Positions 1 through 34,885 of a DNA stretch of 34,885 nt are shown here, in pieces; positions within the stretch are counted from its first letter, which is position 1, and each line of letters starts with the position of its first letter. Below the pieces are notes generated by a model. It was not told the origin of the DNA. It did not search any database and worked only from the letters and a program-made list of their open reading frames with translations. The stretch spans positions 1 to 34,885 of IMG/VR virus record IMGVR_UViG_3300044819_000014, one strand, 5' to 3'. Origin of the DNA: a virus. The position numbers and the translations under genes are program-made.

Positions 1-162
1 AAGACGGTATAGCTTATCCCATCGGCACCCCACCTGTCTACCCCTGTCTCAGTCTCATCTCAGTATCACTTTCCCTGAGATCGATTCTCAGAACCAGTCT
101 CATTCTCATTTCTGTCTCAGTATCACTTTGGGCGAATCTTGAGACAGTTGACTTTCGGCGTG
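1..162. repeat. Non-coding left end with TCTCA-type repeats
   Basis: No convincing gene is visible in this stretch. It holds many copies of GTCTCA/TCTCAG-like words, including a perfect 15-base direct repeat (TCTCAGTATCACTTT) at 58-72 and 115-129, and a short palindrome around GAGATCGATTCTC. The leftward operon ends just to its right at 163. It could be a terminator-proximal spacer, a packaging or replication site, or simply low-complexity contig-end sequence; nothing decides between these. Confidence 0.45.
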
Positions 163-444
163 TCAAGTTAAATCTTCAGGCTTCGCGAAGGCAAGAAACG
201 CCCACTTGTCGCCTGGATTCGCGCGGTCGCACGGCACGTACGCGGCATCATCGTAATCACGCTCTTTCGGCTTCTGCCGCTTGAACAATTGGCCGTTCTC
301 GATCTTCACGTTCGTGCCGTCGATCTTCATCGTGGCGAGTCCTTCGCCGTCGAGCACCCACTGACACTCAGGCTTTATCTGATTCGTCACTGGATGGCCC
401 TTCACGGTTTCATCACGGACGAACATCGTCGGAATCTTCTGCAC
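163..444 (-). CDS. RNA ligase-like protein, N-terminal fragment
   Basis: This 93-residue protein resembles the start of a phage RNA ligase family. After a short lead-in (QKIPTMFVRD) comes a conserved-looking segment WVLDGEGLATMKIDGTNVKI (about residues 29-48), in which K40-IDG-T-N fits nucleotidyltransferase motif I, the lysine that would be adenylated. Family members usually run to about 200 residues or more and carry motifs III, IV and V. Here the frame stops about 45 residues after motif I, so no complete catalytic domain is encoded. The start is taken as GTG at 444, preceded by AAGGGAG at good spacing; the open frame extends further upstream but that part has no recognisable content. It is the last gene of the leftward operon. 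Family is inferred from motif I and its surroundings; activity is doubtful because of the truncation. Confidence 0.6.
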   Translation of the reverse strand: MQKIPTMFVRDETVKGHPVTNQIKPECQWVLDGEGLATMKIDGTNVKIENGQLFKRQKPKERDYDDAAYVPCDRANPGDKWAFLAFAKPEDLT

Positions 445-568
445 GTTCTCTCCCTTCGGCGCTCGGCGGAGGACTGGACCCCTCCGCTTGAAAAGTTTTC
501 GGTGTGCTCGTCTCTCCGAGCTGTCACGCCTAGTTCTGGCGGCGTTCCCTCTCGCGGTGTTTCTGGTG

Positions 569-796
569 TTACTTGATGTTGTGGCCGAGCACGCCGCGTT
601 TCGCTCGCCCATCTGCACGGGCCTTCGTCCAGTGCAGCGTCTCTTCGAGCTTCGTCAACTGGATCGCGTTCTCACGGCATGAATACGGCCCTGCCTGAAA
701 GCCGCGCAGTCGGTCGATGAGGATGCCAATCACGGCGGCTTCCGTCATGCCTGGCGTTGAGCCTTCGACGTTGCGCGGTCCTTTCTGGAACTGCAC
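569..796 (-). CDS. Acb2/Tad1-hairpin domain protein (anti-CBASS sponge-like)
   Basis: The C-terminal half carries the pattern of the small phage family now named after the Acb2/Tad1 helical hairpin: IDRLRGFQAGPYSCREN, then AIQLTKLEETLHW, then R-KRGVLG near the end. Acb2 proteins bind cyclic oligonucleotides made by bacterial CBASS and Thoeris defence and so keep effectors off; many family members are uncharacterised, so sponge activity here is inference. The first possible start in frame is GTG at 796, giving 75 residues; ATG 748 would give about 59 and still keep the hairpin. The same frame stays open for about 55 codons upstream with protein-like sequence (for example AHKYEAFIGDTSVAVVQFQ) but has no start codon. 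This suggests that the original 5' end was lost at a junction with the methyltransferase gene upstream. Transcribed leftwards with its neighbours. Confidence 0.7.
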   Translation of the reverse strand: MQFQKGPRNVEGSTPGMTEAAVIGILIDRLRGFQAGPYSCRENAIQLTKLEETLHWTKARADGRAKRGVLGHNIK

Positions 797-855
797 GACA
801 GCAACGCTCGTGTCGCCGATAAACGCCTCGTATTTGTGCGCCGCGCCGCTGCCGT

Positions 856-1236
856 CTATTTCTGAGCTCCACGGACGTTCTCGACCACCAGCGGGATAAA
901 CCGCCCTGACGCTTCCTCCGCTTCGCGCCGAATGCGAAACTGCGCCTCAAAGAGCCGGATACCGAGTTCCGGTGGCGGCAGCGCCTTCGCCCGCTTCCAC
1001 GGCATCGCGCGATAGCTGAACTCCTGGCAGGGCGACGAGCCGACAATCAACGCCGCATCCTTCAACTGTGAGCCGTGAATCGTGAGCACATCCTGAATGA
1101 TCAACTCACCTGGATACCGTTCCTCGCCGTAGACATGCCGCTCGTTGTCAAAGCCCACGACGCGATAGCCCTCCATCAGCAACCCTTCCGTCCAGCCGCC
1201 GAGGCCGCAATACAAATCAATCGCAAGTGGTTTCAT
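856..1236 (-). CDS. C5 cytosine DNA methyltransferase, C-terminally truncated
   Basis: The 126-residue product begins like phage m5C methyltransferases. Motif I is DLYCGLGGW (residues 7-15, AdoMet binding), the catalytic PCQ motif IV is at residues 69-71 (SSPCQEFSY) and the ENV motif VI is at residues 119-121. It then ends six residues later, whereas relatives continue for roughly 100 residues with a conserved region right after V-ENV-GAQ, including the target-recognition part and motifs VIII-X. The start ATG 1236 places motif I at the very N-terminus, as is normal for the family. It follows the 1283-2083 gene and precedes the Acb2-like gene. It is probably inactive, or is one half of a recombined locus. 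It may originally have served to protect phage DNA from host restriction, which is inference. Confidence 0.8.
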   Translation of the reverse strand: MKPLAIDLYCGLGGWTEGLLMEGYRVVGFDNERHVYGEERYPGELIIQDVLTIHGSQLKDAALIVGSSPCQEFSYRAMPWKRAKALPPPELGIRLFEAQFRIRREAEEASGRFIPLVVENVRGAQK

Positions 1237-1282
1237 GTTCTGTCGGTCTGCGGCTCCAGCGGTAAGGCGTCCAGGCCGCCAG

Positions 1283-2083
1283 TTAGCGTTTCGTCGCTGT
1301 TGCGAGCGCAGCGGCAGACGGCATCCCGTAGCGTTTCCGCGATTCGAGCACGGATTCAACACCATGCGCGATGGCCTTCGCCAGAGACTTACCTTCGACG
1401 CTGTAGCCGCACAATCCATCGTCGCCGCAGTCCCACGAGTTCTCACCTTTGCCGCTGAATGGAACGCCGCCGTTCGGCACATCGACGTTCGTGTAGATCC
1501 GCGTCTTGGCAAACCATCGCGGACGCTTCCATGTCATGCGCTCGTGCTGCGCCGTCGCCGCGTAGTTGCCTTCAGGCATCGGAATCGCAATAGCGATCTT
1601 GTCGCTGAGTAGTTCGCGCTCGCATTTCGTGCGGCCGAGAATCAGATCATCGAAGTGGATGGACCCTTGCCGCCACCACTTGCACCAGGAATACGAACGG
1701 CTCCAACTCGCCATGTCTCCAACCCAGACCTTGTACCAGAAGGCCCAGTTATGGAAGTAGCAACCGATACTACGCGACTGGCCGCGATTAAAGTCCCACT
1801 GGAACAATTGGTCAGAGAACGCGCCTTCAATGGTCACATACAGCGTCAGCAGGAAGGGCACCGCGAAGCTGAATCCGAGATTACGCCCGCTGTCACCTCC
1901 GCCGAACGTCACGGACCATCCGCACTGACCGCACGGCACCGTCCATTCGATATTCAGCGAACCGAAACGCGAACCTTTACCGTACCAGTCGTTACGACGA
2001 AACCACACGCGGCCAGCCGACCAGTAGCGGTTCAGTGCCGTATCACGCCGCTTCTCGTTCAAGTCCTGATAATCCATTTTCAT
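1283..2083 (-). CDS. Conserved phage protein of unknown function (266 aa)
   Basis: The start at ATG 2083 is backed by AAGGAG about 10 bases upstream. The protein is tryptophan-rich and has no membrane segment. Recognisable stretches are GQCGWSVTFGGGDSGRN in the middle, WRQGSIHFDDLILGRTK, then IPMPEGNYAATAQ and a C-terminal GKGENSWDCGDDGL followed by a helix ending in SVLESRKRYG. I have a general memory of this layout (beta-rich body, PMPEG-Y-A motif, GKGENSWDCG motif) from uncharacterised proteins of many phages, but no function is known to me. It lies between a 71-residue orphan and the truncated methyltransferase in the leftward operon, which suggests an early or accessory role only. Confidence 0.75.
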   Translation of the reverse strand: MKMDYQDLNEKRRDTALNRYWSAGRVWFRRNDWYGKGSRFGSLNIEWTVPCGQCGWSVTFGGGDSGRNLGFSFAVPFLLTLYVTIEGAFSDQLFQWDFNRGQSRSIGCYFHNWAFWYKVWVGDMASWSRSYSWCKWWRQGSIHFDDLILGRTKCERELLSDKIAIAIPMPEGNYAATAQHERMTWKRPRWFAKTRIYTNVDVPNGGVPFSGKGENSWDCGDDGLCGYSVEGKSLAKAIAHGVESVLESRKRYGMPSAAALATATKR

Positions 2084-2098
2084 GTTCCCGGCGCTCCT

Positions 2099-2314
2099 TC
2101 AGGGGACGACCGACGTTGAAATCTGCGTGCTTGGATTCGGCTTCTCGACGCGGCTGATCTGAATCGCGTCCGGCTGTTCTAAGCCGTTCTCGCTGAACTG
2201 TAAATCCGCGACAGTCCGCAGAATGTTACCGGCGTGGTTGTTGTGCAGCCAGAACGTCACCGTACGATCGGCATACACGAAGGCGATTTTCCATTGCGGC
2301 ACAACGTGAACCAT
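2099..2314 (-). CDS. Small hypothetical phage protein (71 aa)
   Basis: The start ATG 2314 follows AAGGAG at normal spacing. The product has a beta-rich central part (FVYADRTVTFWLHNNHAGN) and a proline/serine-rich tail. It ends 15 bases before the start of the next leftward gene, and the same CTGAAGGAG leader word precedes both genes. No family with a known role is recognised. Confidence 0.55.
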   Translation of the reverse strand: MVHVVPQWKIAFVYADRTVTFWLHNNHAGNILRTVADLQFSENGLEQPDAIQISRVEKPNPSTQISTSVVP

Positions 2315-2339
2315 CTGCGTTTTGTCTCCTTCAGGGGCC

Positions 2340-2490
2340 GCGAGCGGCCGGTTAGAGCATCAACCGCTGCATCAGATCGTGCACGTGTGAACAGGCGGAG
2401 GATACGTCTCACGTGGTGGTGCAACCAGATGCCGACGAACGGCGGTGCGTCGGCCGAGATTCAACGCGCCCTCCGGATCATTCGCTGAAC
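2340..2490 (-). pseudogene. Remnant related to the 3209-3622 gene; otherwise empty gap 2315-2651
   Basis: In this gap one leftward frame encodes DAPPFVGIWLHH, close to DAPPFIGIWLRH in the intact leftward gene at 3209-3622. The matching DNA (2419-2454 against 3339-3374) agrees at about 31 of 36 positions. The frame has a stop just before the match and no start codon, so it reads as a leftover of a duplicated or recombined copy. From 2491 to 2651 I see only a possible -10 box (TACACT, 2534-2539) and the ribosome-binding site of the gene at 2652. Confidence 0.4.
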
Positions 2491-2651
2491 TGCGCTGTGC
2501 CGAAAAGGACAGCGGCTCCGCCGTCTGATTTATTACACTGCCGTCCAGTGATTCATCGGCCGCTCACGGATCAGCAGCAGCTCGACGCCGCGACCAAGCG
2601 GATCGCACTTCTCGTTCAACGGTTCCATTCCCTTCTGACCCCGGAGGTTCC

Positions 2652-2837
2652 ATGCCCCTCGACTTCTCCGCCCTCACGACCGAGATTACGCGCCTCGAAG
2701 GCCTCGTACCGTCCGTCGAAGCCGCGATCAAAACCCCGGTGAGCAATCCCGCGGACCAGGCCACGCTTGACGCCCTGACGGCCCGCGAGAAGGCCGCGAA
2801 CGATGCCCTGACGGCGAGCCTGCCGCCCACGAGCTAG
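2652..2837 (+). CDS. Small helical phage protein (61 aa)
   Basis: The start ATG 2652 has GGAGG about 5 bases upstream. The product is a short, alanine- and leucine-rich helical protein (DFSALTTEITRLEGLV, then LDALTAREKAANDALTA) resembling tiny phage proteins of unknown role found near virion or lysis genes. It is the first of three small rightward genes set inside the leftward block. Confidence 0.55.
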   Translation: MPLDFSALTTEITRLEGLVPSVEAAIKTPVSNPADQATLDALTAREKAANDALTASLPPTS

Positions 2838-2871
2838 AACCATTCGCCCCAGCCAGACGAGGTGATCATCG

Positions 2872-2973
2872 ATGACCGAGCACAAACCGCCGCACGTACC
2901 CAAGCCCGCGCCGCCGCCGCATCCAAACGATGCGCCGCCACATCCGACCCCACATCTCGTCGAGACGAAGTAA
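2872..2973 (+). CDS. Proline/histidine-rich mini-protein (33 aa)
   Basis: The start ATG 2872 follows a GAGGTGA-like site and the stop is TAA at 2971. The product is rich in proline and histidine (PHVPKPAPPPHPNDAPP). It sits between two better supported small rightward genes. I think I have seen similar Pro/His-rich mini-proteins in phages, but the length and low complexity make this a tentative gene. Confidence 0.4.
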   Translation: MTEHKPPHVPKPAPPPHPNDAPPHPTPHLVETK

Positions 2974-2996
2974 CCCAGCCTGCAGGAGAAACCGCC

Positions 2997-3218
2997 ATGT
3001 CGCCCATCGGACTGATTGTCGCCCTCATCGTCGTCCTGTTGGTGGCTGGCGCGTTTCTCGCCGTCGTCCGCGCCATTCTCAGCCTGCCCCCGTTTGCCAG
3101 TTTCGCGCCCTACTCGAATGTGATCTACGCCCTGATCGTGCTGCTCGTCGTGCTGATCTGCGTCTCGTACTTCTGGGGCGGCTTCGGAGAAACGGGCCCC
3201 TTCCTGCACTATCGCTGA
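2997..3218 (+). CDS. Small inner-membrane protein, two membrane segments
   Basis: The start ATG 2997 is preceded by CAGGAGAAA. The 73-residue product has a hydrophobic segment at about residues 3-27 (IGLIVALIVVLLVAGAFLAV) and another at about 42-62 (VIYALIVLLVVLICVSYFW). Its size and layout fit a holin-like or other small phage membrane protein, but nothing specific identifies it as a holin, and the main lysis block is elsewhere (26748 onwards). Its end overlaps by 10 bases the end of the convergent leftward gene. Confidence 0.6.
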   Translation: MSPIGLIVALIVVLLVAGAFLAVVRAILSLPPFASFAPYSNVIYALIVLLVVLICVSYFWGGFGETGPFLHYR

Positions 3219-3622
3219 AGCTCTTTCAGTTTCTCTTCGGCCTCCGCGACAGGCCAGAACTCCGCGAGCGCGTCCCCCGCGAGCTGCCGCAGCGAATCGG
3301 TAATCAGTCCCGCTGCGAGGCATGCCGCATCGCCGTGGCGCAACCAGATGCCGATAAACGGCGGCGCGTCGGGCTTGTGCGCCTCTCTGAACGTCCGCTG
3401 GCGTTCGTCGTCGCGCATCCATCGACCGTGGGCGAGCGCCCGCACAGATTTGGCTCTGCGCCAAGCTAAGCCGTCGTTCGTAGTTGGTGATAACCAGTTC
3501 GTCGGAGCTAACCATCGGCTTCCGTCGTACATCTGTCCAACCGCAGCGAGCGACGATCCGCCTTCCTTCCAGAATACGCGGTAGAGTCCCGGCGCAAGTT
3601 TGTTCGCAGCAACGCGGGTCAT
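3209..3622 (-). CDS. Hypothetical phage protein (137 aa)
   Basis: The N-terminal part (LAPGLYRVFWKEGGSSLAAVG, then RWLAPTNWLSP) is of a type I associate with small uncharacterised phage proteins. The C-terminal part is helical and charged (AEAEEKLKELQR). ATG 3622 overlaps the stop codon of the upstream gene as ATGA, so the two are translationally coupled. A fragment of its DAPPF-GIWL region is repeated at 2419-2454. Function unknown. Confidence 0.65.
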   Translation of the reverse strand: MTRVAANKLAPGLYRVFWKEGGSSLAAVGQMYDGSRWLAPTNWLSPTTNDGLAWRRAKSVRALAHGRWMRDDERQRTFREAHKPDAPPFIGIWLRHGDAACLAAGLITDSLRQLAGDALAEFWPVAEAEEKLKELQR

Positions 3623-3825
3623 GCCCGAGTCCTCGGCCGTCCACCCTTCTTCCCGTTCTTCCGAGCGGCAATGGCCTTCTTCTTCGACTTAACGGCTCCA
3701 TTAATACGCCCGACCGCCTGGCGCAGTTCACGGATCAGTCTCGCGTTATTCATTTTCGACTTAACGGCTCCATTAATACGCCCGACCGCCTGGCGCAGTT
3801 CACGGATCAGTCTCGCGTTATTCAT
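3619..3825 (-). CDS. Small basic protein with a duplicated N-terminus (68 aa)
   Basis: First gene of the leftward operon. The first 24 residues (starting MNNARLIRELRQAVGR) are present twice in perfect tandem, because of a 72-base in-frame DNA duplication that includes the start codon. Translation could start at ATG 3825 (68 aa) or at the copied ATG 3753 (44 aa). The rest is strongly basic (KKKAIAARKNGKKGGRPR), a tail type seen in small DNA-binding proteins. The consensus promoter upstream puts the expected transcript start at or next to ATG 3825, so the first copy may be read from a leaderless message. Possibly a small regulator; no family recognised. Confidence 0.65.
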   Translation of the reverse strand: MNNARLIRELRQAVGRINGAVKSKMNNARLIRELRQAVGRINGAVKSKKKAIAARKNGKKGGRPRTRA

Positions 3826-3826
3826 T
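3683..3826. repeat. Perfect 72-base tandem duplication
   Basis: Positions 3683-3754 and 3755-3826 are identical over 72 bases and directly adjacent. The unit is a multiple of three and lies inside the leftward gene 3619-3825, so it adds exactly 24 codons. Complete identity suggests a recent event, or strong selection, or an assembly effect. Confidence 0.95.
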
Positions 3827-3832
3827 GCGGAG

Positions 3833-3862
3833 ATACTAAACCCACAGGCTTGGTTATGTCAA
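3833..3862 (-). promoter_or_regulatory. Sigma-70-like promoter for the leftward operon
   Basis: On the minus strand TTGACA (3862-3857) and TAGTAT (3838-3833) are separated by 18 bases. Only 7 bases lie between the -10 box and the start codon at 3825, so the transcript would be leaderless or nearly so. Confidence 0.65.
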
Positions 3863-3980
3863 TAGGAAGCGAATGGATGGGTTCGAAAAAGTCACCCAGT
3901 TGACAGACTTCGAAGCCGTGGGACTGGCCTAAACCTCGCGGCCCTAAAAGCCGGAAAACATAGGAAATTTCGGGCCTACG

Positions 3981-4009
3981 CAGGGTTAGTCATAGGGACG
4001 ATGTATACT
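3981..4009 (+). promoter_or_regulatory. Possible promoter for the HicB/HicA-like cassette
   Basis: A consensus -10 box TATACT lies at 4004-4009, 26 bases before ATG 4036, but no good -35 box is seen at the right distance (the best is around 3981-3987). The intergenic space 3863-4003 has several GGCCT/CCTAAA words and weak inverted repeats but no gene. It separates the two divergent transcription units. Confidence 0.4.
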
Positions 4010-4035
4010 GGCCTGATCTTGAAAGGGCGCACGCT

Positions 4036-4455
4036 ATGACGACGAAGCAGCAGAATGACGGACCTGGCGGCGGCATCGAGGTACTTGCCTGCGGCGACGC
4101 GTCTGCTCTGCATGCAAGTGCGGGCGGACTCAATCTCGTCGCCATCGGAAATCTGCGGGTGATGATCAAGAACGACGGCAACCAGTGGGTCGCTCAGGGT
4201 CTTGAGATTGACTACGCAGTCGATGGCACGTCGCTGTCAGATGTGAAGAACGCTTTCGAGCAAGGGCTGAAGTTCACCATCGGTGAGCATCTTCGCATCT
4301 TCGGTGATTTCAGGCGGCTCCTGCGCCTCGCTCCTGCTGATGTGTGGGATGAGTTCTACGCGTGTGCGCTCAATGAGCAGTTCACGCATCAGAACGTCTC
4401 TCTCCATCAGATTCCGATGAATCTGGATTACTACGAAATGAAGGACGCGGCGTAG
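4036..4455 (+). CDS. HicB-like antitoxin-fold protein
   Basis: Residues 42-90 (VMIKNDGNQWVAQGLEIDYA, then a helix AFEQGLKFTIGEHL) match the layout of the HicB N-terminal partial RNase-H fold: two or three strands with a W-AQ-LEIDY-type core, a glycine turn, then an amphipathic helix starting S-SDVK-AFE-GL. The C-terminal extension is unlike the usual HicB DNA-binding tail. In classical HicAB the antitoxin blocks the HicA RNase. Here the likely partner lies just downstream in another frame. ATG 4036 follows GAAAGGG and a TATACT -10 box. Alternative: a stand-alone phage protein of similar fold. The family is inferred from a short core only. Confidence 0.5.
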   Translation: MTTKQQNDGPGGGIEVLACGDASALHASAGGLNLVAIGNLRVMIKNDGNQWVAQGLEIDYAVDGTSLSDVKNAFEQGLKFTIGEHLRIFGDFRRLLRLAPADVWDEFYACALNEQFTHQNVSLHQIPMNLDYYEMKDAA

Positions 4456-4520
4456 AACCGCTAGCAGACGGCGCTCTGAGAGCGGATGTCCTGCGGGCGC
4501 TGGCTGACGCCAACGTCGAA

Positions 4521-4739
4521 GTGTCGTCGCTCGACAACGAGTATTACCGTCTCGTCAAAGGCGATGCGCTACAGATCGTCCGAATCAGAGAAGCCGTCAG
4601 CCGTGGCAAGGCTGACGAGCTTGGGCGCTTGTTTGGCATTTCTATCGGGCGCTTCTTCCCGTCGTTGAAGGTCGTTTCGATAGACCGTTTGCCAGAGCAA
4701 ATGCAGCTTCCGAAGAAGGCCAGTGGCGAAACCTCCTGA
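4521..4739 (+). CDS. HicA-like small protein, catalytic His not evident
   Basis: The frame reads VLRALADANVEVSSLDNEYY, then LQIVRIREAVSRGKADELGR, then FGISIGRFF. This is the order of elements in HicA toxins (helix, strand, strand, strand, helix with a short helix at the end). The GSHH catalytic position appears to be replaced by DNEYY. The only conventional start is GTG 4521 (72 residues), which would cut off the first helix. The frame is open back to about 4376 without ATG, GTG or TTG, and CTG 4476 would give 87 residues. A start by coupling, by CTG, or by frameshift from the HicB-like gene is possible. If the HicA fold is right, it is a non-catalytic or diverged member. Its end overlaps the next gene by 17 bases. 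Confidence 0.45.
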   Translation: MSSLDNEYYRLVKGDALQIVRIREAVSRGKADELGRLFGISIGRFFPSLKVVSIDRLPEQMQLPKKASGETS

Positions 4740-4902
4740 AGCCCCGTCTGGGTTTGGTTCGCTCCTGAAGCGTCTCGTGCGTGTGCCAAAGCGCGAGATC
4801 GAAGAGCAGGAACAGAAGTTCAGAGACGAACGGGACGCGGACGAATACAAAGGCCAGCGTCGGCCGATGGTCCCTGCCTCGCAGCCGCCCCGCCAGCACT
4901 AG
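4723..4902 (+). CDS. Small basic protein with LLKRLVRVPKREI motif (59 aa)
   Basis: GTG 4723 follows GAAGAAGG and overlaps the end of the HicA-like gene. The short product has a helix FGSLLKRLVRVPKREIEEQE and then a charged tail with prolines. I recall small bacterial proteins with a similar LV-VPK-EI helix as common unannotated genes, some beside toxin-antitoxin loci, which would fit this position. Function unknown. Its stop shares a CTAG with the stop of the convergent remnant downstream. Confidence 0.5.
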   Translation: MAKPPEAPSGFGSLLKRLVRVPKREIEEQEQKFRDERDADEYKGQRRPMVPASQPPRQH

Positions 4903-5135
4903 CGATTCTCAAGTGCTTCCATAAGCGCTGCGCCAGCTCCCTTCAGATTCTCTAGCGGATTGTTCGCACAATACTGAGTGACCCACTTATCAATTCCGGC
5001 GCTATCGGTGTCTTTGAATCGATGACCTTCCCACCCGGCTCCTGAAATAAAGCCCTGAATCCAACTCAGCTCATTGGAATGGACAAACGAGAGACTGAGA
5101 TCTGACGTCCACTGCCCGCAAGTTGACAGACTTCT
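4899..5135 (-). pseudogene. Remnant of an exported bacterial protein gene
   Basis: A leftward frame of 78 codons reads STCGQWTSD near its start, then ELSWIQGFISGAGWEG, then WVTQYCANNPLENL and a C-terminal helix GAALMEALENR. This is the layout of small secreted bacterial proteins I remember (CG-W, W-GF-SG, W-YC--NPL pattern), which normally follow a signal peptide. Here the frame is closed by a TAG right before the mature part, has no usable start codon and has no hydrophobic leader in any frame upstream. It therefore looks like a 5'-truncated gene, perhaps picked up from a host. Tail-to-tail with the gene at 4723-4902. Confidence 0.55.
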
Positions 5136-5491
5136 CTAGGAGGCGTAATCTCTTGCGTGTTCAGGACGTTTCGGAGTGCGGGAGCCGGATTTGCAGCCCG
5201 GCCCCCCGTAGGTGGATGTTCGTGTGCGGTGGTAGGCAAATCATACCCCCACAAATCCTTCCTAGTCAAGCACAGCCCGCACACTTAAGCCCTCTTGAAC
5301 CCGAAGCACTGACAGGGACAACCGGCCGGGGTGTTTTGGAGCAGACAAGCGCCTAAAATCCGGGGCTGCATGGGCGCAGCGTGGAACCAGATGGTCCGAG
5401 CGCGCAGGGGATGACGTTTCGCGTCAACGAGAGTCGGATCTGATTGCAGCGTGCGATAACGCGACTGCGATGCCTAGATGGCGACGGCGAG
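5136..5491. other. Gene-poor stretch with strong hairpins
   Basis: No convincing gene is seen here. A GC-rich hairpin lies at 5180-5205 (GCCGG at 5184-5188 pairs with CCGGC at 5198-5202, with a GGG/CCC extension). Its loop region reads like a cysteine-type anticodon loop on the minus strand, but D- and T-arms are absent. A small TGACG/CGTCA hairpin lies near 5413-5427. Confidence 0.4.
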
Positions 5492-5581
5492 GGGTATGCC
5501 GAATCGTCTGAAGGCTCTGTGTTCCTTGTAACAATGGGGAACCTCTGCCTTCGGCTCAGGCTCAGGGCAGCCCTCATACCC
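5492..5581 (+). ncRNA. Possible structured RNA or leader element
   Basis: Four nested helices can be drawn by eye. GGGTATG (5492-5498) pairs with CATACCC (5575-5581). CTGAAGGC (5508-5515) pairs with GCCTTCGG (5547-5554) with one wobble. GTTCC (5521-5525) pairs with GGAAC (5538-5542). CTGCC/GGCAG (5545-5549/5566-5570) is an alternative to the second. The element sits 24 bases before ATG 5606, so it could be a cis-regulatory leader for that gene. No known RNA class is recognised. Confidence 0.35.
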
Positions 5582-5605
5582 AACGGATGCACCGAGGTAA
5601 GACAA

Positions 5606-5845
5606 ATGCTTCTATTAGAGAAGCGAACCTGTAAGAAGTGCCATCGCGAACTAAAAAAGGCTCGATGGAGACGGTTCAAGAACGGCACGTTTCATCTCGT
5701 GAAGTGGTGTCAGACGTGCGAACGCTTCTGGGGAAATCCGATACCTCCCACGAGAGCAGCGGAGTTCGGAGCGGAAGATCGGGAAGTTGCTATTCGTCGC
5801 CTCACTGTTCAACACGATCAGACATGGGGATTATTTACAGACTAA
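5606..5845 (+). CDS. Small zinc-ribbon-like protein (79 aa)
   Basis: ATG 5606 follows GAGGTAAG; the frame is open upstream to 5444 but that part covers the RNA-like element and has no recognisable protein content. The product carries CKKC (residues 8-11) and CQTC (about residues 34-37) in a basic context, typical of a single zinc ribbon. It ends in TAATG overlap with the next gene. DNA- or RNA-binding is possible; no family recognised. Confidence 0.55.
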   Translation: MLLLEKRTCKKCHRELKKARWRRFKNGTFHLVKWCQTCERFWGNPIPPTRAAEFGAEDREVAIRRLTVQHDQTWGLFTD

Positions 5846-6060
5846 TGGATTGCCAACATAAACCGCGGTGTCCAGACTCGGCGCAACGCTGGCAGTGCCA
5901 GAAGCGCACCGAAATAGAAACGGGAATGTTTCGCGGCATCATTGAGCGCGACAGCGGCGAACATCTCCTGAAATCCTACGGTCTGCCGATACGACCACAG
6001 AGCGCGACGGAGCGGTACAATCGCGAACAACGCCGCGTCGAGAAAGGACTGCTGTTTTGA
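5845..6060 (+). CDS. Hypothetical protein with N-terminal cysteines (71 aa)
   Basis: ATG 5845 overlaps the previous stop as TAATG. Cysteines at residues 3, 9 and 18 with a histidine at 5 could bind a metal. The rest is polar and basic (QKRTEIETGMFRG, ATERYNREQRRVEKG). It ends with a TTGA overlap to the next gene. Function unknown. Confidence 0.5.
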   Translation: MDCQHKPRCPDSAQRWQCQKRTEIETGMFRGIIERDSGEHLLKSYGLPIRPQSATERYNREQRRVEKGLLF

Positions 6061-6440
6061 GGCAATGGGTCTTCGTGAAGTCGCAGGAACGCTGTGGTGC
6101 ATGCGGCGAGCTGATTCCTGAAGGCACGGCCGCGCAGGAAATCCTGTTGCACGGCGTGAAACGGAAGCGCTATCGCGGCGAGTGCTGCGCAGGTGCGGCC
6201 CCGCCGAATCTTCCCGCCTCGCCCGTGCTCTCGCCAGTCCTGAAACTCGATCTTTCTCGGATTGAGGCGCTGATTCCCAACCGGACACGCGGTGCGCTAA
6301 AATCGATGGCGCGTGAGCACCTTCCGGCTGAACCTGAATCTACGCTTCCCGCATCGCTGCCCCGGTCTGATGTGCGCGATCTACGCGTGGCTCGCCAAAC
6401 CCCGATAGCGGATTCCTGGTCCCCGCATCGCAATGACTGA
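6057..6440 (+). CDS. Hypothetical protein with CxxC motif (127 aa)
   Basis: TTG 6057 overlaps the previous stop as TTGA, and GAGAAAGGA lies upstream. The N-terminus contains ERCGACGELIPEG and later GECCAG, two Cys clusters that could hold one zinc ion. The middle and end are proline- and serine-rich and probably unfolded. Its last codons form the first of three identical gene junctions. Confidence 0.5.
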   Translation: MRQWVFVKSQERCGACGELIPEGTAAQEILLHGVKRKRYRGECCAGAAPPNLPASPVLSPVLKLDLSRIEALIPNRTRGALKSMAREHLPAEPESTLPASLPRSDVRDLRVARQTPIADSWSPHRND

Positions 6441-6618
6441 CCGCGAACGAAAAAAGCAAATCGACAAGTGGACCGCCGCTGGCGTGAAGCACGCGATGTG
6501 GTGCACGGTCGTCGGATGTCCATGTCGCTGGCATCCCGTGAGTGCAGAGAGCGATAATGCCTCGTGGGCGGCGGCAGAAGATCACCGCGTCTATAAGGCG
6601 GCGCATCGCAATGACTGA
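6433..6618 (+). CDS. Hypothetical small protein (61 aa)
   Basis: ATG 6433 overlaps the previous gene by 8 bases. The product has a basic helix (RERKKQIDKWTAAG) and cysteines with a histidine (MWCTVVGCPCRWH) that could bind metal. It ends in the residues HRND, as does the gene before it. Function unknown. Confidence 0.5.
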   Translation: MTDRERKKQIDKWTAAGVKHAMWCTVVGCPCRWHPVSAESDNASWAAAEDHRVYKAAHRND

Positions 6619-6835
6619 CCAACCCGAAAACACCGAATGGATCGAAACGCCGTGCGAGTGGCGCTGTCACGCCTGCGATAAAGGCGGTTATGTCGTGGTG
6701 ATGGCGCGGCCGACTGAACTCCCGCTAGACGCGGCGTATCGGCATCAGGAAGAAACCAAGCAGCGGTGCATCGCGGGCTGCGCGTATCATGTCGAATTCG
6801 TTCCGCCGAAAGGCGCTGCTGCACGCAATGACTGA
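6611..6835 (+). CDS. Zinc-ribbon-like protein (74 aa)
   Basis: ATG 6611 lies in the repeated junction word and overlaps the previous gene by 8 bases. The product has CEWRCHACDKGGYVVV near the N-terminus and RCIAGCAYHVEF later, a plausible four-cysteine zinc site. It ends in ARND at the third copy of the junction. Function unknown. Confidence 0.5.
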   Translation: MTDQPENTEWIETPCEWRCHACDKGGYVVVMARPTELPLDAAYRHQEETKQRCIAGCAYHVEFVPPKGAAARND

Positions 6836-7079
6836 GCCCCGCCCGCTACCGACCGCGAAACCTGAAGACTTTGCGCTGGGCGATGTCTGCACGCTCGGAG
6901 ATTCGCCCACGCAATGGGTTGTCGTGGAAATGATTGAGCAGAAAGACGAGAACGGTGAAAAATACGTCGCAGCGCGATTCGCGCAGGCCGACACCGATGA
7001 AGGGCGACGGGTATTAGCCGCTGTGCGTGAACGCGCCGCGCGGAATCAGCGCATCACCAACTCGTTTCGGGTAAGATAG
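6828..7079 (+). CDS. Hypothetical protein (83 aa)
   Basis: ATG 6828 overlaps the previous gene by 8 bases. The product has a short beta-rich core (DVCTLGDSPTQWVVVEMIEQ, then KYVAARFAQ) followed by a basic helix (VLAAVRERAARNQRI). By position just before the large terminase it could be considered as a small terminase subunit, but no helix-turn-helix is evident and I do not make that call. Confidence 0.5.
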   Translation: MTEPRPLPTAKPEDFALGDVCTLGDSPTQWVVVEMIEQKDENGEKYVAARFAQADTDEGRRVLAAVRERAARNQRITNSFRVR

Positions 7080-7084
7080 CCGCC

Positions 7085-7186
7085 ATGAGTTGCTTTCCCA
7101 CAGGGCGATTTGGCTACTTCATGGCGAACTGTCGATGGGCCACACCAAAGGAACAAGCGGCGAACCGTGAGGCGCGATGCCGTTAG
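7085..7186 (+). pseudogene. Mini-ORF resembling the end of an HNH/AP2 endonuclease
   Basis: The 33-codon frame encodes GYFMANCRWATPKEQAANRE. This closely follows the conserved C-terminal signature of phage HNH/AP2-type homing endonucleases (G-Y-P-NCRWATPKEQ-NR). The remainder of the endonuclease is missing. It overlaps the start of the terminase by 10 bases. It is either a relic of a homing endonuclease next to the terminase or a tiny gene that grew from one. Confidence 0.45.
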
Positions 7187-8583
7187 ATTTTCGCGGACCT
7201 CACGCGGAGTTCATGGCGGATGAGCATCCAGAACTAGATCTCGAAGGGGCGCGTTACTCAGGAAAAACATGGGCAGTTAGCGCGAAAGTTGGCCGTTCCT
7301 GCACAAAGTATCCCGGCATCGAATGGCTGATCGGGCGTTTCTCGAATGAAGAGACGCGAACGAAGGTGCGACCAGAGTTTGTGCGCGTTGTTGGTAAAGA
7401 CCAGGGAATCTCACTGGAATGGGACGACGAAGCGAGCTGTTACCTCTTCCCGGAAGTTAGCGGGATGCGCTCTAAGGTCTACTCGTACGGGCTAAAATCT
7501 CAGAGCATCGTGGAAGCACTCTCGAAAGTGCGCGGCCTCGGAGTAGCCTGTATCGCCAACGACCAGACAGAAGAAATTCCGCAAGCCGTATCCGAAGAAC
7601 TGCGCTTTGGAACGCGCCAACCTGGCTACCCACATCAACTTATTTTTTCTCCGAACCCTCCGTCAGAAGATCACTTTCTCGCGGATCAGTTCCCAGAAGA
7701 AAATCCGATGCCGCATCGCGTGTATCGGCGCGTCTCGCTCTACGACAATGCTCACAATCTCGCGGAAGGCAAGATCGCGGAGCTTGAGGCCCTATATCCG
7801 CCCACTCACGCTAAATATAAATCCCTGATTCTTGGAATGCGCGGCCCGAACGTCGTCGGCGTGCCGGTCTATGACGGGCTGTTCACGCGAGCGCAGCACA
7901 TTGGTGAAGTGAAGTACGCGAAACAGAATCTCTTTCTCGAAGCGATTCACTCCGGCCAGCATCATCCGATCTGGGTCTGCGCGCAGTTCTCGCCCGCCGG
8001 AGGTTTGGAATTACTCGGCGGCATCATGGGCAAGCGGATGATGCTGGAAGATTTCCTGCCCCTCGTTTCGCGCTATCGGCTGGAATGGTTCGATCCCGAT
8101 GATTCCATGATTCGGCTGTGCAGTGATCCCCCGCCGAGCGCCGATGATGTCTCGAATCGGTTCACGTCGCTGGACATCCTGCGCGATGCCGGATTGAAGC
8201 CGCGCTCGAAAGCGAACGCCACAGCGCCTGACGTACGCGAGGCGGTGATTCAGAATCTTGCGACGATGATGCGGCGTTACCACGGGTTCAAAGTGAACAG
8301 CGACGCGGCCAAGTGGCTCACCGTCAGTCGCGACGTGACGAAGCAATCTAAGTCGATGGTCGATTCGTTAGAGGGCTCGTATGTCTGGGACGAGCATTTC
8401 GTCAGCGTCTCGAACAAGATCGTTCGTAAGCCGAAGTCTGACCAGTGGCTGGATGGCTGGATGCGCTGCCTCGAAAACATCGCGCTGAACTTCTGCACCG
8501 TCAAGACACCAAACCCTAGTCACCGCCAAACGCCACGCCTCGGCTTCTCGCCATCCGACCGGAATAGCTGGCTCGGCTCCTAA
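7177..8583 (+). CDS. Terminase large subunit
   Basis: Motor that pumps DNA into the prohead and cuts it. The ATPase half has a Walker A motif GARYSGKT (residues 24-31) and a Walker B region VACIANDQTEE (123-133), followed by the coupling segment RQPGYPHQLIFSPNPP. The RNase-H-like nuclease half starts near residue 250 and includes LELLGGIMGK, LEDF (290-293) and CSDP (315-318). At the place where relatives as I remember them have an aspartate (I-D-F-G-HHP), this protein reads IHSGQHHP (257-264), so one metal ligand may be missing. Length (468 aa) is normal. ATG 7177 follows GTGAGG. Confidence 0.9.
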   Translation: MPLDFRGPHAEFMADEHPELDLEGARYSGKTWAVSAKVGRSCTKYPGIEWLIGRFSNEETRTKVRPEFVRVVGKDQGISLEWDDEASCYLFPEVSGMRSKVYSYGLKSQSIVEALSKVRGLGVACIANDQTEEIPQAVSEELRFGTRQPGYPHQLIFSPNPPSEDHFLADQFPEENPMPHRVYRRVSLYDNAHNLAEGKIAELEALYPPTHAKYKSLILGMRGPNVVGVPVYDGLFTRAQHIGEVKYAKQNLFLEAIHSGQHHPIWVCAQFSPAGGLELLGGIMGKRMMLEDFLPLVSRYRLEWFDPDDSMIRLCSDPPPSADDVSNRFTSLDILRDAGLKPRSKANATAPDVREAVIQNLATMMRRYHGFKVNSDAAKWLTVSRDVTKQSKSMVDSLEGSYVWDEHFVSVSNKIVRKPKSDQWLDGWMRCLENIALNFCTVKTPNPSHRQTPRLGFSPSDRNSWLGS

Positions 8584-8717
8584 AATCGCCGTAACTGAGG
8601 CAAATTATTGACGGGTCGATTTTGGCTATATGAGACGATCTCTCACCCGACCGTTACCGGACTAGCCAAATCTGATTTAGACGCGCTATATTCAATCCTC
8701 GTCGATTCTAGAGGCAT

Positions 8718-8746
8718 CGAAAATAGGCGAAAATAGGGTCAGATTT
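8718..8746. repeat. Short repeats in the post-terminase spacer
   Basis: CGAAAATAGG occurs twice in tandem (8718-8727, 8728-8737). An 8-base inverted repeat AAATCTGA (8668-8675) / TCAGATTT (8739-8746) brackets about 60 bases. The spacer 8584-8794 contains no gene. Confidence 0.6.
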
Positions 8747-8786
8747 AACACGAAATGGTATTGACTTTTCGTGTTTGTGTTACACT
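8747..8786 (+). promoter_or_regulatory. Palindromic operator-like site with promoter boxes
   Basis: AACACGAAA (8747-8755) and TTTCGTGTT (8767-8775) form a perfect 9-base inverted repeat with an 11-base spacer. TTGACT (8761-8766) lies inside the spacer, and an extended -10 (TGTTACACT, 8778-8786) follows. The -35/-10 distance of 14 is short, so promoter activity is uncertain; the palindrome could be an operator or a hairpin. Confidence 0.45.
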
Positions 8787-8794
8787 TTCTGCCC

Positions 8795-9087
8795 ATGCCG
8801 TCAGTTTCCAAGTCGAAGCAGCATCGCAAGTCGAAGCAGCATCGCCTAGTTGGCCCCGAAGAAGCCTCTTATGTCGCTGGGTTTTTCGATTCCCTTATCT
8901 ACGAGTCAAAAAGCGCCAAGCAGAGGTTGGACTCGCCTTTCTGGATCTCGGTTTGTCTCGACTCACATTCACCGCGCGTGGGAAAACGTGGCCGCGGCGC
9001 ATTCAACATCCTGACGATGTGGCCGAGCGCGAAATTCTAAAGCAGGAAATGAACCGCTTAAACCAGCGAGGATTGAAAATTGCCTAG
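8795..9087 (+). pseudogene. Decayed LAGLIDADG homing endonuclease
   Basis: The frame from ATG 8795 encodes EEASYVAGFFD, a LAGLIDADG-type motif, and then leaves the family. From about 8893 a second frame continues PYLRVKKRQAEVGLAFL and ends at TAG 9085-9087. The intact endonuclease at 13668-14093 has the same two elements (LAYFAGIIDGEG and PYLIVKKRQAELFLAY) separated by about 70 residues, so here the middle was deleted and the frame shifted. The N-terminus MPSVSKSKQHR resembles that of the following gene (MPSVSRARQHL), as if the element had entered the beginning of that gene and duplicated it. Confidence 0.7.
8810..8845 (+). repeat. Perfect 18-base tandem repeat
   Basis: AAGTCGAAGCAGCATCGC occurs twice in a row (8810-8827, 8828-8845) near the start of the decayed endonuclease frame, encoding KSKQHR twice. 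Confidence 0.9.
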
Positions 9088-9496
9088 CGTTTCAAGAGCG
9101 CGGCAGCACTTATTTCAAGCCGCCGAGCATGGCGCGAAGTTCGCAGCCGCTGAGAAGATCCGCGAGTCCATGTCCCACGCCCAGATGCACGATTTCGCCG
9201 TGGGGTCCGAAAAAGGCAAGCCGGAACACGTCACCAAATCCCACGAAAAAAGCGCCCGCATGAAACTCCACGGTCACGCCCTGCGCCACGGTCATGGCGG
9301 TGGACGCGGGGAAGCCTATGTCGATGGCGCGATGGCGCAGCGGGGCGGGCAGCATAAGCAGACCGGAGAGCATCACGGCGCGCTGGTGCATACGGCCTCT
9401 GGACATGGCTGGAATGGGCCCCACGCGGAAGCCTACGCCGCAGGCGCGGAAAACGAAGGCGCAGGGATGCATGGCGAGGAGTCTGACGCCGCGTGA
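9080..9496 (+). CDS. Histidine/glycine-rich phage protein (138 aa)
   Basis: TTG 9080 overlaps the end of the decayed endonuclease by 8 bases. The start (MPSVSRARQHLFQAAEHGAK) resembles small phage proteins with an M-S-KQH-FM-A--H-PKFA opening. The rest is rich in His, Gly and Ala (HGHALRHGHGGG, GAENEGAGMHGEE) and probably disordered or metal-binding. It lies between terminase and portal, where small capsid or assembly factors are common. Function unknown. Confidence 0.6.
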   Translation: MPSVSRARQHLFQAAEHGAKFAAAEKIRESMSHAQMHDFAVGSEKGKPEHVTKSHEKSARMKLHGHALRHGHGGGRGEAYVDGAMAQRGGQHKQTGEHHGALVHTASGHGWNGPHAEAYAAGAENEGAGMHGEESDAA

Positions 9497-9726
9497 TCTG
9501 TCCGAGCTGTGCGGAAGAGATGGAACCCGTTGGGACGGACATCGTGCCACCACTCGCCATCTGTCCTAATTGCGAACGGTCAATTGTGCTCATCGATGGG
9601 ACGGCACGTCTTGCGAATGCGGACGATACCAATGGTCTCACGCCGGATCAGTCGCTGGCGCTGAAGAAACTCAAGACCAAGACACGCGCGGATCGATTGG
9701 CTTATTATAAGCAGCATCACGCCTAA
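9493..9726 (+). CDS. Zinc-ribbon protein (77 aa)
   Basis: GTG 9493 overlaps the previous stop as GTGA. CPSC at residues 3-6 and CPNC at about 24-27 form a clear zinc ribbon, followed by a basic helical tail (LALKKLKTKTRADRLAYY). It ends in a TAATG overlap. Small ribbon proteins of this kind are frequent in phage head modules; role unknown. Confidence 0.6.
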   Translation: MICPSCAEEMEPVGTDIVPPLAICPNCERSIVLIDGTARLANADDTNGLTPDQSLALKKLKTKTRADRLAYYKQHHA

Positions 9727-9929
9727 TGCCGCCAGCGCTGACCTCCCAACTCCTCGGAGAAAGTGATCCTCCGCCCACTGGGCAGCTCTTTCAATTTCTT
9801 CAAGTGAACGGATTCGTCTATCGCTGCAACACCGCGACCGGCGACATGTGGCGATTGGAAGCGCACGTGACTGATAAAAAGGCGCAAGTGTGGAAGCTCG
9901 TGCAAGAACTCACGGACACCGCGCACTGA
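9726..9929 (+). CDS. Hypothetical small protein (67 aa)
   Basis: ATG 9726 is coupled to the previous gene, and the stop is coupled to the portal gene (TGATG). The product has a compact beta-rich core (QLFQFLQVNGFVYRCNTATG, then WRLEAHVTDKKAQVW). No family recognised; a head-assembly role is inferred only from its position. Confidence 0.5.
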   Translation: MPPALTSQLLGESDPPPTGQLFQFLQVNGFVYRCNTATGDMWRLEAHVTDKKAQVWKLVQELTDTAH

Positions 9930-12337
9930 TGGCGCGCAAGAAACCCGACAGCTCTGGCAAGCTGCAATTCAAAGATAGCGAATTTCTTCAGATCGCGCGT
10001 GGCCGTTTCAAGTTCGCAGACGAAGCGGATACCGATCAGCGCCAGCGCGAGCGTGATGATCTCGCGTTCTATGCCGGTGATCAGTGGCCGTCCGATATTT
10101 ACCTCGCGCGACAGGGACAACAGCCCGTCAACGGGATGGCCGCCGTCCCCTCGCGTCCGACGCTCGTCATCGACAATCTGCGCGAACCTGTTTCGCAAGT
10201 TATCAACGAAGGCGCAAGTTCTGACCTCGGGATTGAGATCACGGCCGCCGAAGACTTCGGCGATCTCGGCGTGATGCCAGATGCTGCGGAAATCAAGGTC
10301 CGGGAAGGATTAACGCGAAAGATTCAGCGCGAGTCACAAGCGCGTGATGCGCGGCTCTGGGCCTTTGATCGCGCCGTGAAAGCGGGACGCGGCTACTATC
10401 AGATTCTGACGCGTTACCTACCGGGCAAAACATTCGACCAAGAACTCTACATCCATCGCATTTACAACCAGTCATCAGTGTTGCTTGATCCGTCGCACGA
10501 AGAACCGGACGGTAGTGATGCGAAGTGGGGGTTTGTCTGCGTCGATATGCTCTGGGAAGACTACAAGGCGAAATTCCCTAAAGCTGCCAATGGCAAAGCG
10601 AACTGGATTGCCTCTGCCACACTGAGTGATCAGGACTGGGACATCTTGGGCGATCAGTATCCGAAATGGTTCAAGCGCGCGGAGTCGTCGAAAGCGACCA
10701 GCACCTCCTCGCGCGTCGATCAGGATACGCGTGCCGTACGCGTCGTCGATTACTGGTACACCGTCCAAGAATCGAACACGCTGTGTCTGCTCGCGGATGG
10801 TCGGAACCTCTGGGATGCGGATGTACCGTCTGGATATCCGCGTCTTGAAGGCGATGAGGACCTGACGCCCGACGACTTCGCCGCGCTCGATCCCAACACC
10901 GTCGTGGATGCGCGCCCGGTCATGACGCAGAAAATTAAGTGGGCCAAGATCGACGGCGCGCAAGTCCTCGAAGAAACCAACTGGGACGGTCCAGATCTGC
11001 CGATCATTAAAGTCGTCGGTGAAGAACTGCAGCCCTACGACGGTGAACGGCGTTCAGAGGGTATGGTCCGTCCATCGCGTGATTCCCAAAAGGGCCTGAA
11101 CTACATGATCTCGAAGCAAGTCGAGATGGTGGGGCTCACGCCGCTCACGCCGCTCATTGGCGATCCGGACGCGACGGAAGGCTATCCCGAATGGGACCTG
11201 CTGAATACGCGCGTCGTGCCGATGGCGCGCTATCGCAGCTATGATGATCAGGGACGTCCGTTGAAAGAACCGCATCGACCGAATGCGGACCCGAACCTGT
11301 TGCCGATCTCACAGTCGATTGCGCTGTTCTCTGCGCAGGTAGAAAAGCAAACGCGGGTCCCAGCCGCTCGCCTCGGCGATATCGATCCGGTTACACGCAG
11401 CGGAAAGGCGCTGGATCGGCTCACGTCGAACTCAAAGAACAGCACGAGTGGATTTATGAGCAACCTCGTCCGCTCCGTGCGGTATGAGGGGCAGATCTTG
11501 AATAACTTGCTGTATCCGATCTACGGGACTCGCCCCGGGCGACTCGTGCGGATCATGACCGGCAAGGGCGAGAGTCAACTCATCGCGATTCATGACAATC
11601 CACAGCAGGCCACGCCGCAAGAAATCGCCCTTCTACAGAAAGCGGCATCTGTTGCCAAGTTAACGCCAGATGCGACCTTCAACATCAACATCAAAGTGAC
11701 GCGCGACTACGATACGCGGAAGATGGAAGAATCGCAGCAGATAGGCGAGCTGCTCTCCGCCGACCCGCAGTTACTGACATGGTTTGGCGATCTCTGGTTT
11801 GGCAATATGGACGGTCCAGGCCACGAAGAACTTGCCGATCGTACGAAAGCGATGCTAGCTCCGCCGATTCAGGCGCTGCTCGCCGCGAAAGCGCAGGGCC
11901 AAGCCCCGCCCTCGCCACGTGAACAGCAGTTGCAGCAGCAACTGCAGCACGTCAGCGGACAGTTGCAGCAGGCGACACAGATCATCCAGACGAAGCAGAT
12001 TGAGACGCAGGCGAAGGGCGAGATCGATCTGCAGAAAACGCATCTACAAGAGACGTATGAGATGGAACGTAACCGCGCTGACAACGAGACGAAAATCGCT
12101 GTAGCTGAACTGGGCGCGAAGGTGGATCGTCTCGCGCTGTTCATGGAAGAACGTGGACGACTTGGTCTGCAGGTCAGCGATGCGAACGAAGCCGACGCGC
12201 AGCGACAGCATGAGGTCGGTATGGCTGGCGCGCAAGCGGGGATGGATCAGCAGGCACAGGCAGCACAGCAACTACATGAACAACAGCAGGCCGCAACCGC
12301 TGCAGCGCAACCGGCGCAGAATGGATCTGGCGCATGA
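9929..12337 (+). CDS. P22-like portal protein
   Basis: Forms the dodecameric ring through which DNA enters and leaves the head. ATG 9929 is coupled to the previous stop; an upstream extension of the frame to 9890 is not needed. The N-terminal part (DLAFYAGDQWPS, RPTLVIDNLREPVSQV) and the central core (GKALDRLTSNSKNSTSGFMSN region) follow the layout of P22-family portals. The last roughly 130 residues are a glutamine-rich coiled coil (from about 11925), which fits the long C-terminal barrel helices of P22 gp1. The 802-residue length is somewhat longer than P22's own portal. Followed by a small gene with ATGA overlap. Confidence 0.88.
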   Translation: MARKKPDSSGKLQFKDSEFLQIARGRFKFADEADTDQRQRERDDLAFYAGDQWPSDIYLARQGQQPVNGMAAVPSRPTLVIDNLREPVSQVINEGASSDLGIEITAAEDFGDLGVMPDAAEIKVREGLTRKIQRESQARDARLWAFDRAVKAGRGYYQILTRYLPGKTFDQELYIHRIYNQSSVLLDPSHEEPDGSDAKWGFVCVDMLWEDYKAKFPKAANGKANWIASATLSDQDWDILGDQYPKWFKRAESSKATSTSSRVDQDTRAVRVVDYWYTVQESNTLCLLADGRNLWDADVPSGYPRLEGDEDLTPDDFAALDPNTVVDARPVMTQKIKWAKIDGAQVLEETNWDGPDLPIIKVVGEELQPYDGERRSEGMVRPSRDSQKGLNYMISKQVEMVGLTPLTPLIGDPDATEGYPEWDLLNTRVVPMARYRSYDDQGRPLKEPHRPNADPNLLPISQSIALFSAQVEKQTRVPAARLGDIDPVTRSGKALDRLTSNSKNSTSGFMSNLVRSVRYEGQILNNLLYPIYGTRPGRLVRIMTGKGESQLIAIHDNPQQATPQEIALLQKAASVAKLTPDATFNINIKVTRDYDTRKMEESQQIGELLSADPQLLTWFGDLWFGNMDGPGHEELADRTKAMLAPPIQALLAAKAQGQAPPSPREQQLQQQLQHVSGQLQQATQIIQTKQIETQAKGEIDLQKTHLQETYEMERNRADNETKIAVAELGAKVDRLALFMEERGRLGLQVSDANEADAQRQHEVGMAGAQAGMDQQAQAAQQLHEQQQAATAAAQPAQNGSGA

Positions 12338-12609
12338 CCACGAATGGAACGATGCCTCACGACACCACTGAGGCGCGGGAGCACGTACTGATCTCGAAAG
12401 CCTCGTCGCGCCGTGAATTGTCAAAGCTGATCGTCACGGAGATCATTCCAGAACTTCAGCGACTCGGCCAGAACGAGTCGGTGACGCAAAACGTCTGCAA
12501 GGGTCTCATTGCTGCCCTTGACGCGATCAAGACACAGATGGAAGTCGATGCCAAGCGACTGAGCGCGCTTGAAGATCATCTCGGCCTACCCGTAAAAGAG
12601 GACGCATGA
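12334..12609 (+). CDS. Hypothetical small helical protein (91 aa)
   Basis: ATG 12334 overlaps the portal stop as ATGA, and its own stop overlaps the scaffold-like gene in the same way. The product is mostly helical (RRELSKLIVTEIIPELQRLG, then ALDAIKTQMEVDAKRLSALE) and could oligomerise. By position between portal and scaffold it is likely a head-assembly accessory; no family recognised. Confidence 0.55.
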   Translation: MTTNGTMPHDTTEAREHVLISKASSRRELSKLIVTEIIPELQRLGQNESVTQNVCKGLIAALDAIKTQMEVDAKRLSALEDHLGLPVKEDA

Positions 12610-13595
12610 GCGAAGAGATTGGCGGCATTGTCGAAGCGCCCCTAGAAGCCTCAGAAGTTATTGAAGTTGCCCCCGCTGAATCCATCGCGGATCATGCCGC
12701 GCAATACGATCCGAAGCGCCAAGCCGAGCGCGATGCCGCCGAACTGGCACCCGTAGAAGCGCCAGTCGCATCGACCGCTGCACTAGCGAAGCCTGTCGCC
12801 CAGCCGCCGCGTCACCGTGCGGCGAAGGACCGCGCCACCGCCGCTGATGCGCCACGGATTCAGGAACTCAATCGCAAACTGAAAGAGCGCGATGATGAAC
12901 TGGCACGTCTCAGATCTCAGCCTGTTCAATCGACCACGCCGCAGCCGCCCGCTCAACAGGCACAGCCGCAGCCGCGAGCGCAGCAGCCCGAACGGCGTTG
13001 GTTAGCCGACAAGAGCGATCCAGAACCGCAGGAGAAGAACTTCGGCGGCGATCCGATGAAGTATCTGGATGCCCGCTATGAATGGCTGGCGCGAGGGGTG
13101 AACCGCTACGACCGCCATGAAGCCGCGCAGCAGCAACAGACGCTCCAGCGGTCGCAGTCATGGGCGCAACGCGTCGAGAAAGCGATCGACAAATATCAGG
13201 ATTATGCGGCCGTGGCGTTTGGGCCCACCACGATCCCGTCTGGTTCGCCGATGGACCAATTTATTGACGCAGATGACAACGGCGCGGAAGTGCTGTATTA
13301 TCTGCAATCGAATCCAGCAGAACGCGATGCGGTTTTGCGGCTTCCGGTGATTCAGCAAATGAAGCACCTTGCGTTGCTCTCGCAACGGTACGACACAGCA
13401 TCCGCACCCTCGGCGCAGGCCGGTAATACTGGATCGGTCGCCCGAGCGAATCTTCGTATCATGCCTTCACGCCCGCCTAATCCAGTGCGGACAGGGGCTC
13501 AGAGCGCGAGTGGTGGTCCACCGCCTACTGATGGCTCGCTGTCTATCACTGATCACGAAAAGCAATTCGGATCAGCACTTCGTAGACGCCGCTAG
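12606..13595 (+). CDS. Scaffold-like protein
   Basis: This 329-residue protein sits between portal and coat, where tailed phages encode the scaffold. Composition fits: an acidic N-terminus, a Pro/Gln/Ala-rich linker, a charged helix (LNRKLKERDDELARLRSQ), a central folded stretch with MKYLDARYEWLARGVNRYD, and a very basic C-terminus (FGSALRRRR), as in scaffolds whose basic tail binds the coat. No specific motif proves it. The frame continues after the stop into the homing endonuclease without another stop for 24 codons. Confidence 0.65.
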   Translation: MSEEIGGIVEAPLEASEVIEVAPAESIADHAAQYDPKRQAERDAAELAPVEAPVASTAALAKPVAQPPRHRAAKDRATAADAPRIQELNRKLKERDDELARLRSQPVQSTTPQPPAQQAQPQPRAQQPERRWLADKSDPEPQEKNFGGDPMKYLDARYEWLARGVNRYDRHEAAQQQQTLQRSQSWAQRVEKAIDKYQDYAAVAFGPTTIPSGSPMDQFIDADDNGAEVLYYLQSNPAERDAVLRLPVIQQMKHLALLSQRYDTASAPSAQAGNTGSVARANLRIMPSRPPNPVRTGAQSASGGPPPTDGSLSITDHEKQFGSALRRRR

Positions 13596-13667
13596 TCGGT
13601 ACGTCGGTTTGCTCCCGCCGCGACTCTTTGGGTCGCAAGTTGGAACGATCGTGGTCTGAAGCAGGAA

Positions 13668-14093
13668 TTGGCCTACTTTGCCGGAATCATTGACGGCGAA
13701 GGCTGCTTTGCGATGCATCGACATCGAAAGCATATCTGCTCCACGCAGTTGCAGGTCGGAAATACCGATCCGCAGCTTATGCAGTGGATTCAGAGTCGAT
13801 TCGGTGGCTCAGTGAACTTAGAGCAACGGCGGAATGTTAAGCACCAAGACGTATGGCGCTGGCTTGCTGCCGCTACGGATCTCGATCGTATTCTGCGTAG
13901 TCTCATCCCATATCTGATCGTCAAGAAGCGGCAGGCTGAACTCTTTCTTGCCTACCGCGCGACGTTAAATGCAGTGGCAAATGTAAGCCACAGCACGATG
14001 CGTAAAAGCGATGAGGTAAAGGCGCGACGGGGACAGATTCACTCAGAACTTGCGGCTCTTAAACGTCCTGTAAAACAGGCGGTTAACTCTTAG
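13668..14093 (+). CDS. LAGLIDADG homing endonuclease
   Basis: The protein starts with the LAGLIDADG motif (AYFAGIIDGEGCF, residues 2-14) and ends with a helix PYLIVKKRQAELFLAYRA typical of single-motif enzymes that act as dimers. Such enzymes cut a specific target and spread their own gene. Length 141 aa. TTG 13668 is the only common start in frame after the scaffold stop at 13595; the true start may differ. A small hairpin (GCGAC/GTCGC, 13620-13636) lies in the spacer. The gene sits between scaffold-like and coat genes and appears free-standing, because both neighbours look whole. A decayed relative is at 8795-9087. Confidence 0.8.
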   Translation: MAYFAGIIDGEGCFAMHRHRKHICSTQLQVGNTDPQLMQWIQSRFGGSVNLEQRRNVKHQDVWRWLAAATDLDRILRSLIPYLIVKKRQAELFLAYRATLNAVANVSHSTMRKSDEVKARRGQIHSELAALKRPVKQAVNS

Positions 14094-14104
14094 GAGCCAC
14101 AGTC

Positions 14105-15370
14105 ATGTCAGCACCGAATATCTTCATAACTCCAAACTGGGTTTCGACAGACGTCGCGATGTTCTGGAACAACAACATCAAGGCGCTGAATCTGTCGGAA
14201 ATGACCTACGGGTCAGAGTGGAAGAATAAGCCGGACGGCGCGCAGATCGGCTACTCGGTCCAGCAGCGCATTCCGCAGCGCTTCCGCGTCCTGCGCGGGC
14301 AGGCGCTGCAGCAGCAGCCGATTCTCAATCAGACCGTCCCGATCTCGCTGACCGATCAGTTGCAGGTCGCGATGGGCTGGTCATCTTCCGACGATGCGGT
14401 GGATGTCGAAGAGGTGCAGGAACGCTACGACAAACCCGCTGGGATCGCAATGGCGAATGAGTGCGATCGCTTCGCGGTGGACCAGTGGTACAAGTCGGTC
14501 TACTTCTCGATCGGCGCACCCGGCGCTGGCCCGATCAGCAGCAACGATGTCTGGACGGACGGCGTGGCGCTTCTTCGCGCGTTCGGCGTGCCGGACCAAC
14601 TACTGGGCGTCACGGACCCGAAGCAGCAGAGCCGCCTCGTGTCGAGCAACCTATCGCTGTTCAATCCGCAGTCGCAGATCGGCAACATCTTCAAGCGGGG
14701 TCTGTTCGGCGAAGGCGCGCTCGGCGTGGAAGAGTGGGCATGGGATTCCAACATGCCGACGTTCACGACCGGCTACTTTAGCGCGTCTACCCCTGTGATC
14801 AGTGGAGCGACCCAGAGCGGTTCGTCGCTGGCGATTTCTGGTCTGGGCACCTACTCGTTCGTCGTGGGCGATATCTTCACGATTGACGGCGTCTATGGGG
14901 TGAACCCGATCAGCTACGTCAACACGACGATCCTTCAGCAGTTCACTGTCACGGCCGCCGTCGCGGGTTCGTCCACGGCTACCCTGACGATCTCACCCTC
15001 GATCATCGCGGATACCACCTCTCAGCTTCAGACGGTCAACGCGCTGCCTGCGAACAGCGCGGCATTGACTTTCTACGGCGCGACGGGCACGGTCAACGCG
15101 ACTATGGGCAATACGGCGGGCACGGCAGGTATTCAGTCGAAGCAGTCGATCATTGCCAATCCTGCGGCGTTCGCATTTGTCTCGGCGGATCTGCCAGTCA
15201 AACTCGCTGGCGCGGTCGCGGGGCGCACGCCTGGAGCCAAGACGGATCGCGTCTCGATCAGGTATGTTGACCAATATAACATCCAGACAGACCAAATGCC
15301 GAGAAGGATGGATTGCCTTGTTGGCGCGGCTCCAATTCTTCCGTACTTCGCGCTTCGCGCGTGGCAGTAA
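14105..15370 (+). CDS. Major capsid (coat) protein, P22-like
   Basis: The N-terminus (NIFITPNWVSTDVAMFWNNN) and following segment (VGYSVQQ-type, here IGYSVQQRIPQRF, then PISLTDQLQVAMGWSS) match the P22-type coat family, which takes the HK97 fold. A beta-rich insert-like region (about residues 225-330: GDIFTIDGVYGVNPIS, TATLTISPSII) is also usual for this family. ATG 14105 follows TAGGAG. Length 421 aa is normal. It builds the head shell around the scaffold. Confidence 0.88.
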   Translation: MSAPNIFITPNWVSTDVAMFWNNNIKALNLSEMTYGSEWKNKPDGAQIGYSVQQRIPQRFRVLRGQALQQQPILNQTVPISLTDQLQVAMGWSSSDDAVDVEEVQERYDKPAGIAMANECDRFAVDQWYKSVYFSIGAPGAGPISSNDVWTDGVALLRAFGVPDQLLGVTDPKQQSRLVSSNLSLFNPQSQIGNIFKRGLFGEGALGVEEWAWDSNMPTFTTGYFSASTPVISGATQSGSSLAISGLGTYSFVVGDIFTIDGVYGVNPISYVNTTILQQFTVTAAVAGSSTATLTISPSIIADTTSQLQTVNALPANSAALTFYGATGTVNATMGNTAGTAGIQSKQSIIANPAAFAFVSADLPVKLAGAVAGRTPGAKTDRVSIRYVDQYNIQTDQMPRRMDCLVGAAPILPYFALRAWQ

Positions 15371-15385
15371 AGAGAGAGGATTCCA

Positions 15386-16024
15386 ATGGCACTCACTACA
15401 ACGACTCTTTCGGGCGCGTCCAATGCGGCGGATGAATTCATCAACGTAACATCAGCAACGAGCTTCGCTGCCAATCAGTACGTCAAGTGCGGCGAAGAAC
15501 AGATGCAGATTTTCCAGACATATCTCTCTGGCACGGTCGTTCCCGTCCGTCGAGGCGTGAACGGCACGTTCCCAGAAGATCATCCGTCTGGCGCGAATGT
15601 CATCACAGGCGTGGCGTCTGACTTTTCTGGTCCGAATGCCACGGTGGTGAGCTCGTATCCACTGGCCGGTCGTCGCCGCAGGCTGCTGGAATATGCCGCG
15701 TCTGGCGCGCTCACGCTCCCCGTCGGCGCGGAAGACATGGTGGCGAATTTGATCGGCACGTCGGTGCTGGCGATGACGGTCCCCGTTCCGACGAAGGACA
15801 ATGACGGCTGTCTCCTGTATATCTCGTCCAACGGCGTGGCCGCGCACACGGTGACGTTCACGGGCGGTCTGTCAGGCGCAGGTACGTCTTACGACGTGCT
15901 CACGATCAACGCGTCAGCGCCAGTCACCCTCGGACCGTTCATGGCGGTGAATGGACTGTGGCAGGGTTGTGTGGCGGTGCCGATGGCTGGCACGGTCAGC
16001 AACATCACGGCGACCGTCGGTTAA
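15386..16024 (+). CDS. Virion-associated protein, unknown role (212 aa)
   Basis: ATG 15386 follows AAAGAGAGAGGA. The N-terminal half (MALTTTTLSGASNAADEFIN, QYVKCGEEQMQI, VPVRRGVNGT) resembles small structural proteins found behind phage coat genes; the C-terminal half is beta-rich (LPVGAEDMVAN, VTFTGGLSG). A head decoration or minor capsid role is inferred from position and composition only. Confidence 0.6.
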   Translation: MALTTTTLSGASNAADEFINVTSATSFAANQYVKCGEEQMQIFQTYLSGTVVPVRRGVNGTFPEDHPSGANVITGVASDFSGPNATVVSSYPLAGRRRRLLEYAASGALTLPVGAEDMVANLIGTSVLAMTVPVPTKDNDGCLLYISSNGVAAHTVTFTGGLSGAGTSYDVLTINASAPVTLGPFMAVNGLWQGCVAVPMAGTVSNITATVG

Positions 16025-16039
16025 TCAAGGAGAACTTGA

Positions 16040-16492
16040 ATGCTCGGAGAACATCCAGCGATCGACATTCCGCAGTCCACGGCCTACGCCAAGGAAATGC
16101 GGCGACATGAAGCCCTGCATACCCGCTACGGTGGCCCCGGCCGTCCGTACGTGTATGCCGAATACCCGAAGTTGCTCTACAAATGCGAACACGTCGCGGG
16201 CAAAGGTATCCAAGTCGTGGATAAGCACGAAGTCAGCGATGAGGATCAGGAACGCAATCTGAACTCACGGGGGTTCTATCCGCTCAAGGAATCCTACGAA
16301 CGCGCAGAAAAGCAGCAGACCGAATTTGGTCGGCTGGCGGCTGAGCGTGAGTTTGAAATTCAGCATGGGCGTATCAGCGCGAAGGCGGCTGATGAAGTCC
16401 GTGTCGCGGAAGAAGCGCACGGCTCGATGCACATGCCGGTTGTTCCGGAAGGCCCCAAGAAGCGCGGTCGCAAGCCGCGTAGTCAGGCGTAA
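16040..16492 (+). CDS. Hypothetical head-region protein (150 aa)
   Basis: ATG 16040 follows AAGGAG. The protein is charged and mostly helical in its second half (ERAEKQQTEFGRLAAERE) with a basic end (KKRGRKPRS). The middle (YPKLLYKCEHVAGKGIQVVD, then LNSRGFYPLKE) resembles uncharacterised proteins found next to coat genes. Function unknown. Confidence 0.55.
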   Translation: MLGEHPAIDIPQSTAYAKEMRRHEALHTRYGGPGRPYVYAEYPKLLYKCEHVAGKGIQVVDKHEVSDEDQERNLNSRGFYPLKESYERAEKQQTEFGRLAAEREFEIQHGRISAKAADEVRVAEEAHGSMHMPVVPEGPKKRGRKPRSQA

Positions 16493-16510
16493 TCGTTTCG
16501 TTCACCATGC

Positions 16511-16536
16511 AGGAGCGGGCGCAACGGCTCGCTCCT
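16511..16536 (+). terminator. Hairpin after the head genes
   Basis: AGGAGCG (16511-16517) pairs perfectly with CGCTCCT (16530-16536) around a 12-base loop. There is no clear T-run after it, so it may slow or end transcription, or protect an mRNA end, rather than act as a standard terminator. Confidence 0.4.
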
Positions 16537-16574
16537 GTCCTCGGTCTGTTTGACCGTTGCATGGAGATTAGTTC

Positions 16575-17588
16575 ATGTCCGCACAGATTCCGATCACTGG
16601 TGGTGGGGCGTTTACCAACGCTAATATCAGCAACATTAACTCGAACTTCTCGACGCTGTTTGCCGGGTTCACTCCTGGGAACATCATCTATCTGAATCCC
16701 AGCGCCACCAGTAACGCGCAGGCGCAGGACGGTAGCGCACAGCATCCCTACACGGATCTCTCGACGGCCTACGGCAAGGCGCGCAATGGTATGAACGACG
16801 TGATCCTGATCGTTGGGAACGGCGCGGCCAGCGGGTCCGTTCGCATTAGCGCGACATTCACGTGGGCGAAGGATGCCACGCATCTGATCGGGATTACGCC
16901 CCCTGTGTTCTACTCGCAGCGCGCCCGTATTGCGCCGCCAACGACGGCGACGGCGTTTGCCAACTTCTTCGTCGTGTCCTCCAATGGTTGCACGTTCCAG
17001 AACATCCAGTTCTATCAGGGGTTCGCGACTGGTACTACCGCGCAGATTTGCATGAACGTGACGGGCCAGCGGAACTACTTCAAGAACTGCCAGTTAGCCG
17101 GGATGAACGACACCGCCTCAGCGACGGATACGGGCTCACGCAATCTCAAGATAGGCGCGGCTGGTTCTGGCGAGAATGTGTTTGAAGATTGCGTTGTTGG
17201 CGATGACACCACGCCCCGCACGGTCGCGAATGCCAGCGTGGAGTTTGCGGGCGGTACTCCTCGCAACGTGTTCCGTCGCTGCTACTTTCCCTTCTACAAC
17301 ACGGCGAACGGTGTCCTCGGCATTCTTGGCACGGGCGCGGCATGCGTGGACCGGGAGAATATCTTCGATAGCTGTCTGTTCGTGAACTCGATCAAGTCTG
17401 GTTCTGGCACGGCGGCGACGGCGCTTCTGAGCTTCACGAACAGCGCACCGGGTGGGCTGATCGTGTTCAAGGGCTGTATGTCGATCGGATTCACGAAGTT
17501 CGGTGATACGAACGGACTGGCGAACAGTTATATCGATATGTCTGCAGTATCTGGGTCGGCCGGTGGCCTCGCCGTTAACCCGTCGTAA
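16575..17588 (+). CDS. Beta-helix-like virion protein
   Basis: The 337-residue protein begins with a short adaptor-like segment (TGGGAFTNANISNINSNF), followed by repeated turns typical of a right-handed beta-helix: NGCTFQNIQFYQG, RNYFKNCQLAG, ENVFEDCVVGD, RNVFRRCYFPF, ENIFDSCLFVN, LIVFKGCMSIG. The regular spacing of F-C and N-F positions supports the fold. Such proteins are usually surface or fibre-like virion parts; polysaccharide binding is possible but no catalytic residues can be identified. ATG 16575 follows GGAGAT. Confidence 0.65.
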   Translation: MSAQIPITGGGAFTNANISNINSNFSTLFAGFTPGNIIYLNPSATSNAQAQDGSAQHPYTDLSTAYGKARNGMNDVILIVGNGAASGSVRISATFTWAKDATHLIGITPPVFYSQRARIAPPTTATAFANFFVVSSNGCTFQNIQFYQGFATGTTAQICMNVTGQRNYFKNCQLAGMNDTASATDTGSRNLKIGAAGSGENVFEDCVVGDDTTPRTVANASVEFAGGTPRNVFRRCYFPFYNTANGVLGILGTGAACVDRENIFDSCLFVNSIKSGSGTAATALLSFTNSAPGGLIVFKGCMSIGFTKFGDTNGLANSYIDMSAVSGSAGGLAVNPS

Positions 17589-17643
17589 TCGTGATGCGAT
17601 TGCGCGAAGGGCTTAATATGCCATTCGCGCCGAGTCTCTGCCT

Positions 17644-18396
17644 ATGCCTGCTACGACATTCACGACAATCGGCCAAAACGCCTTCGCGTTGCTGAATGTC
17701 TTTTTGCCCGGCGAAGCGATGGGGAACGCCGACGCGAATTATGCGCGTGGCGCAACCAATCGCATGCTCAGCGGATGGGCGCAGCGCGATCAATTCATTC
17801 CGGTCATCAGTCGTAATCGCTTCTCACTCGTCGCGAATCAAGGCGGTCCTGATAATCCCTACACCATCGGGCCCGGCGGGGATTTCGATATCACGCGTCC
17901 GCAGAACCAGAACAGCATCACGGCGGCAAATCTGATTCTCACGACGACATCGCCTGAAGTGCGCGTGCCTCTCGGCATTTACACCGATCAGAGCTATGAC
18001 GCGAACAAACTGCCGAGCATGAGCAATACTCAGCCGACTGGGTTGTACTACAACCCGACGTATGCGAATGATCTCGGATCGATCTATCTCTGGCCGGTGC
18101 CGACTGTCAACTACAACGATTTGGAGCTATTTCTTACAGATGCCATCGCGCCATTTGCGGATCTGACGACGAACTATTACTTGCCAGATGGTGGGGAAGA
18201 CGTTATCACGTATCAGCTCTCGCTACGGCTGCAAGGGCCGTACGGAAAAACGCTGAATCCTGAAGACAAGCGGATCGCCAAAGAAGTGCTCGGTGTGTTC
18301 AAGCGCAGCAACGCCAAGATGAGTGATCTGGCGAACGACGCGTATGTATTCACGTATGGGCGGCGCACGCTCTACAACATCCAGACAGGTGAATAG
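17644..18396 (+). CDS. P22 gp4-like head-to-tail adaptor
   Basis: The product opens with a helical segment ending in ATNRMLSGWAQRD, followed by a beta-rich body with RNRFSLV, GGDFDITRP and YWP-like LWPVP, and ends with RIAKEVLGVFKRSN. This order (helical start with a LN-ML-W pattern, then R---F-L, then P-DI-RP) is that of the gp4/tail-accessory family that sits under the portal. It comes at the expected place before the gp10-like gene. Length 250 aa is slightly above the family norm. Confidence 0.7.
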   Translation: MPATTFTTIGQNAFALLNVFLPGEAMGNADANYARGATNRMLSGWAQRDQFIPVISRNRFSLVANQGGPDNPYTIGPGGDFDITRPQNQNSITAANLILTTTSPEVRVPLGIYTDQSYDANKLPSMSNTQPTGLYYNPTYANDLGSIYLWPVPTVNYNDLELFLTDAIAPFADLTTNYYLPDGGEDVITYQLSLRLQGPYGKTLNPEDKRIAKEVLGVFKRSNAKMSDLANDAYVFTYGRRTLYNIQTGE

Positions 18397-18399
18397 TCC

Positions 18400-18780
18400 A
18401 TGCGAGTGAATCCAGGCCAGCCGATCACGGCGAATCAGTTTCTCGATGTCAGTGCCGATGAAACCTACGGACAGTGGATCGATGTGCGCGGCTGCACGGC
18501 GGTGACGTTCTACGTGCTCGGCAAGGGCACGACGTCGAGCGGCGTGATTACCTTTGAGGAGACCGCGCCGAAAGATTTCTCTGTCTTTCCTTTCCTTCCC
18601 AGCGCGCCTGTAGACGTTGGCAACTATCCGTCGATCACGACGCTGAACGCATCGGTCGTGAGTGCCGGTCTTCAGCAGGCGGTGCATTTGCAGATTGCGG
18701 CCTACGCGTTTGTTCGTGCGCGCATTTCAACCGCGATCGGTGGCGGCGGAACGATCTCCTGCGGCGTGGTGGCCTACTAA
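18400..18780 (+). CDS. Hypothetical virion protein (126 aa)
   Basis: ATG 18400 starts three bases after the gp4-like stop. The product is beta-rich throughout (TAVTFYVLGKGTTSSGVITFE, then AYAFVRARISTAIGGGGTIS), with no membrane segment. This pattern is common in small phage structural proteins that cap or decorate. Its stop is coupled to the next gene by TAATG. Function unknown. Confidence 0.55.
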   Translation: MRVNPGQPITANQFLDVSADETYGQWIDVRGCTAVTFYVLGKGTTSSGVITFEETAPKDFSVFPFLPSAPVDVGNYPSITTLNASVVSAGLQQAVHLQIAAYAFVRARISTAIGGGGTISCGVVAY

Positions 18781-19208
18781 TGCCTACCTCGATATTCATG
18801 CCCGCTGGAAACGTTGTCGGCCCTGCCTCCTCAACCGATAGCGGCTTCGCGCAGTATGACGGAGCCACGGGAAAACTGATCAAGAACCACGCGGCGACGG
18901 TCGCGATCGGATCGGAAGTCTCCGGGCTTGGGTCCAACGTGGCGACATTTCTCGGGACGCCCACATCGGCCAATCTGATCGCGGCCTTGACGGACGAAAC
19001 AGGCACAGGGGCCGCAGTATTCGCGAATACGCCCACGCTCGTCACGCCCGTGCTCGGTGCAGCGACGGGCACTTCAATCAATCTGTCTGGCAATGTGCGC
19101 GGCGCGTCCTTCAATGTCGGCGCAACGGCTGGCGTGGATGCCTCTATTGTCATTCCAGCCGTGGCCACGATCACGGTCTCGAAGGGCATCATCGTCGGAG
19201 TGGCTTAG
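18780..19208 (+). CDS. Short fibre-like protein (142 aa)
   Basis: The segment NVVGPASSTDSGFAQYDGAT, followed by GKLIKNHA, is a repeat seen in many phage tail fibres, and the following GTPTSANLIAALTDETG is also fibre-like. The end is low in complexity and beta-rich. It probably forms part of a fibre or a trimeric tip; it is too short to be a full fibre. ATG 18780 is coupled to the previous stop. Confidence 0.6.
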   Translation: MPTSIFMPAGNVVGPASSTDSGFAQYDGATGKLIKNHAATVAIGSEVSGLGSNVATFLGTPTSANLIAALTDETGTGAAVFANTPTLVTPVLGAATGTSINLSGNVRGASFNVGATAGVDASIVIPAVATITVSKGIIVGVA

Positions 19209-19213
19209 TCGTC

Positions 19214-20680
19214 ATGTTGCTCAAGGCGTTTATCGGAGGCTTCTACCAAACACGTTCGCCCTATGCGGGTATTGATAAGGCGGTCAATATATTCACCGAG
19301 AAGCGCTTGGTCGAAGGCTCACCCGTCGATGACTGGATCTACGGTACGCCGGGGCAGAAATTCAACGCGACGTTGCCCACTGGGCCGTGTCGCGGATGGT
19401 TCTCTCAGGATGGACAGACATGGGTCGTGGGCGGAGGGGTGCTGTACGAACAGACCGACGCCGTGACCTACGTGTCCCGTGGGCCGATTCCGGACGATGG
19501 ACAACTCGTCACGTTTGCATCCAATGGGGAAGGCGGCGAGCAGCTCGCGGTCTGCGGCGGTGGACAAGTCAACGTGCTGGACCTCTTGACGAACGTGCTG
19601 ACGACCGCCGTTCTTCCATTTAGTAACCCTGTAATGATCGTCTTTCAGGACGGTTACGGGCTCGTGAACGAACGCGATACGCCGAAGACGTGGTTTTGCG
19701 CACTGGAAGATTTCACGTCATGGGATGGCTTGGATTTCTTTGCGCGGTCGGTCCAGAGCGATAACACGATCGGGATGGCGGTGACGCGCGATCGTCTCTT
19801 TGTTATTGGATCGAAAACCACGACGCAGTACTACGATTCTGGCGATGCGGATAACCCGTGGGCTCCGTATCCTGGCACGACGATCCAAGTTGGCGGTGTC
19901 ACGTGGACCGCCATTACGGTCTATAACGACGTGGTGCGGATGCTGGCGCGGAGCCCGAAAGGCGAGCCGCGTGTCGTGCAGTTCCGAGCGGATGCAGTGG
20001 TGCAGATCATTAGCCCCCCGCCGATTGTAGACGTGCTGGCCGCGTGTGCGACTTTAGACGATGTGGAAGCGATGGTGTATGAACAAGCGAACCATCCATT
20101 CTTCGTCATCACGTGTCCATCGTCCCCTGATGAAATTCAGACGTATCACTGCGATCTCTCAGAGCAAAACATGTGGGCGGCGCGAGCGGGATTCGACGTC
20201 ACGACAGGGGCCTATACGCGATGGCGCGCGAGAGGCACGACTGCGACAAACCAGCAAGTCTATGTGGGCGATTACGAAACGGGCGATCTCTACACGCTGG
20301 ATTTAAACACCTACACGGATAACGGCGGGATATTGAAGCGGGAACGAATCGCGCCGCTGCTCTCCGGTGACCCGCAGTGGGTCTACATCCGCCAAGCGCA
20401 GCTGATCGCGCAAGTCGGCGTGGGGTTGGCGACTGGCAACGTCGAAGATACGGACCCGCAGGTGGAGCTCCTGATTAGTCGAGATGCGGCCCAGACGTGG
20501 GTATCGGTGGGCGCGGCGCGGCTCGGTAAAATTGGGGAATACGTCACGCGCGTGATCTGGCGCAATCTCGGGCGCTTCCGGGCAGACTTGGCCGCGATTC
20601 GTCTCGTGCAGACAGCGGCCGTGCGCTGTGCGTGGGGACCAGTGGCGCTCACGACGGAAAATGGATCAGGCCAACTCTAA
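19214..20680 (+). CDS. P22 gp10-like tail/DNA stabilisation protein
   Basis: The N-terminus (GGFYQTRSPYAGIDKAVNIF) and the beta-propeller-like series of strands (VFQDGYGLVNERDTPKTWF, RLFVIGSKTTTQYYDSGD, MVYEQANHPFFVITCP) match the packaged-DNA stabilisation family of P22 gp10, which forms the tail hub between gp4 and the needle and holds DNA in the head. Length 488 aa is normal. It is flanked by fibre-like genes, as expected in this type of tail module. Confidence 0.78.
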   Translation: MLLKAFIGGFYQTRSPYAGIDKAVNIFTEKRLVEGSPVDDWIYGTPGQKFNATLPTGPCRGWFSQDGQTWVVGGGVLYEQTDAVTYVSRGPIPDDGQLVTFASNGEGGEQLAVCGGGQVNVLDLLTNVLTTAVLPFSNPVMIVFQDGYGLVNERDTPKTWFCALEDFTSWDGLDFFARSVQSDNTIGMAVTRDRLFVIGSKTTTQYYDSGDADNPWAPYPGTTIQVGGVTWTAITVYNDVVRMLARSPKGEPRVVQFRADAVVQIISPPPIVDVLAACATLDDVEAMVYEQANHPFFVITCPSSPDEIQTYHCDLSEQNMWAARAGFDVTTGAYTRWRARGTTATNQQVYVGDYETGDLYTLDLNTYTDNGGILKRERIAPLLSGDPQWVYIRQAQLIAQVGVGLATGNVEDTDPQVELLISRDAAQTWVSVGAARLGKIGEYVTRVIWRNLGRFRADLAAIRLVQTAAVRCAWGPVALTTENGSGQL

Positions 20681-21640
20681 ATGGCGATTCTTCCGATTCC
20701 GTCATCGTCGGTCACGCTGATTGATCCAGTCACTGGGGGTATTAGTGTCCAGTGGCAGAACTTCTTTCAATCGCTTGGGACCATCACGGGGACATATGCG
20801 CCGACCGATGCGCGGTACTGGGTCAGCACGTCCGATAGCAGTCTGACGAACGAACAGAACCTCGGCTCGCTGACGACGGGCTACATGAAACTAACGGTGG
20901 CCGCTGGGATAGCTACGCCGTCCACCGTCACGACGATTCCTGGCGGAGACATCACTGGCGCGGCGCTCACGAAGGCGGATGATACCAACGTCACGTTGAC
21001 GCTCGGCGGGACACCAGCATCGGCCCTGTTGAAGGCGGCCAGCCTCACGTTAGGCTGGACAGGAACGTTAGCGGTGGCTCGTGGTGGTATTGGTGTCGGC
21101 ACGCTGGCCGCGCATGGGGTGCTTGTTGGGAACGGCACGAGTGCGGTTAGTGTCACTGGAACCGGCACATCTGGACAAGTGCTGATATCGAACGGCGCGA
21201 GTGCCGATCCGACATTTCAGACGTTTACGGGCACCTCGTTTGCCGTGTATTCCGCTAAGCCGACAAATCCGACTGGCACGTCTTCTGGATCGGCAGTAAT
21301 GATGGGACTGGCCGGATCGATCACGCCTGCGGTGACCGGTCGTCTCGTGATCACGATGAACGGCAACTACGCGAATAACACGCTTGGGGGCGGGACGTTC
21401 ATTCAACTGCGTTATGGCACCGGATCGGCTCCGACGAACGGAGCCGCCGCCACGGGCACGACGCTGGGGGCAGAAATCTCGAATTCGCAGGATGTGGCGA
21501 ACGATAACAACGTATTTTCGCTCACGGGCTTAGTGACGGGCTTGTCTGTGGGGACGGCCTATTGGCTGGATCTTGGTTTGCGCGTGAGTACGGGGGCGTC
21601 GAATATGACGAACATCACGATTACGGCGTTTGAGATTTAA
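20681..21640 (+). CDS. Tail fibre protein with shared C-terminal domain
   Basis: The N-terminus (ILPIPSSSVTLIDPVTGGIS) looks like a fibre attachment region. The middle contains the fibre repeat LAVARGGIGVGTLAAHGVLV. The last roughly 115 residues (from MMGLAGSITPAVTGRLVIT to the end) are homologous to the end of the other fibre gene at 25810-26748, including the motif YGTGSAPTNGAAATGT and the closing GLSVGTAYWLDL. The shared tip is probably the host-binding or trimerising part. Confidence 0.7.
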   Translation: MAILPIPSSSVTLIDPVTGGISVQWQNFFQSLGTITGTYAPTDARYWVSTSDSSLTNEQNLGSLTTGYMKLTVAAGIATPSTVTTIPGGDITGAALTKADDTNVTLTLGGTPASALLKAASLTLGWTGTLAVARGGIGVGTLAAHGVLVGNGTSAVSVTGTGTSGQVLISNGASADPTFQTFTGTSFAVYSAKPTNPTGTSSGSAVMMGLAGSITPAVTGRLVITMNGNYANNTLGGGTFIQLRYGTGSAPTNGAAATGTTLGAEISNSQDVANDNNVFSLTGLVTGLSVGTAYWLDLGLRVSTGASNMTNITITAFEI

Positions 21641-21643
21641 CGG

Positions 21644-21697
21644 ATGACGAATGAGCCGAAGGCGCTCGCACAGCAGTACAAGACGATACATAACTAA
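21644..21697 (+). CDS. Possible 17-residue mini-gene
   Basis: ATG 21644 to TAA 21695-21697 exactly fills the space between two genes, four bases after one stop and directly before the next ATG. The peptide is MTNEPKALAQQYKTIHN. Fit to the gap is the only support; it may be a coupling leader or chance. Confidence 0.25.
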   Translation: MTNEPKALAQQYKTIHN

Positions 21698-22048
21698 ATG
21701 GTTACGAGGATTCTTCCTGAACATGACTGGCCGCGCATTGCCGAGACGGGATGTGTCGTGGATAAAGCATGGGAATCAACGGCCACGCGGGGTTGCGTGA
21801 TTACGACGGAGATCGGACGAAAGATTATCGCGACCGCCTTTGTCTTTCTCGCGGGCGATTCGACGCCACATGTCGATGGCCTCTGGATTGATCACGCATG
21901 GCGGGGCAAAGTGGCAGTCCTACGCGGGCTCTATCGTGGCGTCAAATTCGCGGTGGACCATTTGGGCGGTGATCACAGGATTCCGATAGAAGCGGCGGTG
22001 TGGATGACACGCCCAGAACGGAGACAATATGGCGTCGAACTCGTTTAA
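21698..22048 (+). CDS. GNAT-acetyltransferase-like phage protein (116 aa)
   Basis: The order VTRILPEHDWPRIAE, a strand CVITTEIGRKIIATAFVF, then HVDGLWIDHAWRGKVAVLRGLY resembles short GNAT-fold proteins often found among phage tail genes, where the W-RGK-V-L stretch corresponds to the acetyl-CoA-binding loop. The classical Q/R-x-x-G-x-A signature is not exact (RGKVAV), so activity is uncertain. Its end overlaps the next gene by 20 bases. Confidence 0.5.
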   Translation: MVTRILPEHDWPRIAETGCVVDKAWESTATRGCVITTEIGRKIIATAFVFLAGDSTPHVDGLWIDHAWRGKVAVLRGLYRGVKFAVDHLGGDHRIPIEAAVWMTRPERRQYGVELV

Positions 22049-22391
22049 CCCGCTCTCACTCGTTACGGCACCTATCTCTGGCGCGTTCGGACTCGCTGGG
22101 TCGAAGGCGCAAGCGAATGCGGAACAGCAGGCCTCGCAACTTCAGCATCAGAGCACCGAAGAAGCGCTCGCGGATGCACGGACGCAACGGCAGTATCAGC
22201 AAGGGCAGTACGCCGATTACCTCGGGCGCTTACAGCCGTACATGAATCTCGGCAACACGGCAGGATCAACGTTACAAGCGGCGCTCGCCAAGAGTCCGTA
22301 CGGCGTCGTGGCGGCGGGTGGGCAAGCGCCCCCACCGCAGCAATACACCCTCCCGCAGTCGTCGATCGGGACGTTGGCGACGAAGCCATGA
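22029..22391 (+). CDS. Small internal virion/ejection-type protein (120 aa)
   Basis: The N-terminus has a short hydrophobic stretch (NPLSLVTAPISGAFGLAGSK), followed by a glutamine/alanine-rich helix (AQANAEQQASQLQHQSTEEA) and a proline/glutamine-rich tail (GGQAPPPQQYTLPQ). This composition is typical of small proteins in the ejection-protein cluster of P22-like phages. Function is inferred from position and composition. Confidence 0.55.
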   Translation: MASNSFNPLSLVTAPISGAFGLAGSKAQANAEQQASQLQHQSTEEALADARTQRQYQQGQYADYLGRLQPYMNLGNTAGSTLQAALAKSPYGVVAAGGQAPPPQQYTLPQSSIGTLATKP

Positions 22392-22396
22392 GGACG

Positions 22397-22774
22397 TTAG
22401 CGAGACAGATTATGGAATATCTGTGGTCGCAAGTCGTCAGCCCAGATAGTCGCGTTTCTGACCCCTTGCCCGATGCGCACGCCACCGAGCGTGAAGAGGA
22501 CGGCTTTGACAAGTTTTGGATGCGTCGGAGTGTAGTGCCGTGCGATCCAGAGCGTCACGACATCCGTGATGATCAGCGATGCCAATACGCCCTTCGAGTT
22601 GTCCTTCGTGAATGCATAGAGCGGATCTATTTCGTGATGCCCCGCCTGCATATTGCGCCACGTCGTCACGTCGTCAGTCATCACGCCGGTCAGAAACAGC
22701 GTCGTGGCCGTGCGATCTTGGGCGTGAATAGAGACAGTCATCAACAGTATGGCGAGTGTCAGCAGGTGTTTCAT
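22397..22774 (-). CDS. DUF5658-like membrane protein on the opposite strand
   Basis: Reading leftwards, the 125-residue product starts with a cleavable-looking signal (MKHLLTLAILLMTVSIHA) and then has TTWRNMQAGHHEIDPLYAF, a hydrophobic segment GVLASLIITDVVTLWIA, ARHYTPTHPKLVKAVLFTLG and VRIGQGVRN. This layout (E/H-E-DP motif, then two membrane helices, then a short end) resembles DUF5658-type membrane proteins I recall from phages and bacteria. It fills exactly the space between two rightward virion genes. It has no clear ribosome-binding site, and only a weak promoter can be drawn. Probably a separately expressed extra gene (moron-like). Confidence 0.6.
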   Translation of the reverse strand: MKHLLTLAILLMTVSIHAQDRTATTLFLTGVMTDDVTTWRNMQAGHHEIDPLYAFTKDNSKGVLASLIITDVVTLWIARHYTPTHPKLVKAVLFTLGGVRIGQGVRNATIWADDLRPQIFHNLSR

Positions 22775-22792
22775 AGGGTAGAGGGTATCTAA

Positions 22793-23647
22793 ATGGCGTT
22801 CCAAGACGCAAACGGGCAATGGTACGACGACAACTACAACCAGATAGCCGATCCCTCGCAGGGAGGGAGCGGCCCAAGCCCGGCAGCGCCTGCAGCAGCC
22901 TTTATCCCTGGCAATCAGTTCACGAATACCTCTCCCACCGCGAACCAATTTCCGGCAGGCTCTGGACCAGTAGTTACGCCTGGTTATAACGGATTCAATG
23001 GTTATACCCAACCGCAGCTTGACGCGATAAATGCGGCTGGTGGCATTGCGCCGGGAAGTCCGAATTCTAAACTTGTCACTGGTTACCAGCCACCTCCAAG
23101 CGGCGATGGCAACAGTGGCAGTGTCCCTCAGACGGTTGCGCCGTTCTCTGGGGTGAATTATCCGACGTTTACGCCCCCGCCGCTGCCAGCCTCATTGCAG
23201 CAACCCTATACCCTGCCGACCGCACAGGATCTCATGACGAATGATCCAGGCTATGAGGCGCGGTACCAGCTCGGCCTGAACGCGCAGCAGGCCGATGCAG
23301 CGGCGAAAGGCACCATTCTGAACGGCGGCGAGCAGAAAGCCATTACGCGCTACGGGCAGGACTACGCGAGCGGCGAGTACAATAACTACGTGAATCAGAC
23401 GCTCGGACAGCGCCAGCAGCAGTCGTCGGATTACCTAAATCTGGCCTATGGCCCCGCATGGCAGAGCAATCAGGCCGCCGTGAATCAGTACGGGCAACTC
23501 TACAACCAGTACAAGGATCTGGTGAGCAATAACCAGAATGCTTACTATCAGAACTTTGTGCAGCCGCAACTGGGATTGGCGGCACTTGGCTTGAACGCTA
23601 CGACCGCTGGCGCGCCGAATCCGGGCGCAACAGGATCGACGCAGTAA
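22793..23647 (+). CDS. Internal virion/ejection-type protein (284 aa)
   Basis: The N-terminal third is Gly/Pro/Ser/Asn-rich and disordered (GGSGPSPAAPAAA, NQFTNTSPTANQF). The C-terminal part has DPGYEARYQLGLNAQQADAA, then GTILNGGEQKAITRYGQDYA, and a helical glutamine-rich end. The D-P-Y--R---G---L-A--G---G---A--RYGQ pattern recurs in internal or tail proteins of many short-tailed phages. It probably travels with the DNA or lines the tail channel; the exact role is unknown. Confidence 0.6.
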   Translation: MAFQDANGQWYDDNYNQIADPSQGGSGPSPAAPAAAFIPGNQFTNTSPTANQFPAGSGPVVTPGYNGFNGYTQPQLDAINAAGGIAPGSPNSKLVTGYQPPPSGDGNSGSVPQTVAPFSGVNYPTFTPPPLPASLQQPYTLPTAQDLMTNDPGYEARYQLGLNAQQADAAAKGTILNGGEQKAITRYGQDYASGEYNNYVNQTLGQRQQQSSDYLNLAYGPAWQSNQAAVNQYGQLYNQYKDLVSNNQNAYYQNFVQPQLGLAALGLNATTAGAPNPGATGSTQ

Positions 23648-23650
23648 TCT

Positions 23651-25213
23651 ATGGCGACTATCGCGGAATTGCTGTTAGCGCGCGGCGCACAGGACGCCGA
23701 CGCGCGGCGACGTGCTGGGAAAATCACCGGCAATAGCTATCGCCATCTCGCGGACTTGGTGTCACAAACAGGACGGGATATTGCGCAGCAGCAGGCGACG
23801 GCACCGCAGCGCGCGTTACAAGGCATCGCCCTACAGAAGGCGCAGCAGGAGCAGGCAGGGACACAGGTCCTGGACTCCGCACTGAAGCCCTATACGCCCA
23901 ATGGGCCACAGGAAGAGGGCGCCACAGCCGCGCCACAGCAGCATCCGTATCTGGACGATCAAACAGGGCTCTACGATACGCAAAAGCTCTCAGGCGTTCT
24001 CGCGGCAAACGGGATGGGTCACCTTGCGCCTGATTTATTAAAAGGCGTGGAATCGATCAATGACTCCATCACGAAACATCAGAAGGCGGAACAGGATCTC
24101 GCGAACGCGACGACAGTGATGTACGGCGATCTCGCGAATGGCGTCTTGACGCTGAAACACAGCACTGGGATGCCTATTGACCAAGCGATGGATCTTGTGG
24201 CGCAACCCGCGCTGAACACGAAGCGGCTGAATCCGCAGCAGTATCAGCAGATCAAAACGCAACTTGTGCAGTTGCCACCGGCGCAGCAGGACGCCGCATT
24301 GAGCAGCTATATGGACGCCGCCGCGAAAATTGCGCCTGACAAGGATCTCGGGAAGGATGCGAAACGACTGGATCGGTATAACCGAGAAACCGCATCGAAT
24401 GTCGTCGCGCCGACACCGACACGGGCCTCGATTGCGCTCGCGGCGGCTAATGGTGATCCGACAGCCGCGATGAATCTCTTAGCCCCACCAAAGGCTCCGG
24501 GAGCGACGGCTGAGGCTGACGATAATCGCTATCGCAACATTCAAGCGTCAATAAAATTAGGGCAGTCTGTGTCGCCACAAGACGCCGCGTGGGCGCAAGG
24601 CTACGAAAAACAAAAGACCCTTGGCGTAGACCTCACGGCTGGGATGGCGTCGAATCGTCAAGCAACGGCTATCGCCGCCAATACCGCGCAGCAACAGCGC
24701 GCTCAAAAGTTCCAAGAGCAGCAGCAAGGCCGCAAGGAATTGACGGAGAAGGTCGAACAGCCGTATCAGACAGCCGCATCCTCGGCGCAGACGCTACGCG
24801 ATACGGTGGCCTTAGCGAAGACTGGCAATATGTCCGCCGCTGCGCTCCAGAATCTCGAAACGACGATGGCGGCGATTCGGGCGCAAGGGTTAAATCGGAT
24901 CAATACGACAGAGATTGGCAGCACGGCCGACGCGGGCTCGCTCTGGGATCGTATCCAGAGCAAGTTCGGCAAAGTCACGGCTGGGCAACCGGTCGATCCT
25001 GCGCTCCAGAAGGACATGCAACAGTTCGCGGGCTTACTGGAACGCGCGGCGTATAAAAAATATCTCGATGGACAAACAAGCGTCACGAAACGCTATGGCC
25101 TGACAGATGAAAAGCCGCTCGCTGGCCCCACGATCTATGCGCGTGATCCCCAAGGGAATCTCCATTCGGCACCGTATGGACAGCCACTGCCGAACGGCTG
25201 GACAGAAGAATAA
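23651..25213 (+). CDS. Large internal virion (ejection-type) protein
   Basis: This 520-residue protein is almost entirely helical and rich in Ala and Gln, starting TIAELLLARGAQDADARRRA and including long stretches such as RATAIAANTAQQQRA. There is no membrane segment. Position after the tail-hub genes and composition fit the large ejection proteins (P22 gp16/gp20-like role) that leave the head before DNA and form a conduit across the host envelope. No catalytic motif is seen. Its stop overlaps the next start. Confidence 0.6.
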   Translation: MATIAELLLARGAQDADARRRAGKITGNSYRHLADLVSQTGRDIAQQQATAPQRALQGIALQKAQQEQAGTQVLDSALKPYTPNGPQEEGATAAPQQHPYLDDQTGLYDTQKLSGVLAANGMGHLAPDLLKGVESINDSITKHQKAEQDLANATTVMYGDLANGVLTLKHSTGMPIDQAMDLVAQPALNTKRLNPQQYQQIKTQLVQLPPAQQDAALSSYMDAAAKIAPDKDLGKDAKRLDRYNRETASNVVAPTPTRASIALAAANGDPTAAMNLLAPPKAPGATAEADDNRYRNIQASIKLGQSVSPQDAAWAQGYEKQKTLGVDLTAGMASNRQATAIAANTAQQQRAQKFQEQQQGRKELTEKVEQPYQTAASSAQTLRDTVALAKTGNMSAAALQNLETTMAAIRAQGLNRINTTEIGSTADAGSLWDRIQSKFGKVTAGQPVDPALQKDMQQFAGLLERAAYKKYLDGQTSVTKRYGLTDEKPLAGPTIYARDPQGNLHSAPYGQPLPNGWTEE

Positions 25214-25809
25214 TGGCTGACGATACAAAAGGCTGGACGCTTGTGGAGGAGCCGGCAATGGTCGCCAGTCACGATCAGCAGCCTGATACATCCACTGGGC
25301 TCAAGATGGCGGCGGCTGGCGCGTGGGTTCCTGTGGCGGAGAGAGTAGCAATGGAAGTCGCCACGCATCCCAATGCGGCCAAGACGGGCGCAGCCATCGG
25401 TCAAGTGCTTGGAGGCGTCGAAGGGGCACTCAAGGGCGGCCCCCTGGGGGCAGCGGGCGGCGTCTGGACAGGTGGAAAGGCAGGATGGTTCACGGGAAAA
25501 CTCGCGCAGCGTATGGCCGCTCCCGTCGCGAACGCCCTAGAAAAAGTTGCCCCCTACGCGCAGACACTTTCGACGCTTGGCGGAGCGGCTAGCGTGGGTG
25601 ACTTAGCGCAGATCGCCGAACCGACTCGCCGCGATATCGGTTTTCTCGGGATCGGTCCATCAGTAGAACCAGACGTGGCAATGTTGACCAAAGCCGTGAA
25701 GGCTGGTGCTAATCCGACGCAAGCGGCGGCGCAGTTGACGAACGGTGATCCGCGAAAATTCGCCGCGCTCATCACGGCTTACTCTCAGTCTCTCGGACAA
25801 GGACGCTAA
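25213..25809 (+). CDS. Internal virion protein with glycine-rich membrane-active stretch
   Basis: ATG 25213 overlaps the previous stop. The middle (AKTGAAIGQVLGGVEGALKG, GPLGAAGGVWTGGKAGWFTG) is a glycine-zipper-like region often found in proteins that insert into membranes. The C-terminal part has VEPDVAMLTKAVKAGANPTQ and a short helical end. It is likely part of the ejection set with the preceding gene; function inferred. Confidence 0.55.
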   Translation: MADDTKGWTLVEEPAMVASHDQQPDTSTGLKMAAAGAWVPVAERVAMEVATHPNAAKTGAAIGQVLGGVEGALKGGPLGAAGGVWTGGKAGWFTGKLAQRMAAPVANALEKVAPYAQTLSTLGGAASVGDLAQIAEPTRRDIGFLGIGPSVEPDVAMLTKAVKAGANPTQAAAQLTNGDPRKFAALITAYSQSLGQGR

Positions 25810-26748
25810 ATGGCTGCTGCGGTTTCCTCCGTTCCACGCCTGACCTTCTTCGCCAACGATGGTTCCCCGCTCACTGGCGGGAACGTCTACACCTATGCCG
25901 CCGGGACGCTGACGCCCAAGACGTTCTATAGCGATGAAGCCCAGACGGTTCCGGTCTCGAATCCGATCGTCCTCAATGCGGCTGGGCGTCCGCAAGCGTC
26001 GGCCACGGATGCCACGGAAGTCAATCTGTACTACACCGGCAGCGCGAAGTTCGTCGTCAATGATTCAGGCGGCAGCACGCTCTATACATCAGACAACGTG
26101 GAAGAAATCGCGGTCGCGGGGGGCGCGATTGCCTTCCCTGTCACGGTCACGGGGGGCACCTCGGGAGCCATCCCCTACTTTGCCTCGACCGCCTCGCTTG
26201 CGGTGTCTGCGCTGCTGACCGCCCATGCGCCGATCATTGGGGGAGGAGCTGGTACGGCTCCGAAGACCGTTGCGGCGATGACCACGGGGCAATTGCTCTA
26301 TGGCGTGACGGGCGCTGATCCAGCGCCTGGGAAACCTGCTGTTGTAACGGTTACGCCAAGCAATCCGTCTACAAATGCGACCACCTCATATCTAATGATG
26401 GGATTAGGAGCGTCGGCGACGATTACTCCAGTGGTGACCGGACGAGTGCTGTTTATGATTACGGGCACGTGCGGAAATGGGACCATAAATTCTTTAGCGG
26501 GTCTCAAGTTGGCGTACGGCACGGGTACGGCTCCTTCGAACGGTGCGGCGGCGACCGGCACAGTGATTGGGAATACGCTGACATTTAGCGCGCCGACGTC
26601 CTCGAATATTCAATCTCCATTTTGTTTGACCGCGATCGTGACTGGCTTAACGCTCTCCACGGCCTATTGGTTTGATGCACAACTCGCGGCCTTAGTGAGC
26701 GGCACGGCCACGCTCTCAGCGCCTACCTGCGTCGCCTATGAGGTCTAA
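25810..26748 (+). CDS. Tail fibre/tailspike-like protein
   Basis: The N-terminus (PRLTFFANDGSPLTGGNVYT, then GTLTPKTFYSDEAQTVPVSN, PIVLNAAGRPQ) is the well-known tail-attachment opening of many phage fibres and spikes. The C-terminal roughly 115 residues (MMGLGASATITPVVTGRVLF onwards, YGTGTAPSNGAAATGT, TAYWFDAQLA) are homologous to the end of the fibre gene 20681-21640. It thus combines a different anchor with the same tip. Confidence 0.75.
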   Translation: MAAAVSSVPRLTFFANDGSPLTGGNVYTYAAGTLTPKTFYSDEAQTVPVSNPIVLNAAGRPQASATDATEVNLYYTGSAKFVVNDSGGSTLYTSDNVEEIAVAGGAIAFPVTVTGGTSGAIPYFASTASLAVSALLTAHAPIIGGGAGTAPKTVAAMTTGQLLYGVTGADPAPGKPAVVTVTPSNPSTNATTSYLMMGLGASATITPVVTGRVLFMITGTCGNGTINSLAGLKLAYGTGTAPSNGAAATGTVIGNTLTFSAPTSSNIQSPFCLTAIVTGLTLSTAYWFDAQLAALVSGTATLSAPTCVAYEV

Positions 26749-26948
26749 TGGCTGGAGACAGGCGGCAACAGCCGTGGGCAGAAATGCTCCCACTCTCATA
26801 CGCACAGAGGATAATGAATAGCTTTGGGCGCTGGGTGATCGAGAGGCACTCCAGATTCTGTCGTCCGCCGTTTATTCCGATCGTCTGGATTGGCGTGATT
26901 CTCTGCGGAATTGCACAAGTTATTATGGTGGTTGTTGCGTATCGATGA
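26748..26948 (+). CDS. Small membrane protein (66 aa)
   Basis: ATG 26748 overlaps the fibre stop by one base (TAATG). The first part is polar and basic, with one hydrophobic segment at the end (FIPIVWIGVILCGIAQVIMV, about residues 42-62). It is the first gene of the lysis/envelope block. It could be a holin-like protein, but a single membrane helix and no charged tail leave this open. Confidence 0.55.
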   Translation: MAGDRRQQPWAEMLPLSYAQRIMNSFGRWVIERHSRFCRPPFIPIVWIGVILCGIAQVIMVVVAYR

Positions 26949-27274
26949 CCGCAACCACGGCGGCATTCGCACTCGCAGGGATACAACTGGCGCTGATCAT
27001 CGCGCTTGGAGCAGACAGATGGGTCCACAAGGTGACAGGCAAGTCACCACTCGAAGCCCGTATTCTGCGCTGCGAACAGATGATCGAAAACTGCAACGTC
27101 CGTTCCAGTCAGAAGGCGAGTGAACTGACCGTGTATTTGGACACGCGGCGGCAATGTTTCGATACCCTCAGTGAACGAGTAGCGATGATTGAAGGCGAGC
27201 TGCGAGCCATGCGGAATCAGCGCGATGATGGTTCGTTGATCCATGAACGGCGTCGTGAAGATCGGCGGCGCTGA
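26945..27274 (+). CDS. Membrane-anchored coiled-coil protein, spanin- or holin-associated-like
   Basis: The N-terminus is hydrophobic (TTAAFALAGIQLALIIALGA), followed by a long charged helical part (LEARILRCEQMIENCN, LSERVAMIEGELRAMRNQRD) and a basic end (RRREDRRR). A single N-terminal anchor plus a helical tail fits an inner-membrane spanin (Rz-like). An outer-membrane partner of the Rz1 type is not obvious, although a lipoprotein gene lies at 28756. ATG 26945 is coupled to the previous stop. Confidence 0.5.
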   Translation: MTATTAAFALAGIQLALIIALGADRWVHKVTGKSPLEARILRCEQMIENCNVRSSQKASELTVYLDTRRQCFDTLSERVAMIEGELRAMRNQRDDGSLIHERRREDRRR

Positions 27275-27486
27275 TGACTGACGCGGTGCTCGTGGCGATC
27301 GTGGCGGCGGTGCCGAGTACGCTGGCTGCCGTGCTCGGACTCGTGAACCGTCGCAAGATTGGGGATGTTCAAGTCTCGGTGGACGGCCGACTCTCGGAAC
27401 TCTTAGCACTGACCGCGAAATCATCGCGCGCAGAAGGACAGAAGGACACGAAGGACAGCAACGATGTGGACCTTTCGACAAAATGA
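27274..27486 (+). CDS. Holin-like small membrane protein (70 aa)
   Basis: ATG 27274 is coupled to the previous stop. One hydrophobic segment (VLVAIVAAVPSTLAAVLGLV, residues 5-24) is followed by a basic patch and a polar helix (GRLSELLALTAKSSRAEG). This architecture resembles phage holin or holin-like proteins encoded directly before a lytic enzyme, as it is here. It overlaps the next gene by 23 bases. Confidence 0.55.
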   Translation: MTDAVLVAIVAAVPSTLAAVLGLVNRRKIGDVQVSVDGRLSELLALTAKSSRAEGQKDTKDSNDVDLSTK

Positions 27487-27835
27487 CGGTGTGCTCCTGC
27501 ACGACGGGACCGTGATCGCGACGGGCTATTCGGGCTACGGCGCACACGCGGATCATCCGGCCGATGAGAGCTTAAAGAATCTCGGGCCGATTCCAGAAGG
27601 CGCGTACACGATTGGCGCACCAGAATACGTGGACGCGACTGGACCACATGGACCATTCGTGTTGCCACTGACGCCGAGTGCTGGCACGACGCTCTTTGGG
27701 CGTGGAAATTTTTTAATACACGGGGACAACGCGGAAGGCAATCATACCGCGTCGCAAGGCTGTATCATCATGCCAAAGTCGGTGCGTGTGCTCATCGCGC
27801 AGAGTGGCGATCCTGATCTCTCCGTCGTGACGTAA
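27464..27835 (+). CDS. L,D-transpeptidase-like (DUF2778/Tlde1-type) protein
   Basis: Residues 82-103 (FLIHGDN, then TASQGCIIMP) give the H...SxGC signature of YkuD/DUF2778 enzymes, with H86 and C100 as catalytic candidates. The earlier segment NLGPIPEGAYTI is also typical. Such enzymes cut or form bonds in peptidoglycan, and related T6SS effectors (Tlde1) damage cell walls. In this position it could serve as the endolysin or as a wall modifier. The cytoplasmic form lacks a signal peptide, so a holin would be needed. Length 123 aa is compact. ATG 27464 overlaps the holin-like gene. Confidence 0.75.
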   Translation: MWTFRQNDGVLLHDGTVIATGYSGYGAHADHPADESLKNLGPIPEGAYTIGAPEYVDATGPHGPFVLPLTPSAGTTLFGRGNFLIHGDNAEGNHTASQGCIIMPKSVRVLIAQSGDPDLSVVT

Positions 27836-27993
27836 TGGCAGAAGAAACGTCACCGACCTGTCCCAAGTGTCAAACACCGATGGCGTATAAGGGCCGGATG
27901 AGCGACTACGGCGTAGGTTCCAGCCTCTATCCGCCGGCCCTCGACAAGGAAATATGGAAATGTCCGCGCTGCAAATATATTGAGGTGAAATAG
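27835..27993 (+). CDS. Small zinc-ribbon protein (52 aa)
   Basis: ATG 27835 is coupled to the previous stop (TAATG) and the stop TAG is followed at once by the next ATG. CPKC (residues 8-11) and CPRC (about 43-46) form a zinc ribbon. The close fit between both neighbours supports it as real. Role unknown. Confidence 0.6.
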   Translation: MAEETSPTCPKCQTPMAYKGRMSDYGVGSSLYPPALDKEIWKCPRCKYIEVK

Positions 27994-28338
27994 ATGGATT
28001 CGTTATCGCCAGCCGCACAAGCCTTTTGGGGCGCGGCCATTGCGCATGTCTTGACGTTTATCGGGGCCGCGTTTGTCACGCATGGCTATGTCTCTCAGCA
28101 AGGGGCGAGCGCGTATGAACAAGAACTCGTGGGCGTCATCCTCGCCGGGGGCGTCCAGGTGTGGCGCAATCGCGTCACCTACTGGCAGCAGATTCGCGCG
28201 GTCGTCGGACAGGCGATGCCGAAAGGCACGACGCATGCCGAAGTCGTGGCGAAAGTCGCTGAACTGAAAGAGGCCAACGCGCTCCCGTCTGTCTTCACGC
28301 CATCCACTGTCGCAACAACTCTGGTGAAACCCGCATGA
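27994..28338 (+). CDS. Membrane protein, unknown role (114 aa)
   Basis: ATG 27994 directly follows the previous stop. The N-terminal half has a hydrophobic segment (IAHVLTFIGAAFVTHGYVS) and a second one (ELVGVILAGGVQVWRN), followed by a polar helix (HAEVVAKVAELKEANALP). It resembles small phage membrane proteins encoded in lysis regions; a holin role is possible. Overlaps the next gene by four bases. Confidence 0.5.
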   Translation: MDSLSPAAQAFWGAAIAHVLTFIGAAFVTHGYVSQQGASAYEQELVGVILAGGVQVWRNRVTYWQQIRAVVGQAMPKGTTHAEVVAKVAELKEANALPSVFTPSTVATTLVKPA

Positions 28339-28748
28339 CGCGTTTCAGCAATCTCACGCTCGTCATTCTTCTCGCCTGCTTCTTCACAGCGTTCCTGATC
28401 GCGTTCGATCTGACCCAGCACGCGCAGGCGCAGACAACCATCACGATCAGCGCGGCCAGCACCATCGGCGGCGATCAGACGGCCTCGAGCCTCGCGGTGG
28501 CGCAGGGCTACGTCTACCGGATGTATTTGGACGGATCGTCAACCGGCACGATCCTCGCCATGATCTGCACCGGGACGGCCTCGCCGTTTCAGTGCTTCAG
28601 TCCGTTCCCGCCGCTCACGCCGGGCAATCACACAGCCACGATCACCACGGCAAGTGTGGCAGGTGGTGAGTCGGCAAAATCCGCGTCGGTGTCGTTTACG
28701 TCTGTCGTGCTCGCGCCTTCTCCCATCGTGAACATTCGGATTCAGTAG
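28335..28748 (+). CDS. Exported protein with an Ig/fibronectin-like domain
   Basis: ATG 28335 starts a typical signal peptide (LTLVILLACFFTAFLIAFDL, then AQAQ). The mature part is a single beta-sandwich-like domain (YVYRMYLDGSSTGTIL, LTPGNHTATITTASV, SASVSFTSVV), the pattern of Ig-like or FN3 domains. It is probably sent to the periplasm or cell surface, or attached to the virion. Role unknown. Confidence 0.55.
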   Translation: MTRFSNLTLVILLACFFTAFLIAFDLTQHAQAQTTITISAASTIGGDQTASSLAVAQGYVYRMYLDGSSTGTILAMICTGTASPFQCFSPFPPLTPGNHTATITTASVAGGESAKSASVSFTSVVLAPSPIVNIRIQ

Positions 28749-28755
28749 GAGTTCT

Positions 28756-29127
28756 ATGAAGCGTGTGATTCTCGTTCTGATGTTGAGCGCGGCTGCGGCC
28801 TGCACGCCCCCGCCGACGATTGTGACGCCGCAGGGAAGAGCCGCGTTTACGGCTGATCAGGCCGTCGTCCGTGTCAATGAACTGATGAACGCCGCGATTG
28901 CCGCGAACGGGGCGACGCCGTCAGGGCTGGATACGGCCACGACGCGGATCATCGTGCAGTGGAGCGTGAGCGCGGATCAGATTCTCGCGGCCACGCCGAA
29001 CGGCTACATCGCGGCGATTCAGGCCTCATGGAATGCGCTGCAGCCACAGATCAAATCCATTCCTCCCACGTCTACCGTGGGTATTGCGCTCGCTGCGGCT
29101 GGCGCAGTGATCGGAGGACTTCAGTGA
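28756..29127 (+). CDS. Lipoprotein (123 aa)
   Basis: ATG 28756 follows TAGGAG. A signal sequence with lipobox MLSAAAAC (cysteine at residue 16) marks it as a lipoprotein. The mature part is helical (VRVNELMNAAIAANGATPSG, IVQWSVSADQILAA) and ends in a hydrophobic stretch (VGIALAAAGAVIGGL). It could be an outer-membrane lysis factor, but is longer than usual o-spanins. Coupled to the next gene by GTGA. Confidence 0.6.
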   Translation: MKRVILVLMLSAAAACTPPPTIVTPQGRAAFTADQAVVRVNELMNAAIAANGATPSGLDTATTRIIVQWSVSADQILAATPNGYIAAIQASWNALQPQIKSIPPTSTVGIALAAAGAVIGGLQ

Positions 29128-29309
29128 CGGCATCATTGCTCATTGCGTTGATCGAACAGATCGGGATTCCTGAACTGAAAACGTGGCTGGCCTCGATGTC
29201 GGCCGCAGGAAAGACGGTCACGGACGCGGATGTGATCGCGAAGCTGGCGACGGACACGAATCTCGGAGAACAGATCGGCGCTGCATGGTTGGCCGCGCAT
29301 CCGGCGTAG
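29124..29309 (+). CDS. Small helical protein (61 aa)
   Basis: GTG 29124 overlaps the lipoprotein stop. The product is helical and amphipathic (ASLLIALIEQIGIPELKTWL, then TDADVIAKLATD). A longer version starting upstream in the same frame lacks support. It overlaps the following gene by 25 bases. Similar tiny helical proteins occur in other phages, I believe, with no known role. Confidence 0.5.
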   Translation: MTASLLIALIEQIGIPELKTWLASMSAAGKTVTDADVIAKLATDTNLGEQIGAAWLAAHPA

Positions 29310-30145
29310 CGCTGGCACTGGCGCTCGGCGCGTGTGCGCTGAATCCTACGCCCGTCAGCTATCCGTCCTTCCCCTCCGGCGTCCACCACGGGATCAACGA
29401 CGCCTTCCATTCTGCGTTGCCCGCTGACGTCACGGCACACTATCGCAGCTACGGGGATGCCATTGACTTCACGATCCGCACACCGCAGCTCGGGGATCAG
29501 CCGCTCTACGCCTTCATGCTGTCAGCGGGAGGCTTCCACTGGCACATTCTCGCGTTGATCGAAGCGCCGGATGTCGTGCTCGCGGGCAAATTCGCGTATG
29601 ACTGGACGCAATGGAGCATCCCGATCCTGAGCGCCATCGAGAACGGGAACGAGCTGGAGCTCGATCCACACAACCTGACGCCCGCGCAATATGCCGAAGC
29701 GCAAACGGCGATGCTCGCGTCGGAACGCGCAGCCGGATTCCAGGGGGATGTCATCATGGGCAGCGTCTATGACATCACCCCAGAGACGCAGCAAGCGATT
29801 GAACTCGCGTACGCGCAGTGCGCGGGCTGTCTGGTCGGGGTGCATCTCTACCACCCGCTGTCGGCGTCCGATGCGGCATGGCTGAACAGCTTCAGCAACG
29901 GGGTGGCGATCACGGAATACGGCTCCCCAACGGGCTGCGGCACAGCAGAATATCAGGCGCAATCGGACTACGCGGCGAACCTCCGCGCCTCATTCGCGCA
30001 GCTCAAGTACCTGAAATATCTCCTGCTCTACCAGCGCCCTTCCGGGCCGACGTGCAGCAACGCGGATACCTTCGGGACACAAGCCTTCGATGGGACGTGG
30101 AAGCCACTGGATACCCTTCTCATGCAGTGGGTGAACGGCCACTAA
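29285..30145 (+). CDS. Lipoprotein glycoside-hydrolase-like enzyme
   Basis: ATG 29285 gives a signal with lipobox LALGAC (C17), so the enzyme would be anchored in a membrane. The rest looks like a clan-A (TIM-barrel) glycosidase: an ENGNE motif at 119-123, where N-E would carry the acid/base, then VHLYHP at 186-191, and ITEYG at 209-213, where the glutamate E211 would be the nucleophile. The spacing of about 88 residues between the two glutamates fits such enzymes. It is the last gene of the late block. The substrate cannot be told; cell-surface sugars are one possibility. A longer frame from 29183 exists but has no signal. Confidence 0.7.
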   Translation: MVGRASGVALALALGACALNPTPVSYPSFPSGVHHGINDAFHSALPADVTAHYRSYGDAIDFTIRTPQLGDQPLYAFMLSAGGFHWHILALIEAPDVVLAGKFAYDWTQWSIPILSAIENGNELELDPHNLTPAQYAEAQTAMLASERAAGFQGDVIMGSVYDITPETQQAIELAYAQCAGCLVGVHLYHPLSASDAAWLNSFSNGVAITEYGSPTGCGTAEYQAQSDYAANLRASFAQLKYLKYLLLYQRPSGPTCSNADTFGTQAFDGTWKPLDTLLMQWVNGH

Positions 30146-30155
30146 ATCACCGCGC

Positions 30156-30185
30156 TTGACACGAGTCGGCTAATCAGCGTAGATT
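30156..30185 (+). promoter_or_regulatory. Sigma-70-like promoter for the HTH gene
   Basis: TTGACA (30156-30161) and TAGATT (30180-30185) are separated by 18 bases. The start codon ATG 30193 lies 7 bases after the -10 box, so the message would be leaderless or nearly so. The layout is the same as that of the promoter at 3833-3862. Confidence 0.65.
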
Positions 30186-30192
30186 ACGTCGT

Positions 30193-30387
30193 ATGGAAGT
30201 GAACGCGCTGGACCGGCTGCATAAATTCGTCGCGAAGTTCCCCACACAGAAAGCGGCGGCCGATGCGCTCGGAATTAAACCCGCGTATCTGAGCGACCTC
30301 GTCAACATGCGGCGCGATCTCTCCGCCAACATCTTGTCGAAACTCGGATTGAAGCGGGCGATTGTGCCTGTGAAAGATCGCGGATAG
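30193..30387 (+). CDS. Cro/XRE-type helix-turn-helix regulator (64 aa)
   Basis: The segment TQKAAADALGIKPAYLSDLV (about residues 19-38) is a clear helix-turn-helix, followed by NMRRDLSANILSKLGLKRAI, which fits a short Cro-like fold with a terminal beta strand. Phages use such proteins to switch between early and late programmes or to control their own promoter. It has its own strong promoter and lies alone between the late block and the small genes that follow. No integrase or second repressor was found, so a lysogeny switch cannot be claimed. Confidence 0.75.
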   Translation: MEVNALDRLHKFVAKFPTQKAAADALGIKPAYLSDLVNMRRDLSANILSKLGLKRAIVPVKDRG

Positions 30388-30423
30388 AGCAGTCGATACG
30401 CAAGGCCTGTCCGAGATGGGCGC

Positions 30424-30455
30424 GCGGCGGAGCCTGATACACCGCCGCAACTTTT
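30424..30455 (+). terminator. Terminator-like hairpin after the regulator gene
   Basis: GCGGCGG (30424-30430) pairs perfectly with CCGCCGC (30442-30448) around an 11-base loop and is followed by AACTTTT. This could end part of the transcription from the regulator promoter or act as an attenuator before the gene at 30467. Confidence 0.55.
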
Positions 30456-30466
30456 AAGGAGAGAGA

Positions 30467-30760
30467 ATGAATCGCTTGTTCTTCACGCTCTACGTGCCTG
30501 CCGTGGTGGTGCTTCTGCTACTGGGGATGCTCGCGGGCTACGTCGCCGAACTCTGCGAGAAATATTATCGGCGCTGGCAGGTGCGGAAAGAGATGCAGAC
30601 CGCGCCACGGCACACGCCGGAGACGCGGATCATCGGCGGAGAGACGCTCACCCGCGACACGGCCGGTCACTGGTATCGCGTGGATATTCTCCAGCGTCGG
30701 CGGGAACTTGACGGCCTCGCCACCGCCCAAGACAAGGCCACGCGGAGGATCGTCCATTGA
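30467..30760 (+). CDS. Membrane-anchored small protein (97 aa)
   Basis: ATG 30467 follows AAGGAGAGAGA. The N-terminus carries one membrane segment (LYVPAVVVLLLLGMLAGYVA, residues 8-27) and the rest is polar and basic (KYYRRWQVRKEMQ, DILQRRRELDGL). It ends in RRIVH at a TTGA junction that is repeated at the next gene. Function unknown. Confidence 0.55.
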   Translation: MNRLFFTLYVPAVVVLLLLGMLAGYVAELCEKYYRRWQVRKEMQTAPRHTPETRIIGGETLTRDTAGHWYRVDILQRRRELDGLATAQDKATRRIVH

Positions 30761-31008
30761 CGCGCTACATGCTGTCCTACCGCCCCCCGAACGGTCCGGA
30801 GAACTTCATGGGCTTCGATTCGATGCTGGCGCGTGGGCTCTTTATCATCAGCCATCCGACGATCACGGTCCTGAAGCAGTGGGAAGAAGCTAAGAGCGAA
30901 CTAGAGCGATTGGGCGACGACATCGACCGCATGATGGAGGAACTTCCAGCTGAGCATCGGCGCATCTTGGACGAAGCCGCGAAGCGAGAAAGGCTGATAG
31001 TCCATTGA
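30757..31008 (+). CDS. Hypothetical protein with helical C-terminus (83 aa)
   Basis: TTG 30757 overlaps the previous stop as TTGA. The first half (MLSYRPPNGPENFMGFDSML) is followed by a charged helix (QWEEAKSELERLGDDIDRMM). It ends in RLIVH, and the junction CCATTGA is the same as the one at its own start. Function unknown. Confidence 0.5.
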   Translation: MTRYMLSYRPPNGPENFMGFDSMLARGLFIISHPTITVLKQWEEAKSELERLGDDIDRMMEELPAEHRRILDEAAKRERLIVH

Positions 31009-31409
31009 GCCCTGTGCCGCTTGGCGTCTACATCGCCGCGCCGTTTCCGCTTCGCAACCACGGAACACTCGCCCGTTCTGGCTTATTGTCGATGGGCCTG
31101 ATTTCGACGGCACACTGGCTGGACGTGGAGAAGGAAGAATGGAATGACGAATGGGCGCGTATCGACCTTGCGGACATTGACCGCGCTACGGTCTTTCTGT
31201 TGATCAATCCTCCCGAATGGCGTCAGGAAGGCACGGGGGGCAGGCACGTTGAATTTGGCTATGCCGTAGCTCGTCACAAGGACATCGTGATCTGGGGCGA
31301 GCGAACGAACCTGTTTCACTCGCTCAGCCACATCCAGGTCGCTGGCGATCTCCCATCCGCGATCAACATGGTCAACGATTTGGCGCGAGGCTTGTCACTT
31401 GACGTCTAG
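31005..31409 (+). CDS. Nucleoside 2-deoxyribosyltransferase-like protein
   Basis: The N-terminus VYIAAPFPLRNHG and the segment GGRHVEFGYAVAR (residues 78-90) fit the nucleoside 2-deoxyribosyltransferase-like family: the first forms the substrate pocket, and the glutamate E83 in HVEFG would be the nucleophile. D-IDRATVFLLINPPE in between is also typical. Such enzymes swap bases between deoxynucleosides or hydrolyse modified nucleotides; phages use them in nucleotide salvage or for altered bases. TTG 31005 overlaps the previous stop. Length 134 aa is normal. Confidence 0.7.
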   Translation: MSPVPLGVYIAAPFPLRNHGTLARSGLLSMGLISTAHWLDVEKEEWNDEWARIDLADIDRATVFLLINPPEWRQEGTGGRHVEFGYAVARHKDIVIWGERTNLFHSLSHIQVAGDLPSAINMVNDLARGLSLDV

Positions 31410-31421
31410 CTTTGCTACACT
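31392..31421 (+). promoter_or_regulatory. Promoter reading into the structured RNA segment
   Basis: TTGTCA (31392-31397) and TACACT (31416-31421) are separated by 18 bases. The boxes overlap the end of the deoxyribosyltransferase-like gene. The expected start of transcription (about 31427-31429) falls at the beginning of the first long helix of the RNA-like segment. Confidence 0.55.
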
Positions 31422-31423
31422 CT

Positions 31424-31841
31424 GGGACAGTTGGCTAGGCGGAGGTCATTCCCCGTCAGCCGAAAAGGGTGTCTTCCACCACCCCTGCCGACTGTTCCTC
31501 TTGTTGGAAGATTTCATGGCGTGTGGAAGCGACATGAGAACCATCCTCGCTAGTTTTCTCGTTTCACCCTTCCACCGTCTGACATCGCTGCACGACAACA
31601 GCGTGAGGGTTAGAGGCTTCGTGCCGGAAAGCCTCAAAAGCGGTGGTTTCCACGGGGCAGTCGGACCGTCTGACGGAATACTCCGATCCCGTGCGCTCGT
31701 AGGTGTCACGCGATTCCACGGCACGCGGATACCAGCAGGTAGAGGCGAGTGCGTCATCGTTCGTGGCGTTGTCGGAGAGAGGGAAGCCCTCCGAAACTCA
31801 GGACTCACGGACAGCCACGGGCAGAGTCAGATTAGCCGTGG
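31424..31841 (+). ncRNA. Candidate large structured non-coding RNA
   Basis: This stretch between two genes is full of helices. GGGACAGTTGGC (31424-31435) pairs over 12 positions with GCCGACTGTTCC (31487-31498), enclosing AGGGTG/CACCCCT (31466-31471/31480-31486). Then come GTGGAAG/CTTCCAC (31523-31529/31569-31575) around GAGAA/TTCTC (31536-31540/31556-31560), CGCTG/CAGCG (31586-31590/31599-31603), GAGGCTT/AAGCCTC (31613-31619/31629-31635), TCGGA/TCCGA (31661-31665/31682-31686), CCACG/CGTGG (31716-31720/31762-31766) enclosing GCAC/GTGC, TCGGAG/CTCCGA (31772-31777/31789-31794) and CCACGG/CCGTGG (31815-31820/31836-31841). A promoter lies just before it. An open frame of 155 codons (31399-31866) covers it, but it has no ribosome-binding site, and I recognise no protein in it. 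Size and phage setting recall ornate large RNAs such as GOLLD or ROOL; membership is not claimed. Confidence 0.55.
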
Positions 31842-31862
31842 TGTGCGCGAGATGGAAGCCGA

Positions 31863-32042
31863 GTGAACTGGCTGGTATGGCTGCTGCCGTCTCGGAACCG
31901 CGTCAGCCCGCGCTGGCTCCGTGACCAGGATCGGAAGGGCGACCGGATCGAGTTTCACGGCGTGGTCCCGAAGTGGCCGATACGTAAAATCACGAACGAG
32001 TCTCCGTTATGGAACAAGCACAAGCTCCGCAAGTCGGCGTAG
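31863..32042 (+). CDS. Hypothetical small protein (59 aa)
   Basis: GTG 31863 follows GGAAG at the end of the RNA-like segment. The product is basic with tryptophans and one conserved-looking stretch (DQDRKGDRIEFHGVVPKWPI). It overlaps the next gene by 34 bases. Similar small proteins occur near early genes of other phages as far as I recall; function unknown. Confidence 0.5.
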   Translation: MNWLVWLLPSRNRVSPRWLRDQDRKGDRIEFHGVVPKWPIRKITNESPLWNKHKLRKSA

Positions 32043-32353
32043 AGAAACAGACGCACCATGCGCACCGGGACGCGCTCGCGGTGTTCTTCGCCAACCATCC
32101 GTATCAGATCGTGACGCACGAACTGTTAGAGCAGATGGTCGGGCGCAACTATCAGCAGCGCATTTCCGACGCACGGCGCGAACTCCAGATGAACATTGAG
32201 AACGTGCCACGGAGCGATCCGGCCGGCAAACGGCTGACCGGGGACTACCGTTACCGGCCTGAAGCCCTCGGACGGGACGCCGGCGATCTCGTCCACGCCG
32301 TGCCGCAAGACCTCCCCATCTTCGGGGATCAACCAGGAGCCTACCGTGGCTGA
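32009..32353 (+). CDS. Winged-helix-like hypothetical protein (114 aa)
   Basis: The region AVFFANHPYQIVTHELLEQM, then VGRNYQQRISDARRELQMNI, reads like a winged helix-turn-helix: a helix, a short turn, a recognition helix with Q-RISDARREL, and then strands (IENVPRSDP, GDYRYRP). This pattern appears in small phage proteins of unknown role and in restriction-associated HTH domains. Possible DNA-binding protein. ATG 32009 overlaps the previous gene. Confidence 0.5.
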   Translation: MEQAQAPQVGVEKQTHHAHRDALAVFFANHPYQIVTHELLEQMVGRNYQQRISDARRELQMNIENVPRSDPAGKRLTGDYRYRPEALGRDAGDLVHAVPQDLPIFGDQPGAYRG

Positions 32354-32957
32354 GTCCCGTGCCTCCTCCGACCCGCCACCGACGTGGCAGCCGATAGCGA
32401 GTGCGCCGAAGCATCAGCGCGTGCTGGTGTCGTGGAGAACCGACGATGACCCGGACGTAGCATGGCAAGACGACGACGGCGAATGGCGCTCAGAAAGCGG
32501 AAAGCTGTTCACGCCGGAAGTCTGGATGCCGCTCCCCGAGAAGTGCGAAGTTGAGTGCGCTGGCGTGCCGTCCCCGCCGCCCCCCGCGAGGGAGCGCGTG
32601 ATGTTGATGGCATTGAAGCGCGTCACCGATCACATGGATCGGGCTGGCGGCGATGGCTACGGAATGCCGGAATGCCCGTGGTGCAAGGTCCAAGACGAGG
32701 ATCGGCCGCACTTACCAGAGTGCGAGTTGATGCTGGCACGGCAAGTTATTGTTGACGTGGAATCGGCGCTCGCGTCCCCGCCGAGACCGGAGCCGCCCGC
32801 CGATTGGATGCTCGATTTGCAGACGCTGCTCGATCAAGTTACTGACGCGTCGAAGGCTGTGGACTTAATCCAAGAGTGGCTGACGGTGATTTTGGCGGCG
32901 TCGGAGGCTCCCTACTGCCCGACGTGCGCCAGATTGGAAAGAGAGAAGGCGCGATGA
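32346..32957 (+). CDS. DUF551-like protein with zinc-binding C-terminus
   Basis: The N-terminus (WQPIASAPKHQRVLVSWRTD, then VWMPLP) is the W-PI--AP--G-VL--W ... WMPLP pattern of DUF551-type phage proteins. The middle has CPWCKV with PHLPEC, and the C-terminus has YCPTCARLEREKAR, both possible metal-binding sites. GTG 32346 overlaps the previous gene. The last 72 bases of the gene belong to a 74-base inverted repeat, whose other arm ends a small leftward gene (33671-33793). After its stop, ATG 32954 opens a five-codon frame only. Function unknown. Confidence 0.6.
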   Translation: MAESRASSDPPPTWQPIASAPKHQRVLVSWRTDDDPDVAWQDDDGEWRSESGKLFTPEVWMPLPEKCEVECAGVPSPPPPARERVMLMALKRVTDHMDRAGGDGYGMPECPWCKVQDEDRPHLPECELMLARQVIVDVESALASPPRPEPPADWMLDLQTLLDQVTDASKAVDLIQEWLTVILAASEAPYCPTCARLEREKAR

Positions 32958-32959
32958 AG
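32886..32959 (+). repeat. 74-base inverted repeat, left arm
   Basis: Identical over 74 bases to the reverse complement of 33669-33742. It covers the end of the DUF551-like gene and the first bases (ATGAAG) of what would be a following gene. Confidence 0.95.
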
Positions 32960-33033
32960 GAGAAAGTTTAAAGTTTGCGCTCGCGGGGGCCGTGCCCGCG
33001 TCCTCGCCCGCCGAGACTGACAAATAACGTCAC

Positions 33034-33498
33034 ATGAGATGGACCGAAGAAGACCTTGCCGCGCTCCAGAAGCGCCGCCAACAGGGCCAGCAGGCAGATT
33101 GGACGACGCAGACGCCAAAGGCGAAGAATAGGGCCAAGTACGGGAACAAGGCCGTCCTGGTCGATTTAGGGCCATCCGGGGAGATCGTGAACGGGCATCT
33201 ACGCTTCGTCCATTACTTCCAGAGCCAGCATGAGGCCGACTACTTCGCAGAACTGAAGCTCAGGCGGCACGCCAAGGAGATTGCGAATATCCGGCTACAG
33301 GAGCCATTCGCGCTGATTGTGCGTCAACCGGACGGTCGGCCGCAGAGCGTGGGGGAATGGCTCGCGGACTTCGTGTTCATGGATGCCGCGTCAGGACTGC
33401 GGCATGTCGTGGACGCGAAAGGCTTTAAGACGCACCTCTATGAGTTGAAGAAAAAGATCGTGGAAGCCTGCTGGGGCATCACGATCGAAGAGGTCTAG
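33034..33498 (+). CDS. DUF1064-like phage nuclease-fold protein
   Basis: The body reads FVHYFQSQHEADYFAELKLR, ANIRLQEPFALIV, then WLADFVFMDAASGLRHVVDAKG and THLYELKKKIVEA. This follows the DUF1064 pattern (F-S--EA-Y--EL, L-Q--F-L, Y--DF-Y, VVD-KG--T--Y--K-K), a family thought to have the PD-(D/E)XK nuclease fold. E (in HEADYF), D (in ADFVF), D-K (in VVDAKG) could form the active site. Phage members are suggested to be Holliday-junction or other structure-specific nucleases. ATG 33034 lacks a clear ribosome-binding site; a hairpin CGCGGG/CCCGCG lies upstream. Confidence 0.7.
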   Translation: MRWTEEDLAALQKRRQQGQQADWTTQTPKAKNRAKYGNKAVLVDLGPSGEIVNGHLRFVHYFQSQHEADYFAELKLRRHAKEIANIRLQEPFALIVRQPDGRPQSVGEWLADFVFMDAASGLRHVVDAKGFKTHLYELKKKIVEACWGITIEEV

Positions 33499-33674
33499 CG
33501 GTCGTCGATCTTCTCGATCTTGCCCGCCTTGTAAATCTCGTAGCGCGTGTCGTCGGCATCGTCGCTCTCGATCCAGTCCCGCTTCCTAAACCGCATCAAC
33601 GCCTCGGCCTTTGTCTCAGCCTCAACGCAGATGCCGCGATGCTCCACGATCCGCGCCGGTATCCGCCACTTCAT
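33495..33674 (-). CDS. Hypothetical small protein (59 aa)
   Basis: Reading leftwards, ATG 33674 follows GAGAGAAGG. The product has a short beta-rich start (MKWRIPARIVEHRGICVE), then a helix (TKAEALMRFRKRDW) and a charged end (YEIYKAGKIEKIDD). This looks like the small beta-alpha-beta orphan proteins found in phage early regions. Its stop shares CTAG with that of the convergent DUF1064-like gene. The start lies inside the inverted repeat, next to the stop of the upstream mini-gene (ATGA overlap). Confidence 0.55.
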   Translation of the reverse strand: MKWRIPARIVEHRGICVEAETKAEALMRFRKRDWIESDDADDTRYEIYKAGKIEKIDDR

Positions 33675-33742
33675 CGCGCCTTCTCTCTTTCCAATCTGGC
33701 GCACGTCGGGCAGTAGGGAGCCTCCGACGCCGCCAAAATCAC
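33669..33742 (-). repeat. 74-base inverted repeat, right arm
   Basis: Reverse complement identical to 32886-32959. On this side the repeat joins naturally to a following gene with a ribosome-binding site, so this copy looks like the original arrangement. Confidence 0.95.
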
Positions 33743-33793
33743 GGAAAGCTCACGCAATTCAGCGATCTTGAAGTTCACATCAGCGTTCGTCAT
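33671..33793 (-). CDS. Mini-gene sharing its C-terminus with the DUF551-like protein (40 aa)
   Basis: Reading leftwards from ATG 33793, the product has a short helix (NFKIAELRELSVILAASEAP) and then YCPTCARLEREKAR, identical to the end of the protein encoded at 32346-32957 because of the inverted repeat. The CPTC pair could bind metal. A GTG at 33778 is an alternative start. A 12-codon frame with a good ribosome-binding site (GTG 33809 region) precedes and overlaps it and may provide coupling. Confidence 0.45.
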   Translation of the reverse strand: MTNADVNFKIAELRELSVILAASEAPYCPTCARLEREKAR

Positions 33794-33848
33794 AAATCAC
33801 GAGCGGTCTGTCATTCACGTTGTCGGCTCCTTCTCTGCGTGTGATCCG

Positions 33849-33975
33849 TGGACTCGGGCTAGGCAACGGGAGAGGCAAACGCGGCCCGCATGCGACCAAG
33901 CCAGTCTTCGACCCATTCCGCCGCGATCCTGCACTGCTGATTGGTTTCTGGCGTGTCGCCTGGGTGGATGCCGGT
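33849..33975. repeat. 127-base direct repeat, internal copy
   Basis: Identical over 127 bases to the last 127 bases of the window (34759-34885). It covers the end of the pentapeptide-repeat gene. Confidence 0.95.
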
Positions 33976-34578
33976 AAACCAGACTTCCGCGAGCCGTGAC
34001 GAGTTCGGCACGAGGCCGCAAAGATCGTTGTAGTTGACGCCGCGAGCGTTCGCCAAGGTTCCCACGAGACACGCGCAGGTGCCTTCGTAGCACGAGCCGT
34101 CCACTTCGCCCGCCTTGAGCTTCGCCAGCAGCGTCGGCACTTCAGACGGCGCTCCGCTCAGGATGCTCCACACGTCATCACGGAAGGGCACAAGGTTCGC
34201 GCCCCTGAGGTCCGCGTCCCTGAGGTCCGCGCCCACGAGGTTCGCGCCCACGAGGTTCGCGCCCCTGAGGTCCGCGCCCACGAGGTTCGCGCCCCTGAGG
34301 TTCGCGCCCCTGAGGTTCGCGCCCACGAGGTCCGCGCCCCTGAGGTTCGCGCCCCTGAGGTTCGCGCCCCCGAGGTTCGCGCCCACGAGGTCCGCGCCCC
34401 TGAGGTTCGCGCCCCTGAGGTTCGCGCCCCCGAGGTTCGCGCCCATGAGGTTCGCGCCCCCGAGGTCCGCGTCCCAGAGGTTCGCGCCCGCTTTTAGTGC
34501 GGCGATCACGGCCTCATGAACCGTTCCCGCTTCACCTTCCCACAGAATCGCGTCAGTCCATCGGTGCAGAATCTTCAT
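33859..34578 (-). CDS. Pentapeptide-repeat protein (239 aa)
   Basis: Reading leftwards, ATG 34578 follows AGGGAGAAGG. The N-terminus ([19 protein letters not shown]) leads into about twenty A-(N/D)-L-x-x repeats at residues 31-130 ([19 protein letters not shown]-type), which form a right-handed quadrilateral beta-helix. A C-terminal domain follows ([20 protein letters not shown], then [18 protein letters not shown], and [10 protein letters not shown]). Some pentapeptide proteins mimic DNA and bind gyrase, but most phage members with this C-terminal domain have no known role. The DNA repeats are 15 bases long and nearly identical. Confidence 0.85.
34193..34492. repeat. 15-base tandem repeat array coding pentapeptides
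   Basis: About 20 copies of a 15-base unit of the type GAGGTTCGCGCCCCT lie head to tail. Copies vary mostly at GTTC/GTCC and at the last three bases, which matches the N/D and R/V/G/M choices in the protein. Confidence 0.9.
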
Positions 34579-34699
34579 CTTATTTTCCTTCTCCCTTGCG
34601 GGTCCGTGTCCGAGGTGACCGGCTAGAGTTTCGTAGCTTCGCGCGCTTCAGCCAGCCATTGCGTGCGAAGCATGAGTAACCTAGCGCCACGCTTGGGCT

Positions 34700-34885
34700 A
34701 TGTGCCGAGACAGCACCAACGGGATTTTGGCGATCATTGCGCTCGCCGCTCTCCTGGCTGGACTCGGGCTAGGCAACGGGAGAGGCAAACGCGGCCCGCA
34801 TGCGACCAAGCCAGTCTTCGACCCATTCCGCCGCGATCCTGCACTGCTGATTGGTTTCTGGCGTGTCGCCTGGGTGGATGCCGGT
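34700..34885 (+). CDS. Possible small membrane protein, runs off the window
   Basis: ATG 34700 opens a frame with a hydrophobic segment (ILAIIALAALLAGLGLG, about residues 9-25) that then continues into the 127-base repeat and to the end of the window without a stop. No ribosome-binding site is evident. Since the second half is the repeat in a frame not used elsewhere, the reading beyond 34758 may be an assembly product. From 34579 to 34699 nothing else is seen. Confidence 0.25.
   Translation, partial: MCRDSTNGILAIIALAALLAGLGLGNGRGKRGPHATKPVFDPFRRDPALLIGFWRVAWVDAG
34759..34885. repeat. 127-base direct repeat at the window end
   Basis: Exact copy of 33849-33975. Its length equals a common maximum k-mer of short-read assemblers, and it stops exactly at the end of the sequence. 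Confidence 0.95.

Follow-up and report, generated by a model that had tools for sequence, protein, structure and literature searches.

An int-alpA-type RNA in front of a small orphan gene in a phage contig, with a hairpin loop complementary to two leader sites: a probable C4-like antisense lock

INTRODUCTION

Among the target sites of the C4 RNA of phages is one near a ribosome-binding site. In phages P1 and P7, ant of the c4-icd-ant operon is fully repressed only when this antisense RNA is present (PMC8198154), and homing endonuclease genes of T4-type phages (I-TevI, mobE, segB) keep their ribosome-binding sites in hairpins (PMC3014915). For the Rfam family int-alpA (RF02996) the literature searched holds no functional study, the name occurring there only as a presence/absence entry, and no earlier notice of the loop pairing described below, which is possible in supplements, for example.

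We analysed 34 885 nt of viral DNA (IMG/VR record IMGVR_UViG_3300044819_000014), called the window here; all coordinates refer to it. A sequence-only reading had proposed at 31392-31866 a hairpin-rich non-coding phage RNA of about 420 bases with its own promoter. Covarying relatives support a structured RNA with a promoter, but its size is about 76 bases, and Rfam already has the family.

The window carries P22-type coat, portal, scaffold and head-closure genes of a phage at 7177-20680, and a DUF1064 gene. RNA ligase-like and DNA methyltransferase-like frames lie near the left end (163-618 and 856-1512, both on the minus strand). Two frames on opposite strands, 33859-34578 (minus) and 34115-34519 (plus), cover the same bases and both match phrog_31265, the minus frame encoding a pentapeptide-repeat protein. 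No integrase was found among the window frames scanned, and DNA and protein searches of phages and IMG/VR gave no close relatives of the window genes or the RNA region.

MATERIALS AND METHODS

Relatives. Relatives of the RNA were collected by pattern from IMG/VR and GTDB genomes; such searches skew the sets towards invariant cores. The core letters of the window copy (GGCTAG, CGAAAAGG, CCTGCC) were found by pattern scan in at least 120 IMG/VR contigs, a count that precedes structural filtering, with 149 core sites among the matches listed. The 74 sites that passed a stem and flank filter are the only ones that entered the phage-branch tests.

Covariance models. Model R1 was built from 47 relatives and model R2 from 24 phage relatives, the window being excluded from both.

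RESULTS AND DISCUSSION

Extent and fold of the RNA

The structured segment and its elements are:

31424-31499, plus strand: int-alpA-type RNA with a three-way junction (RF02996 match, own model R2, fold)
31424-31435 with 31487-31498, plus strand: P1, a closing helix of 12 pairs
31436-31437, plus strand: junction UA, between P1 and P2
within 31438-31461, plus strand: P2
31462-31466, plus strand: junction GAAAA
31467-31471 with 31480-31484, plus strand: P3 stem
31485-31486, plus strand: junction CU

The 12-pair helix closing around inner hairpins, drawn in the sequence-only reading, is present, and the 76-mer that it bounds has a folding energy of -37.2 kcal/mol, where shuffled sequence gives -24.3 ± 3.2 (z -4.02), none of 200 shuffles being as good. 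The entire 451 bases reach only z -1.40, with 7 of 100 shuffles equally stable. Further on, where a tight series of perfect stems had been drawn, folding stands at the level of chance (z 0.31 for 31541-31690 and 0.02 for 31691-31840), comparable with coding controls, and the phage and IMG/VR collections searched hold no homologues with covarying pairs over 31541-31866. Because of this difference between the 76-mer and the remainder, the short RNA is supported and the large one is not.

The many stems that can be drawn by hand might still suggest an ornate phage RNA of about 420 bases (GOLLD, ROOL or a new kind). Such an RNA is so improbable that we reject it: folding behind 31540 equals that of shuffles, relatives have unrelated coding genes in that place, and Rfam gives no match to any large RNA.

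Membership of int-alpA

Rfam at curated cut-offs matched nothing in the segment; in E-value mode int-alpA alone stands out, matched over its full length at 31428-31507 with 35.1 bits (E 1.6e-5, or 4.5e-6 on a 181-base region), 0.7 bits short of the curated cut-off of 35.8. In the alignment the junction bases UA, GAAAA and CU all agree with RF02996, and the three stems agree with the fold. With E values up to 10 allowed, the C4 covariance model (RF01695) finds nothing in 31300-31960.

Among the 47 relatives (window left out), 95.6% of pairs are kept and both sides have changed in 9 of 15 pairs, the never-varying pairs being mostly imposed by the search pattern and carrying no information. Covariation is 0.596, against 0.12 when shuffled. 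With filters off, R1 places the window site top in the 35 kb (23.6 bits; runner-up 13.9); with default filters it misses the site, probably because it was built from members with a short P2. R2 returns 31423-31499 as the sole match in the window, at 42 bits and E 1.5e-10, the E-values of both models being rough owing to a shortened calibration. Judged by these alignments, the window RNA belongs to int-alpA, with a score under the curated cut-off.

The window copy does not lie between an integrase gene and alpA, its neighbours being a deoxyribosyltransferase-like gene and an orphan, and most relatives are likewise located elsewhere.

Promoter

31392-31421, plus strand: sigma-70-like promoter, -35 TTGTCA at 31392-31397, extended -10 TG.TACACT at 31416-31421

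The promoter TTGTCA-N18-TACACT that had been placed at the start of the RNA is present, scores 9/12 and has the extended TG. Its -10 hexamer lies at -17 (17 bases before GGCTAG), a position that matches the family peaks: among 66 phage loci the peak for a -10-like hexamer is at -18 relative to the core, with 37 loci, where shuffled sequences reach no more than 10 at any position, and the bacterial set is enriched at -18/-17. Because this placement recurs in phage and bacterial loci, we take the RNA to have its own promoter.

The gene behind the RNA

31534-31866, plus strand: probable regulated gene, 110 aa, assigned by start position; alternative start ATG 31516; stop overlaps the next GTG
31863-32042, plus strand: next operon frame, 59 aa; GTG start overlaps the stop at 31864-31866; codon z 2.46

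Of 80 loci, 90% have their start codon 32-44 bases behind the core. ATG 31534, 44 bases behind it and within the family's 5-95% range (32-44), is by position the start that fits the family. The codon bias of 31534-31866 is weak (z 1.87; wrong frames have mean 0.36, sd 1.54), and the 110-codon frame has no family or phage match; its assignment as the target is for these reasons one of position.

A longer frame of 155 codons, 31399-31866, is open over the same bases, its first 45 codons overlying the RNA and leader. It starts in the stop of the preceding gene, and its stop overlaps the next GTG, as an ordinary gene might, in which case the hairpins would be by-products of its codons. We consider this very improbable, since codon bias (z 1.35 over 31411-31533, 2.35 over the whole frame) is below that of all 27 neighbours scored, and since genomes that lack such a frame yield the RNA and leader all the same, with covarying pairs. 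Over 31424-31533 an ordinary gene is refuted by the R2 match (rough E 1.5e-10). The open frame, which had been offered as the main rival to an RNA, is instead probably the gene that the RNA regulates, the RNA ending about 35 bases before ATG 31534.

The third-hairpin loop and its two leader sites

31472-31479, plus strand: P3 loop UCUUCCAC, the pairing (antisense) segment, from fold, complementarity and family covariation
31505-31511, plus strand: site 1, UGGAAGA; 7 Watson-Crick pairs with the P3 loop, duplex about -11 kcal/mol
31523-31529, plus strand: site 2, GUGGAAG; 7 Watson-Crick pairs with the P3 loop; Shine-Dalgarno of ATG 31534
31512-31539, plus strand: leader hairpin with loop GUGGAA (site 2) and ATG 31534 in its 3' arm, from the fold of 31428-31540

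Behind nearly every copy of the RNA lie two short stretches complementary to the third-hairpin loop. Over 99 loci the longest loop match in bases 4-22 behind the core averages 5.29, against 3.66 for permuted leaders (z 17.1), and in bases 20-36 it is 4.91 against 3.90 (z 10.6), a permutation that does not fully correct for relatedness, the loops nonetheless differing. Controls at these loci (further downstream, upstream, and with the second hairpin, P2) give z 1.2 or less. Permuting leaders among loci retains the general pyrimidine/Shine-Dalgarno match; the excess is therefore locus-specific. In a second, independent set of 37 phage loci with distinct loops, site 1 has z 11.3 and site 2 z 8.7, and the controls are null.

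The three places change together in relatives, as at locus L408 (UAUCGCCU/AGGCGAUA/AGGCGAU). Because the median gap between site 2 and the ATG in relatives is 6 bases, site 2 is the Shine-Dalgarno or overlaps it; the stems flanking site 2 are present in relatives too. The window copy has the form of an int-alpA-like leader, a loop complementary to two sites with the second at the Shine-Dalgarno, and its leader is the only place in the 35 kb with two separate 7-base loop matches within 45 bases, other close match pairs being overlapping 8-base matches.

Where copies share a genome, mostly each pairs better with its own leader: in a comparison with 22 copies, the own leader was better in 16 cases, equal in 6 and worse in 2. 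In phage contigs with two copies (G060, G067, G076 and G081, loci L415-L422), three of four pairs are private, each loop matching its own leader only.

A phage branch and a portable cassette

The phage sites displayed mostly have a long P2. Every one of the 46 phage records sampled has an RF02996 match at E 0.01 or better, and in only 10 of them does a match exceed the cut-off of that model; the standard cut-off thus mostly misses a phage branch that spans at least 120 viral contigs, counted without structural filtering. None of the 46 records shares the neighbourhood of the window (DUF1064), and blastn found no named phage that carries the RNA.

The genes behind the RNA are mutually unrelated across loci. 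Their products in relatives include HNH, AP2, LAGLIDADG, GIY-YIG and endonuclease VII proteins, DUF6387, a methyltransferase and many unknowns. Genes scanned in the phage branch largely serve replication initiation (O-like, DUF1376/primosomal, DnaD-like), with Bro-N antirepressor, HNH and T5orf172 proteins also present; the frames behind two phage members with a long P2, L197 and L203, look by eye like GIY-YIG nucleases. A search of E. coli gave 196 genomes with the copy from L040 and no match with that from L091; the E. coli copies follow the integrase of elements adjoining yicC, and are themselves followed first by a hypothetical and next by an HTH gene. As these neighbourhoods indicate, the RNA cassette is portable, its leader moving between unrelated genes.

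Group I introns occur in two of the RNA-carrying phage contigs (L203:7213-7428 and L320:1883-2060), in the latter within about 100 bases of the RNA.

Proposed mode of action

What the sequences themselves show is the fold and family of the RNA, where its promoter lies, and the two sites, which in relatives co-vary with the loop; what follows is a model built on these findings. Transcription from the promoter would begin at about 31424, and the transcript would hold, in order, the 76-base int-alpA-type RNA, a 35-base leader and the small orphan gene. The three-way junction would present the 8-base P3 loop, which could pair over 7 bases with either site 1 or site 2, the Shine-Dalgarno at site 2 being predicted to sit in the loop of the small hairpin. 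Pairing with site 2 should block ribosome entry, and the gene, perhaps with the operon behind it, would be kept shut or self-limited. The RNA might work in this like the C4 RNA of phages P1 and P7, either in cis or, once released, in trans. We put the probability that the RNA is such a C4-like antisense lock, holding back translation of the gene behind it (here the orphan 110-codon frame), at roughly 0.75.

One form that this could take is a switch in cis, a sub-model compatible with the antisense lock, in which the transcript would fold into a pseudoknot between its P3 loop and either site 1 or site 2. A signal (phage protein, ligand or ribosome traffic) would choose between them, opening or closing the Shine-Dalgarno. 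One loop with two competing sites would suit it, as would the private codes of co-resident copies, and the distance from the core to site 1 is nearly fixed, with a G-poor, U/C-rich spacer; fixed spacing suits a pseudoknot in cis. C4, on the other hand, the closest tested analogue, works as an antisense RNA on leader sites, and apart from the junction no ligand-binding core is known, so that we rate the chances of a cis switch at somewhat less than even. The private codes fit action in cis as well as in trans.

With respect to the antisense lock in general, we suggest, more tentatively still, that int-alpA RNAs are a transplantable device with a private loop-target code, by which phages and satellites silence other copies of the cassette in trans and gain superinfection immunity as with C4, and that a phage branch lying largely under the Rfam cut-off guards replication-initiation genes. 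Were action in trans true, this would be a second, independent RNA-based solution to phage immunity beside C4. The co-variation of loop, site 1 and site 2 gives int-alpA a concrete, testable mode of action.

Besides int-alpA, the elements L040, L100 and L129 contain C4 and isrK or c4-a1b1, in separate places, two RNA locks coexisting per element.

Comparison with known systems

With the T4-type homing endonuclease genes the locus shares a leader hairpin that holds the Shine-Dalgarno of a selfish gene, whereas no RNA module upstream, with a loop to match, is described for those genes (PMC3014915). The likeness to C4 of P1 and P7 (RF01695, with its a1/b1 targets) lies in a leader-derived RNA with a three-way junction and a loop that has complementary sites in its own operon; the two differ in that C4 and int-alpA have no homology of sequence or junction and form separate Rfam families that share no clan. 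Compared with int-alpA (RF02996) itself, the window copy is not placed between int and alpA, which is the source of the family name and not a structural criterion, and, like the phage branch, it has a longer P2 and closes with GGCUAG/CCUGCC. It agrees with that family in its three-way junction with UA/GAAAA/CU and its hairpin lengths, in its distance of 32-44 bases from the start codon, and in having a promoter just upstream.
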